NCBI RefSeq assembly: GCF_003287405.1
Contig: NZ_PRLD01000016.1
Span: forward strand, 1 to 46,602
Direction: 5' to 3'
Length of the DNA: 46,602 nucleotides
Source of the DNA: Faecalibacterium prausnitzii
GTDB lineage: Bacteria; Bacillota; Clostridia; Oscillospirales; Ruminococcaceae
The translations under genes and the position numbers were made by a program. A model generated the notes under the pieces. That model made no database searches. It worked only from the letters and a program-made list of their open reading frames with translations, and had not been told where the DNA came from. Every line of letters starts with the position of its first letter. Position 1 is the stretch's first letter. Below are positions 1-46,602 of the stretch, piece by piece.

Positions 1-249
1 GAAGTCTGCGCTTACTGCAAGCGCACCGAGAGTTAAAATTACCAGCGTCAGGGCTGCAACAAGCACCCGTTTCAGCACAGGGCGGCGTTTATGCAACGCC
101 GCTTGCAGGCGAGCATCCCATCGGGACGTGTCCGGGTAGCGTTCCTTAAGCTGGGCCGGACTTGGCAGCTCATCCAGCTCTTTTTGTGCATCTGCACGGA
201 GTGCCATCATCAATGCAGCATCAAAAGAAACTTCTGCCCTCTCACTCAT
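1..249 (-). CDS. Membrane-anchored anti-sigma-like protein (N-terminal part, cut by window edge)
   Basis: The first 83 codons are visible, and the gene runs off the left edge. Its ATG overlaps the last codons of the upstream ECF sigma gene (CATGAGTGA), so the two are probably translationally coupled. Residues 1-58 are hydrophilic and charged; about residues 60-80 form one hydrophobic segment (RVLVAALTLVILTLGALAVS), followed by what would be an extracytoplasmic region. A short cytoplasmic head, one membrane span and tight coupling to an ECF sigma gene are the usual architecture of anti-sigma factors and of DUF4179/DUF4367-type partners. The function is inferred from position and topology; no zinc-binding anti-sigma motif (HxxxCxxC) is visible in this part. 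Confidence 0.6.
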   Translation of the reverse strand, partial: MSERAEVSFDAALMMALRADAQKELDELPSPAQLKERYPDTSRWDARLQAALHKRRPVLKRVLVAALTLVILTLGALAVSADF

Positions 250-772
250 GGCTGTTCAACTCCTTCCACAATAGTTTTCTTCCACGGAAAAGCCGCATCC
301 GAACCACTTCGTCCGTCAGTCCAAGCGATTTGGCAATCTCCTGGTTGGTGTAGCCCATTGCCAAAAGGCGCAGTGGGTCACGGTACATCGGTTTCATCTG
401 TCCGATCAGTTCTGTCAGGTGTTCGATGTTGTCGGTGCTGACTGCTGCATCATCCGGCACCGGGGCGTCATCTGGTGCGTCCGGGACTTCCTCCAGCGGT
501 TCTTCTCGCTGCTTGCGAAGCATATCGTATGCACGGCTTCTACTACAACTAACGAGATAAGCGGCAAGTTTGTGACAGTTTTCTCGATGAATTTTAGAAA
601 AATTTTTGGCAACGTACAAAAACACCTCTTGCAGTACATCTTCTGCCAGATACGAATCGCCCATAATTTTGTAAGCGGTATGGTAGACCAGCCGCTTGTA
701 AGTATTATATACATCTTTAAACTGTTCTTCACTGCTCTGGTCATCCAGAACTGCCAGATACATTGCCAGCAT
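242..772 (-). CDS. ECF-type RNA polymerase sigma-70 factor
   Basis: This 176-residue protein has the size and layout of a group 4 (ECF) sigma factor. Region 2 lies at about residues 20-62 (LVYHTAYKIMGDSYLAEDVL, with the AEDVLQEVF core-binding motif). An acidic, proline-rich linker covers about 90-115, and region 4 lies at about 125-172 (YTNQEIAKSLGLTDEVV, then MRLFRGRKLL), a helix-turn-helix for -35 recognition. It would direct RNA polymerase to a small promoter set. It is followed by a coupled membrane protein that is probably its anti-sigma factor, and preceded by a second sigma-like gene and an Xre regulator on the same strand. No strong Shine-Dalgarno sits next to the chosen ATG; a second ATG at codon 4 is possible. 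Confidence 0.85.
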   Translation of the reverse strand: MLAMYLAVLDDQSSEEQFKDVYNTYKRLVYHTAYKIMGDSYLAEDVLQEVFLYVAKNFSKIHRENCHKLAAYLVSCSRSRAYDMLRKQREEPLEEVPDAPDDAPVPDDAAVSTDNIEHLTELIGQMKPMYRDPLRLLAMGYTNQEIAKSLGLTDEVVRMRLFRGRKLLWKELNSHE

Positions 773-805
773 TTTCGCTCACATCCCTCTTATCGGGAGG
801 AATTA

Positions 806-818
806 TGTCAATTTGACA
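806..818. promoter_or_regulatory. Palindrome TGTCAA-T-TTGACA upstream of ECF sigma gene
   Basis: A 13-bp perfect palindrome with a single central base lies 34 bp upstream of the ECF sigma start and just after the stop of the preceding sigma gene. On the minus strand it also supplies a TTGACA hexamer, but no good -10 follows at 16-18 bp. It is a plausible operator; the regulator is unknown. Confidence 0.4.
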
Positions 819-836
819 CAATTCCTCTCTGCCCAT

Positions 837-1502
837 TCAATCAAACCACCACGGCAGTTCCAGCCACAGGTTATCCATGGCCTGTTCCTCCGTCTTTTTG
901 GCGCGGCCTTTTGTCAGGTGAAAGTATATCGCCGTGCCGATCAGCGGATGTTCCTCGCCATCGGTAAAGCCATAGCGGTACAGCAGATAGGTCTGCTCCC
1001 GTTGGGTCAGCCGTTTCAGGCCCTCATATAACTCCCGGCGTGATTCCTGTTCTTCCATAATGCTCTGCGGCTGCATGGCATAAGGGTCGGCTATGGCTTC
1101 AATGCGCCGCAGCTGCTCTTCTCCCGGCAGAACATCGTCCAGCGAAACGCGCTGGTAGCAGATACCGTCCTTATCCTCCGTCACCATCCGCTGTTCAAAA
1201 GTGGCAAAGGCATCCCGTACCATGTCCATCATGGCGTTATGAATGGCAGGAGCCGCATAGGTCAGGAACTTCATGCCGCGCGCTGCATCGAACTTCGGCA
1301 CGGCCTTCCACAAACCCAGATTGCCCGCCTGTTTCAAATCGTCCGTGTCAAGGTTCAAGCCAGCCTGTGCCAGATTCATACTGCGGAAGAGATCATTTGC
1401 CACCTTGCCGATAAAGGACTTGTTGTTGTCGATCAGGCTGTCCAGCGCCGCGGCATCGCCTTTCTGTGCCAACGCACAAAGTCGCTCATTCGTCTGCTTC
1501 AT
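837..1502 (-). CDS. Sigma-70 family factor of mobile-element type
   Basis: This is a 221-residue protein. The chosen ATG overlaps the 3' end of the upstream Xre gene by 17 bp, and an upstream in-frame extension is rejected because it lies inside that gene. Residues about 30-110 resemble sigma region 2 (DLKQAGNLGLWKAVPKFD, then GMKFLTYAAPAI). The acidic middle (about 118-150) resembles the region 3 linker, and the C-terminal part (LTQREQTYLLYRYGF) resembles the start of region 4. The second helix of the HTH is unusual, with HLTKGRAKKTEEQAMDNLW where most sigmas have a VSRIRQIE-like helix. Similar proteins are common on Clostridia conjugative and mobilizable elements. It probably acts as an alternative sigma factor for element genes; the degenerate region 4.2 leaves promoter recognition open. 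Confidence 0.75.
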   Translation of the reverse strand: MKQTNERLCALAQKGDAAALDSLIDNNKSFIGKVANDLFRSMNLAQAGLNLDTDDLKQAGNLGLWKAVPKFDAARGMKFLTYAAPAIHNAMMDMVRDAFATFEQRMVTEDKDGICYQRVSLDDVLPGEEQLRRIEAIADPYAMQPQSIMEEQESRRELYEGLKRLTQREQTYLLYRYGFTDGEEHPLIGTAIYFHLTKGRAKKTEEQAMDNLWLELPWWFD

Positions 1503-2316
1503 GGGCGTTTTCCTGCTCTGCGGCAGACCGCAAGATTCCCAACAGACCGCTTCGCAGCTGTTCCAGTGCTTCCGGCGTGGCTCCCTCCATGCCCGAAACA
1601 CTGTCCAACATTGCATCCGTCAGCTGCTCTGCTGTAATCGTTGGGTGCTGTACATCCTGCCCCTTGGTCAATTCGGTGAATATCTTCTCTGCCACTTTCT
1701 TACTCATAGCTTCCTGTTCGGCGTAATGGCTCCCGATACCCTTTTTGATCTCCTTGACCGCTGCCATGAAGTACGTCTCAATATCATCAAGGTCGCCTTG
1801 GTACACAGGCTTTCTCCGAAGGCTGATGTCCTTTGCAGCCTTGGCTGCTTCCGGGGTCTTGACCTTTGTGCGCAGCAGGGTGCTCAGTGTCGTGAGCATG
1901 GCGTTCTGTGCCGCGATACCGGATGCAAAGGTATCATCAAAATACTGCGCTATGCGGTAAGTAAGCTCTGCAAAGCGGGCGTTTTCCAACAGCAGGTTGA
2001 TCACCTCTGCATTGACACGCCCTGTGTAGAGGTTCTTTGCGGCTTCTACGGACAAGCCCAGTTCGGCAATGTCGTAATTCTTGCGGTCGGGGATATTGGT
2101 TTCTCCAAGCAAAAAATCCGTGGACACGTTGAACAGCCTTGCGATCTTCAGCACCTGCTCATGGGTCAGAGTTCCTTTTGCGCCACTGATAAAACGGTTG
2201 ATGGTGCTCTTGGAGCAGCCGAGTTCCTTGGCAAGCTCTGGTTGGCTGATGTTGTGCTCTTTCATCAAGTCCGCAAGACGGATGTTGGATGGTGCGGGCA
2301 GATATTCCTGTGCCAT
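1486..2316 (-). CDS. Xre-family helix-turn-helix regulator with long C-terminal domain
   Basis: The protein has 276 residues. Residues about 12-70 form a Cro/C1-type HTH domain (IRLADLMKEHNISQPELAKE, then CSKSTINRFISG and FNVSTDFLLGE). The remaining 200 residues are helical and polar with no domain I recognise. A strong site (AAGGAGGG) lies 9 bp before the ATG, and a near-consensus promoter lies 33 bp upstream. The gene heads a minus-strand operon that continues into two sigma genes and an anti-sigma-like gene, so it is likely the master regulator of this block. What it binds is unknown; the palindromic GTAC repeats 0.35 kb upstream are a candidate. Confidence 0.8.
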   Translation of the reverse strand: MAQEYLPAPSNIRLADLMKEHNISQPELAKELGCSKSTINRFISGAKGTLTHEQVLKIARLFNVSTDFLLGETNIPDRKNYDIAELGLSVEAAKNLYTGRVNAEVINLLLENARFAELTYRIAQYFDDTFASGIAAQNAMLTTLSTLLRTKVKTPEAAKAAKDISLRRKPVYQGDLDDIETYFMAAVKEIKKGIGSHYAEQEAMSKKVAEKIFTELTKGQDVQHPTITAEQLTDAMLDSVSGMEGATPEALEQLRSGLLGILRSAAEQENAHEADE

Positions 2317-2348
2317 GTGGTCGGCCCTCCTTTTTGAGCTTTTTCCTC

Positions 2349-2377
2349 ATTATAATACGCTCTGCCGTTTTGTTCAA
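2349..2377 (-). promoter_or_regulatory. Promoter of the xre-sigma-sigma operon
   Basis: Read on the minus strand: -35 TTGAAC (2377-2372), a 17-bp spacer, -10 TATAAT (2354-2349). It lies 33 bp before the Xre start, with an AAGGAGGG site between. Confidence 0.75.
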
Positions 2378-2502
2378 TATACGGTTTCCTCTCTGCCCTT
2401 GCTGTTGCAGCCCTGCAACCAGTGAGGGCATTTTTCTTTTTCCGTTGCAGTTTTGCCGCTTTTTTGCTCTTTCTGCAAAATGTTCCGTATATTCAGGCAG
2501 GA

Positions 2503-2544
2503 AACAAAAAAACACCAGAGTTCCCACTTTGGGGTACTCTGGTG
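2503..2544 (-). terminator. Rho-independent terminator, minus strand
   Basis: Arms CACCAGAGT (2513-2521) and ACTCTGGTG (2536-2544) form a 9-bp stem; on the minus strand it is followed by TTTTTTTG. No gene ends just upstream of it. The nearest minus-strand gene stops at 3026, so it either ends a long 3' untranslated region or a small RNA transcribed from 2.55-3.0 kb. Confidence 0.65.
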
Positions 2545-2654
2545 CAGTACATAACATCGCCCTGCCCGGTGGCCGCAGGGTGCGGGGCTTTGTGGGCATC
2601 GAGCCGCTTGTCCACCCCTGTCCATAAAAAGTGCATTTTTTCACGGAAGAAGTT

Positions 2655-2805
2655 CGTACAACCTGTACGGTCTGTACTTGTACGCACCCGCGCGGCAAAT
2701 TGAAGAAAATTTAAACGTATTATCGTTTGTATTTTAGATTTCCGTACACCGTACAGACCGTACGGGTTATTTGAATTCCGTACGCAATTTTTTCAGATGC
2801 GTACG
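2655..2805. repeat. GTAC repeat cluster with inverted arms around an AT-rich core
   Basis: Ten GTAC tetramers occur in about 150 bp, starting at 2656, 2665, 2674, 2680, 2744, 2751, 2760, 2780 and 2801, several within CGTACG. The left arm CCTGTACGGTCTGTAC (2662-2677) and the right arm GTACAGACCGTACGGG (2751-2766) are inverted repeats matching at 15 of 16 positions. The 73 bp between them are AT-rich (AAATTTAAACGTATTATCG and similar). Arrays of this kind serve as operators, plasmid iterons or partition sites. No replication protein is visible in the window. Confidence 0.6.
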
Positions 2806-2885
2806 GAGCAATCAAGTTCGCATTGTGCGAATTTGATCGTAGCTTTCCCGCAGGAGACGTTCCCCCTCGGAGAGTCCTCGAAGAG

Positions 2886-2945
2886 CCCACTACACTTTGC
2901 AGCCCATAGGGATGAAAGTGTTATAGTGGGTTATTACACTTCCGA
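2886..2945 (+). other. Candidate oriT of MobV type
   Basis: Outer arms CCCACTACACTTT (2886-2898) and AAAGTG plus TAGTGGG (2915-2930) can form a hairpin. A second inverted pair, AAGTGT (2916-2921) and ACACTT (2936-2941), surrounds TATAGTGGGTTAT. MobV relaxases of the pMV158/pUB110 group nick at TAGTGNG^TTA within the same two-hairpin layout, so a nick after G2930 is predicted. The relaxase gene starts 0.93 kb downstream on the same strand. A short open frame across this site (2797-2985) is not taken as a gene. Confidence 0.65.
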
Positions 2946-3025
2946 AGAAGTGCATCTCCCCACCGCAAACAAGCTGTTCGCCTAAAGAAAAGCCGCATAA
3001 CGGAATGTACCTGTCCCGACTCCTT

Positions 3026-3232
3026 CTATGTTTCATCGTATTCTAAAATGTCTCCCGGCTGACAATGAAGCTCCCGGCAAATTGCATCCAGTGTAGAAAA
3101 ACGAATTGCTCTAACCTTTCCGGTCTTTAGATTTGAGAGGTTCGCCATAGAGATTCCAACACGTTCAGAAAGTTCTGTCAAGGAAACCTTTCGGTCTGCC
3201 ATAATGCGGTCTAATCGTAGTATGATTGCCAT
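3026..3232 (-). CDS. Small Cro/C1-type HTH regulator (YozG-like)
   Basis: This 68-residue protein consists almost entirely of one HTH domain: KVSLTELSERVGISMANLSN carries the two helices, and DAICRELHCQPGDILEY is the usual tail of the YozG-like group. It starts 10 bp after the stop of a predicted membrane protein and is clearly co-transcribed with it. In Firmicutes, small regulators of this type are routinely paired with a DUF2975 membrane protein, as seen here. The role is unknown, possibly a membrane-modulated repressor. The pair lies between the oriT and the relaxase and is transcribed away from the relaxase. Confidence 0.85.
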   Translation of the reverse strand: MAIILRLDRIMADRKVSLTELSERVGISMANLSNLKTGKVRAIRFSTLDAICRELHCQPGDILEYDET

Positions 3233-3242
3233 TCTTATCCCC

Positions 3243-3722
3243 TTAAAGAACTTCGTTCAATTCCTTCTGCATCGCAACAGCTTCTTTCAACAACTCAGCC
3301 ATGATAATCAGAAGTACTCCAGGCAACAGCAATACTGAATCACAGAAGAAAAAGGTCGAACCAGACGCTTGATATCCCGGTAAAAGCGGAAATATCACAG
3401 ATGCAACCGCAATAAGATAGCCTTCAAGACGAGTGCATTGAACCAGCGTTTTAGAAAAAGTTTTATCACTAAGCATCATCTTCAAAACAGAGATTCCGGC
3501 AATCGTCATTACAAGGAAATACAGTTCCTGCGATGCAATGGAAGTGACATTAAGAGCCACTCCATGCCTTGCACCCAAAAGCCATTGAATAGGAAGAATC
3601 ACTGCACTGAACATTTGCGGAACAGTCAGTAAGAATGCCAGTCCGAGAAGTGTTTGTTTCTTTTTGAAAAACGTCTTTTTCTCGGAAGAAGTTGTATCAA
3701 CCCGAAAATCATTCTTACCCAT
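3243..3722 (-). CDS. Four-helix membrane protein (DUF2975-like)
   Basis: The 159-residue protein starts at an ATG preceded by AAAGGGGGA at 6 bp spacing; an upstream alternative start is rejected because it would contain this site. After a basic N-terminal segment (FFKKKQ), four hydrophobic segments are visible: about 25-45, 63-85, 97-118 and 125-145. Size, topology and the downstream YozG-like HTH gene match DUF2975 proteins. No catalytic motif is seen. AT-rich codon use compared with the chromosomal genes further right supports recent acquisition. Confidence 0.7.
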   Translation of the reverse strand: MGKNDFRVDTTSSEKKTFFKKKQTLLGLAFLLTVPQMFSAVILPIQWLLGARHGVALNVTSIASQELYFLVMTIAGISVLKMMLSDKTFSKTLVQCTRLEGYLIAVASVIFPLLPGYQASGSTFFFCDSVLLLPGVLLIIMAELLKEAVAMQKELNEVL

Positions 3723-3749
3723 ATTGCATCCCCCTTTGATTTCACATTT

Positions 3750-3778
3750 AGAATAGCACACGTTAAATTGAAAATCAA
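3750..3778 (-). promoter_or_regulatory. Promoter of the DUF2975-HTH pair
   Basis: Minus strand -35 TTGATT (3778-3773), 17-bp spacer, -10 TATTCT (3755-3750), 28 bp from the ATG. Confidence 0.6.
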
Positions 3779-3861
3779 TATATTTTTATCGTTTATCAGC
3801 AAAACCATCTGCATTATGAGTAAGAGTGTTAAACAGTACCCCTTGAAAGGAGGGATGCCCT

Positions 3862-5127
3862 TTGGCAAGAAACGATGGCGTTGACCGCACCAGTGTCCGG
3901 AATCTCGCCGTTTCGGATAAGGCCGTTGGTAACACCCAGCAGCACAACGAGCGCGAAAAGGACAGCTATCGGAACCCCGATATTATCCCCCAGCGCGCTG
4001 CATGGAACGTCCACTTCAAAAAGCCAACCGCCAGCTACACTGACCTGTTCGCCCAACTGGAAACCGCTGGTACGATTTCAACGCGCGGCCTGAAGCCGGA
4101 TGCCACCCATTATTGCGAGCTTGTCTTTGATGTCAACTCGGCCTATTTTGACAATCACGGTGGCTACGAGTTCGCCAAGCAATTCTATGCGGATGCCTAC
4201 AAAGCAGCCGTTCAGATCGTGGGTGGTGAGCAGTATATCCTCTCGGCAGTCATGCACGCCGATGAGATCAACCGTGCCATGACCGAAGCACTAGGCCGGG
4301 AGGTCTACCACTACCATCTCCATGTGGTCTATGTGCCTGTGGTGGAAAAGCAGATCCTCTGGTCGAAACGCTGCAAGGACAAGGCACTGGTCGGCACCGT
4401 AAAGGAGACTGTCATGCAGGTCAGCCGGAGCAAGAAGTGGGCATCCAAGCCCCTGCTGGACGATGCCGGAAAGACTGTCCTGCAAAAGAACGGCAAACCA
4501 GTCCTGAAGAAGTCGTACAGCATCTTGCAGGACAACTTCTTCAATTTTATGCGCAATGCCGGGTACACGGATGTAAAGCGCGGTGAGCGCGGCAGCACCG
4601 AAGAACACCTGACCGTCACCCAGTTCAAAGTCCAGCGGGAGCAGGAACGTCTGGACAGCCTGACCGCCCAAGCCGACCAAAAGGCGCAGTCGCTTGCCAA
4701 AACCAGTCAGACCCTCTCCAAAAAGGAGAAGGAACTTGCCGCTGTGCAGAAAAAGGCCACGCTCACGAAAGAAGCCCTCATTCATGCGCGCGATCTGGAT
4801 TATATTGGTAAGCGCACCTTTCTCGGCAACTATTCGCTGACCGAAGAAGAGTTTTCCAAGCTGAAAAAGCAAGCCGACCACGGCTATATGATGGATGTGG
4901 AGAACCGCCGCCTGAAAGAAGAACTTTCCACCGCCAAGAAAGAGGCCGTTCGTTGGAGCAACAAGTACCACGACCTGTGGTACGACGTGAAACCCTATCT
5001 GGATGCTCTCCACCGTGCGCCCGAACTGGTGCGTGGCTTTCTGGAAAAGATTCTTGCCCCCAAGCAGGAGCACACCATGAATGTGCCGCAGCAAAACCGT
5101 AAGCGTGGGCAAGATATGGAACTTTGA
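3862..5127 (+). CDS. MobV-family relaxase (Pre/Mob)
   Basis: A 421-residue relaxase that would nick oriT and lead strand transfer. The start is TTG at 3862, placed by AAAGGAGGG 8 bp upstream; an ATG seven bases earlier is out of frame. Motif I is QQHNER around residues 26-31, with the DSYRNPDI segment typical of MobV. The metal-binding motif is HADE (132-135) plus the histidine cluster HYHLH (150-154), where the family usually has HxDExTPHxH, so the insertion between the two halves is longer than normal. The C-terminal third (about 245-400) is long charged coiled coil, as in other MobV proteins. No type IV secretion genes are visible, so it would need a helper. It is followed by a 58-residue gene and a terminator. 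Confidence 0.9.
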   Translation: MARNDGVDRTSVRNLAVSDKAVGNTQQHNEREKDSYRNPDIIPQRAAWNVHFKKPTASYTDLFAQLETAGTISTRGLKPDATHYCELVFDVNSAYFDNHGGYEFAKQFYADAYKAAVQIVGGEQYILSAVMHADEINRAMTEALGREVYHYHLHVVYVPVVEKQILWSKRCKDKALVGTVKETVMQVSRSKKWASKPLLDDAGKTVLQKNGKPVLKKSYSILQDNFFNFMRNAGYTDVKRGERGSTEEHLTVTQFKVQREQERLDSLTAQADQKAQSLAKTSQTLSKKEKELAAVQKKATLTKEALIHARDLDYIGKRTFLGNYSLTEEEFSKLKKQADHGYMMDVENRRLKEELSTAKKEAVRWSNKYHDLWYDVKPYLDALHRAPELVRGFLEKILAPKQEHTMNVPQQNRKRGQDMEL

Positions 5128-5144
5128 TTTTCGGAGGATACCAT

Positions 5145-5321
5145 TTGAACAAAAAGAAGAAGTTAAACAAATCCGGCTACCCGGATGAAGCAATCAAGAC
5201 CCTTGCACGTTGCTTTTATCCCTCCATGGTTGAGTTTTTCAACAGTGAAGAAGGCCAGCGTGAATATGAGGAATGGCTGAAAGAGCAGGAAGCACTACAA
5301 GCCTTGCCTGTTGCCGCATAA
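5145..5321 (+). CDS. Small hypothetical protein downstream of mobV
   Basis: This 58-residue protein is read from TTG at 5145, with CGGAGGA ending 7 bp upstream. It lies 17 bp after the relaxase stop, so it is co-transcribed. It begins with a lysine-rich stretch (NKKKKLNKSGYPDE) and continues with an amphipathic helix and an acidic tail (FNSEEGQREYEEWLKEQEAL). No family is recognised. It may assist mobilization, but this rests only on position. Confidence 0.6.
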   Translation: MNKKKKLNKSGYPDEAIKTLARCFYPSMVEFFNSEEGQREYEEWLKEQEALQALPVAA

Positions 5322-5325
5322 AAAC

Positions 5326-5359
5326 AGCAGGACGCTCCCAGAGAAGGGAACGCCCTGCT
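5326..5359 (+). terminator. Hairpin after the relaxase operon
   Basis: Arms at 5326-5339 and 5346-5359 pair at 12 of 14 positions with loop AGAGAA. The T tract is weak, so it may act together with the stronger terminator 20 bp further on. Confidence 0.45.
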
Positions 5360-5380
5360 TTACATAGATGTTTCTTACCG

Positions 5381-5418
5381 GGGTGTGTCCGCTTGGGCAC
5401 ACCTCTTATTTTTTTGCC
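5381..5418 (+). terminator. Rho-independent terminator of the relaxase operon
   Basis: Stem GGTGTGTCC (5382-5390) and GGGCACACC (5395-5403), tetraloop GCTT, followed by TCTTATTTTTTT. It abuts the 3' end of the convergent DUF6061-like gene. Confidence 0.8.
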
Positions 5419-5419
5419 C

Positions 5420-5674
5420 TTAATCTTCCAGTCCGTGGCTTCCGGCTGCGTTTTTCAGATACTCCTTCGGGTTTCCGTTCAAAATCAGTTCGGCATACGC
5501 CAGCGGGTCGTTATAGATGAGATAGTCCAGTTCCGTTCGCTGTGCCATGGTAACATCCAGAGCCTCTTCGACCCCGGTGCAGTCAATGGAAATTTTTCTC
5601 CCATCTTGGAGAGTCAACTCCACGCACCCGGTATCCATGTTGAACGAACAGGCTCTTGCATCGTACTTCATCAT
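5420..5674 (-). CDS. DUF6061-like small protein
   Basis: About 84 residues. The start is set by GGAGG 5 bp before ATG 5674; the adjacent ATG at 5671 is equally possible, and an upstream TTG is rejected because it overlaps the ribosome site. The pattern MKYDARACSFNMDTGCVELT, a central DCTGVEEAL and the ending DPLAYAELILNGNPKEYL match the DUF6061 family, which is common on Clostridia mobile elements and has no known function. It converges on the relaxase operon and is the last element-like gene before the tRNA. Confidence 0.7.
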   Translation of the reverse strand: MMKYDARACSFNMDTGCVELTLQDGRKISIDCTGVEEALDVTMAQRTELDYLIYNDPLAYAELILNGNPKEYLKNAAGSHGLED

Positions 5675-5774
5675 CGTGTCCTCCAAACGCTTATTGTGTG
5701 GTTACGGTCTATGACAAGGTATCGGAGTTTTACGCCGTCCACGGGAGCCTTCATTGTTGTACCCGAAGAAAACG

Positions 5775-5818
5775 AAAAATCCGAACCCTTCTCCAATCGG
5801 AAACAGGTTCGGATTTTT
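5775..5818 (-). terminator. Terminator of tRNA-Tyr
   Basis: Perfect 13-bp arms AAAAATCCGAACC and GGTTCGGATTTTT, with T-rich sequence on either side; it begins 7 bp past the tRNA CCA end. Confidence 0.8.
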
Positions 5819-5824
5819 CTTGTT

Positions 5825-5909
5825 TGGTGGGCGCGGGTGGATTCGAACCACCGAAGCTGAAAGCAGCAGATTTACAGTCTGTCCCCATTGGCCACTCGGG
5901 AACACGCCC
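5825..5909 (-). tRNA. tRNA-Tyr (anticodon GTA), CCA encoded
   Basis: The acceptor 5' strand GGGCGTG (5909-5903) pairs with CGCGCCC (5835-5829, one G-T wobble), followed by discriminator A and an encoded CCA (5827-5825). The anticodon loop reads CTGTAAA, giving GTA for tyrosine. The long variable arm is that of a class II bacterial tRNA-Tyr, and the T loop has GGTTCGAATCC. The gene has its own near-perfect promoter and terminator. Confidence 0.95.
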
Positions 5910-5950
5910 ATATTCATTTGTTGCACATCCGTACGCCGGACGACTTGTTT

Positions 5951-5979
5951 ATTTTAGCATGAGAAGGGGGATTTGTCAA
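5951..5979 (-). promoter_or_regulatory. Promoter of tRNA-Tyr
   Basis: Minus strand -35 TTGACA (5979-5974), 17-bp spacer, -10 TAAAAT (5956-5951), 41 bp from the mature tRNA 5' end. Confidence 0.8.
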
Positions 5980-6141
5980 CTGTCTTTTTTACTTTTTTTT
6001 AGTAAATTCAAACAGCATCCGACAAAGGCAGGAAAGGATGCGATGACAGGTGCTTTTTACGGGAACAGGGCGCTGCTTTGGTGCAACTGCCGAAAAGAGA
6101 AGGCAAAAATTATATAAATCACATAATTTGTTGCACTATAG
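5980..6141. other. Divergent intergenic region between tRNA-Tyr and the HPt gene
   Basis: Between the tRNA (5909) and the HPt start (6244) I see only the two divergent promoters, AT-rich sequence with T runs near 5985-6000, and a small CACCG/CGGTG hairpin near 6182-6200 in the HPt leader. No gene is supported. Confidence 0.5.
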
Positions 6142-6170
6142 TTGCAAGAAAGGTGGAAAGGTGCTATCAT
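6142..6170 (+). promoter_or_regulatory. Promoter of the HPt gene
   Basis: -35 TTGCAA (6142-6147), 17-bp spacer, -10 TATCAT (6165-6170). Confidence 0.65.
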
Positions 6171-6243
6171 AGCACTGTATCACCGTGAAATGCGGCGGTG
6201 GGAAAGTAAACGACAGCTGAAAAAGAAAGGCACGGCGTAAGCT

Positions 6244-6591
6244 ATGACGATACAGGAATGCTATAAAAAAATGGGTGCGGACTATCAGGAGGTACTGGGG
6301 CGGCTGTATAACGAGGCCATGATCTGCAAATTTGTGCGGATGTTTTTGCAGGACGACAGCTTTCAGATCCTGGAGGAAGCACTGCGCAGGGGAGATGTAA
6401 AAGAGGCGTTCCGCGGGGCGCATACCCTCAAGGGCGTCTGCCAGAATCTGGGCTTCTCCAACCTATACGCGCCCACCTATACCCTGACCGAGACCCTGCG
6501 TGCAGGACAGCTGGAGGGTACACAGGAGCAGTTTGCAAAGGTGGCAGAGCAGTACAAGCGCACGGTGGACGCTATCCGCGCGCTGGACTGA
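6244..6591 (+). CDS. Single-domain HPt histidine phosphotransfer protein
   Basis: This 115-residue protein is a complete four-helix HPt domain. The phosphorylated histidine would be His60 in AHTLKGVCQNLG, the signature of HPt modules. It would accept phosphate from a hybrid kinase's receiver domain and pass it to another receiver. No kinase or response regulator gene is adjacent, so it is an orphan component. It has its own promoter and terminator. In this clade, lone HPt proteins are often annotated without a known partner. Confidence 0.9.
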   Translation: MTIQECYKKMGADYQEVLGRLYNEAMICKFVRMFLQDDSFQILEEALRRGDVKEAFRGAHTLKGVCQNLGFSNLYAPTYTLTETLRAGQLEGTQEQFAKVAEQYKRTVDAIRALD

Positions 6592-6600
6592 AAAAATGTG

Positions 6601-6638
6601 ATGCCGGGCGGCTTTTGGGCTGTCCGGCATTGTTCTTT
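6601..6638 (+). terminator. Terminator of the HPt gene
   Basis: ATGCCGG (6601-6607) pairs with CCGGCAT (6624-6630), followed by TGTTCTTTT. Confidence 0.7.
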
Positions 6639-6672
6639 TATAGGGTACGGCTGAAAACAGCAGAGCCGCCCC

Positions 6673-6701
6673 TTGTACTGCCGCGCAGTTTGCGGTATGA
6701 T
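6673..6701 (+). promoter_or_regulatory. Promoter of the hydroxyacid dehydrogenase gene
   Basis: -35 TTGTAC (6673-6678), 17-bp spacer, -10 TATGAT (6696-6701). Confidence 0.65.
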
Positions 6702-6729
6702 AGACAAAAAGAGGGAAGGAGACCCTATT

Positions 6730-7722
6730 ATGTCCAAACATATCCTTGTCTGCCTGCCCATCAGTGCAGAGCAGAGAGCCCGCATTGAGGCAGTGCAGGG
6801 CTTTGAATACCGTTTTACCACCCCGGACACCGCCACGGCAGAGGATGCTTTGTGGGCCGATGCCGTGCTGGGCAACCTGCCGGTGCCGCTGATCCGGCAA
6901 AACGATCATCTGGAGTGGTTCCAGTCCAACGCAGCCGGCCCTAATAACTATCTGGAGCCGGGGGTGCTGCCGGAGGGCTGCATCGTGACCAACGCCACCG
7001 GCGCTTACGGGCTGGCCATCAGCGAGTGTATGCTGGCGCTGTGGCTCAGCCTGCTCAAGGAGCTGCCCACCTACCGGGATAACCAGCGGGAGCACCGCTG
7101 GGCACCCACCGGCCACTCTGTGGGCAGCATCGCGGGCAGCCGGGTGCTGTGCGTGGGCATGGGCGATATCGGCTCTAACTTTGCCCGGCGGGCTCATGCG
7201 CTGGGAGCCGAGGTGGTGGGCGTGCGCCGCACCGTGCACCCGGACACCCCCTGCCCGGACTACTGCACCCGTGTGGTGGCGCAGAGCGAACTGGACGCAG
7301 AGCTGCCGCAGGCCGACCTTGTGGCGCTGAGCCTGCCTGACACGCCGGAGACACGGCATCTGTTCAACGCCGGGCGGATGGCGCTCTGCAAGCCCGGTGC
7401 CATCCTGCTCAATGTGGGACGGGGCACTGCTGTGGACGGCGAGGCACTGGCGGCGGCGGTGCACAGCGGGCAGCTCTCCGGTGCAGGGCTGGACGTGACG
7501 GACCCCGAGCCGCTGCCGCCGGAGCATCCCTTGTGGGCAGAGCCCAACGTGATCATCACGCCCCATGTCACCGGCGGCTTCAGCCTGCCCAAGACACTGG
7601 ACAACATCGTGGATATCTTTGCGCACAACCTCAGGCGCTATGCCGCCGGTCAGCCGCTGGATAACCAGATGGACCGCCGCACCCAGTACGCCAGCGGCGC
7701 ACGGCTGCAAAGCACACTGTAA
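6730..7722 (+). CDS. D-isomer-specific 2-hydroxyacid dehydrogenase
   Basis: 330 residues from the ATG at 6730, with GGAAGGAG upstream. The Rossmann NAD(P) motif is GMGDIG at 143-148. The catalytic triad of the family is present: Arg231 in NVGRGT, Glu260 in DPEPLPPEHPLW and His279 in PHVTGG. It would reduce a 2-oxoacid or oxidize a D-2-hydroxyacid in the cytoplasm. The substrate cannot be read from the sequence; the group includes glyoxylate/hydroxypyruvate reductases and phosphoglycerate dehydrogenase-like enzymes. There is no ACT domain, so it is not a typical SerA. It is monocistronic. Confidence 0.9.
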   Translation: MSKHILVCLPISAEQRARIEAVQGFEYRFTTPDTATAEDALWADAVLGNLPVPLIRQNDHLEWFQSNAAGPNNYLEPGVLPEGCIVTNATGAYGLAISECMLALWLSLLKELPTYRDNQREHRWAPTGHSVGSIAGSRVLCVGMGDIGSNFARRAHALGAEVVGVRRTVHPDTPCPDYCTRVVAQSELDAELPQADLVALSLPDTPETRHLFNAGRMALCKPGAILLNVGRGTAVDGEALAAAVHSGQLSGAGLDVTDPEPLPPEHPLWAEPNVIITPHVTGGFSLPKTLDNIVDIFAHNLRRYAAGQPLDNQMDRRTQYASGARLQSTL

Positions 7723-7730
7723 AACAAAAA

Positions 7731-7762
7731 ACTGCCGCACAACTGTGCGGCAGTTTTTGTTT
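7731..7762. terminator. Bidirectional terminator
   Basis: Perfect 10-bp stem ACTGCCGCAC / GTGCGGCAGT with loop AACT, a T run on the plus side and an A run (T run on minus) on the other. It serves both the dehydrogenase and the convergent FMN-binding gene. Confidence 0.85.
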
Positions 7763-7777
7763 CTGTGGTTTACAGCA

Positions 7778-8167
7778 TCACTGCGCCTGCGCAAGGCAGG
7801 CGTCCATGGCGGTAAAGATGGCCTCGCTGGTCAGGGTAGCACCGGTTATAGCGTCTGCACCAGCGGTGGAGCCGGTCTGTGTCAGCTGCGCAGCCAGTGT
7901 CTCAGCGGCTTTGCCGCCCAGCTCCGGGGTCTCGGCAGAAGCGTCCACCTGCACGGCGGTCACCTTGCCGCCGGTCACGGTGACTGTGACAGTCACCTCG
8001 CCCATGCAGCCCTGTGCAGCAGAGGTGTAGCTGCCGTCGGTCAGGGGAGCGGCGTTGTCGGCAGCGGGTACGGTGCCGGTGTTGTGGATATACAGGTTCA
8101 GCATAATGCCCATCAGCACGGTGGCCACCAGCATGAGCAGGATATTACGGGTCATTTTTGCGGTCAT
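7778..8167 (-). CDS. FMN-binding domain protein, membrane-anchored
   Basis: 129 residues. An N-terminal hydrophobic segment (about 8-27, ILLMLVATVLMGIMLNLYI) acts as anchor or signal. The rest is an FMN-binding (RnfG/NqrC-like) domain: DGSYTSAAQG near the start, beta strands with VTVTVTVTGGKVTAV, and ADAITGATLTSEAI, whose second threonine is the expected site of covalent FMN attachment (family rule S/T-G-A-T-x-T). It follows glnS by 27 bp on the minus strand and is probably co-transcribed. It would act on the outer face in electron transfer; its partner is not visible here. Confidence 0.85.
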   Translation of the reverse strand: MTAKMTRNILLMLVATVLMGIMLNLYIHNTGTVPAADNAAPLTDGSYTSAAQGCMGEVTVTVTVTGGKVTAVQVDASAETPELGGKAAETLAAQLTQTGSTAGADAITGATLTSEAIFTAMDACLAQAQ

Positions 8168-8194
8168 GGTATGGTATCTTCTCCTTGCGGGTGA

Positions 8195-9853
8195 TTATTT
8201 TGCGGGCTTGAAGCTGTCACGCAGGGTGACCACACGGTTGTACACGCCGGGGTTCTTGCTGTCCGGGGTAAAGAAGCCGGTGCGCACGAACTGGAACTTT
8301 TCGCCGGGCTTTGCGTCCTTCAGGCTCTCTTCCAGCTTGCAGCCGGTGCGTACGGTAACGCTTTCCGGGTTCAGGTAGTCCTTGTAATCGCTGCCCTCGG
8401 GGATGCCGTTCATGTTGGCTTCGGTGAACAGCTTGTCGTACAGACGCACCTCGGCGTCCACGCAGTGCGCAGCGCTTACCCAGTGGATGGTGCCCTTGAC
8501 CTTGCGGCCGTCGGCGGGGTTGCCGTTGCCGGTCTCGAGGTCGGCGGTGCAGTGGATGGCGGCAATGCTGCCGTCGGCGTTCTTGTCCACGCAGGTGCAC
8601 TTGACGATATAAGCACCCATCAGACGCACCTCACCGTCCACGGTCAGACGCTTGAACTTGGGAGGCGGCACCTCGGCAAAGTCCTCGGCGTCGATCCACA
8701 GCTCGCGGGTAAAGGCGACCTTGCGGGTGGTGGTATCGTTGGCTTCACGGTTGGGGTTGTTGGCTACGTCAAAGTACTCGGTCTTGTCGGCGGGGTAGTT
8801 GTCCACCACCAGCTTGACCGGCTCCAGCACGGCAATGCGGCGCTGTGCGGTCAGATCCAGCTCGCTGCGGATGCAGGCTTCCAGCTGACGCATATCGATC
8901 AGGTTGTCAGACTTGGAGATGCCGGCCTCCCGCACGAAGGTGAAGATGGAGGTGGGGGTGTAGCCGCGGCGGCGCAGACCGCACAGGGTGGGCATACGGG
9001 GATCGTCCCAGCCGTCCACGATGCCCATCTCCACCAGCTCACGCAGATAGCGCTTGCTCATGACCGTGTTGGTCATGTTCAGGCGGGCAAACTCGCGCTG
9101 CTTGGGGAACTCGGCACCGAAGATGTTCTCAATGACCCAGTTGTACAGCGGGCGATGGTTCTCGAACTCCAGACTGCACATACTGTGGGTGATGCCTTCG
9201 ATGGCGTCCTGAATGGGGTGGGCGAAGTCGTACATGGGGTAGATGCACCACTTGCTGCCCTGACGGTGATGCTCGGCGTACTTGATGCGGTAGATGGCCG
9301 GGTCGCGCATATTCATGTTGGGGCTTGCCAGATCGATCTTGGCGCGCAGGGTCTTTTCGCCTTCCTTGAACTCACCGGCACGCATCCGGCGGAACAGGTC
9401 AAGGTTCTCTTCCGGGCTGCGGTCGCGCCACGGAGAGGGGCGGGAGGGCTTGCCGGCATCGGAGCCGCGGTACTCGCGCATCTCCTCGCGGGTCAGGTCA
9501 TCCACATAAGCTTTGCCCTCGGTGATCAGCTTCTCGGCGTACTCATAGCACTTATCAAAGTAATCGCTGCCGTAGAAGATGCCGCCGTTGGGATCGGCAC
9601 CCAGCCAGTGCAGATCCTCGATGATGCTGTTGACATACTCCTCGCCTTCGCGGGCGGGGTTGGTGTCGTCCAGACGCAGGTTGAATTTGCCGCCGTACTG
9701 GTTGGCAATGGACCAGTTGATATAGATGGCCTTGGCGCTGCCGATGTGCAGATAGCCGTTGGGCTCCGGCGGGAAGCGGGTGTGGATCTGCTGCACCTTG
9801 CCCTCGGCAAGGTCGGCATCGATGATATCTGTCAGAAAGTTTTTATCAGCCAT
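8195..9853 (-). CDS. glnS: Glutaminyl-tRNA synthetase
   Basis: 552 residues, a normal bacterial GlnRS length. The class I signature is HIGSAKA (36-42) after FPPEPNGYL, and the KMSKS loop reads VMSKRYL. The C-terminal half contains the two beta-barrel anticodon-binding domains. The PPEPNGYLHIGSAKA version distinguishes GlnRS from GluRS (which has PSPTGxLHIG). It charges tRNA-Gln directly with glutamine. The start is the ATG at 9853 with GGGGGA upstream, and the alternative start 15 codons earlier lacks a ribosome site. It has a strong promoter of its own; no T-box elements are seen in the 50-nt leader. Confidence 0.95.
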   Translation of the reverse strand: MADKNFLTDIIDADLAEGKVQQIHTRFPPEPNGYLHIGSAKAIYINWSIANQYGGKFNLRLDDTNPAREGEEYVNSIIEDLHWLGADPNGGIFYGSDYFDKCYEYAEKLITEGKAYVDDLTREEMREYRGSDAGKPSRPSPWRDRSPEENLDLFRRMRAGEFKEGEKTLRAKIDLASPNMNMRDPAIYRIKYAEHHRQGSKWCIYPMYDFAHPIQDAIEGITHSMCSLEFENHRPLYNWVIENIFGAEFPKQREFARLNMTNTVMSKRYLRELVEMGIVDGWDDPRMPTLCGLRRRGYTPTSIFTFVREAGISKSDNLIDMRQLEACIRSELDLTAQRRIAVLEPVKLVVDNYPADKTEYFDVANNPNREANDTTTRKVAFTRELWIDAEDFAEVPPPKFKRLTVDGEVRLMGAYIVKCTCVDKNADGSIAAIHCTADLETGNGNPADGRKVKGTIHWVSAAHCVDAEVRLYDKLFTEANMNGIPEGSDYKDYLNPESVTVRTGCKLEESLKDAKPGEKFQFVRTGFFTPDSKNPGVYNRVVTLRDSFKPAK

Positions 9854-9906
9854 ATAGGTTCCCCCTGTCAGGGCACACAGCGTGCCCCTTATACTCATAA
9901 TACTAT

Positions 9907-9935
9907 ATAATACACTATTTTGCGTTTTTCTTCAA
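9907..9935 (-). promoter_or_regulatory. Promoter of glnS
   Basis: Minus strand -35 TTGAAG (9935-9930), 17-bp spacer, -10 TATTAT (9912-9907). A GGGCACGC/GTGTGCCC hairpin lies in the short leader. Confidence 0.7.
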
Positions 9936-9989
9936 GTATGGACTTGTGCGGCGGGGGATGGCGCGGTGCTGAAGGAATGTGTTTTCCGT

Positions 9990-10172
9990 TTACCGCCGGA
10001 GCGGCGGGTCCGGCACAAAGATCATGGTGCCCCGGGCAGAAAAAAGTAGCTGCGGCATCATGCAGCTGTACCCCAGCCACAGCACCGCCAGAATGCACAG
10101 CACCAGCAGCACCCGGCGCAAAAGCACCGGGTGCCGGGCGGGGGGATGTCGTTTTCTGCGATCGCGCTGCAT
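9990..10172 (-). CDS. Small single-pass membrane protein
   Basis: 60 residues with a good site (AAGGAGGG) 9 bp before the ATG. The N-terminus is very basic (MQRDRRKRHPPARHPVLLRR), then one hydrophobic helix (about 21-37, VLLVLCILAVLWLGYSCMM) and a short outer tail. The ribosome site and positive-inside topology argue for a real gene; no family is recognised. It lies divergent from rnz and upstream of glnS on the same strand, 136 bp before the glnS start. Confidence 0.55.
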   Translation of the reverse strand: MQRDRRKRHPPARHPVLLRRVLLVLCILAVLWLGYSCMMPQLLFSARGTMIFVPDPPLRR

Positions 10173-10227
10173 AGGCTGTGCCCTCCTTTTTCAAGGCTCT
10201 GCCCAGCTTATGACGCAGCAGAAAGAA

Positions 10228-10256
10228 TTGTGCACCGGCGGGGTTTGTGGTAAGAT
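10228..10256 (+). promoter_or_regulatory. Promoter of rnz-cca
   Basis: -35 TTGTGC (10228-10233), 17-bp spacer, -10 TAAGAT (10251-10256); ribosome site GGAGG lies 8 bp before the rnz ATG. Confidence 0.65.
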
Positions 10257-10285
10257 AACAGGGAAGAACCACGGAGGAACTGCTT

Positions 10286-11224
10286 ATGCTGACCATTACA
10301 CTGCTGGGCACGGCTGCCACCATGCCGCTGCCGGAGCGCGCCCTGACCGCCGCTGTGGCGGAGTGCGGCGGGCACAGCCTGCTGCTGGACTGTGGCGAGG
10401 GCACCCAGACCGCCGCCCGCCGCGCCGGGGTGAACCTGATGCGTGCGGACGCCATCTGCCTGACCCACTACCACGGGGACCATATCTTTGGCCTGCCCGG
10501 GCTTTTGCAGACCCTTGGGGCGCAGGGACGCACCCGCCCGCTGGTGCTGCTGGGGCCGGAGGGGCTTTTGGAGGTTTGGCGGGCGGTGTATGCCCTGACC
10601 GGGCCGCTGCCCTACGCGGTAAAGCCGCTTGTCTGCCGCGCCGGGCAGCCGGTGGCGCTGGATGCGCTTTCGGATGGGTGGCCCGCCGGGGCAGCGCTGC
10701 TGCCGGTGGCAACAAAGCACCGGGTACGCAGTCTGGGCTACCGGCTGGAACTGCCCCGGGCGGGCAGGTTCGACCCGGAAAAGGCGCGGGCGCTGGGCGT
10801 ACCGGTGACCCAGTGGCGGCTTTTGCAGCGGGGACAGGCTGTGCCGCTGGCAGAGCACATGGTGCAGCCCGCCGAGGTGCTGGGCGCACCCCGCAAGGGG
10901 CTGCGGTTCGTCTTTTCCGGCGACAGTGCGCCCTGCCCGACGCTGGAGCAGGCGGCGCAGGGCGCAGACCTGCTGCTCTGCGATGCCACCTATGCTTTGC
11001 CGGAGCAGCAGGAGCAGGCCGCGCAGTGGGGGCACAGCACCTTTGGACAGAGCGCGGCGCTGGCTGCAAAGGCCGGGGCAAAGCGGCTGTGGCTGGTGCA
11101 CTATTCCCCCATGATCACTGACCCGGAACAGCAGCTTGCACAGGCGCAAAGCATCTTCCCGGCGGCAGAATGCGGCTTTGACGGCAAGCGCATCACCCTG
11201 CATTACGAGGAGAACGAGGAATGA
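10286..11224 (+). CDS. rnz: Ribonuclease Z
   Basis: 312 residues, the length of short-form RNase Z. The zinc motif HYHGDH (61-66) follows LLDCGEGTQTA, both hallmarks of the tRNase Z group of metallo-beta-lactamases; downstream zinc ligands are supplied by FSGDSAPC and LWLVHYSPM. It cleaves tRNA precursors 3' of the discriminator base. The stop overlaps the cca start (ATGA), so cleavage and CCA addition are encoded in one coupled operon. The tRNA-Tyr in this window encodes CCA, so this pair would mainly serve tRNAs lacking it, or repair. Confidence 0.9.
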   Translation: MLTITLLGTAATMPLPERALTAAVAECGGHSLLLDCGEGTQTAARRAGVNLMRADAICLTHYHGDHIFGLPGLLQTLGAQGRTRPLVLLGPEGLLEVWRAVYALTGPLPYAVKPLVCRAGQPVALDALSDGWPAGAALLPVATKHRVRSLGYRLELPRAGRFDPEKARALGVPVTQWRLLQRGQAVPLAEHMVQPAEVLGAPRKGLRFVFSGDSAPCPTLEQAAQGADLLLCDATYALPEQQEQAAQWGHSTFGQSAALAAKAGAKRLWLVHYSPMITDPEQQLAQAQSIFPAAECGFDGKRITLHYEENEE

Positions 11225-12543
11225 AGCTGACACTTGACCCCGGGGCAGCTGCCCTGCTGGACACCCTGCACGCAGCGGGCTACGCAGCCTATGCCGTGGG
11301 CGGCTGCGTGCGGGATAGCCTTTTGGGGCGCACCGCCCACGACTGGGACCTGTGCACCAGCGCCCTGCCGCAGCAGGTGATGGAACTGTTTGGGGCAGAG
11401 CAGTGCATCCCCACCGGGTTGCAGCACGGAACGGTCACCATCAAATACGGCGGGCAGCTGTACGAGACCACTACCTTTCGCACCGAGGGCAGCTATACCG
11501 ATGGCCGTCACCCGGACGAAGTGCAGTTCGTACCGGATGTGCGGGAGGACCTTGCCCGGCGGGATTTTACCATCAACGCCATAGCGTATAATGAAGCCGA
11601 GGGGCTGGTAGACCCCTTTGGCGGACAAAAAGATCTGCAAAACGGTCTGCTGCGGGCGGTGGGGGAGCCGCAGCAGCGCTTTACCGAGGATGCGCTGCGC
11701 ATCCTGCGGCTGTATCGCTTTGCCGCAAGGTTCGGCTTTGCGCTGGACGCTGCCACCGCCCGGGCGGCGCGGCAGCTGGCACCCCATTTGGACTGCATCT
11801 CTGCCGAGCGCATTCAGGAGGAGCTGGCAAAGCTGCTGACCGCCCCGCAGCCGGGGGCGTATCTGGAACCCGCAGTGCTGGCGGTGGTACTGCCGGAGCT
11901 GACCCCGGCGGCACTTGATGCCGCAAAGCCGGTGGTGGATGCCTGCCCGGCGGGGGAGAAAAACCTGCCGGTGCGCTGGGCGGCGCTGCTGCGCAGTTTG
12001 GGCGAAAGCGCCACCCGCCGTGTGCTCAAACGGCTGCGCTGCTCCAACGTCTGTATCGAGGAGACCGCCGTGTTGGTGCGGGAAACGGCGGGGGAGGGCG
12101 TGTGCAGAAGTTTCTCCGAGGACCGTCCGCTGGGGTGGGACCCTGCTGCCGTAGGCAGTAGGGCGGGCGATGGAATGGCCCGACTCGTGTCCGAGGAGAA
12201 AGCTTCTGCACACCCCGGTGATATCCACCTTCGGCAGATTTTAGGCCGATACGGGCTGTGCACCGTGGAGCGGCTGTGTGCACTGTGCGCGGCGCTGCAC
12301 CCGCAGAATGCCCCGGATTGCGCCCTTGCGGCGCAGCGGGCGCGGCAGCTGGAAGCCGACGGCGTATGCTGCCGGGTGAGCCAGCTGGCGGTGAACGGCC
12401 GCGACCTGATGGCAGCGGGCATCCCGGCAGGGCCTGCGCTGCGCCGGGTGCTGGAAGCGCTGCTGGACGGCGTCATCCACGCAGAATATCCCAACGAAAA
12501 ACCGGCGCTGCTGGCTGCGGCGCAGAAAATTATAGCGTCTTGA
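11221..12543 (+). CDS. cca: CCA-adding tRNA nucleotidyltransferase with in-frame insertion
   Basis: 440 residues. The class II nucleotidyltransferase head shows GGCVRD (27-32) and the metal-binding DWDLCTSA (41-48), then RRDFTINAIAYN (motif C) and the RFTEDALRILRLYRFAARF segment of motifs D/E. It adds or repairs the 3' CCA of tRNAs. Residues 294-331 do not look like the family. They are encoded by a 114-bp palindromic insertion (separate entry) between VLVRETAGEG and PGDIHLRQILGRYG, in the C-terminal helical region, which keeps the frame open. Removing it gives about 402 residues, a normal length. Catalytic parts are untouched, so the enzyme is probably functional. Confidence 0.92.
   Translation: MKLTLDPGAAALLDTLHAAGYAAYAVGGCVRDSLLGRTAHDWDLCTSALPQQVMELFGAEQCIPTGLQHGTVTIKYGGQLYETTTFRTEGSYTDGRHPDEVQFVPDVREDLARRDFTINAIAYNEAEGLVDPFGGQKDLQNGLLRAVGEPQQRFTEDALRILRLYRFAARFGFALDAATARAARQLAPHLDCISAERIQEELAKLLTAPQPGAYLEPAVLAVVLPELTPAALDAAKPVVDACPAGEKNLPVRWAALLRSLGESATRRVLKRLRCSNVCIEETAVLVRETAGEGVCRSFSEDRPLGWDPAAVGSRAGDGMARLVSEEKASAHPGDIHLRQILGRYGLCTVERLCALCAALHPQNAPDCALAAQRARQLEADGVCCRVSQLAVNGRDLMAAGIPAGPALRRVLEALLDGVIHAEYPNEKPALLAAAQKIIAS
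12100..12213. repeat. Palindromic insertion element inside cca (114 bp, 38 codons)
   Basis: Outer arms GTGTGCAGAAG (12100-12110) and CTTCTGCACAC (12203-12213) are perfect inverted repeats. They extend inwards through TTTCTCCGAGGA (12111-12122) and TCCGAGGAGAAAG (12190-12202) with small bulges. A separate central hairpin CCCTGCTGCC/GGCAGTAGGG lies at 12141-12163. The length is exactly 38 codons, without stops in the cca frame. The layout resembles the palindromic elements that insert in frame in Rickettsia genes, but no link to that family is claimed. Confidence 0.75.
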
Positions 12544-12579
12544 CAAGCGGTTTATGCTGCGGTAGTATTATACTACTGC
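12540..12579 (+). promoter_or_regulatory. Promoter of mnmA with palindromic operator over the -10
   Basis: -35 TTGACA (12540-12545) overlaps the cca stop codon; 17-bp spacer; -10 TAGTAT (12563-12568). A palindrome GTAGTAT-T-ATACTAC (12562-12576), extended by GC/GC at 12559-12560 and 12578-12579, covers the -10 and start site, as a repressor operator would. Confidence 0.6.
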
Positions 12580-12611
12580 TTTAGTATGTTGAACCCATAA
12601 AAGGAGAATCT

Positions 12612-13715
12612 ATGACCACTCAGAACCCTGCAAACCGTCCCCGCGCCCTCATTGCCATGAGCGGCGGCGTGGATAGCTCGGTGGCGGCCTGCCTGATGCA
12701 GCAGGCAGGCTACGACTGCACCGGCATCACCATGCGGCTTACCCACAACGAAACGCTGGGACAGTCCGGTTACCAGACCTGCTGCTCGGAAAAAGATATC
12801 GAGGATGCCGCCGAGGTGGCCTTTGCGCTGGATATGCCGTATCAGGTGCTGGATTTCACCGCCGACTTCCGGGCACAGATCATTGAAAAATTCATCCGCG
12901 TCTACGAGACGGGCGGCACCCCCAACCCCTGCATCGACTGCAATAAATATATGAAGTTCCGCCACCTGTTGGACTGGGCCGCAGAGCACGGCATGGAGTA
13001 TGTGGTCACCGGCCACTATGCCCGGGTGGAGCAGGACGCAGAAACCGGCCGCTGGCTGCTGAAAAAGGGCTTGGACGAGGGCAAGGATCAGAGCTATGTG
13101 CTGTATAACCTTACGCAGGAGCAGCTGGCGCATATCCGCTTGCCGCTGGGTGCGCTGCACAAGACCGAGGTACGCGAGATCGCGCAGGAGCACAGCTTTA
13201 TCAACGCCCAAAAGCACGACAGTCAGGATATCTGCTTTGTGCCGGACGGCGACTACGCCCGCTTTATGGAGCAGTTTACCGGCAAGCACTACCCCGCCGG
13301 AGATTTTCTGGATCAGAGCGGCAAGGTGGTGGGCACCCACAGCGGCGCGGTGCGCTACACACTGGGACAGCGCAAGGGGCTTGGTCTTGCGCTGGGCGCA
13401 CCGGTGTACGTCTGCGGCAAGGATATGCAGGCCAATACCGTTACGGTCGGGCCGGAAAGTGAACTGTTTGACCGCATCGTTTACGCAGAGGATGTGAACT
13501 GGATCGCCATCCCGGCGCTGACCGGGCCGCTGCGGGTCACCGCCCGCACCCGGTATCATCAGGCCGAGCAGCAGGCCACCGTTTACCCCGCAGAAAACGG
13601 CTTCCGACTGGAATTTGACCAGCCCCAGCGTGCCCCCACCCCGGGACAGGCTGCCGTGCTGTATCAGGGCGATGTGGTGCTGGGCGGCGGCACCATCACC
13701 CGCGTAGAAAAGTAA
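12612..13715 (+). CDS. mnmA: tRNA-specific 2-thiouridylase MnmA
   Basis: 367 residues. The PP-loop ATP motif is SGGVDSS (17-23). The catalytic cysteine lies in NPCIDCN (Cys107) and the second in SQDICFVPDGD, the standard pair for this family; GHYARVE and the C-terminal beta-barrel (LGQRKGLGLA onward) also match. It adenylates and thiolates U34 of tRNA-Lys, -Glu and -Gln, taking sulfur from a cysteine desulfurase relay not encoded here. AAGGAG lies 6 bp before the ATG. It is followed 10 bp later by tcdA, with which it forms an operon. Confidence 0.95.
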   Translation: MTTQNPANRPRALIAMSGGVDSSVAACLMQQAGYDCTGITMRLTHNETLGQSGYQTCCSEKDIEDAAEVAFALDMPYQVLDFTADFRAQIIEKFIRVYETGGTPNPCIDCNKYMKFRHLLDWAAEHGMEYVVTGHYARVEQDAETGRWLLKKGLDEGKDQSYVLYNLTQEQLAHIRLPLGALHKTEVREIAQEHSFINAQKHDSQDICFVPDGDYARFMEQFTGKHYPAGDFLDQSGKVVGTHSGAVRYTLGQRKGLGLALGAPVYVCGKDMQANTVTVGPESELFDRIVYAEDVNWIAIPALTGPLRVTARTRYHQAEQQATVYPAENGFRLEFDQPQRAPTPGQAAVLYQGDVVLGGGTITRVEK

Positions 13716-13725
13716 GGAGAACAAA

Positions 13726-14496
13726 ATGCAGGATCAGTATTCCCGCACTCAGCTGCTGCTGGGTGCAGAGGCTATGGAAAAGCTGCACCACGCCCGGGTG
13801 GCAGTGTTTGGCATCGGCGGCGTGGGCGGCTACACGGTGGAGGCGCTGGCACGCAGCGGCGTGGGCGCACTGGATCTGATCGATGACGATAAGGTCTGCC
13901 TGACCAACCTCAACCGTCAGATCATCGCCACCCGCAGCACGGTGGGACAATATAAGGTGGATGTAGCGGAACAGCGCATCCACGATATCGACCCCAACAT
14001 CAAGGTGACCACCCACCGGTGCTTCTTTGGCCCGGAGACGCAGGATGATTTCGATTTTACCCAGTACGACTATGTGGTGGACGCCATCGACACCGTTACA
14101 GGCAAGCTGGCGCTGGTGATGAAGTGCAAGGAAGCGGGCACCCCCATCATCTGCTCCATGGGCGCAGGTAACAAGATGGACCCCACCCGCTTTGAGGTGA
14201 CCGACATCTACAAGACCTCGGTCTGCCCGCTGGCCAAGGTGATGCGTACCGAGTGCCGCAAGCGCAAGATCAAGCACCTGAAGGTGGTCTACTCCAAGGA
14301 GCCTGCCATGACCCCCATCGAGGATGACTCCATCAGCTGCAAGAACCACTGCATCTGTCCCCCGGGCACTCAGCGCAAGTGCACTGCACGGCGCACCGTG
14401 CCGGGCTCCAACGCCTTTGTGCCTTCGGTAGCCGGTCTGATCATCGGCGGCGAGGTCGTCAAAGACCTTGTGGGCTTTGTACCGCTGAAGGGATAA
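13726..14496 (+). CDS. tcdA: tRNA threonylcarbamoyladenosine dehydratase (TcdA/CsdL)
   Basis: 256 residues. E1-like ThiF/MoeB/HesA fold with ATP motif GIGGVG (29-34), IDDDKVCLTNLNRQI for adenylate binding, and the family's later cysteine-rich part (SCKNHCICPPGTQRKC). It converts t6A37 to the cyclic form ct6A in tRNAs reading ANN codons. Co-transcription with mnmA and proximity to rnz, cca and glnS support a tRNA-modification role rather than thiamine or molybdopterin synthesis; no ThiS/MoaD partner is nearby. AAGGAGAAC precedes the ATG. Confidence 0.9.
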   Translation: MQDQYSRTQLLLGAEAMEKLHHARVAVFGIGGVGGYTVEALARSGVGALDLIDDDKVCLTNLNRQIIATRSTVGQYKVDVAEQRIHDIDPNIKVTTHRCFFGPETQDDFDFTQYDYVVDAIDTVTGKLALVMKCKEAGTPIICSMGAGNKMDPTRFEVTDIYKTSVCPLAKVMRTECRKRKIKHLKVVYSKEPAMTPIEDDSISCKNHCICPPGTQRKCTARRTVPGSNAFVPSVAGLIIGGEVVKDLVGFVPLKG

Positions 14497-14525
14497 AACA
14501 GACCGCGGCTTCCTTGCAGCGTGGG

Positions 14526-14697
14526 ACGATTTGGAATGCGCTCCGCGTTGCTCTGCGCATAAGCTAAGGAAATATTATTTTTTATTTCGGGGTTCAGAAA
14601 CGCCTGCGGGCGTTTCTGAACCCCATTTTCACAGGTGGAGTCGTGGAGAAAAACGGCATTTGCAGCGCCGCTTTCTACGAAAGCGCGGCGCTGCGGG
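14526..14697. repeat. Structured intergenic repeat, copy 1
   Basis: It starts with ACGATTTGGAATGCGC and GCGCATAAGCTAAGGAAATA. Two hairpins follow: a 15-bp stem GGGGTTCAGAAACGC / GCGTTTCTGAACCCC (14589-14624), then GCAGCGCCGCTTTC / GAAAGCGCGGCGCTGC (14662-14694). The same order recurs at 16101-16370. It starts 30 bp after tcdA; the first hairpin may also terminate tcdA. It is followed by a GCTCCCC/GGGGAGC block ending CTGAGGGG, a variant of the repeat seen in the pyr cluster. Confidence 0.8.
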
Positions 14698-14770
14698 TGC
14701 GCTTGCTCCCCTGGGGGAGCTGTCGCGCAGCGACTGAGGGGCTATAAATGGAGAAGCGAAAAAAGCGTTA

Positions 14771-14808
14771 AAGCGCTAGCGCCGACTGGCGCAGCGCTAG
14801 CTTTTTTG
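14771..14808 (+). terminator. Terminator-like hairpin
   Basis: AGCGCT-A-GCGCC pairs with GGCGCAGCGCT (one bulged A) around the loop GACT, followed by AGCTTTTTTG. No gene directly precedes it; it may belong to the repeat cassette. Confidence 0.5.
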
Positions 14809-14876
14809 TGCTTCGACTACTTCTTTAGGATTGTCAAGGGCGAGCAGCCCTTGGCCCGTTGCGGGGTGGGTGGAGT

Positions 14877-14922
14877 CCAGAGGTAGGGAGGGGGGAGTCG
14901 GAACACCCCTCCCTGCCTCTGG
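14877..14922. repeat. Long G-rich/C-rich inverted repeat
   Basis: Left arm CCAGAGGTAGGGAGGGG (14877-14893) and right arm CCCCTCCCTGCCTCTGG (14906-14922) form a 17-bp stem with one T-G pair, within a non-coding stretch of 14.8-15.1 kb that carries no supported gene. The G tracts could also form a quadruplex. Confidence 0.55.
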
Positions 14923-15063
14923 CCCAGCGGAGCGTTTTTGCACGCTTGCGGCAAGCAGAAAATTTCACCGGCAGCAACGCTGCAAATGTAGGGTGCCGCA
15001 ACCCGTAAGACGCGGAGATCATTCGAAATCACGCTTTTTTGCACGCAGCAACGTTCCATAACA

Positions 15064-15159
15064 TAAAATTGCAACCAATTTGCAATTTGGTGTTGCAATT
15101 GGGAAGCATATCGTGTATAATCTTCCCTGCACGAAAATGCAAACTGATTGCAAATTGTT
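15064..15159 (+). promoter_or_regulatory. Promoter of the exporter gene among TTGCAA repeats
   Basis: -35 TTGCAA (15093-15098), 17-bp spacer, -10 TATAAT (15116-15121). Further TTGCAA or TTGCAAATT motifs occur at about 15069, 15080 and 15149, spaced on both sides of the promoter, which suggests an operator array for a regulator. Confidence 0.65.
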
Positions 15160-15197
15160 GAGAGACGACCCCCTGCGGGTCTTTGGAGCGATTATTT

Positions 15198-16085
15198 ATG
15201 GAACTGTTTCTGGATGTTTTGGGCGAAACCTTGGTGGATACCGCCAAGATGCTGCCCTTTCTGTTTCTGGCCTACCTGCTGATCGAGTATATCGAGCACC
15301 GCCACGGCGAGCGCATCGAGACGCTGCTGGCGGGCGGCGGGCGCTGGGGCGCTGTGCCGGGCGCAGTGCTGGGCTGTGTGCCGCAGTGCGGCTTCTCCGC
15401 CATTGCGTCCAACTTCTACGCTTCCCGGGTCATCACGCTGGGCACGCTGATGGCGGTGTACCTTGCCACCAGCGACGAAGCGATCCCGCTGCTGGTCTCC
15501 ATGCCCGCTTACTGGGATAAGTTGGCTGTTCTGATGGTCATCAAGGTGTTGTACGCCATCGTGGTGGGCTTTGTGCTGGATTTTGTGTTGCGGGGCGTGC
15601 TGCCCAAGGGTCTGCGGGGCGGCTACACCGGCCATGCGGACGAGGTGGACTGCCACGAGGAGCACAGCGATGCCGAGGGCAACGAAAAGCCCATCTGGCA
15701 GGCAGCGCTGCGCCACACGCTGGAGATCTTTGTGTTCATCTTCGTGTTCAGTCTGGTGTTCGGCATGATCGTAGAGGGCGTAGGCGAGGACGTATTCGCC
15801 GAGGTGCTGGGCGGCATGGGCTTCTTCCAGCCGGTGGTGGCGGCTCTGGTGGGCTTGATTCCCAACTGCGCCGCCAGCGTGCTGCTGACCCAGCTGTATG
15901 TGGAGGGTGCACTGCGCTTTTCCAGCCTTGTGGCGGGTCTGTGCACCGGTGCCGGTGTGGGCTTGGCGGTGCTGTGGCGCGCCAACCCCTCGTGGAAGCA
16001 GAACCTCTTCATCACCGGCCTGACATGGGCCGCCGGTGCCTTTGTGGGCGTAGCCATGCAGGTGGTCGTGGCGGTGTTTGCCTGA
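15198..16085 (+). CDS. Putative heavy-metal/manganese exporter, ArsP_2-like permease
   Basis: 295 residues, start ATG 15198 with GGAG 9 bp upstream. The protein has two similar membrane halves, each carrying a helix with a Pro-x-Cys motif: GCVPQCGFS (59-67) and GLIPNCAAS near residue 220. An acidic, His/Cys-bearing loop lies between them (HADEVDCHEEHSDAEGNE, about 152-170), a plausible metal-binding segment. The pseudo-repeat, length and motifs fit the putative manganese transporter / 10-TM exporter family (ArsP_2). Substrate and direction are not shown by sequence. It stands alone between two copies of the large repeat. Confidence 0.75.
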   Translation: MELFLDVLGETLVDTAKMLPFLFLAYLLIEYIEHRHGERIETLLAGGGRWGAVPGAVLGCVPQCGFSAIASNFYASRVITLGTLMAVYLATSDEAIPLLVSMPAYWDKLAVLMVIKVLYAIVVGFVLDFVLRGVLPKGLRGGYTGHADEVDCHEEHSDAEGNEKPIWQAALRHTLEIFVFIFVFSLVFGMIVEGVGEDVFAEVLGGMGFFQPVVAALVGLIPNCAASVLLTQLYVEGALRFSSLVAGLCTGAGVGLAVLWRANPSWKQNLFITGLTWAAGAFVGVAMQVVVAVFA

Positions 16086-16100
16086 TTTCCCGTGAAGAAA

Positions 16101-16370
16101 ACGATTTGAAATGCGCGCCGCGTTTGCTTTGCGCATAAGCTAAGGAAATATTATTTTTATCGCAATTTTCAAAAATAGTGCCCATTAAAACGGCATATTT
16201 GCGATATGCAGTTTGCGGATGTTGCTTGTGCATTAAAAACGCAAACTGCTATAATTTTGGGGTTCAGAAACGCCTGCGGGCGTTTCTGAACCCCTTTTTC
16301 ACAGGTGGGGTCGTGGAGGAAAACGGCATTTGCAGCGCCGCTTTCTGCGAAAGCGCGGCGCTGCGGGAAA
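16101..16370. repeat. Structured intergenic repeat, copy 2 with nested insertion
   Basis: Same start (ACGATTTGAAATGCGC, then GCGCATAAGCTAAGGAAATA) and same two hairpins (16259-16294 and 16332-16364) as copy 1. About 95 bp (near 16161-16255) separate the two parts and are absent from copy 1. That insert carries its own hairpin GCAGTTTGCG / CGCAAACTGC (16208-16217, 16240-16249). It begins 15 bp after the exporter stop. More hairpins follow to 16.5 kb, for example GCGTTTG...CAAACGC at 16409-16442. No gene is supported in 16086-16574. Confidence 0.8.
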
Positions 16371-16574
16371 GGCTGTATCTTGTCTTTACGACCCTTTCCG
16401 TGAAAAATGCGTTTGGAGCGCTCCGCAGAGCGCGACAAACGCCCTATATCAAAAGAAGTTTCCGCTATATTTGCCCAGAGCGCAAGCGGAGGGCATTTTT
16501 GATATTCCCCCTCTCCCACTGGACTTTGAAATGTGTTATACTGGGAGAAAACGATGCACACAGGAGAGATGACC

Positions 16575-17468
16575 ATGCAATATAAGATTCTGGCAAGCGA
16601 TTATGATAACACGCTGATGCCCTTTGGAGAAGCAAAGCCCCGCCCGGCGGTGGTAAAGGCGGTGAAAAAGCTGCAAGCCGCCGGGGGCAAATTCGTGCTC
16701 AGCACCGGCCGCTCCTACCCGGGCATCCGGGATAAAAACCAGTTGGGCGGCATCCGGTACGACTACGCCATTACCTGCAATGGTGCCTGCGTGGTGGACA
16801 GGCAGGGCAACGTAATAGCCGAGCATCCGCTTACCAGCGAGGAGATGTATGTGCTGGTGGATTTTTGTGAGGATTATAACTACCCGCTGCAATTCAACTT
16901 CCGGGATGCCTATTACGCCTACTGCGAGTACGAGTATCTGCACACCGGCTATCAGATGATGAACAGCCCCGGGCTGGACTGCGTGGACGGCGAGGATCAG
17001 GACAGGCATCTTCTGGATATGCCCCACGCCGCCTTTGCCGCCATGCCGCCGCAGGAGGTGGAGCGCTTCCACGAAAAATACGGTTACCTTGGCCTGCACT
17101 GGATGCAGACGGGCGCGCAGAACGCGGACGGCTACTGCTACTACGATATCGTGCGCGGCGGTATGGATAAGGGCGTAGGGCTTGCCGACCTGTGTGCACA
17201 GATGGGGCTTACGCTGGCGGATGCTGTGGCTGTGGGCGATTCTGCCAACGATGTGGGGATGCTGAAAGTCGCGGGCCTGAGTGCCTGCATGGCAAACGGC
17301 ACCCCGGACGCCAAGGCCGCTGCCGACCGGATCATCGGGGACGTGCGGGAGGACGGCGTGGCGGCGCTGATCGAGGAGCTGTGGTTCGACGGCCCCCGCG
17401 CGGAGCCCTCCGGCAAGGACTTTGGCTCTGCATGGGGCAACATTGAAAGTGCAGGCGGCAGCTTATGA
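16575..17468 (+). CDS. HAD-superfamily phosphatase, Cof type
   Basis: 297 residues from the ATG at 16575 (GGAGAG 8 bp upstream). Motif I is SDYDNTL with Asp9 and Asp11, motif II STGRSYPG, and motif IV VGDSANDVGML. The large cap between motifs II and III (about 80-190) is the Cof/type IIB cap. Such enzymes dephosphorylate sugar phosphates, flavin mononucleotide or pyridoxal phosphate; the substrate is not predictable. The stop overlaps the next gene (ATGA), giving translational coupling with a DNA glycosylase, so a nucleotide-pool substrate is possible but unproven. Confidence 0.88.
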   Translation: MQYKILASDYDNTLMPFGEAKPRPAVVKAVKKLQAAGGKFVLSTGRSYPGIRDKNQLGGIRYDYAITCNGACVVDRQGNVIAEHPLTSEEMYVLVDFCEDYNYPLQFNFRDAYYAYCEYEYLHTGYQMMNSPGLDCVDGEDQDRHLLDMPHAAFAAMPPQEVERFHEKYGYLGLHWMQTGAQNADGYCYYDIVRGGMDKGVGLADLCAQMGLTLADAVAVGDSANDVGMLKVAGLSACMANGTPDAKAAADRIIGDVREDGVAALIEELWFDGPRAEPSGKDFGSAWGNIESAGGSL

Positions 17469-17953
17469 GCTTTGCACCGGTGTACGATGACCGCAGCCGG
17501 GCGCTGATTTTAGGCACATGGCCCAGCCCCAAAAGCCGGGAGATGGCCTTTTACTACGGTCATCCGCAAAATCGGTTCTGGCCGCTGCTGGCGGCGCTGA
17601 CCGGGGAGCCGCTGCCCGTGCGGGAGGATATCGCCGCCAAAAAACAGCTGCTTTTGCGCCACGGGCTGGCGCTGTGGGATACGCTGGAAAGCTGCACCAT
17701 CACCGGGGCGTCGGATGCTTCTATCCGGGATGTGGTGCCCAACGATATCGCCGGGCTGCTGCGCAAGGCGCCCATCCGGGCGGTGTTCTGCAACGGTGCC
17801 ACAGCCTACCGTATCTATACAAAATATCAGCAGCCGCTTACCGGCATCCCGGCTGTCCGTCTGCCAAGTACAAGTCCCGCCAACGCCGCCTGCAGCCCCG
17901 CCCGGCTGGAGGAGCTTTGGGGCGCTGCGCTGGTGGACTGGATCGTAAAATGA
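17465..17953 (+). CDS. DNA-deoxyinosine (hypoxanthine) glycosylase, UDG superfamily
   Basis: 162 residues. The N-terminal ILGTWPSPKSRE corresponds to motif I of the UDG superfamily in its family 6 (hypoxanthine-DNA glycosylase) form. RFWPLLAAL and LWDTLESCTITGASDASI follow in the family order, and RLPSTSPANA carries the C-terminal DNA-intercalating loop. It would remove deaminated adenine from DNA, feeding base-excision repair. It overlaps the preceding HAD gene by 4 bp. Confidence 0.85.
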   Translation: MSFAPVYDDRSRALILGTWPSPKSREMAFYYGHPQNRFWPLLAALTGEPLPVREDIAAKKQLLLRHGLALWDTLESCTITGASDASIRDVVPNDIAGLLRKAPIRAVFCNGATAYRIYTKYQQPLTGIPAVRLPSTSPANAACSPARLEELWGAALVDWIVK

Positions 17954-17984
17954 TGACAAGGCTGTAAATTCTTTTGCGGGATAC

Positions 17985-18012
17985 TTGCGTTTTTTTGCGG
18001 ACGTTGTATTAT
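17985..18012 (+). promoter_or_regulatory. Promoter of the xpaC-telA-lemA-tpm operon
   Basis: -35 TTGCGT (17985-17990), 16-bp spacer, -10 TATTAT (18007-18012). Confidence 0.55.
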
Positions 18013-18056
18013 GGATATCATAAGGGGCGCACTGCCCCGGACAAGGAGAAATGACC

Positions 18057-18686
18057 ATGAGCAAGATCATCCGCACCCAAAAGCCCAGCGTGCTGCCTTT
18101 TTACGCCATGGCGCTGGTGTTCGTGGTACTGTGCGCGGTGCTGCCGGTATACAAATTATGGGCGCTGCTGGTGGCGTTGGGCGGTGCCGTCGTGGCCTTT
18201 GGCGTGGCAAAAAAGACCTGCCCGCCCCGGGTGGTGGAGCGGGAAGTACCCTTCCACACCGGTGTGGAGGATGTGGATCAGATGCTGACCGATATCCAGC
18301 AGAAGCTGGACACTCTGCACGCGCTGAACGAGACACTGCCCGACCCGCAGCTGTCTGCCGCCATGACCCGCATGGAAAAGGCAGGACGCTCCATCGTGGA
18401 AACCGTGGAAGCAAACCCCGCCAAGGCAAAGCAGGTGCGCCGATTTGCCAACTACTATCTGCCGGACGCCGTAAACGTTTTGCAGCAATATGCCAAGCTT
18501 GCAAAGCAGGGTGTGCGGGGCGAGAACGCCGCCGCCATCCGCGCCGAGGTGGAGCACAACGCTGCCTCCATTGCCACGGCTTTTGAAAACCAGCTGGATG
18601 CCCTGTACGCGGCAGAGAGCATGGATCTGTCCGCAGACCTGACCGTTTTGCAGAATATGCTGAAAGGGCAGGGTCTGAGCAAGTAA
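18057..18686 (+). CDS. XpaC-like membrane protein
   Basis: 209 residues. The start is the second ATG (18057), which lies 8 bp from AAGGAG, while the first is only 2 bp away. Two hydrophobic helices (about 12-31 and 34-50) are followed by a cytoplasmic helical domain with VEDVDQMLTDIQQKLDTL. It matches XpaC, the '5-bromo-4-chloroindolyl phosphate hydrolysis' family, whose name reflects a phenotype, not a known activity. XpaC and TelA genes are commonly adjacent in Firmicutes, as here. Confidence 0.8.
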   Translation: MSKIIRTQKPSVLPFYAMALVFVVLCAVLPVYKLWALLVALGGAVVAFGVAKKTCPPRVVEREVPFHTGVEDVDQMLTDIQQKLDTLHALNETLPDPQLSAAMTRMEKAGRSIVETVEANPAKAKQVRRFANYYLPDAVNVLQQYAKLAKQGVRGENAAAIRAEVEHNAASIATAFENQLDALYAAESMDLSADLTVLQNMLKGQGLSK

Positions 18687-18729
18687 AACTGGAATATCCC
18701 CTCGGGATTTTGAAAGGAAGGAATCACTT

Positions 18730-19881
18730 ATGGCTGACAATACCCTGAATTTTGATCTGGATGCCCCCGCAGTGCCCACCCTGACGCTGGACCCCACCCC
18801 CGCCGCTGTGCCGCAGGAGGAAAAGCCCGCCGCTGCTCCTGCCCCGGAAGCACAGGTGAACCTGACCCCCGAGGAACAGGCCATGGTGGATCAGTTTGCC
18901 CAGAAGATCGACATCACCAACAGCCAGCAGGTGCTGCAGTACGGCTCTGCCTGCCAGAAGAAGATCGGCGATTTCTCCGAAGCAGCCCTCTCCAAGGTGT
19001 CCACCAAGGATCTGGGCGAGGTGGGCGATATGATCACCGACCTCATCGGCGAGCTGAAGAGCTTTGACGCCAACGAGGAACAGCAGAAGGGCATCATGGG
19101 CTTCTTCAAAAAGAAAACCAGCCAGCTGGATGCCCTCAAGACCAAGTACGACAAGACCGAGACCAACGTGGAAAAGATCCAGTCCATGCTGGAAGCCCAT
19201 CAGGTGCAGCTGCTCAAGGATATCGCCATGCTGGACAAGATGTACGAGTTGAACATGGCCTACTTCAAGGAGCTGAGTATGTATATCCTTGCCGGCAAGA
19301 AAAAGCTGGCAGATGTGCGTGCCAACGAATTGCAGCAGGCTATGGACAAGGCCAAGGTCTCCGGCCTGCCGGAGGATGCACAGGCCGCCCGCGACCTTGC
19401 CGACCAGTGCGAGCGTTTTGAGAAAAAGCTGTATGATCTGGAGCTGACCCGCAATATCAGCCTGCAGATGGGCCCCCAGATCCGTCTGCTGCAAAACAAC
19501 AACACCATGATGGCGGAAAAGATCCAGTCCACCATCGTGAATACCATCCCGCTGTGGAAGAACCAGATGGTGCTGGCACTGGGTCTGGCACACAGCCAGC
19601 AGGCTATGCAGGCAGAGCGCGCCGTGACCAACATGACCAACGACCTGCTGAAGAAGAACGCCGAGGCGCTGAAGATGGGCACCATCGAGACCGCCAAGGA
19701 GAGCCAGCGCGGCATCGTGGATATCGAGACCCTGCAGCAGACCAACAAGAGCCTGATCGAGACGCTGGACGAGCTGAACAAGATCCAGAGCGAGGGACGC
19801 GCAAAGCGTGCCGCCGCCGAGCAGGAGCTGACCCGCATCGAGGACGAGCTGAAAACCAAAATGATGGAGATCCGGAGCTGA
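18730..19881 (+). CDS. telA: TelA-family toxic anion resistance protein
   Basis: 383 residues. The first 45 residues are Pro/Ala-rich and disordered; the rest is nearly all helix and coiled coil, without a signal or membrane span. Family features include the GFFKKKTSQLDALKTKYDK segment, TRNISLQMGPQIRLLQNNN and VNTIPLWKNQMVLALGL. TelA homologues are linked to tellurite, nisin and beta-lactam tolerance, probably by way of the envelope; the mechanism is unknown. The ribosome site GGAAGGA lies 8 bp before the ATG, 43 bp after the XpaC-like gene. Confidence 0.92.
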   Translation: MADNTLNFDLDAPAVPTLTLDPTPAAVPQEEKPAAAPAPEAQVNLTPEEQAMVDQFAQKIDITNSQQVLQYGSACQKKIGDFSEAALSKVSTKDLGEVGDMITDLIGELKSFDANEEQQKGIMGFFKKKTSQLDALKTKYDKTETNVEKIQSMLEAHQVQLLKDIAMLDKMYELNMAYFKELSMYILAGKKKLADVRANELQQAMDKAKVSGLPEDAQAARDLADQCERFEKKLYDLELTRNISLQMGPQIRLLQNNNTMMAEKIQSTIVNTIPLWKNQMVLALGLAHSQQAMQAERAVTNMTNDLLKKNAEALKMGTIETAKESQRGIVDIETLQQTNKSLIETLDELNKIQSEGRAKRAAAEQELTRIEDELKTKMMEIRS

Positions 19882-19882
19882 A

Positions 19883-20641
19883 ATGGCAAACGCTGATTTT
19901 TCTCAGAACAAACAAACCGCTCCCGGCGGCTTTGACGCGGGCAGCTACCGCGAAAAAGCCCAGCCGGAGCAGACCGTAAGGCTGACGCCCCGCCAGCAGA
20001 AGCTGGCCGCACTGGAAGCAAAGCTGCCCGCTGCGCTTTCCACCCGGGCGGCGGCGCTGGCTTTGAGCGTAGTGGTGATGCTGGCGGCTTTCTTTGGCTT
20101 TGGCAGCGCCAAGCTGCGCGGCAAGTACAACACCGCCCGCCAGTGGTTCACCGCAGGGGTCGCCGCCGACAACGGCTATAACCTGAGCGAGGAACTGACC
20201 ACCCGGGAGAACACGGCCGCAAATATCCTCACCACCGCATCCAATACCCTTGGCGCAGACAGCGCCGAAGTGCTGGCCGCACAGACGGCGCTGAATGATT
20301 TCTCCGCTTGTCTGCAAGCGGTGCAGAACGGCGGCAAAAGCCAGACGATGACCTCGCTGCCCTATTATCAGGGCAGCACGATGCACGCGCTGTATCAGGC
20401 CGATCAGGCACTGGGCACTGCCATCGACCAGTTGTATGCAAAATTACAGGAGCAGGCCGCCGACCCCATGAAGATGGGCGCGGTGCAGGGGCGGTACGGC
20501 CAGTTCAACAGTGCAGCCACCATCATCGGCACCTTGCAGTACAATACGGCGGTGTATGAATATCAGAAGGATGTTGGCGGCTTCCCGGCCAGTGTGCTGG
20601 GAGCTTTGTCCGGCGTAAAGGAGGTTGAGCCCTTCGCATGA
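19883..20641 (+). CDS. Divergent LemA-like protein
   Basis: 252 residues, starting directly after the telA stop. The cytoplasmic N-terminus (1-55) contains a basic amphipathic stretch, one membrane helix lies at about 57-75, and an extended helical domain follows. The C-terminal pattern YNTAVYEYQKDVGGFPASVL is the LemA ending (YNTxxxxFPxxxxA), but the RRxDLIPNLV signature near the membrane helix is missing, so the protein is a distant or degenerate LemA. Position between telA and a TPM gene supports the call, since LemA and TPM genes are often linked. Confidence 0.65.
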   Translation: MANADFSQNKQTAPGGFDAGSYREKAQPEQTVRLTPRQQKLAALEAKLPAALSTRAAALALSVVVMLAAFFGFGSAKLRGKYNTARQWFTAGVAADNGYNLSEELTTRENTAANILTTASNTLGADSAEVLAAQTALNDFSACLQAVQNGGKSQTMTSLPYYQGSTMHALYQADQALGTAIDQLYAKLQEQAADPMKMGAVQGRYGQFNSAATIIGTLQYNTAVYEYQKDVGGFPASVLGALSGVKEVEPFA

Positions 20642-21594
20642 AAAACTTTGCAAAACGCATCAGCGCACTGGTGGTGGCCGTGGTGGTCAGCGCGGCAGTG
20701 CTGTGCCCGGCGGCCTTTGCCGCCCAACTGCCCAGCCTGCCCAAGGGCGAGTGTGTGGTGGACGATGCCGGTGTGCTGAGCAGCAGCACCGTGCAGACCA
20801 TCACCGAACTGAACGCCCAGCTGGAATCCAGCTGCAGCGGCGCACAGATCGGTGTACTGACAGTAGAATACACGGGCAATGATTCCACAGAGGATTACGC
20901 CACACAGGCTTTCAACGCTTGGGGCATCGGTTCGTCCTCCCAGAATAACGGCGTGCTGATTTTGCTGGTAATGGAATCGGCGCAGTACGCGGACGGCGAC
21001 TACTACCTGACCTACGGCGATGGCTTCCGCAACACCACGCTGGCAAAGCAGTCCAGCGCCATCGCCCAGACCATGGAGGATCAGTTCGCCGCAAAGGATT
21101 ATGACGGTGCAGTGACCACCTGTGCCCGGAACGTGGCAAACACCATTGCGGACATCTACGGCGTCAGCCTTTCCGGCAGCACCGGCAACGGCAGTACCGT
21201 GCAGCCCGGCTATCAGGGCGGGCAGAGCAGCGGCGGCAGCACCCTGACCGACATCTTGACCCTTGTGGTCGGCGCTGTTCTGCTTATCGTCATCATCCGG
21301 TCAATGGCCTATGTTTTTGCCAGCCCCTGCGGCTGGCTGTGGTGCTTCGGCGGACCCCGTCCTCCTTACAGACGACGTGGCCGCCGCGGCCCGCCGCCGC
21401 CCCCGCCGGGCGGCTACTACGGTGGCTCCCGTGGCCCCCGGCCTCCGCGCGGCGGTGGCTTTGGCGGCATGGGCGGCGGCTCCTTCGGGGGTGGTGCCGG
21501 GCGCGGCGGTTTCGGCGGCGGCAGCTTTGGCGGCGGCTTCGGCGGCATGGGCGGCGGTTCCAGCCACGGCGGCGGCGGTGGCCGTGGGCGGTAA
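20638..21594 (+). CDS. TPM-domain protein with glycine-rich tail
   Basis: 318 residues, overlapping the lemA-like stop (ATGA). A signal peptide covers 1-29 (cleavage likely after AFA). A TPM phosphatase/chaperone-like domain lies at about 36-168 (VDDAGVLSSST, NNGVLILLVME, YYLTYGDGFRN), one membrane helix at about 205-225, then a basic and proline-rich segment (RPPYRRRGRRGPPPPPPGG). The tail is almost pure glycine, serine, arginine and phenylalanine. YgcG-like proteins of this type are secreted and membrane-tethered; the tail is low complexity, not a recognised domain. Confidence 0.85.
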   Translation: MKNFAKRISALVVAVVVSAAVLCPAAFAAQLPSLPKGECVVDDAGVLSSSTVQTITELNAQLESSCSGAQIGVLTVEYTGNDSTEDYATQAFNAWGIGSSSQNNGVLILLVMESAQYADGDYYLTYGDGFRNTTLAKQSSAIAQTMEDQFAAKDYDGAVTTCARNVANTIADIYGVSLSGSTGNGSTVQPGYQGGQSSGGSTLTDILTLVVGAVLLIVIIRSMAYVFASPCGWLWCFGGPRPPYRRRGRRGPPPPPPGGYYGGSRGPRPPRGGGFGGMGGGSFGGGAGRGGFGGGSFGGGFGGMGGGSSHGGGGGRGR

Positions 21595-21629
21595 TGAAAA
21601 TAAAAAGAGAAAGGCAGTGGCTTTGATAT

Positions 21630-21773
21630 GTACCCCCAATACTGGACACCCAGTATGGGGGTATTTTTATGCGATACAGTTATGAGCACAAAAAGAAGTG
21701 TGTTGAATTGTACCGATATTTTACAAAAAATTCACGCTGGCAGGGTTGCCGCCACATACCGGATGTGCTATGA
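21630..21773 (+). pseudogene. IS3-type transposase relic
   Basis: A short frame beginning at ATG 21669 reads MRYSYEHKKKCVELYR, which closely resembles the start of IS3-group OrfA proteins, then loses similarity and stops at 21773. It is preceded by ACCCCCAATACTGG / CCAGTATGGGGGT (21632-21662), which resembles an IS end folded back on itself and followed by TTTTT. The hairpin could now serve as terminator for the upstream operon, and the relic ends inside the mgtE promoter. Confidence 0.5.
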
Positions 21774-21774
21774 T
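21746..21774 (+). promoter_or_regulatory. Promoter of mgtE
   Basis: -35 TTGCCG (21746-21751), 17-bp spacer, -10 TATGAT (21769-21774). The leader to the ATG is only about 65 nt, too short for an M-box magnesium riboswitch. Confidence 0.6.
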
Positions 21775-21843
21775 GAAGTGCAAAATTTCAAGCGGAGCGA
21801 TGAATTTTGATTTGTCAAGCTCGCGGAATCAGGAGGAACTACC

Positions 21844-23220
21844 ATGCAGAAGAATTATGTGCAGGAAATTCTGAGCATCATTCACAGCGGTCTGCCCAAG
21901 GCAGAGCTGGCCGAAAAACTGTCTGATTACCATGAAAAGGATCTGGCGGATGCGTTGGAGTCACTGACCCCCGCCGAACGTCAATCGCTCTATTCCATTC
22001 TGGGCGTGGATACTGTTGCCGAGATCTTTACTTATCTGGACGATGCCGAGCCGTACCTGAAAGAGCTGCCCAGCCATGAAGCCGCAAAGGTCATTTCCAA
22101 CATGGACTCGGACGATGCGGTGGACGCGCTGGAAGACCTTGACGATACCGATAAGAACGAGATCGTCAACAAGCTGGACAAAGACTCGGTTGAAGATGTG
22201 AAGATGCTGCTCTCGTATGACGAGGATGAGATCGGCAGCAGAATGACAACCAACTACATCTCCATCAAAAACGATATGACCATCCGGCAGGCGATGAGCG
22301 AGCTGGTAAAGCAGGCCGGAGAAAACGATAACATCTCCACGCTGTATGTGGTGGACGAAAACGAGCACTTCTATGGTGCAATCGACCTGAAAGACCTCAT
22401 CATTGCACGTGCAGAGGAAAGTCTGGAAAGCCTGATCGTCCGCTCTTATCCCTACGTCACAGACCGGGAGCAGATCAGCGATTGTATCGACCGCATCGTG
22501 GACTACGCGGAGCGCAGCCTGCCGGTGCTGAACGATGCCGGCAAGCTGGTGGGCATCATCACATCGTCCGATGTGGTCGAGCTGGTCGATGATGAGATGG
22601 GCGATGATTACGCAAAGCTGGGCGGTCTGACCGGCGAGGAGGATCTGAACGAAAGCGTTTTTGAAAGCGTGAAAAAGCGTCTCCCGTGGCTGATCGCTTT
22701 GCTGTTCCTCGGGATGCTGGTCTCCTCGGTCGTCGGCGCGTTTGAATCAGTGGTGGCGGTGCTGCCGGTGGTCATCTGCTTCCAGTCCATGGTGCTGGAT
22801 ATGGCCGGTAACGTTGGCACCCAGTCGCTGGCGGTGACCATCCGTGTGCTGGTGGATGAAAACCTGACCCTTTCCAAAAAGCTGCAGCTGCTCTGGAAGG
22901 AGACCCGCGTGGGTCTGTTGAACGGTGCAATTCTGGCCGTGATGGCCTTGGGGTTTCTGGGATGCTACATCCACTTTTTCAAGGGCTATGTCTGGACCTC
23001 GGCGTTTTTGCTGTCCGGCTGCGTCGGGCTGTCGCTGATCGTGTCCATGGTCATTTCCAGTCTGGTGGGCACGCTGATCCCGATGCTGTTCCACAAGATC
23101 CATATCGACCCGGCGGTTGCTTCCGGCCCGCTGATCACTACGATCAACGATCTGGTGGCGGTTGTGGTCTACTATGGCCTTGCCATGGTCGTGCTGATCG
23201 ATCTGTTCCATCTTGCGTGA
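21844..23220 (+). CDS. mgtE: Magnesium transporter MgtE
   Basis: 458 residues, the full family length. The N-terminal helical superfamily domain (1-125) has the acidic pattern MDSDDAVDALEDLDDTDK. Two CBS domains cover about 126-250 (RMTTNYISIKNDMTIRQAMS; LVGIITSSDVVELV), and five membrane helices cover about 275-455 with DMAGNVGTQS, the conserved pore-lining stretch. It is a homodimeric Mg2+ channel whose cytoplasmic domains close the pore at high Mg2+. It is monocistronic, with AGGAGG 6 bp before the ATG. Confidence 0.97.
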   Translation: MQKNYVQEILSIIHSGLPKAELAEKLSDYHEKDLADALESLTPAERQSLYSILGVDTVAEIFTYLDDAEPYLKELPSHEAAKVISNMDSDDAVDALEDLDDTDKNEIVNKLDKDSVEDVKMLLSYDEDEIGSRMTTNYISIKNDMTIRQAMSELVKQAGENDNISTLYVVDENEHFYGAIDLKDLIIARAEESLESLIVRSYPYVTDREQISDCIDRIVDYAERSLPVLNDAGKLVGIITSSDVVELVDDEMGDDYAKLGGLTGEEDLNESVFESVKKRLPWLIALLFLGMLVSSVVGAFESVVAVLPVVICFQSMVLDMAGNVGTQSLAVTIRVLVDENLTLSKKLQLLWKETRVGLLNGAILAVMALGFLGCYIHFFKGYVWTSAFLLSGCVGLSLIVSMVISSLVGTLIPMLFHKIHIDPAVASGPLITTINDLVAVVVYYGLAMVVLIDLFHLA

Positions 23221-23228
23221 TAAGAAAT

Positions 23229-23278
23229 AAAACAGGAACCGGTGCACCAAATGTAATGTGTGCCGGTTCCTGTTTTTC
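23229..23278 (+). terminator. Terminator of mgtE
   Basis: AAAACAGGAACCGG pairs with CCGGTTCCTGTTTT, followed by TCTTTG. Confidence 0.8.
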
Positions 23279-23367
23279 TTTGCGCAGGGGCTTATAGCAA
23301 TTCAACTTTTTATCGCAAATATGCTGTTTGAATGTTGCGCTAATTTCTTGTCTTGCGATAAAAAAGA

Positions 23368-25629
23368 TTATTTGCCCAGATGCCAGATGTCGCGGTCGTA
23401 CTCGGCAATGGTGCGGTCAGAGGAGAACATACCCGCCTTGGCAATGTTCACCAGACACTTGCGCCGCCAGCCCATGGGGTCGCAGGCGTAATCGCTGAGG
23501 GCCTGTCCCTTGCGCACAACGTAGGCGTTGAAGTCCGGCAGGGTCTGGAACCAGTCTTTATGGATCAGCTCGTCGTGCAGGCGGGTCAGGTTTTCGGCAT
23601 GACCGGCGGCCAGCATCTCCGGCCCGGTCAGGAAGCTGATGGCGCGGCGGATGTTGGCATCGCCCTCCACCCACTGGGCGGGGTCGTAATCGCCCACAGC
23701 GTAGCGGTGGATGACCTGATCGGAGGTCTGACCGAAGATATAGATGTTCTCTTCGCCCACCTGCTGGCTGATCTCCACGTTGGCACCGTCCATGGTGCCC
23801 AGCGTCAGCGCACCGTTCAGCATAAACTTCATGTTGCCGGTGCCGGAAGCTTCCTTGGAGGCGAGGCTGATCTGCTCAGAAAGGTCGCAGGCCGGGATCA
23901 GCTTTTCGGCGGCGGTGACGTTGTAGTTCTCCACAAACACCACCTGCAGCCACTTGGACACCTCCGGGTCTGCGGCAATGACCTTGGAGAGGGTCAGCAG
24001 CGCATGGATGATGTCTTTTGCAATGGTGTAGGCGGGCGCGGCTTTTGCACCGAAGATGCTCACCAGCGGAGCGGCGGGCAGGTGCCCGGCCTTGATCTCG
24101 TAGTACTGATGGATGAGGTACAGCAGGTTGAGCTGCTGGCGCTTATACTCGTGCAGGCGCTTGGACTGGATATCGAACACGGCATCGGTGTTCACAGTCA
24201 CCTTCTGGGTGTGCAGCAGCCAGTCGGCCAGTGCTTCCTTGTTGGCCTTTTTCACAGCAGTCAGCTCGCTGAGCACCGTCTCGTCCTCGACAAAGGCCAG
24301 TAGTTTTTCCAGCTCGGCGGCGTCCTTGCGGAAGCCGGAGCCAATGTGCTTTTCCAGCGTGGCGGTCAGGCGCGGGTCGCACTCCAGCAGCCAACGGCGG
24401 AAGGTGATGCCGTTGGTCTTGTTGTTGAACTTTTCCGGGTACAGCTCGTAGAAGCCGTGCAGCTCGGAATTTTTCAGGATCTCGGTATGCAGCGCCGCCA
24501 CGCCGTTGGTGGAGTGGGTAAAGTGGATGTCCATGTGTGCCATGTGCACCCGGTCGTCCTTGTCGATGATGGCAAGGCTCTCGTCCTCGGTGCGGGTGCG
24601 TGCCAGTGCATCCAGCTTTTCGATGATGGGCATCAGCTGGGGCACCACGGCGTCCAGATAGGTGCGCGGCCACTTTTCCAATGCTTCGGCCAGAATGGTG
24701 TGGTTGGTGTAGGCGCAGGTCTTGGTAACGATCTCCACCGCTTCCTCGAACTCAATGCCGCGCACGCCCAGCAGGCGGATCAGCTCCGGGATGACCATGC
24801 TGGGGTGGGTGTCGTTGATCTGGATGGCGGCGTAGTCTGCCAGATCATGGTAGTTGCAGCCCCGGGCGGCGCACTCGGCCAGAATGAGCTGTGCACCGGC
24901 AGAGACCATCAGGTACTGCTGGTATACCCGCAGACGGCGGCCGGCTTCATCGGAATCATCCGGGTAGAGGAAGAGGGTCAGATTCTTGTCGATAGCGGTC
25001 TTATCGAAGGCGATGCCGTCATGGACGATGCTTTCGTCAATGGTGTCCAGATCGAACAGGTTCAGGGTGTTGGTGCGCCCCTCGTAGCCGGTGACCGCCA
25101 GCTTGTACAGCCGGGCGGTGTACTCCTTGCCCGCCAGTTCCACCGGGTAGGTGGTGTCGGTCTTTTCCGCCCAGCTGTGGGCAGTCAGCCACGGGTCGGG
25201 CTTTTCGTTCTGCACGCCGTCCTCAAAGGACTGATGGAACAGACCAAAATGGTACCGCAGACCTACGCCGTCGCCGGGCAGGTTCAGCGTTGCCAGAGAG
25301 TCGAGGAAGCAGGCAGCCAGACGCCCCAGACCGCCATTGCCCAGAGAAGGCTCCGGCTCTACCTCTTCAATGTCGGAAAGGCGCTTTCCGGCAGCAGCCA
25401 GCGCAGACCGGGCTTCGTCGTACAGCCCCAGATTGATGAGGTTGTTGGACAGCAGCTTGCCAATAAGGAATTCGGCGCTGATATAGTACAGCTTGCGCCC
25501 GGTGACCGGCTGCACGCGGTCGGCGCTCTTCTGCCGCACCAGTTCCAGCAGTGCCAGATACAGCTCCTGGTCGGTGCAGTCTGCCAGCAGCTTGCCGGTG
25601 ATACTCTGTAACATTTCGGTAAAGCTCAT
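23368..25629 (-). CDS. glgP: Glycogen/maltodextrin phosphorylase
   Basis: 753 residues. Family landmarks in order: [45 protein letters not shown], and [20 protein letters not shown], whose lysine binds pyridoxal phosphate. It releases glucose-1-phosphate from alpha-1,4-glucans. The length is shorter than the roughly 800 of most GlgP proteins, with a short N-terminus and hence a probably reduced regulatory region; maltodextrin may be the main substrate. It is transcribed divergently from an AraC regulator that may control it. CCTCC-complement AGGAGG lies 8 bp before the ATG. Confidence 0.95.
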
Positions 25630-25648
25630 AAAAGCATCCTCCTTTGTT

Positions 25649-25705
25649 AGGGTGTATCTGAAAAGTCGAAAATTCAGTCTGTTTCTTTGTTTTCAGATAC
25701 ACCTT
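25649..25705. repeat. 57-bp MITE-like inverted repeat in the glgP leader
   Basis: AGGGTGTATCTGAAAA (25649-25664) and TTTTCAGATACACCTT (25690-25705) are inverted at 15 of 16 positions around 25 unrelated bases. It lies 19 bp upstream of the glgP start, so it is inside or next to the glgP leader. The size and ends suggest a miniature transposable element; it could also fold as an attenuator in the glgP mRNA. Confidence 0.6.
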
Positions 25706-25763
25706 ACGGAAAACAGGTTTGACATCTGTACTTCAAGATATACCACATAGAACCTTCAAAATC

Positions 25764-25793
25764 TTGCCTAAATAGTGCAAACTATGGTACAAT
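25764..25793 (+). promoter_or_regulatory. Promoter of the AraC regulator
   Basis: -35 TTGCCT (25764-25769), 18-bp spacer, -10 TACAAT (25788-25793); ribosome site AGGGGGTGA follows. Confidence 0.6.
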
Positions 25794-25815
25794 CCTATCA
25801 TCAGGGGGTGAGACG

Positions 25816-26673
25816 ATGCAAAATCAGGCTTCTTTGCAGGAGACAAAACAGCACGGTGCAGTGCGGTTTCCGTTCAATCTGTACCCCTGCACCATTCCGG
25901 GGGATTTTCAGCAGGTGGCACTCCACTGGCACGAGAGCATGGAGCTGGTCTTTGTCAAGCAGGGCACAGGGCTGGTGCAGGTGGGCGCTGTGACCTACCC
26001 GGCCTACCGGGGGGATATCTTCCTTTTTGCCCCGGGCACGCTCCATGCGCTGCGGCAGGCAGAGGGGCAGCGTATGGAATACGAAAATATCATCTTTGAA
26101 CCGGAGCTGCTGGGCGGCGCGGAGGACCTTTGCGCCGAAAAGTATCTGCTGCCGCTGCAAAGCGGGCGGCTTTCGCTGCCGGTGCGTCTGACCCCGAACG
26201 ATTTGTGCTATCTGCAAGCCGCCGCCTGCCTGCGGGAGCTGGAAGATGCCAACCGCGCCAAGCGCCCCGGCTACGAGCTGCTGGTAAAAGGGGCGCTGCT
26301 GCGCTTTCTTGCCCTGCTCATTGCGCAGGGCAGGCAGTGTCTCCCCACCGAAACTGCCGACACCCAGCGGCTGAAAACGGTGCTGCAATGGCTTTCGGCA
26401 CATTATGCCGAGCCGCTCCGGGTGGCGGATGCTGCCGGGGTCTGCTCCTTCAGCGCCAGCCATTTTATGCGCTGGTTCCGGCAGATGACCGGGCAGAGCT
26501 TTATCTCCTTTCTGAATGAGTACCGGCTGAACACCGCTGCCGAGGTGCTGCAGACCACGGACGAGACTGTGCTGACCATCGCCACCCGGTGCGGGTTTGA
26601 AAACCTTTCCTATTTTAATCGGGCGTTCAAGGCGCATTTTGGCATGACCCCGCGGGAGTACCGGAAAAAATAA
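25816..26673 (+). CDS. AraC-family transcription regulator with cupin sensor
   Basis: 285 residues. An N-terminal cupin-like domain covers about 10-150 (HWHESMELVFVKQGTG, RGDIFLFAPGTLHAL), the usual ligand pocket of sugar-responsive AraC proteins. The C-terminal double HTH covers about 185-285 (VADAAGVCSFSASHFMRWFR; ETVLTIATRCGFENLSYFNR; AFKAHFGMTPREYRKK). Divergent from glgP across 190 bp, it may respond to a sugar and control glucan use; the ligand is unknown. Its stop is followed 35-50 bp later by a broken ABC ATPase gene. Confidence 0.9.
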   Translation: MQNQASLQETKQHGAVRFPFNLYPCTIPGDFQQVALHWHESMELVFVKQGTGLVQVGAVTYPAYRGDIFLFAPGTLHALRQAEGQRMEYENIIFEPELLGGAEDLCAEKYLLPLQSGRLSLPVRLTPNDLCYLQAAACLRELEDANRAKRPGYELLVKGALLRFLALLIAQGRQCLPTETADTQRLKTVLQWLSAHYAEPLRVADAAGVCSFSASHFMRWFRQMTGQSFISFLNEYRLNTAAEVLQTTDETVLTIATRCGFENLSYFNRAFKAHFGMTPREYRKK

Positions 26674-26708
26674 GCAGACCGGGTCTGATGGGAAAGTGAG
26701 AACAGCCT

Positions 26709-27116
26709 GCATTCCGGTGCGCTTTGCACGTTCTGAAAGACGTCAATCTTGAGGTCGCCGAGGGCGAAAAGCTGGTGATCATCGGGCCGTCCGGTTCAGG
26801 CAAGTCCACCACGGTGCGCTGCATGAATTTTCTGGAAGAGCCCACCAGCGGCCATGTCTACATAGACGGGCAGGAGCTGACGGCCAAAAACAAGACCAAG
26901 CTTGTGCGCGAGACCACCAGCATGGTGTTCCAGCAGTTCAACTTGTACCCGCACATGACGGTGCTGAAAAACCTGACCCTCGCGCCCATGAAGCTGCACC
27001 ACAAGACCAAGCAGGAGGCAGAGGAGCTGCCGCAGCACAAGCGGCACCCGTTGTGGATAGAGCAGCCCATGGGGGACGGAAGGGAAAGCCGTCCGGGCTG
27101 CGGACTTTATAAATAA
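26709..27116 (+). pseudogene. Truncated amino-acid ABC transporter ATPase
   Basis: In frame from about 26709, the sequence reads LHVLKDVNLEVAEGEKLVII, then the Walker A motif GPSGSGKST, the Q loop MVFQQFNLYPHMTVL and TLAPMKLHHKTKQEAEE, typical of the GlnQ/polar amino acid group. After about 27030 the similarity ends, and an unrelated tail of some 30 residues leads to a stop. The ABC signature LSGGQ, Walker B and H loop are absent, as is the beginning of the gene. It cannot be a working ATPase. No permease or binding protein is nearby. Confidence 0.85.
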
Positions 27117-27118
27117 AA

Positions 27119-27158
27119 GAAAAAGCGATGACCCGTGCAGGTGGGTCATCGCTTTTCT
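27119..27158 (+). terminator. Terminator downstream of the ABC fragment
   Basis: AAAAGCGATGACCC (27121-27134) and GGGTCATCGCTTTT (27143-27156) form a perfect 14-bp stem; both sides have A or T runs, so it could work on either strand. Confidence 0.8.
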
Positions 27159-27159
27159 C

Positions 27160-27536
27160 GTCCCTTGCGGGACAGGCAGGGTAAATGATAAGAAGGTAAA
27201 TGAAGAAAATAGCAAGGTGAAAAACAAAGGCGTGTGCGGAGCCGAATTTGCTGCTCCAAAGTGAAGATGTATCCAAGTTTCGCTTTTGTTGGATACAACA
27301 TACCACTTCGGAACGAAAATTGCAAGAGGTTTTTTAAAATTTTTGCCCAAAATTACGCGGGAAATCGCATTTTTGTAGAAACGCACAAATTTTACGGAAA
27401 GTTCCCGGCAAACTGACGAACAAGCATAAAAACGGAACAACAGCCGCAAGACCGCACAGGGATACCTTTATAAAACCGGCGGGCAATGGAACGCAGGCGT
27501 GGAAAGCTGATTTTCGTGGGATATAGCCTGCACCGC
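27160..27536. other. Non-coding stretch before the MATE gene
   Basis: About 375 bp of mixed composition. AT-rich sequence at 27270-27420 contains a short imperfect GTATCCAAG / TTGGATAC inverted repeat near 27270-27297 (inside GATGTATCC...TTGGATACAAC). I see no frame with a ribosome site and no RNA gene I can name. Confidence 0.4.
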
Positions 27537-27565
27537 TTTACAAGCAGCCGGGGGTGTGTTAAGAT
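27537..27565 (+). promoter_or_regulatory. Promoter of the MATE-xth operon
   Basis: -35 TTTACA (27537-27542), 17-bp spacer, -10 TAAGAT (27560-27565). Confidence 0.6.
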
Positions 27566-27654
27566 GGACACATCTGCTGTAACCGGAAAAATGCACGCGC
27601 CGGGCAGCGGCAGCGTACCGGGAAAAGTGCCCGGTGCCGGGAGGGGAGAAACGA

Positions 27655-29031
27655 ATGACAAAGCTACTGCATGGCAATGAAAAAAACAGGCTGACCGGCG
27701 GGCGCGAGCCGCTGTTCAGCCAAAAGGAGCTGCTGGTACTGGCCATCCCGCTGCTGGTGGAGCAGCTGCTGGAAGTGACGGTGGGCATGGCCGACACCAT
27801 GATGGTGTCCCGCTGCGGCGAGGCGGCAATCTCCGGCGTCAGTCTGGTGGATATGATCAACAACCTTATCATCGTGCTGTTTGCGGCGCTGGCTACCGGC
27901 GGCGCGGTGGTGGTAAGCCAGTATCTGGGCGCAAAGGACAGGCCGGATGCCGACAAAAGCGCCGGTCAGCTGCTGCTGCTCAGCGGCTTGTCCGGTGCGG
28001 TGATCGGCGCGGTATGCTTTGTGCTGGCACGCCCCATGATCCGGCTGTTCTACGGCTCTATTGATACCGACGTGCTGGACGCAGGCGTGAAATATTTGCA
28101 GATCATCGCCCTCAGCTACCCGTTTCTGGCGCTGTATAACGGCGGCGCGGCGCTGTTCCGCAGCATCGGCAACTCCAAGATCTCCATGCAGATCAGCTTT
28201 CTGATGAACATCATCAACATCGTGGGCAACGCGGTGTGCATCTTCGGCTTCAAAATGGGAGTGGACGGCGTAGCGTGGCCCAGCGTGGTGTCCCGCGTGG
28301 TGGCTGCGGCGCTTATCCTGCGCAAGTGCTACCGGGAGGATGCGGTGCTTACCGTGCCCAAGACCCTGCGGCTGGACGGCGGCATGGCAAAGCGCATTCT
28401 GGGCATCGGCATTCCCTCGGCCTTTGAGAACAGCCTGTTCGAGGCCGGGCGCATTCTGGTGGTGAGCATGATCTCCACCTTTGGCACAGTGCAGATCGCA
28501 GCCAACGCCGTGGCAAACAATCTGGACGGCATGGGCGTCATCCCGGGCAAGGCCATCGGTCTGGCCATGATCACGGTGGTGGGGCGGTGCATCGGCGCCG
28601 GCGACCACGAGCAGACCGTTTACTACACCCGCAAGCTGATGCTGTGGGCTTACATCACCATGGGGCTTTCCAACGGAGCGATCTTGCTGTTCCTCCGGCA
28701 GCTGGTGGGCATCTACGCCCTTTCCGGCGAGACGATGGAATTGGCCATCACACTGGTCACCATCCATGCGGGCTGCGCCATCATCTTCTGGCCGCTGTCC
28801 TTCGTGCTGCCCAACGCCCTGCGCGCAGCCAACGACGTGAAATTCACCATGGTGGTGTCCATCCTCAGCATGGCGTGCTGGCGGCTGGGCTTCAGCTATC
28901 TGCTGTGCGTTCGCATGGGCTGGGGCGCTGTGGGCGTGTGGGTGGCTATGGTCATCGACTGGACCTGCCGTGTGACCTGCTTTGTGCTGCGCTTCCGCAG
29001 CGGCGCATGGAAAACAAAATATCAGGCATAA
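27655..29031 (+). CDS. MATE-family efflux transporter
   Basis: 458 residues from the ATG at 27655 (GAGGGGAG 6 bp upstream); an earlier in-frame start lacks a site. Twelve hydrophobic helices in two similar halves are visible, with family patterns LAIPLLVEQLLEVTVGMADT near the N-terminus, VVVSQYLGAKDRPDADKSA, and the second-half GKAIGLAMITVVGRCIGAGD. It exports cationic or organic compounds against Na+ or H+; the substrate is unknown. It is followed 15 bp later by the exonuclease III gene. Confidence 0.92.
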   Translation: MTKLLHGNEKNRLTGGREPLFSQKELLVLAIPLLVEQLLEVTVGMADTMMVSRCGEAAISGVSLVDMINNLIIVLFAALATGGAVVVSQYLGAKDRPDADKSAGQLLLLSGLSGAVIGAVCFVLARPMIRLFYGSIDTDVLDAGVKYLQIIALSYPFLALYNGGAALFRSIGNSKISMQISFLMNIINIVGNAVCIFGFKMGVDGVAWPSVVSRVVAAALILRKCYREDAVLTVPKTLRLDGGMAKRILGIGIPSAFENSLFEAGRILVVSMISTFGTVQIAANAVANNLDGMGVIPGKAIGLAMITVVGRCIGAGDHEQTVYYTRKLMLWAYITMGLSNGAILLFLRQLVGIYALSGETMELAITLVTIHAGCAIIFWPLSFVLPNALRAANDVKFTMVVSILSMACWRLGFSYLLCVRMGWGAVGVWVAMVIDWTCRVTCFVLRFRSGAWKTKYQA

Positions 29032-29046
29032 CATAAGGAGAAGAGC

Positions 29047-29799
29047 ATGAAACTGATCAGCTGGAACGTGAACGGCCTGCGCGCCTGCCTGACCCACGGC
29101 TTTGCCGAGAGCTTTGCCGCGCTGGACGCGGACATCTTTTCGGTGCAGGAGACCAAGATGCAGCCGGGACAGGCGGATTTTGCGCCGGAGGGCTACACCG
29201 AATACACCTACTCGGCCGAGAAAAAGGGCTACTCCGGCACGGCCTGCTGGTGCAAAACCGCACCGCTGGCAGTGACCACCGGCATCGGGCTGGAACAGCA
29301 TGACCACGAGGGACGGGTGCTGACGCTGGAATACCCCGGCTTTTATCTGGTAAACTGCTACACCCCCAACAGTCAGGACGGGCTGAAGCGGCTGGACTAC
29401 CGCATGGAGTGGGAGGACGCCTTCCGGGCATACCTGCTGGCACTGGACGCCAAAAAGCCGGTGATCCTGTGCGGCGATCTGAACGTGGCGCACACCGAGA
29501 TGGATATCAAAAACGCCAAGACCAACCGCATGAGCGCGGGCTTTACCGACCAGGAGCGCGCCAAGATGACCGAGCTGCTGGCGGCGGGCTTTGCGGACAG
29601 CTTCCGGGTGGTGCACCCGGGCGAGGTGAAGTACAGCTGGTGGAGCTACCGCTTCCACGCGCGGGAAAAGAACGCGGGCTGGCGCATCGACTATTTTATC
29701 GTTTCCCGGCGCATTGCAGACCGCATCCGCGCCGCCGAGATCCACAACGAGATCTTTGGCTCCGACCATTGCCCGGTGGAGCTGCAGATCGACCTGTAA
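29047..29799 (+). CDS. xth: Exodeoxyribonuclease III / AP endonuclease
   Basis: 250 residues, full length. Catalytic and metal-binding residues are in place: MKLISWNVNGLRAC (Asn8), QETKMQ (Glu35), the GDLNVAHTEMD Asp/Asn pair, SWWSYRFHAREKNAGWRIDY and GSDHCPVEL with the catalytic His. It cuts 5' of abasic sites and removes 3' blocks during base-excision repair, which may complement the deoxyinosine glycosylase at 17.5 kb. ATAAGGAGAAG precedes the ATG. Confidence 0.95.
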   Translation: MKLISWNVNGLRACLTHGFAESFAALDADIFSVQETKMQPGQADFAPEGYTEYTYSAEKKGYSGTACWCKTAPLAVTTGIGLEQHDHEGRVLTLEYPGFYLVNCYTPNSQDGLKRLDYRMEWEDAFRAYLLALDAKKPVILCGDLNVAHTEMDIKNAKTNRMSAGFTDQERAKMTELLAAGFADSFRVVHPGEVKYSWWSYRFHAREKNAGWRIDYFIVSRRIADRIRAAEIHNEIFGSDHCPVELQIDL

Positions 29800-29814
29800 T
29801 ATAAGGAGAAGCCA

Positions 29815-30300
29815 ATGCTGAAAAATTATCTTCTGATCTTCTTTATCTCCATGGTGCCCATCATCGAACTGCGCGGGGCCATCCCCATCGGGCTGGGCAT
29901 GGGGCTGCCGGTGCTGCCCACCTACCTTTTGTGCGTGCTGGGCAACATGATCCCGGTGCCCTTCATCTATCTGTTTGCCCGCAAGTTCCTCATCTGGGGT
30001 TACCACAAGCCCCTCATCGGCCCCATCTGCCGCTTTTGCATCAATAAGGGCGAAAAGGGCGGCCGCGCACTGGAAGCCAAGGCGGGCAAGGGTCTGACCG
30101 TGGCGCTGCTGCTGTTCGTGGGCATCCCGCTGCCGGGCACCGGCGCGTGGACGGGCACGCTGGCAGCCTCCATTCTGGATATGAAGTTCAAGGATGTGCT
30201 GATCGCCTGCATGGGCGGCGTGCTGCTGGCGGGCATCATCATGGGCTTGGCAAGCGCCGGTCTGCTGGGCGCGCTCAGCGGGCTGTTTGCGGCGGGCTGA
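29815..30300 (+). CDS. Small multi-drug export protein family membrane protein
   Basis: 161 residues, four to five hydrophobic segments. It begins MLKNYLLIFFISMVPIIELR, and the P-I-I-E-L-R-G-A-I-P-I-G string plus GIPLPGTGAWTG and ASILDMKFKDVL identify the Sm_multidrug_ex family (COG2426). The family name derives from a weak export phenotype; transport by this protein is not established. It is the third gene of the MATE-xth operon, 15 bp after xth, with AAGGAG before the ATG. Confidence 0.85.
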   Translation: MLKNYLLIFFISMVPIIELRGAIPIGLGMGLPVLPTYLLCVLGNMIPVPFIYLFARKFLIWGYHKPLIGPICRFCINKGEKGGRALEAKAGKGLTVALLLFVGIPLPGTGAWTGTLAASILDMKFKDVLIACMGGVLLAGIIMGLASAGLLGALSGLFAAG

Positions 30301-30420
30301 CAAAACGCGGACGTTTTTGTCGTGAAAAATGCCGGTAGCATTTCCGCGCGGAGTATGTTACACTGGATAATAGTTGTGAAAACCGGACTCTGCTTCCGGC
30401 CAGAAAGGACGTTATAGAAC

Positions 30421-31809
30421 ATGGATCAGGCACTGAATCAGAAAATTGACGCATACATTGCGGAAAACAAAGAGCAGCTGCTGCAGGACATTGCAGCGCT
30501 GGTCGCCATCGACAGCGTGGAGGGCACCCCGGAGGAGGGCGCACCCTTCGGCGCAGGCCCCCGGGCAGCGCTGGACAAGACGCTGGAGCTGGCAGCAGGC
30601 ATGGGCTTTGCCACCCGCAACTGCGAAAACTACATCGGCTATGCCGAACTGGCCGGTGCAGACCCTGAAAAATATCTGGCTACCATCTGCCATGTGGACG
30701 TTGTGCCTGTGGGCAACGGCTGGACGGCAGATCCCTTTAAGATGCGCATTCAGGACGGCTGGCTGCTGGGACGCGGCGTCGCGGATGATAAAGGCCCGAT
30801 GATCGTTACCCTGTACGCGCTGAAGTTCCTCAAGGAGCAGGGTTACCAGCTGCGCTACCCCATCCGTGCCATCGTGGGCGACAACGAGGAGACCCACATG
30901 AACGATGTGAAGTACTATCTGGAAAACTACCCCGCCCCGGTGTTCTGCTTTACCCCGGATGCCGAGTTCCCGGTGTGCAACGGCGAAAAAGGCCACTTTG
31001 GCGGCAAGATCGTCAGCCCGGTGTGCAACGGCGTCATTGCAGAGTTTGAGGGCGGTGTAGCCAACAACGCTGTGCCGGACCGCGCCAGCGCTCTGGTCAA
31101 GACCGATATCAGCAAGCTGAAGAACGCTCCCAACATCACGCTGGAACCGGAAGGGGACGGCGTGCGGGTGCGCGGCTGGGGCAAGTCCGGCCACGCCGCC
31201 ATGCCGGAGGGCACGGTGAACGCCATTGGTCTGGTAGCGGATTATCTGCTGGATAACGGCCTGTGCAATGACGCCGAGCGCGCTTATCTGGAGGCACTGC
31301 ACAAGCTGCACAGCTCCACCGCAGGCACCGGCCTTGGTATCGACTGCGCCGACGGCCCCTTTGGCCCGCTGACCATTATCGGCGGCCGCATCTATATGGA
31401 GGACGGCAAGCTGGTGCAGACCATCGACAGCCGCTTCCCCACCTGCACCAATGGCGAAAAGCTGACCGCACAGGTCACCGCTGCGCTGGGCGAGGGCGCA
31501 AAGCTGGAGGATGTGGACGCAGCCGAGCCGTTCTATATCGCAGCCGACAGCCCCGCCATCCGCGCCTGCATCGACACCTACAACGAGGTGACCGGCGAGA
31601 ACGCCACCCCCTTTACCATGGGCGGCGGCACCTATGCCCGCCACTTCCCCTATGCCGTCAGCTTCGGCCCGGAGCATGAGGATGTAAAGCTGCCGGAGTT
31701 CGGCGGCCCGATGCACGGTGCCAACGAGGCAGCTCCCATCAACAAGCTGCTGGAGGCCGTCAAGATCTACATTCTGGCGCTGCTGCGGCTGGAAGAGATC
31801 GACTTCTGA
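30421..31809 (+). CDS. pepV: Sapep/PepV-type metallodipeptidase
   Basis: 462 residues, M20 family. Metal ligands are visible in TICHVDVVPVG (His and Asp), RGVADDKGP, GDNEETHMND (Glu-Glu) and CFTPDAEFPVCNGEKG; the C-terminal His lies in GTYARHFPYA. The lid domain carries KSGHAAMPEGTVNAIG. It cleaves dipeptides, including beta-Ala and D-amino-acid forms, in the cytoplasm. AAAGGACG precedes the ATG. The next gene starts 8 bp after the stop. Confidence 0.93.
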   Translation: MDQALNQKIDAYIAENKEQLLQDIAALVAIDSVEGTPEEGAPFGAGPRAALDKTLELAAGMGFATRNCENYIGYAELAGADPEKYLATICHVDVVPVGNGWTADPFKMRIQDGWLLGRGVADDKGPMIVTLYALKFLKEQGYQLRYPIRAIVGDNEETHMNDVKYYLENYPAPVFCFTPDAEFPVCNGEKGHFGGKIVSPVCNGVIAEFEGGVANNAVPDRASALVKTDISKLKNAPNITLEPEGDGVRVRGWGKSGHAAMPEGTVNAIGLVADYLLDNGLCNDAERAYLEALHKLHSSTAGTGLGIDCADGPFGPLTIIGGRIYMEDGKLVQTIDSRFPTCTNGEKLTAQVTAALGEGAKLEDVDAAEPFYIAADSPAIRACIDTYNEVTGENATPFTMGGGTYARHFPYAVSFGPEHEDVKLPEFGGPMHGANEAAPINKLLEAVKIYILALLRLEEIDF

Positions 31810-31817
31810 GGTACAGC

Positions 31818-32237
31818 ATGAACGTGCTTGTCATTGACGGGCAGGGCGGGGGACTGGGACGCCAGCTGGTGGCCGCCCTCAGCGCCCAGTGCCCGGACAT
31901 CCGGCTGGTGGCCGTGGGCACCAACAGTGTCGCCGCGCAGGCCATGCACAAGGCCGGGGCGCAGCGCGCCGCCACCGGTGAGAATGCCGTGGTGGTGAAC
32001 TGCCGCAGCGCGGATATCATCGTGGGGCCCATCGGCATCGTCATTGCAGACGCGCTGCTGGGGGAGATCACCCCCGCCATGGCCACGGCGGTGTGCCAGA
32101 GCAGCGCCACCCGGGTGCTGATCCCGGTGAACCACTGCGAGAACTACATTGTCGGCGTGCCCGACCAGCCCATCGGCAGCCTTGTGTCTGCCGCCGTGCA
32201 GAAGGTAAAGTCCCTCTGTGCCGGGGAAGGGTGTTAA
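31818..32237 (+). CDS. DUF3842 family protein
   Basis: 139 residues. The opening MNVLVIDGQGGGLGRQLV has the look of a nucleotide-binding Rossmann turn, followed by VAVGTNSVAAQAMHKAGA, DIIVGPIGIVIADALLGEIT and IPVNHCENYIVGV, all characteristic of DUF3842. The function is unknown; cytoplasmic. It lies 8 bp after pepV and ends at a strong terminator, so it is the last gene of that unit. Confidence 0.9.
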   Translation: MNVLVIDGQGGGLGRQLVAALSAQCPDIRLVAVGTNSVAAQAMHKAGAQRAATGENAVVVNCRSADIIVGPIGIVIADALLGEITPAMATAVCQSSATRVLIPVNHCENYIVGVPDQPIGSLVSAAVQKVKSLCAGEGC

Positions 32238-32247
32238 AGAATAAGAT

Positions 32248-32292
32248 AAAACGACACCGGACAGGTCATGGCCTGTCCGGTGTCGTTTTTGT
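32248..32292. terminator. Bidirectional terminator
   Basis: AAAACGACACCGGACAGG (32248-32265) and CCTGTCCGGTGTCGTTTT (32272-32289) form a perfect 18-bp stem, serving the pepV unit and cysE. Confidence 0.9.
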
Positions 32293-32304
32293 CAAAAATA
32301 TAGG

Positions 32305-32976
32305 TTACTTCCGCTGCCGGGCGGCGATCTGCGCGGCAGTGGGCGGGATATCGCCCTGCGCCGCTTTTTCCAGCTGGCTCAGGCGGCGATCCAGATCGGT
32401 GAGCCGCTGCGAGACGAGATCCGGCAGATCCTGCTGATCCAGATCGTCGGCGGGGTTCACCGCCTTGTTGTTGATGCGCACCACCTCGGCGGGTACGCCC
32501 ACGGCGGTGCAGTTGGCGGGCAGGTTGCGCAGCACCACGCTGCCTGCGCCGATGCGGGCGTTATCCCCGATGAACACCGGACCCAGCACCTTGGTGCCAG
32601 CGCCGATGAGCACGTTGTTGCCCAAGGTGGGGTGGCGCTTGCCGGTATCCTTGCCGGTACCGCCCAGCGTTACCCCGTGGTAGATGGTGCAGTTGTCTCC
32701 GATCTCGCAGGTCTCGCCGAACACGATGCCCATGCCGTGGTCGATGAACAGACACTTGCCGATGGTGGCACCCGGGTGGATCTCGATGCCGGTGCGGTGG
32801 CGGCCATGCTGGCTGACCCACCGTGCCAGAAAAAAGTGCTTGTGCCCGTACAGCCAGTGCGCAATGCGGTGGTACACCAGAATGTGGAATCCCGGGTACA
32901 GCAGCATTACCTCCAGCACGCTGCGTGCGGCGGGGTCCTTGCGCTGGATGTTCCGCGCGTCCTCAAGTAAACCCAT
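32305..32976 (-). CDS. cysE: Serine O-acetyltransferase
   Basis: 223 residues from the ATG at 32976 with GAGAGG upstream; a start 12 codons earlier lacks a site. The N-terminal helical part is short, as in Gram-positive enzymes. The left-handed beta-helix starts near GIEIHPGATIGKCLFIDHG and contains the active-site His in HGMGIVFGE, then YHGVTLGGTGKDTGKRHPT and IGAGTKVLGPV. It makes O-acetylserine for cysteine synthesis. The C-terminal extension (about 50 residues, DLDQQDLPDLVSQRLTDLDR onward) is a charged coiled coil and longer than the minimal enzyme; its role is unclear. Minus-strand TATAAT lies 62 bp upstream. Confidence 0.93.
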   Translation of the reverse strand: MGLLEDARNIQRKDPAARSVLEVMLLYPGFHILVYHRIAHWLYGHKHFFLARWVSQHGRHRTGIEIHPGATIGKCLFIDHGMGIVFGETCEIGDNCTIYHGVTLGGTGKDTGKRHPTLGNNVLIGAGTKVLGPVFIGDNARIGAGSVVLRNLPANCTAVGVPAEVVRINNKAVNPADDLDQQDLPDLVSQRLTDLDRRLSQLEKAAQGDIPPTAAQIAARQRK

Positions 32977-33043
32977 GCGGAAAACCTCTCTTTCCCATAA
33001 ACACCCGCCCACGCGGCGGGGCTCTCCCTTTTACCGTATTATA

Positions 33044-33197
33044 ATAGCACAGCAGGCAACGAAAGTACAGTGCTGCGCTAGGGATTGTGGAACAAAATGG
33101 CAGTTATTTTGCCGCGTTGCCTGGGTTTTGGGTAGAGTATCCAAAATTCGGCGAGAGATACCAGAAACCTTTTAGCACCTGTTTTTGCGCGCAGCCA
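33044..33197. other. Divergent cysE/pyrC intergenic region
   Basis: A TATAAT for cysE (minus, 33043-33038) lies at the left. A small hairpin TTTTGG/CCAAAA (about 33129-33148) follows. No T-box or PyrR-binding structure is recognised here. Confidence 0.4.
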
Positions 33198-33227
33198 TTG
33201 ACACATTTTGCGGTTCTATGATAAAAT
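33198..33227 (+). promoter_or_regulatory. Promoter of the pyr leader and pyrC
   Basis: -35 TTGACA (33198-33203, consensus), 18-bp spacer, -10 TAAAAT (33222-33227). Transcription would start near 33234, giving a leader of about 210 nt before pyrC. Confidence 0.75.
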
Positions 33228-33269
33228 AATACGAATGAAAACGCAACCATCAAGAAAAGGAGAAACACC

Positions 33270-33359
33270 ATGCTGTGCAGCGCCCAGAACCCGAAACTGA
33301 ACAAGCAGTTCGCGTCCGGTTTTGCCGTGGCTTCGTTGTTTCCTTTTTTTGCACAATGA
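33270..33359 (+). CDS. pyr leader peptide (29 residues)
   Basis: A 29-codon frame starts at ATG 33270, with AAAGGAG ending 7 bp upstream, one of the best ribosome sites in the window. Its last third is encoded by pyrimidine-rich, mostly T-rich DNA (TTGTTTCCTTTTTTT, 33336-33350), and it ends FPFFAQ with TGA at 33357-33359. The stop is followed after one base by the 5' arm of a terminator. This is the arrangement of the enterobacterial pyrBI leader. If the transcript pauses in the T-rich stretch at low UTP, a following ribosome would cover the stem and let pyrC be read. The leader role is inferred. Confidence 0.65.
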   Translation: MLCSAQNPKLNKQFASGFAVASLFPFFAQ

Positions 33360-33360
33360 G

Positions 33361-33391
33361 CTTTTCCCTTTGCGGGGAAAAGTTTTTTTTT
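33361..33391 (+). terminator. Attenuator terminator before pyrC
   Basis: CTTTTCCC (33361-33368) pairs with GGGAAAAG (33375-33382), followed by nine Ts (33383-33391). It directly follows the leader peptide stop and precedes the pyrC start by 53 bp. Confidence 0.85.
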
Positions 33392-33444
33392 GCCCGTTTT
33401 CGGGCGTCTGATACACAAAAATACCATTATAGGAGGGAACCGCG

Positions 33445-34635
33445 ATGCTGCTGACAAACGCTGTGAACACCGAGGGACGGCCGCTCGAGATCTATGTAAA
33501 GGATGGCAAGATCGCTGCCGTAGGGCAGGATCTTTCCGCCCTTGCCGCCGAGAACGAGACGGTGGTGGATGCCGGTGGGCTGACTGTGCTGCCCGCATTT
33601 GTGGATCTGCACTGCCACTGGCGCACCCCGGGCTTTGAGTACAAGGAGGACATCGAGACTGGCAGCCGCGCCGCTGCCGCCGGCGGCTACACCTTTGTAA
33701 ACCTGATGCCCAACACAAAGCCCGTCTGCTCTTCTGCCGCACAGGCTGTGATGGTGGAACAGAAAGCCGCCGAGGTGGGGCTGTGCGATGCAAACCAGAC
33801 CGTTTCCATCACCGAAAACTTTGACGGTGTGAGCATCGACCACCTCAAGACCCTGCCCGCCAGTGTGAAGTTCATCACCGAGGACGGCCACGGCGTGCAG
33901 GATAACGCCACCATGGCGCGGGCCTTTGCCATCTGCACCCAGAAGGACATCACGGTCATGAGCCACGCCGAGGATATGGAGATCAGCCCGTGGGACTACC
34001 GTCTGGCCGAGGATATTGAGACGGTGCGCAACTGCTGGCTGAGCGAGTACTACCAGACCCGGCTGCACATGTGCCATGTGTCCACCCGGGGCGCGCTGGA
34101 CGCCATCCGCATGGCAAAGCTGCGGGGCGCACCCGTCACCTGTGAGGTGACCCCCCACCACCTGTGGTTTACCAACGATACCTGCGACTACCGGGTCAAC
34201 CCGCCCATCCGCACCGCCGACGATGTGGAGGCGCTGGTGGAGGGCATCCGCACCGGCATCGTGGACGCCATTGCCACTGACCACGCACCCCACTCCGAAG
34301 AGGATAAGCTGAAGGGCATGGCCGGTATGGTGGGCAGCGAGACCGCCTTCGGCGTGTGCTACACCAAGCTCTGCAAGCAGGAGGGGTTGCCGCTGGAGCT
34401 GCTGGTGCACCTGATGAGCACCCGCCCCGCCGAGATCCTGGGTCTTGCCAAGGGTCAGCTGGAGCCGGGCTTTGATGCCGACTTTGTGCTGGTGGATCTG
34501 GACACCCCCTACACGGTGGAAAAGGAAAAGCTGCACTCCAAGAGCCATAACACCCCCTTTGACGGTGCACAGCTTTACGGCAAGGTGTTTGCCACCATCA
34601 AGGCCGGTAAGATCACCTATCAGGCCGAGGAGTAA
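33445..34635 (+). CDS. pyrC: Dihydroorotase
   Basis: 396 residues. The start ATG 33445 has AGGAGGG 8 bp upstream. Zinc ligands are visible: DLHCHWR (HxH, 56-58), TEDGHGVQD, MSHAED, HMCHVST and ATDHAPHS with the catalytic Asp. It cyclizes carbamoyl aspartate to dihydroorotate. It opens the pyrimidine cluster and is preceded by the leader peptide and attenuator. A palindromic repeat separates it from pyrF. Confidence 0.95.
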   Translation: MLLTNAVNTEGRPLEIYVKDGKIAAVGQDLSALAAENETVVDAGGLTVLPAFVDLHCHWRTPGFEYKEDIETGSRAAAAGGYTFVNLMPNTKPVCSSAAQAVMVEQKAAEVGLCDANQTVSITENFDGVSIDHLKTLPASVKFITEDGHGVQDNATMARAFAICTQKDITVMSHAEDMEISPWDYRLAEDIETVRNCWLSEYYQTRLHMCHVSTRGALDAIRMAKLRGAPVTCEVTPHHLWFTNDTCDYRVNPPIRTADDVEALVEGIRTGIVDAIATDHAPHSEEDKLKGMAGMVGSETAFGVCYTKLCKQEGLPLELLVHLMSTRPAEILGLAKGQLEPGFDADFVLVDLDTPYTVEKEKLHSKSHNTPFDGAQLYGKVFATIKAGKITYQAEE

Positions 34636-34646
34636 AAAGAACGAAA

Positions 34647-34725
34647 CCCTCTCAGGCAAAGCCTTACGGTAAGGGGCTTGGCTCTCCCTTTGGGAGAGCT
34701 GCCGAACGAAGTGAGGCTGAGAGGG
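34647..34725. repeat. Palindromic repeat between pyrC and pyrF
   Basis: Outer arms CCCTCTCAG (34647-34655) and CTGAGAGGG (34717-34725) enclose CTTACGGTAAG and CTCTCCC-TTT-GGGAGAG hairpins. It is followed by CGAGGACGCT, as is the related repeat at 38.2 kb. This REP-like family is inserted inside a biosynthetic operon. Confidence 0.8.
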
Positions 34726-34793
34726 CGAGGACGCTTACAAGATGTGATATAACGATACCTAATATAACAGAGAACAAACAGGAGGACACCCAA

Positions 34794-35660
34794 ATGACGA
34801 ACATGGACAAACTGTACGAAGCTGTGGAAGCCCGCGGCCCGGTGTGCGTGGGTCTGGACACCGACTTCAGCTACCTGCCTGCCGATTTTGTGGACAGCAC
34901 CCTGACCAAGGGCGAGAACATCGTGCGCTTCAACAAGAAGCTCATTGATGCCACCAAGGCTGTGGCTGGCTGCTACAAGGTGCAGATCGCTTATTATGAG
35001 TCTCTGGGCATGGAGGGCATGAAGGCCTACGCCGACACCCTGAAGGCTGTGCGCGAGACCGGTGTGCCGGTGATCGCGGATATCAAGCGCGGCGATATCG
35101 CCAAGACCGCCGAGATGTACGCCATGGGTCACTTTACCGGCGATTTCGAGAGCGACTTCGTTACGCTGGCACCCTATATGGGTCTGGACTCCATCAGCCC
35201 CTACCTGCCCTATGCCGAAAAGCAGGGCAAGGGTATGTTCGTACTCTGCCGCACCTCCAACGGAGGTGCCAAGGACTTTGAGTACGAGAAGCTGGCCGAC
35301 GGCCGCCACGTCTACGATCTGGTGGGTGACAAGCTGAACGCACTGGGCAAGGACTACATGGGCGAGCACGGCTACTCCTCCATCGGTCTGGTCATCGGCG
35401 GCACCCACATCGAGGAAGCCACCGAGATCCGCGCAAAGTATCAGGACAGCTTCTTCCTGATCCCCGGCTACGGCGCACAGGGCGGCAAGGCTGAGGATAT
35501 TGCCCAGTACCTGACCAAGGGCAACGGCGGCGTGGTCAACTCCAGCCGCGGCATCCTGCTGGCTTACAAAAAGCAGCCGGGCACTGCCTTTGACGAGGCC
35601 GCTTACAACGAGTGTGTGAACATGAAGGAGGCCATTGCTCATGCGTGCAGCCTGCTGTGA
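34794..35660 (+). CDS. pyrF: Orotidine 5'-phosphate decarboxylase
   Basis: 288 residues, the longer group 2 form. VCVGLDTDFSYLP is at the N-terminus; the catalytic Lys-Asp set is in ADIKRGDIAKTAEMYA; IPGYGAQGG and GVVNSSRGIL are the phosphate-binding end. It produces UMP. AGGAGG lies 9 bp before the ATG. The 3' end overlaps the pyrK start by 20 bp, so pyrF-pyrK-pyrD form one tight unit. Confidence 0.95.
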   Translation: MTNMDKLYEAVEARGPVCVGLDTDFSYLPADFVDSTLTKGENIVRFNKKLIDATKAVAGCYKVQIAYYESLGMEGMKAYADTLKAVRETGVPVIADIKRGDIAKTAEMYAMGHFTGDFESDFVTLAPYMGLDSISPYLPYAEKQGKGMFVLCRTSNGGAKDFEYEKLADGRHVYDLVGDKLNALGKDYMGEHGYSSIGLVIGGTHIEEATEIRAKYQDSFFLIPGYGAQGGKAEDIAQYLTKGNGGVVNSSRGILLAYKKQPGTAFDEAAYNECVNMKEAIAHACSLL

Positions 35661-36414
35661 AGCCACCGTCCTGCGCAATGAGGTCATTGCCCCGGACATC
35701 CGCCTGCTGACCGTGGTGTGGCCGGACCGCGACCACGCCCCCCACGCAGGCCAGTTCTTCACCCTGCGCTCCTGGGGCGCAGATGAAGCGCCCTTCCTGT
35801 CCCGCCCCATCAGCGTGCACCGCTGGAACCCGGACAGCAGCACCATCGAGTTTTTGTATCAGGTTGTGGGCGAGGGCACCGAGAAGCTGGCACAGCTCAA
35901 GCAGCAGGATACCTTCCAGCTTACCGGCCCTATGGGCAACGGCTTTGATGTGCCGGACATCCTGAGCAAGTACAAAAAGATCGCCGTGGTGGGCGGCGGC
36001 ATCGGCACTGCGCCCATGTTCCAGCTCACTCGCGAGCTGGCCGCTGCCGGGGTAAAGCCGGATGTGTTCTTCGGCTTCCGCGATACCCCCTACTGCATGG
36101 AGGAGTACCGCAGCATCGCAAACCTCGTCAAGGTGTCCACCGACACCGGCGCGGTGGGCTTCCACGGCTTTGTCACCCAGCTGTACGACCCCGCCGATTA
36201 CGATGTGGTGCTGGTGTGCGGCCCCACCGTGATGATGAAGAACGCCGCCCGCCTGTGTGCCGAAAAAGGCACTCCCTGCTTTGTGAGCATGGAAAAGAAG
36301 ATGGCCTGCGGCATTGGTGCCTGCCTTGGCTGCACCTGCGAGACCAAGGGCGGCGAGGGCAAGAGCGTGTGCAAGAACGGCCCTGTATTTGACGCAACGG
36401 AGGTGTTCTTCTGA
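35641..36414 (+). CDS. pyrK: Dihydroorotate dehydrogenase B electron-transfer subunit
   Basis: 257 residues. Start ATG 35641 fits AAGGAGG at 9 bp; a TTG two codons earlier is too close. FAD-binding SRPISVHRW and NAD-binding VVGGGIGTAPMFQL are present; the C-terminal 2Fe-2S site is CGIGACLGCTC with a fourth Cys in SVCKNGPVF. It pairs with PyrD to pass electrons from dihydroorotate to NAD+. It overlaps both neighbours. Confidence 0.95.
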   Translation: MRAACCEATVLRNEVIAPDIRLLTVVWPDRDHAPHAGQFFTLRSWGADEAPFLSRPISVHRWNPDSSTIEFLYQVVGEGTEKLAQLKQQDTFQLTGPMGNGFDVPDILSKYKKIAVVGGGIGTAPMFQLTRELAAAGVKPDVFFGFRDTPYCMEEYRSIANLVKVSTDTGAVGFHGFVTQLYDPADYDVVLVCGPTVMMKNAARLCAEKGTPCFVSMEKKMACGIGACLGCTCETKGGEGKSVCKNGPVFDATEVFF

Positions 36415-37340
36415 TGGCAGACCTGAAAACCAACCTGCTGGGCTTTGTGATGAACAGCCCGGTCATCGGCGCATCCGGCACCGTGGGCTACGGTGTGGAG
36501 TACGAGGAACTGGCCGATTTTGCTAAAATCGGCGGCATCTCCGGCAAGGGGCTTACCCTGCACGGCCAGTACGGCAACAAGGGCGAACGCCTGTGGGAGA
36601 CCCCCTCCGGTCTCATCAACAGCATCGGCCTGCAGAACCCCGGCGTGCAGCACTTTATTGACGTGGAACTGCCCGAGATGCTGGAGCTGAAGCAGAAGTA
36701 CGGCACGGTGGCTATTGCAAACCTTGGCGGCCACAGCGAGGAAGAGTATGTGGAAGGCGCTGCGATGCTGAGCGAGAGCGCAGTGGACATCGTGGAGCTG
36801 AACATCTCCTGCCCCAACGTCAAGGTGGGCGGCATGGCCTACGGCGTGAAAGCCGAAGCTGCCGGCGAGGTGGTGCGCATGGTGCGCGCTGCCTGCAAAA
36901 AGCCCCTGATGGTCAAGCTGAGCCCGCAGGCCGAGAACATCCCCGAGATGTGCAAGGCTGTGGAAGCCGCCGGTGCGGACGCCATCAGCCTGACCAACAC
37001 CTTCCAGGCTTGCGCCATTGATCTGGAAAAGCGCCGCCCGGTGTTCAACAACATCTTTGCGGGCTTGTCCGGCCCGGCGGTGCGCCCCATCGCCCTGCGT
37101 ATGGTATGGCAGGCCGTGGGGGCTGTGAACATCCCGGTGGTGGGTCTGGGCGGCATTGCCACCGGCCGTGACGCACTGGAGTTCATCATGGCAGGCGCTG
37201 CCGCAGTGCAGGTGGGCGCCGCAAACTTTGCAAACCCCCGCGCCATGGAGACCATTGCCGACGAGATGGCAGCATGGATGGACAAGAACGGCGTGAAAAC
37301 GCTGGACGAAATCCGCGGCTGCGCCCGTCATGCAGAATAA
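36414..37340 (+). CDS. pyrD: Dihydroorotate dehydrogenase B catalytic subunit
   Basis: 308 residues; ATG overlaps the pyrK stop. Markers: NSPVIGASGTVGYGVEY, GLTLHGQYGNKGERLWETPS, SIGLQNPGVQHF, ELNISCPNVKVGG (class 1B, with a catalytic Cys in the loop), VKLSPQAENI, and the FMN-phosphate end VGLGGIATGRDALEFIMAGA. It oxidizes dihydroorotate to orotate with PyrK. No terminator follows; a 137-bp AT-rich gap with a new promoter leads to pyrE. Confidence 0.96.
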   Translation: MADLKTNLLGFVMNSPVIGASGTVGYGVEYEELADFAKIGGISGKGLTLHGQYGNKGERLWETPSGLINSIGLQNPGVQHFIDVELPEMLELKQKYGTVAIANLGGHSEEEYVEGAAMLSESAVDIVELNISCPNVKVGGMAYGVKAEAAGEVVRMVRAACKKPLMVKLSPQAENIPEMCKAVEAAGADAISLTNTFQACAIDLEKRRPVFNNIFAGLSGPAVRPIALRMVWQAVGAVNIPVVGLGGIATGRDALEFIMAGAAAVQVGAANFANPRAMETIADEMAAWMDKNGVKTLDEIRGCARHAE

Positions 37341-37402
37341 AAGCTGATATATCCATAAAATATCTACAATTATGCGCATAAAATAAAACTTAACGCATAA
37401 AT

Positions 37403-37431
37403 TTGCAAATAACGTAAAAGCGTGGTACAAT
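37403..37431 (+). promoter_or_regulatory. Promoter of pyrE
   Basis: -35 TTGCAA (37403-37408), 17-bp spacer, -10 TACAAT (37426-37431), 46 bp before the ATG. Confidence 0.65.
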
Positions 37432-37477
37432 ACCACCCAAAGGAATATACACCACTGAAAAGAGAGGGAGAAGTACA

Positions 37478-38071
37478 ATGAGTGAAGCACTTGAAATTCT
37501 GAAGAGCTGTGACGCATTTCTGGAGGGGCACTTCCTGCTGTCCTCCGGCCGACACTCCGGCGCATACTGCCAGATGGCTTATCTGCAGCAGTACCCGGAC
37601 CGCTGCGCCGAGGTGATGAAGGCTGTGGCCGACAAGGTCAAGGAGATGGACGTGGACGTCATCGTCGGCCCTGCCATGGGCGGCATCGTGTACGCCTACG
37701 AGCTGGCCCGCCAGACCGGCAAGCGCGCCATCTTTACCGAGCGCGTGGACAACGTGATGTGCCTGAAGCGCTTTGCCATCCACCCGGGTGAAAAGTGCAT
37801 CATCGCCGAGGACGTGGTGACCACCGGCATCTCCTCTCTGGAGACCAAGCGCGTCATCGAAGAGGCCGGCGGCATCTGCCTTGGCATCACCTGTGTTGTG
37901 GACCGCACCAAGCCCGAAGCTCCGTCTCCCATTCCCATTCTGGCCAGCGCCTTGAAGCTGGATCTGCCCAACTACACCCCGGAGGAGTGCCCCATCTGCA
38001 AGGAGGGCAAGCTGCCGCTGGTGCATCTGGGCAGCCGCAAGATGAAGCAGGAAGCAAAGCAGACCCTGTAA
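37478..38071 (+). CDS. pyrE: Orotate phosphoribosyltransferase
   Basis: 197 residues. FLLSSGRHSGAYCQM at the N-terminus, VIVGPAMGGIVYAYELAR, FTERV, and the PRPP-binding loop CIIAEDVVTTGISSLE are in order. It converts orotate to OMP. The C-terminus has an unusual CPICKEGKLPLVHLGSRK with two cysteines; this tail is typical of the longer Clostridia PyrE group. AGAGGGAGAAG lies before the ATG. Confidence 0.95.
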   Translation: MSEALEILKSCDAFLEGHFLLSSGRHSGAYCQMAYLQQYPDRCAEVMKAVADKVKEMDVDVIVGPAMGGIVYAYELARQTGKRAIFTERVDNVMCLKRFAIHPGEKCIIAEDVVTTGISSLETKRVIEEAGGICLGITCVVDRTKPEAPSPIPILASALKLDLPNYTPEECPICKEGKLPLVHLGSRKMKQEAKQTL

Positions 38072-38080
38072 GAGAGTTCG

Positions 38081-38209
38081 CCCTCTCAGGCCGCTTCGCG
38101 TCCAGCTCTCCCAAAGGGAGAGCCCTTGGCAAAACCATAAACTTTGCATGGACTGCCAAGGCCTCCCACTTTGGGGGAGGTGGCAGCGCGTCAGCGCTGA
38201 CGGAGAGGG
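38081..38209. repeat. Composite palindromic repeat between pyrE and carA
   Basis: It begins CCCTCTCAGGCCGCTTCGCG (38081-38100), with CTCTCCC-AAA-GGGAGAG following. A second palindrome GCCTCCCACTTTGGGGGAGG comes next, then CAGCGCGTCAGCGCTG, ending GGAGAGGG (38202-38209) and CGAGGACGCTG. It is the same family as 34647-34725, apparently two units head to tail or nested. Confidence 0.75.
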
Positions 38210-38258
38210 CGAGGACGCTGAAAATATGACAACATTCTGCGTTGAAACGAGGAAAACT

Positions 38259-39365
38259 ATGAACGCATATCTTCTTTTGGCAAACGGCATGGTCTTTGCC
38301 GGACAGTCCGTGGGCGCGCAGGGCGTGACCGTGGGCGAGGTGGTGTTCTCCACCGGCATGGTGGGCTTTCAGGAGACCCTGACCGACCCCAGCTACTACG
38401 GCCAGATCATCACCCAGACCTATCCCCTCATCGGCAACTACGGCATGAACCACGATGACATGGAGTCCGACCGCATCTGGGCAAAGGGCTACATTGTGCG
38501 CGAAGCCTGCACCACCCCCTCCAACTGGCGCTGTGAGGAGACGCTGGACAGCTTTTTGAAAAAGAACAACACCATCGGCATTGAGGGCATCGACACCCGC
38601 CACCTGACCCGCATCATCCGGGAGAGCGGCGTGATGAACGGCGCCATCCTGACCACCTTTGACCCCGCCGACCCGGCCAACAAGGCCGAGACCGAGGCTC
38701 TGCTGGCCGAGATCCGCGCCTATGCCGTGACCGATGCTGTGAAGAACGTGACCTGCGCCGCTCCCGAGGTGTTCAACCCGGAAGGCGAGACCCATATCGT
38801 GCTGATGCACTACGGCTGCAAGCGCAACATCGTGCGCTGCCTTGTCAAGCGCGGCTGCAAGGTGACCGTGATGCCCGCCTTTGCAACGGCAGAGGAAATC
38901 AAAGCCCTTGCCCCGGACGGCATTATGCTGTCCAACGGCCCCGGCGACCCCGCCGAGCCGGTGGAAATCATCGAGAACCTCAAGCACATCTTTGAACTGA
39001 ACATTCCCACCTTCGGCATCTGTCTGGGTCACCAGCTGTCCGCACTGGCAGCCGGTGCCAAGACCATGAAGCTGAAGTACGGCCACCGCGGTGCCAACCA
39101 GCCTGTGACCGACTTTGAGTCCGGCCGCACCTTTATCACCAGCCAGAACCACGGCTATGCGGTCGTGGGCGAGGAGCTGCCCGCCGAGATGGGCGAGGTG
39201 GCACAGGTGAACGCCAACGACGGCACCTGCGAGGGCATCAAGTACAAAAAGTGGAACTGCTTTACCGTACAGTTCCACCCGGAAGCAAACGGCGGCCCCA
39301 AGGACACCGAATTCCTGTTCGACCGCTTCCTGAACAACGTCAAAGCAGCAAAGGAGGCACGCTGA
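38259..39365 (+). CDS. carA: Carbamoyl-phosphate synthase small subunit
   Basis: 368 residues. Start ATG 38259 has GAGGA 6 bp upstream; earlier in-frame starts lie inside the repeat. The N-terminal domain contains VVFSTGMVGFQETLTDPSY; the class I glutaminase has FGICLGHQ (catalytic Cys) and the His/Glu pair in VQFHPEANGGP. It supplies ammonia from glutamine to CarB. It ends 1 bp before carB. Confidence 0.96.
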   Translation: MNAYLLLANGMVFAGQSVGAQGVTVGEVVFSTGMVGFQETLTDPSYYGQIITQTYPLIGNYGMNHDDMESDRIWAKGYIVREACTTPSNWRCEETLDSFLKKNNTIGIEGIDTRHLTRIIRESGVMNGAILTTFDPADPANKAETEALLAEIRAYAVTDAVKNVTCAAPEVFNPEGETHIVLMHYGCKRNIVRCLVKRGCKVTVMPAFATAEEIKALAPDGIMLSNGPGDPAEPVEIIENLKHIFELNIPTFGICLGHQLSALAAGAKTMKLKYGHRGANQPVTDFESGRTFITSQNHGYAVVGEELPAEMGEVAQVNANDGTCEGIKYKKWNCFTVQFHPEANGGPKDTEFLFDRFLNNVKAAKEAR

Positions 39366-39366
39366 A

Positions 39367-42300
39367 ATGCCGAAGGACCCCAGAATCAAAAAGGTGCTGG
39401 TCATTGGCTCCGGCCCTATCATCATTGGTCAGGCTGCGGAGTTTGACTACTCCGGCACGCAGGCCTGCCGCGCCCTGAAAGCAGAGGGCATCGAGACCGT
39501 TCTGCTGAACTCCAACCCCGCTACCATCATGACCGACCCGGACGTGGCCGACCATGTGTATATCGAGCCCATGACGCTGGAAGTCGTGGAGCGCATTCTG
39601 GACATCGAAAAGCCGGACTCCGTGCTGCCCAACCTCGGCGGCCAGATGGGTCTGAACCTGTCCATGGAGCTGGCACGCTCCGGTTATCTGGACCGCACCG
39701 GCATCCGTCTGCTGGCCTGCAATCCCGAGACCATCGACCGTGCCGAGGACCGCGAGCTGTTCAAGGAGACCATGGAAAAGCTGCACCAGCCCATCATCCC
39801 CTCTGAGGTGGTGGAGAACCTGCAGGACGCACTGGACTGCGCCGACCGCATTGGCTACCCGGTCATCGTGCGTCCGGCCTTTACCATGGGCGGCACCGGC
39901 GGCGGCATCTGCGAGACCCGCGAAAAGCTGATCGAGATCGGCACCAACGGCCTGCGCCTTTCTCCCATCCATCAGATTTTGGTGGAAAAGTGCATCGCCG
40001 GCTGGAAAGAGATCGAGTACGAGGTGATGCGTGACCACAAGGGCAACGTGATCACTGTATGTAACATGGAAAACCTCGACCCCGTGGGCATCCACACCGG
40101 TGACTCGGTGGTCGTGGCTCCCTCCCAGACCCTGACCGACCACGAGTACCAGATGCTGCGTACCGCTGCACTGGATATCATCACCGAGCTGGGCATCGAG
40201 GGCGGCTGCAACTGCCAGTTCGCTCTGAAGCCGGACAGCTTCGACTACGCGGTCATCGAGGTCAACCCCCGTGTGTCCCGCTCCTCCGCACTGGCTTCCA
40301 AGGCTACCGGCTACCCCATTGCCAAGGTGGCTACCAAGATCGCCATCGGCTACACGCTGGACGAGATCACCAACGACGTTACCGGCAAGACCTGCGCCTG
40401 CTTCGAGCCTGCGCTGGACTACATCGTGGTCAAGTACCCGAAGTGGCCGTTTGATAAGTTCGTCTACGCCGACAAGTCTCTGGGCACCCAGATGATGGCT
40501 ACCGGCGAGGTGATGAGCATCGGCAACAGCTTTGAAGCCGCCATGATGAAGGCTGTTTCCTCCATTGAGCTGGGCATGGACACCCTGACCCACAAGCCCT
40601 TTGAGGAGCTGACCGACGAGGAAGTGGTGGAGCATATGCACGTTCAGGACGCCGAGCGCGTGTTCTGCGTGTACGAAGCACTGAAGCGCGGCATCGACCA
40701 CAAGGTCATCTACGATATCACCAAGATCGACTGGTGGTTCCTGGACAAGATGCAGCATCTGGCAGATCTGGAAAAGGGTCTGGCACAGTGCAACGGCCAG
40801 CTGTCTTTGGAGCAGTACAAGACTGCCAAGAAGTACGGCTTCCAGGATAAGACCATCCGCCGTCTGGCAAAGGTGGACACCCTGCCCGTGGAGAACTACC
40901 GCGCCGGCTTCAAGATGGTGGATACCTGCGCTGCCGAGTTCTCTGCAAATACCCCCTACTTCTACTCCACCTACGATGGCGACAACGAGGCCGCAGGCTT
41001 TATCGCTGAGAAGGAAGCTGAGACCGCAGCCAAGGGCGAGCCTAAAAAGAAGAAGGTTCTGGTCTTTGGCTCCGGCCCCATCCGCATTGGTCAGGGCATC
41101 GAGTTCGACTACTGCTCTGTGCACTGCGTATGGACGCTGAAAAAGAACGGCTGCGAGGCCATTCTGGTCAACAACAACCCCGAGACCGTCTCCACCGACT
41201 TTGATACCGGCGACCGTCTGTACTTCGACCCGCTGAACCCGGAGAGCGTGGACAACATCATTGCCACCGAAAAGCCGGATGCCTGCGTGGTGCAGTTCGG
41301 CGGACAGACCGCCATCAAGCTGGCCAAGCACATGGACGAGATCGGCCTGCCCATTCTGGGCACCCCGGCGGATGCCATCGATGAAGCCGAGGACCGCGAG
41401 CGCTTTGACGAGCTGCTGGAGCGCTGCAACATCCCCCGTGCCCCGGGCCGCACCGTGTTCAATCTGGACGAGGCTCTGGCCGCTGCCGAGGAGATCGGCC
41501 TGCCGGTGCTGATGCGTCCCTCCTATGTGCTGGGCGGTCAGAACATGATCGTGGCCTACAACAAGGCGGATATCATCGAGTACATGGGCGTTATCACCGA
41601 GCACGTCGATATGGATCACCCGGTGCTGCTGGATAAGTACATCATGGGTACCGAGTGCGAGGTGGACGCCATCTGCGATGGCGAAAACTTCCTGATCCCC
41701 GGCATCATGGAGCAGGTGGAGCGCACCGGTGTGCACTCCGGCGACTCTATCTGTGTCTACCCGGCACAGCACCTGACGCAGGACGAGATCGACACCATGG
41801 TGGATTACACCGGCCGCTTTGCCCGCGAGCTGCACGTCACCGGTCTGGTCAACGTGCAGTACGCCGTCTCCCATGGCCGCGTGTACGTCATCGAGGTGAA
41901 CCCCCGCTCCTCCCGTACCGTGCCTTACATCTCCAAGGTCACCGGCGTGCCCATGGTGGATCTGGCCGTGCGCTGCTGCTTGGGCGAGAAGCTGACGGAT
42001 ATGGGCTACGGCACCGGTCTGCACCCCAACGCCCCCTATGTGGCGGTAAAGGTGCCTGTGTTCAGCTTTGAAAAGCTGCACGCCGTGGATACCCAGTTCG
42101 GCCCCGAGATGAAGTCTACCGGCGAGGTGCTGGGTATTGCGCCCAACTACCACGATGCCCTGCTCAAGGGTCTGATCGGTGCAGGCTATACCTTTAAGAC
42201 CCCCGGCCCGGGCAGCTGCTGCATCTTCACCGTGAAGGACAGCGACAAGCCCGAGTTCGTGGATATTGCATGGAAGCTGAAGGATATGGGCTACAAGCTC

Positions 42301-42618
42301 TACGGTACCTCCGGCACCTGTGCATGGCTCAACAAGCACATGGTCCCCTGCAACGAGGTGCGCAACATCTCCGGCGAGGCTCCCAACATCGTGGATCTGC
42401 TGCAGAGCGGTCTGGTGGACTATGTGTTCTCCACCAGTGCCAAGGGTCGTGACCCCCGGCGCGATTCCGTCCGTCTGCGCCGCAAGGCCGTGGAGCTGAG
42501 CATCCCCTGCATCACCGCAGTGGATACCGCCGCTTCTCTGGTGGACTGCCTGCGCAGCGAGCACAGTCTGGCAAACATCCCGCTGGTGGATATCGCCACT
42601 CTGTACCGCGGCAAATAA
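39367..42618 (+). CDS. carB: Carbamoyl-phosphate synthase large subunit
   Basis: 1083 residues, normal length. Two duplicated ATP-grasp halves: the first opens VLVIGSGPIIIGQAAEFDYS, the second VLVFGSGPIRIGQGIEFDYC (near residue 560). Both carry the NxNPxT strand (LLNSNPATIMTD; LVNNNPETVST) and the metal-binding EVNPR motif (VIEVNPRVSRSS; VIEVNPRSSRT). The C-terminal MGS-like allosteric domain covers about 930-1083. It makes carbamoyl phosphate for pyrimidines and arginine. It closes the pyrimidine cluster. Confidence 0.97.
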   Translation: MPKDPRIKKVLVIGSGPIIIGQAAEFDYSGTQACRALKAEGIETVLLNSNPATIMTDPDVADHVYIEPMTLEVVERILDIEKPDSVLPNLGGQMGLNLSMELARSGYLDRTGIRLLACNPETIDRAEDRELFKETMEKLHQPIIPSEVVENLQDALDCADRIGYPVIVRPAFTMGGTGGGICETREKLIEIGTNGLRLSPIHQILVEKCIAGWKEIEYEVMRDHKGNVITVCNMENLDPVGIHTGDSVVVAPSQTLTDHEYQMLRTAALDIITELGIEGGCNCQFALKPDSFDYAVIEVNPRVSRSSALASKATGYPIAKVATKIAIGYTLDEITNDVTGKTCACFEPALDYIVVKYPKWPFDKFVYADKSLGTQMMATGEVMSIGNSFEAAMMKAVSSIELGMDTLTHKPFEELTDEEVVEHMHVQDAERVFCVYEALKRGIDHKVIYDITKIDWWFLDKMQHLADLEKGLAQCNGQLSLEQYKTAKKYGFQDKTIRRLAKVDTLPVENYRAGFKMVDTCAAEFSANTPYFYSTYDGDNEAAGFIAEKEAETAAKGEPKKKKVLVFGSGPIRIGQGIEFDYCSVHCVWTLKKNGCEAILVNNNPETVSTDFDTGDRLYFDPLNPESVDNIIATEKPDACVVQFGGQTAIKLAKHMDEIGLPILGTPADAIDEAEDRERFDELLERCNIPRAPGRTVFNLDEALAAAEEIGLPVLMRPSYVLGGQNMIVAYNKADIIEYMGVITEHVDMDHPVLLDKYIMGTECEVDAICDGENFLIPGIMEQVERTGVHSGDSICVYPAQHLTQDEIDTMVDYTGRFARELHVTGLVNVQYAVSHGRVYVIEVNPRSSRTVPYISKVTGVPMVDLAVRCCLGEKLTDMGYGTGLHPNAPYVAVKVPVFSFEKLHAVDTQFGPEMKSTGEVLGIAPNYHDALLKGLIGAGYTFKTPGPGSCCIFTVKDSDKPEFVDIAWKLKDMGYKLYGTSGTCAWLNKHMVPCNEVRNISGEAPNIVDLLQSGLVDYVFSTSAKGRDPRRDSVRLRRKAVELSIPCITAVDTAASLVDCLRSEHSLANIPLVDIATLYRGK

Positions 42619-42646
42619 GCCCTGAGACCCGCATAAAATGGTTCTG

Positions 42647-42681
42647 TACAGCGCCTGCCGAAACGGTGGGCGCTGTATTTG
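42647..42681 (+). terminator. Terminator-like hairpin after carB
   Basis: TACAGCGCC (42647-42655) and GGCGCTGTA (42669-42677), then TTTGTG; the T tract is short. Confidence 0.55.
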
Positions 42682-42707
42682 TGCGGGGTGCACGGAACTG
42701 AATGTGG

Positions 42708-42773
42708 TTCGTGCGCAATAAATTACATTTCGTGCGCAATCCATCGAAAACAGTGCGCGAAATATGTTATACT
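42708..42773 (+). promoter_or_regulatory. Repeat-bearing promoter region of the HU gene
   Basis: TTCGTGCGCAAT occurs at 42708-42719 and again at 42729-42740, 21 bp (two helical turns) apart; a related, partly inverted AGTGCGCGAAAT is at 42752-42763. The likely -10 TATACT is at 42768-42773, and no good -35 is seen. The repeats look like binding sites for an activator. Confidence 0.5.
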
Positions 42774-42833
42774 CAACAACGCAAAATTTGCCAAAAGACG
42801 TTACTTTTGGACATTCCAGGAGGATATCGATAC

Positions 42834-43136
42834 ATGACCCGTTCCCAGATGATCGAAACCGTGGCACGCAAGACCGGCTTTACCGAAGCTCAGGTCGAGA
42901 CCACGATGGATGCAATGTTTGACCAGATCGCGGACTGCCTGCGCGCTGACGAAAAGGTGACCATCGCCGGCTTTGGCCGCTTTGAGATGCGCCCCCGCAA
43001 GCCGAAGGCTTACACCAACCCCAAGACCAAGGTGTCCAGCCAGCTGGAGTCCACCTCCATCCCCGGCTTCAAGGCCAGCGGCCGCTTCAAGCAGAAGCTG
43101 GAAGCCGGCAAGAAGAGCGTGGAAGAGACCGCCTGA
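42834..43136 (+). CDS. hup: HU-family DNA-binding protein
   Basis: 100 residues, start ATG 42834 with AGGAGG 10 bp upstream. TRSQMIETVARKTGFTEAQV at the start and the beta-arm core KVTIAGFGRFEMRPRKPK (HU has VxLxGFGxFxxxxRxAR) match HU. The DNA-binding arm is YTNPKTKVSSQLESTSIPGF, where HU usually has GxNPxTGxxIxIPA, so the arm is modified. It packages and bends DNA. Confidence 0.92.
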   Translation: MTRSQMIETVARKTGFTEAQVETTMDAMFDQIADCLRADEKVTIAGFGRFEMRPRKPKAYTNPKTKVSSQLESTSIPGFKASGRFKQKLEAGKKSVEETA

Positions 43137-43149
43137 TTTCTGCACACTG

Positions 43150-43187
43150 AGAACCGTACCCGTGCCCCCGGGTGCGGTTCTTTTTGT
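43150..43187 (+). terminator. Terminator of the HU gene
   Basis: AGAACCGTACCC (43150-43161) pairs with GGGTGCGGTTCT (43170-43181) with one T-G pair, followed by TTTTTG. Confidence 0.85.
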
Positions 43188-43194
43188 TTCTCTG

Positions 43195-43223
43195 CTGACA
43201 AGCGCGGCATTTCATGCTATACT
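43195..43223 (+). promoter_or_regulatory. Promoter of the helicase gene
   Basis: -35 CTGACA (43195-43200), 17-bp spacer, -10 TATACT (43218-43223). Confidence 0.65.
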
Positions 43224-43266
43224 TGTTGCAACGAGAAAAAACGCCACAAAGAACGGAGTTGTCCAA

Positions 43267-44454
43267 ATGCTTTACAGCGAGTTGCAGTGCAGCGAAGCCA
43301 TCCACAAGGCCGTGGAACGCATGGGCTTTGCCGAAATGACCGAGATCCAGGAAAAGACCATCCCCCTCATGCTGGCAGGGCATGATGTTATTGCCAAGGC
43401 ACCCACCGGCACCGGTAAGACCTGTGCCTTCGGCATCCCGGTGGTGGAGCATATCCAGCCGGAAAATAAATATCCGCAGGCCGTCATCATGGCACCTACC
43501 CGGGAGCTTGCTCAGCAGATCGCCGAGGAGCTTACTAACCTCACCTACTTTATGCCCGAGGTGCAGGTGGCCTGCGTGTACGGCGGTGCCAATATGGAAA
43601 AGCAGGCAAAGCGTCTGGCGGAGGGCTGCCAGATCGTGGTAGCCACTCCGGGGCGACTGATGGATCACTACAAGCACCACAGCATCGATATCTCCCATGT
43701 GACCCAGATCGTGCTGGACGAGGCCGACGAGATGCTGAACATGGGCTTTTATAAGGATGTGCGCCACATCATCGAGATGATGAAGGCCCGCAAAGCGCTG
43801 TCCATGTTCTCCGCCACCATCAGCCGCGAGGTGATGGATATCGGCTGGCTGTACCAGCACAACGCCGAGGAAATCACCGTGCAGCCCCGGGAGGAAAGCC
43901 AGCCCAAGATCACCCAGTATATGCTGGAGACCTCCGGTCGTAACAAGCTGTCGGATCTGGCGCAGATCATTATTGGCGAGGGTTACAAGCGGGTGATGGT
44001 GTTCTGCGATACCAAGTTCAACACCGCCACACTGGCAAACCAACTGGCACGGCTGGGCTTCTCGGTGGACTGCCTGCACGGCGACCTCTCCCAGAAGGAG
44101 CGCAACCAGATCATGCAGGCTTTCCGGGACGGCAAGCTGGCCATTCTGGTGGCTACGGACGTTGCCGCCCGCGGCATTGACGTCTCGGACGTGGATGCCG
44201 TCATCAACTACGATGTGCCCAGCGAGAACGAGCACTACACCCACCGCATCGGCCGCACCGGCCGCGCCAAAAAAGAGGGCGTGAGCTACCTGTTCTATGT
44301 GCCGGAGGAGAAGAAGCGCGTGCAGGAGCTGCTGCGCCTGACCCGCAATACCGACCTGTGCACCCCGGTGCACTTCGACTTCAACCACGAGCACATCGTA
44401 GTGGAGAAAAAGCAGGACAACGCCGATCGTTTCCAAATCAAGTGCTATTTTTAA
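43267..44454 (+). CDS. DEAD-box ATP-dependent RNA helicase
   Basis: 395 residues; a much longer in-frame extension over the HU gene is rejected because it lacks a start site, and CGGAGTT precedes ATG 43267. Motifs in order: Q motif (GFAEMTEIQEKTIP), I APTGTGKT, Ia PTRELAQQ, Ib TPGRL, II DEAD (LDEADEMLNMGF), III SAT, IV VMVFCDTK, V ATDVAARGIDV, VI HRIGRTGRA. It has no extended RNA-binding tail, so it is a minimal helicase of the CshB/RhlE kind; which one is uncertain. It unwinds RNA in ribosome assembly or mRNA turnover. Confidence 0.93.
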   Translation: MLYSELQCSEAIHKAVERMGFAEMTEIQEKTIPLMLAGHDVIAKAPTGTGKTCAFGIPVVEHIQPENKYPQAVIMAPTRELAQQIAEELTNLTYFMPEVQVACVYGGANMEKQAKRLAEGCQIVVATPGRLMDHYKHHSIDISHVTQIVLDEADEMLNMGFYKDVRHIIEMMKARKALSMFSATISREVMDIGWLYQHNAEEITVQPREESQPKITQYMLETSGRNKLSDLAQIIIGEGYKRVMVFCDTKFNTATLANQLARLGFSVDCLHGDLSQKERNQIMQAFRDGKLAILVATDVAARGIDVSDVDAVINYDVPSENEHYTHRIGRTGRAKKEGVSYLFYVPEEKKRVQELLRLTRNTDLCTPVHFDFNHEHIVVEKKQDNADRFQIKCYF

Positions 44455-44461
44455 AGGAAGG

Positions 44462-44494
44462 AGCTGCTGTACGACTTTGTGCGGCAGCTTTTTT
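44462..44494 (+). terminator. Terminator of the helicase gene
   Basis: AGCTGCTG (44462-44469) pairs with CGGCAGCT (44482-44489), then a run of six Ts. Confidence 0.75.
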
Positions 44495-44504
44495 GCAAAA
44501 AGGC

Positions 44505-44535
44505 TTGACCTTCCCCTTTGTGGAAGGTGTAGAAT
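44505..44535 (+). promoter_or_regulatory. MerR-type promoter and operator
   Basis: -35 TTGACC (44505-44510) and -10 TAGAAT (44530-44535) are separated by 19 bp, the long spacing typical of MerR-activated promoters. An inverted repeat ACCTTCC-N7-GGAAGGT (44508-44528) fills the spacer, very similar in layout to BmrR-type sites. The first gene downstream is a MerR regulator, so autoregulation is likely. Confidence 0.8.
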
Positions 44536-44562
44536 ACTCCCGTAAGGAGGGGGTCGTGACCC

Positions 44563-45216
44563 ATGAAGATCAACGAAGTGGAAGCCGCCGTCGGCGTGAC
44601 CAAAAAGAACATCCGCTTTTATGAGGAAGAGGGGCTCATCAGCCCCAGCCGGGAGCCGGGCAACGGCTACCGCAGCTACTCGCAGGCGGATGTGGAGCGC
44701 CTGCGCCGCATCAAGCTGCTGCGCAAGCTGGACGTGCCGCTGGCAGAGATCCGGGAGATGCTGGAAGGGCAGCGCACGCTGGCTGAGGGCATGAGCCAGC
44801 AGCTGGAACGTCTGCGCAGCCGCCGCGCCGACTTGGAGGAAGCCATCGGTTTCTGCACGCTGCTGCAACAGGAGAACGGCCCTCTGGAACAACTGGATGT
44901 GGAGCAGACGCTGGCGCGTCTGACCGCACGGGAAGAACAGGGAGTGACTTTTGTGAACATTGAACGGACTGACCAAAAGACCCGCCGCATCCGGGGTGCC
45001 TGCATCGGTGCTGCCCTTTTTGTGACCATGATGGCTTTTGTAATTGCCACTATGGGCTGGGCAATCTACACCGACCCGCAGGATGCCCCGCCGCTGCCGC
45101 TGTTGGTGGTGATGTTCGGCATCCCGGCGGGCTGCATCGTAGGCACCCTGAAGGTGCTGCTGGATCGGATCGAAGAGATCGGAAAGGGAGAAGAAGATGC
45201 TTATCGTAACTATTAA
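44563..45216 (+). CDS. MerR-family regulator with C-terminal membrane helices
   Basis: 217 residues. The HTH and wing are MKINEVEAAVGVTKKNIRFY, EEEGLISPSR and GNGYRSYSQADVERLRRIKL; a coiled coil follows at about 75-125. Unusually for MerR, there are two hydrophobic segments at the C-terminus, about 145-166 (ACIGAALFVTMMAFVIATMG) and 175-195 (PPLPLLVVMFGIPAGCIVG). This suggests a membrane-bound regulator responding to envelope or membrane signals. It is preceded by its own MerR-like operator, and AAGGAGG lies 12 bp before the ATG. It overlaps ybjQ by 20 bp. Confidence 0.9.
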   Translation: MKINEVEAAVGVTKKNIRFYEEEGLISPSREPGNGYRSYSQADVERLRRIKLLRKLDVPLAEIREMLEGQRTLAEGMSQQLERLRSRRADLEEAIGFCTLLQQENGPLEQLDVEQTLARLTAREEQGVTFVNIERTDQKTRRIRGACIGAALFVTMMAFVIATMGWAIYTDPQDAPPLPLLVVMFGIPAGCIVGTLKVLLDRIEEIGKGEEDAYRNY

Positions 45217-45508
45217 CGAGATCCCGGGCAAAAAGCTGGAGGCGCTGGGCGTGGTGCGGGGCAGCACGGTGCAGAGCCGTAACCTTGGCCACGACATGAT
45301 GGCCGGTTTCCGCACCCTTGTGGGCGGCGAGGTGACCGACTACGCCGATATGCTCACTGAAGCGCGGCAGATCGCCACCGGGCGCATGGTCAAGGATGCC
45401 GAAAGCCTTGGCGCAGATGCTGTTGTGGGAATGCGGTACGCCTCTGCCAGCGTCATGCAGGGCGCAGCAGAGGTCATTGCTTACGGAACGGCGGTGAAGT
45501 TTGTATGA
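45197..45508 (+). CDS. YbjQ/UPF0145 family protein
   Basis: 103 residues, complete. LIVTINEIPGKKLEALGVVRGSTV at the start and DAVVGMRYASASVMQGAAEVIAYGTAV at the end match the YbjQ (putative heavy-metal-binding) family, which forms homopentamers; metal binding has not been shown for most members. It overlaps merR at its 5' end and the next gene by 4 bp at the 3' end, so the three are one translationally coupled operon. Confidence 0.92.
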   Translation: MLIVTINEIPGKKLEALGVVRGSTVQSRNLGHDMMAGFRTLVGGEVTDYADMLTEARQIATGRMVKDAESLGADAVVGMRYASASVMQGAAEVIAYGTAVKFV

Positions 45509-46413
45509 CAGCAAAAGAAAAACAGGGCTTCGGCCTATACTTCCTGTTCGCCTTCGGCATGGCATGGCTGTGTCAGGTGGGCGGCTGCATGGCGCTTTTG
45601 CAGCAGAATAACACCGTGCTGTATCAGCTGGCGCTCATTGTCACCATGTTCTGTCCGCTGCTGGCTGTACTGCTGGTGCAAAAAGCATTCCTGCGCCAGC
45701 CCACCGGCATCGGCTGGAAGGTGCAGGGCAAGCGGCGGTTCTGGCTGGCGGCATGGTTCGGCCCGGCGGTGCTCACCCTGCTTGGCGCTGTGCTGTATTT
45801 TGCCGTGTTCCCCTCCCGACTGGACTTTTCCGGCAGCTGGCTGGTTGCCGCCTACGGCGGCGAGATGGACGCCCAGACCCTGCGCAGTCAGCTGGGAGTC
45901 TCCACCCTCAGCTATCTGCTGCAAAACGGGCTGTTTGCGGTGCTCCTTGCCCCAGCTATCAATATGTTCCCCGCACTGGGCGAGGAGGTCGGCTGGCGCG
46001 GCTACATGATGCCCCGTCTGAAGGAGCGGTTCGGTCTGCTGAATGGCCGCCTGCTGGGCGGCGTTGTGTGGGGCATCTGGCACTGGCCGCTGATGCTGCT
46101 GGTGGGCTACGAGTACGGCACCAACTACTTGGGCGCACCCCTGCTGGGTCTGGTGGTGTGGTGCGTGGTCTGCTTTGCCCTGAACACTCTGCTGGATATC
46201 CTCTATGAGAGAACGGAGTGCATCTGGGTGCCCGCCATTGCGCATGGAGCGTTCAACGCCATTGCGGCGCTGCCGCAGGTGCTGGTCACCCCGGCGGATA
46301 CTTATTATAATGTGCTGGGTCCCATGCCCATTGGCTTGATCGCTGCGCTGCCGATGCTGGCAGCAGCAGTCTGGCTGACCCTGCGGGAGATGAAGCAGGA
46401 AGAAAAGAACTGA
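45505..46413 (+). CDS. CPBP-family intramembrane glutamic protease
   Basis: 302 residues, seven to eight hydrophobic segments. The Abi/CAAX motifs are present: EEVGWRGYMMPRL (motif 1, Glu-Glu plus Arg), GIWHWPLMLL (motif 2 with His), and AIAHGAFNAIAAL (motif 3 with His/Asn). Members process prenylated proteins, bacteriocin immunity factors or anti-sigma factors. Joined with a membrane-linked MerR, it may act on an envelope stress pathway; this is inference. It ends at a strong terminator. Confidence 0.9.
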   Translation: MTAKEKQGFGLYFLFAFGMAWLCQVGGCMALLQQNNTVLYQLALIVTMFCPLLAVLLVQKAFLRQPTGIGWKVQGKRRFWLAAWFGPAVLTLLGAVLYFAVFPSRLDFSGSWLVAAYGGEMDAQTLRSQLGVSTLSYLLQNGLFAVLLAPAINMFPALGEEVGWRGYMMPRLKERFGLLNGRLLGGVVWGIWHWPLMLLVGYEYGTNYLGAPLLGLVVWCVVCFALNTLLDILYERTECIWVPAIAHGAFNAIAALPQVLVTPADTYYNVLGPMPIGLIAALPMLAAAVWLTLREMKQEEKN

Positions 46414-46423
46414 ATTACAAGGC

Positions 46424-46461
46424 AACAGCCGCTGCACGTTTTGTGCGGCGGCTGTTTTTGC
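46424..46461 (+). terminator. Terminator of the merR operon
   Basis: AACAGCCGCTGCAC (46424-46437) and GTGCGGCGGCTGTT (46443-46456) form a 14-bp stem with one T-G pair, followed by TTTG. Confidence 0.85.
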
Positions 46462-46564
46462 GCAGAAATGGTGGAAGAAAGGTCAAAACATCCCCTGAAA
46501 CTGAGCGAAAAACTAGCTGATGTAGACAAAGCGCAAAAAAAGGCGAAAAAAATGTAAAAAAGGC

Positions 46565-46593
46565 TTGCAAAAGCGGTTGCGGTATGGTACTAT
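46565..46593 (+). promoter_or_regulatory. Promoter of a gene beyond the right edge
   Basis: -35 TTGCAA (46565-46570), 17-bp spacer, -10 TACTAT (46588-46593). The window ends 9 bp later. Confidence 0.6.
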
Positions 46594-46602
46594 ATGTGAG
46601 CG

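Follow-up and report, generated by a model that had tools for sequence, protein, structure and literature searches.

The pyrC-pyrF-pyrK-pyrD-pyrE-carA-carB operon of Faecalibacterium prausnitzii is, on balance, probably controlled by a ribosome-gated, translation-coupled attenuator, in which the loading of a ribosome on a short leader would compete with the closure of its ribosome-binding region (segment A) by a distal tract of the same leader (segment B). This reading was obtained by sequence analysis of a stretch of 46,602 nucleotides, hereafter the window, and of related genomes. The pairing of the leader ribosome site with its own distal pyrimidine tract is the new element here. The comparison supports attenuation coupled to translation rather than control by PyrR; the preliminary description, which had proposed a UTP-sensing leader of the pyrBI kind before pyrC, appears to have been right in kind and incomplete in mechanism.

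The leader and terminator upstream of pyrC

All the features of the pyr locus described here lie on the forward strand. A sigma-70-type promoter at 33198..33227 consists of TTGACA (33198-33203) and TAAAAT (33222-33227) separated by 18 nt; it matches the consensus at 11 of 12 positions and has TG before the −10 element. The promoter motif is common, by eye, to most upstream regions of the genus, two of which (L025 and L030) are cut before the motif. Transcription presumably starts near 33233-33234. The leader Shine-Dalgarno site AAAAGGAG, read directly at 33255-33262, lies within segment A (33250..33267), which can pair with segment B in a duplex of −15.4 kcal/mol that is supported by covariation. 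The leader reading frame (33270..33359), which was read directly and is supported by conservation, starts with the ATG at 33270 and consists of 29 codons, MLCSAQNPKLNKQFASGFAVASLFPFFAQ, followed by TGA. Segment B (33334..33352) is a U-rich distal pyrimidine tract, the putative anti-ribosome-site, and was delimited by the fold, the T counts and covariation. The stop codon TGA (33357..33359) overlaps the base of an intrinsic terminator, the attenuator (33358..33391), which was identified by fold and by pattern and has its stem at 33358-33385 and a run of nine T at 33383-33391. The ATG of pyrC is located at 33445, 53 bp beyond this run.

The predicted stem of 33358-33385, at approximately −14.4 kcal/mol, includes the final two nucleotides of TGA, whereas the core stem, CTTTTCC...GGAAAAG, begins at 33361. 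The preliminary description placed the stop one base before the stem, which is correct for the core stem and does not hold for the full predicted fold. The promoter, the 29-codon leader, the strong Shine-Dalgarno site, the terminator with its nine T and the 53 bp to pyrC were all found as it had given them.

pyrC (33445..34635), the first gene of the operon proposed to be controlled, encodes dihydroorotase and scores over the cut-off of TIGR00857. It is followed by pyrF, pyrK, pyrD, pyrE, carA and carB (34794..42618), each scoring over its curated family cut-off, and pyrF to carB are presumed, from gene order and strand alone, to be transcribed from the pyrC promoter as well.

Three further elements were observed in this region. 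Two related inverted-repeat-rich elements of the GAACCCTCTCAGGC...GAGAGGG type are found at 34636-34790 and 38070-38260, in the pyrC/pyrF and pyrE/carA gaps; they match at 82% over 61 nt when opposite strands are compared, and look like a dispersed intergenic repeat within the operon. Behind a cysE-like gene, which is oriented divergently to the pyr operon, the minus strand has a very strong terminator (32248-32289) whose stem counts 18 pairs.

A terminator scan over 31000-40000 gave 11 hits against 8.2 ± 2.8 in shuffled sequences, which is not above chance, so that the case for the attenuator depends on conservation. Relatives of the locus were found by PyrC alignment; they include F. prausnitzii ATCC 27768 (PyrC 99% identical), and the 80 named loci reach Gemmiger, Fournierella, Ruthenibacterium, Subdoligranulum and others. 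With a single script, a leader and a terminator were detected in 67 of the 80 loci and in 1 of 240 dinucleotide shuffles, where the sequences are related and the counts are not those of independent events. The stop abuts or overlaps the stem (position −1 or 0) in 63 of the 67 leaders. The conservation of leader frame, stop and terminator in relatives, on which the preliminary description had let its proposal depend, is what these counts give.

Among the 13 loci missed by the script, four (L200, L220, L225 and L228) show, by eye, a terminator at which an open frame ends, and these were left out of every count. The other nine have neither element (L174, L181 and L183, which are of the Anaerofilum type, L217, L221-L224 and L226); there the upstream gene apparently reaches pyrC, and the device appears to be missing or lost. 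At one further locus (L170:796-960), 185 nt separate the terminator from pyrC, where a few dozen are usual, and the interval holds what by eye resembles a second promoter. A second draw from the family covered 40 of the 42 genomes outside the genus with a close PyrC (G081 and G087 were left out) and shares organisms with the first draw; 24 had a leader and a terminator, 2 a terminator only and 14 neither.

Within the genus, PyrC was found in 31 of 31 genomes, and 30 loci were used for the upstream comparison. In 26 of these 30, a simple pattern recognized the terminator together with a leader that ends there; the four missed loci carry a variant stem, and in one of these (L009) the frame ends, by eye, inside the hairpin loop. 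The pattern CTTTTCC-N2..10-GGAAAAGTTTTTT occurs once each in 25 of the 31 genomes and is absent from the other 6. All 25 matches lie just upstream of pyrC, the reversed control pattern occurred 0 times, and no exact match to this hairpin was found elsewhere in the 31 genomes. A second copy of the device at pyrB was considered and rejected, as the 250 nt before pyrB, inspected by eye in the 30 genus loci, hold the preceding gene and no such hairpin.

Ribosome-site pairing and PyrR

In the minimum-energy folds, at least 10 of the 14 ribosome-site bases are paired with the frame in 55 of the 67 leaders. Two sub-groups of Faecalibacterium differ by paired changes, with AAAGGAGAC facing GUUUCCUUU in one and GGGGAAC facing GUUCCCC in the other. 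Covariation was counted in the alignments A2 (Faecalibacterium, 21 sequences) and A3 (Gemmiger, 10 sequences), not in A4; the A:B structure of A2 was named after the sequences had been viewed and that of A3 is RNAalifold's own, and both choices favour the structure. In A2, 26 double-change cells were counted against 9.6 ± 4.3 in shuffled alignments (0 of 500 as high), while one slid version of the structure gave 23 and the pair-type count was not above that of the shuffles (173/500). The covariation score of A2 was 0.329, compared with 0.188-0.231 for slid structures, and its paired cells amounted to 78.5%, compared with 54.6-67.8%. In A3, 98.0% of the cells were paired against 48.0-70.3% in slid structures; its double-change cells were few, with 3 for the structure and 6 for one slide. 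When the T tail was kept in the alignments, the RNAalifold structures of A2 and A4 had A paired to that tail, and they were set aside.

The mean pairing probability between the ribosome site and the distal frame, computed for 40 of the 67 leaders, was 0.73 for the native sequences; it fell to 0.52 when the codons were permuted and to 0.63 when the ribosome site was a foreign one. The Wilcoxon test, uncorrected for kinship, gave 1.2e-5 for native against permuted and 1.0e-4 for native against foreign. The duplex z relative to permuted codons was below 0 in 59 and below −1 in 40 of 66 leaders, L172 being not computable. The ranks of native against foreign duplexes over the 67 leaders were mixed. 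For L149, a leader of the type found in the window, 36% of the foreign ribosome sites pair as well as the native one, and the window-type duplexes rank 31 and 64 of 67. Several leaders pair poorly, with values of 0.01 for L172 and L218, 0.12 for L178 and 0.39 for L193. The fold of the whole window leader is not significantly better than those of its shuffles, of which 12 in 200 were as good (z −1.56).

When growing transcripts of the window were folded in a model that leaves the polymerase footprint aside, the long A:B helix was present once position 33345 had been reached, and GGAG was already involved in shorter pairings at 33335; the helix appears just before the terminator begins. Pairing of A with the terminator arm is weaker than A:B in 67 of 67 leaders (mean −9.4 against −21.1), and an antiterminator formed by A and this arm was therefore rejected.

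The composition of the leader bears on the role of segment B. T amounts to 33% of the leaders and to 15.7% of pyrC. Of the 346 positions outside B that fall within 6 nt of the stop on its upstream side, 203 are T, compared with 25-34% in the bins more than 12 nt upstream. The Phe codons TTT and TTC number 179 and 86 in the leaders, compared with 301 and 353 in pyrC. In the preliminary description, the T-rich stretch was taken as a pause site only, a role that the T count outside B would allow; the stretch also pairs with the leader ribosome site, which explains part of the T-richness of B. The stretch may thus be, at least partly, an anti-ribosome-site, and a pause role for the leader end alongside the pairing is possible.

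The same T and Phe counts would be expected from plain attenuation of the pyrBI type, in which a pause at low UTP in the U-rich leader end would allow the trailing ribosome to block the terminator, and A:B would be a by-product of a purine-rich site and a pyrimidine-rich tract. The fairly good pairing of foreign ribosome sites points in this direction as well. This explanation is nevertheless considered unlikely because two A:B pairs in Faecalibacterium show compensatory changes from A-U to G-C, in 8 sequences each, because pairings can extend past the purine core, as in the long pairing of L153, and because permuted codons pair less well than the native ones.

In Bacillota, pyr operons are normally under terminator-based control by PyrR, and PyrR-type regulators are usual. 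The present device shares the terminator-based control of pyr genes and differs in that the PyrR protein and its RNA-binding element were not found: none of the 31 genus genomes contains a PyrR protein over the cut-off of NF003549 (weak sub-threshold matches only), with the controls of B. subtilis and L. lactis detected, and no PyrR-binding RNA element (RF00515) was found in the window or in its own genome. A search of 33100-33500 for RNA families, even at E up to 5, returned nothing relevant. PyrR control of the operon was rejected on both counts. The replacement of the PyrR usual in Firmicutes, which the preliminary description had raised, is consistent with these results, and the PyrR-binding loop that it had named as contrary evidence is not seen in the window.

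Among 297 genomes of the family, 120 have PyrR and 47 have a close PyrC (5 of the genus and 42 others), and 0 of these 47 are among the PyrR-bearing genomes when the lists are compared by reading. In 20 PyrR-less relatives with a distant PyrC that were inspected by eye, one clear leader was found (L141, genus g65) and none was recognized in the other 19. Several of these PyrR-less loci (L141 and L129-L148) have hairpins and T runs before pyrC with no leader recognized by eye.

A pyrimidine-responsive protein or small molecule could instead bind the leader RNA, in a riboswitch-like or PyrR-like manner, and stabilize or open A:B. The conservation of A:B as a structure and the frequency of PyrR-type regulators in Bacillota would suit such a ligand. 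It is quite improbable, as no match to a known family was found in the window or in 33100-33500 and as the paired sequences and the loop vary freely between genera, with no conserved binding core by eye; an open frame and a stop at the stem would moreover be superfluous to it.

Presumed translation of the leader

That the leader is translated is supported indirectly. A Shine-Dalgarno-led frame is present in 67 of 67 native leaders, which had been selected for having one. When the upstream 150 nt were shuffled with the stop and terminator fixed, such a frame of 18-44 codons was obtained in 98 of 3350 sequences (2.9%). In five sets of leaders of equal length, about 8.6 stop gains would be expected under neutral change and 0 were seen (P ~2e-4), an estimate biased by the selection of the sets for having a frame. 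Stops occur in the other two frames in 43 and 33 of the 67 leaders, and the changes in frame length are of 3 or 9 nt in the alignments A2 and A4.

Across the genera, the features that are kept are the ribosome site, the anti-site, a frame of 20-39 codons, the stop on the stem and the terminator. This conservation of frame, stop position and pairing, together with the 2.9% chance per sequence, argues against the view that nothing is regulated and that the terminator cuts pyr expression by a fixed fraction with the small frame incidental to it. That 9 of the 80 relatives live without the element is in keeping with this view, which we regard as very improbable, slightly more so than a leader-binding ligand.

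The peptide encoded by the frame is not kept in this manner. Among 16 leaders of 29 codons from Faecalibacterium, the pairwise codon differences are 1788 non-synonymous against 499 synonymous, and the differences at the three codon positions number 1192, 1301 and 1421. The leader peptides diverge between genera while the frame stays open, which suggests that the position of the ribosome matters rather than the peptide. Selection seems to act on the passage of a ribosome to the stem and not on the peptide sequence. No run of one regulatory codon is conserved between the genera of the leader set, and residues near the peptide end are conserved within sub-groups of the genus Faecalibacterium, not between genera.

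Leader attenuators of the trp/his type are alike in that translation of a leader decides the fate of a downstream terminator. They differ in that, according to the excerpted text of PMC4824070, the terminator of amino-acid attenuators and the stop of their leader are separated by more than 20 bp, while the pyrC leader has its stop at the stem and no conserved codon run. A histidine leader has been proposed before hisS paralogs of bacilli, as an excerpt of PMC2965389 describes. Stalling of the ribosome at particular codons or through an arrest peptide is scarcely credible for the pyrC leader, in spite of the Phe codons common near its end, because the peptides differ between genera with mostly non-synonymous changes, the stop lies at the stem, and A, which prefers B to the terminator arm in every leader, would not provide an antiterminator.

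Proposed mechanism and relation to known systems

In the proposed ribosome-gated attenuator, A emerges before B, approximately 65 bases separate the start codon from B, and A is largely free in the predicted folds. When transcription is fast owing to ample UTP, A would pair with B before a ribosome loads and the leader would stay untranslated. The terminator would then fold and transcription would stop; the pairing in this step has the support of covariation, and the consequence is deduced from it. When low UTP slows transcription of the U-rich end of the leader and of the U-rich stem and loop, a ribosome could load and keep A:B open. On reaching the stop at the base of the stem, it would cover the 5′ arm of the hairpin, and the polymerase would continue into pyrC. 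The peptide itself would have no role; the arrival and position of the ribosome would count. We infer UTP as the sensed variable from the identity of the operon and its U-richness. The set of kept features (site, anti-site, frame, stop on the stem and terminator) would let the leader sense how the ribosome and the polymerase are timed relative to each other.

The read-on step is drawn from the anatomy and from experiments in E. coli. According to the excerpted text of PMC4824070, moving the stop to 5 bp from a terminator reduced termination from approximately 90% to less than 10%, which was undone without translation; this result supports ribosome masking as the last step. The engineered E. 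coli terminators described in that excerpt resemble the pyrC leader in that the stop lies a few bases before the stem and the ribosome suppresses termination, and they differ in being synthetic, with neither a ribosome-site gate nor a metabolic signal.

Bacillota are classed at the phylum level, in the excerpted text of PMC13323073, as runaway transcribers whose RNA polymerase outpaces the ribosomes, and this class counts against tight coupling. More tentatively than for the attenuator as a whole, we suggest that the sensor is a loading race, in which the anti-ribosome-site closes the ribosome site of the same leader shortly ahead of the synthesis of the terminator and only slow transcripts that catch a ribosome are extended. 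Such a race would work even if RNA polymerase outruns the ribosomes. On this tentative reading, it would be used by at least two lineages of the family (Faecalibacterium with its relatives, and g65) and might be an overlooked step of E. coli pyrBI, of which the one leader examined folds alike without statistical support.

The mechanism of pyrBI was taken as summarized in excerpts of PMC3641672 and PMC5021804. E. coli pyrBI and its leader pyrL (L229) are alike in having a translated leader and an intrinsic terminator before a pyrimidine gene, with a U-rich stretch near the stem. The Faecalibacterium leader has the site-led frame, the terminator that a ribosome could overlap and the U-rich stretch of the pyrBI type, and lacks its read-through frame. 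The layout of pyrBI, to which the preliminary description had likened the leader, is thus matched in kind, whereas the leader ends at the stem and pyrL runs through the terminator to end 3 nt before pyrB. The other differences from pyrBI are that the device belongs to Bacillota, not enterics, that the operon is led by pyrC, and that the ribosome-site pairing covaries in Faecalibacterium.

In the predicted fold of E. coli K-12 pyrL, the ribosome site GGGAGGAU is paired with UUCUUCCC of the U-rich pause region, and the z of the whole fold is −2.75. In the permutation test on this single leader, P was 0.66 against 0.46, with 28% of the permutations as high, and its best duplex was worse than the permuted one in 88%, an outcome that is weak or contrary.

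A leader of 23-40 codons before a different terminator, of the CCTATCCATT type, was found in 7 of 11 genomes of genus g65 (L231-L237), which belongs to the same family and has a distant type of PyrC; the GTG starts of L234-L237 were chosen by eye, and G094, G253 and G323 were left out. No leader was seen in L239 of this genus, and PyrR is absent in 4 of 4 sampled genomes. The ribosome-site pairing in the seven leaders was 0.94, 0.84, 0.83, 0.72, 0.83, 0.55 and 0.65, compared with 0.48-0.65 for permuted sequences, and it exceeds at least 95% of the permutations in three of them (L231-L233), not in L234-L237. The g65 device is, with less certainty, of a design akin to the Faecalibacterium attenuator, and perhaps of independent origin.

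No earlier description of a leader of this kind from these bacteria was found in the open-access literature, most subscription journals lying outside that search. A ribosome site that covaries with an anti-site next to a terminator is a design element to look for in other leaders. A conserved ribosome-dependent attenuator in Bacillota would make the question of runaway transcription testable on one short leader. If the proposed attenuator is true, it would account for how pyrimidine synthesis could be controlled in a major genus of the human gut, and in the relatives of that genus, when PyrR is missing; the conservation described here suggests that these related bacteria may gauge their pyrimidine supply through a race between ribosome and RNA polymerase.
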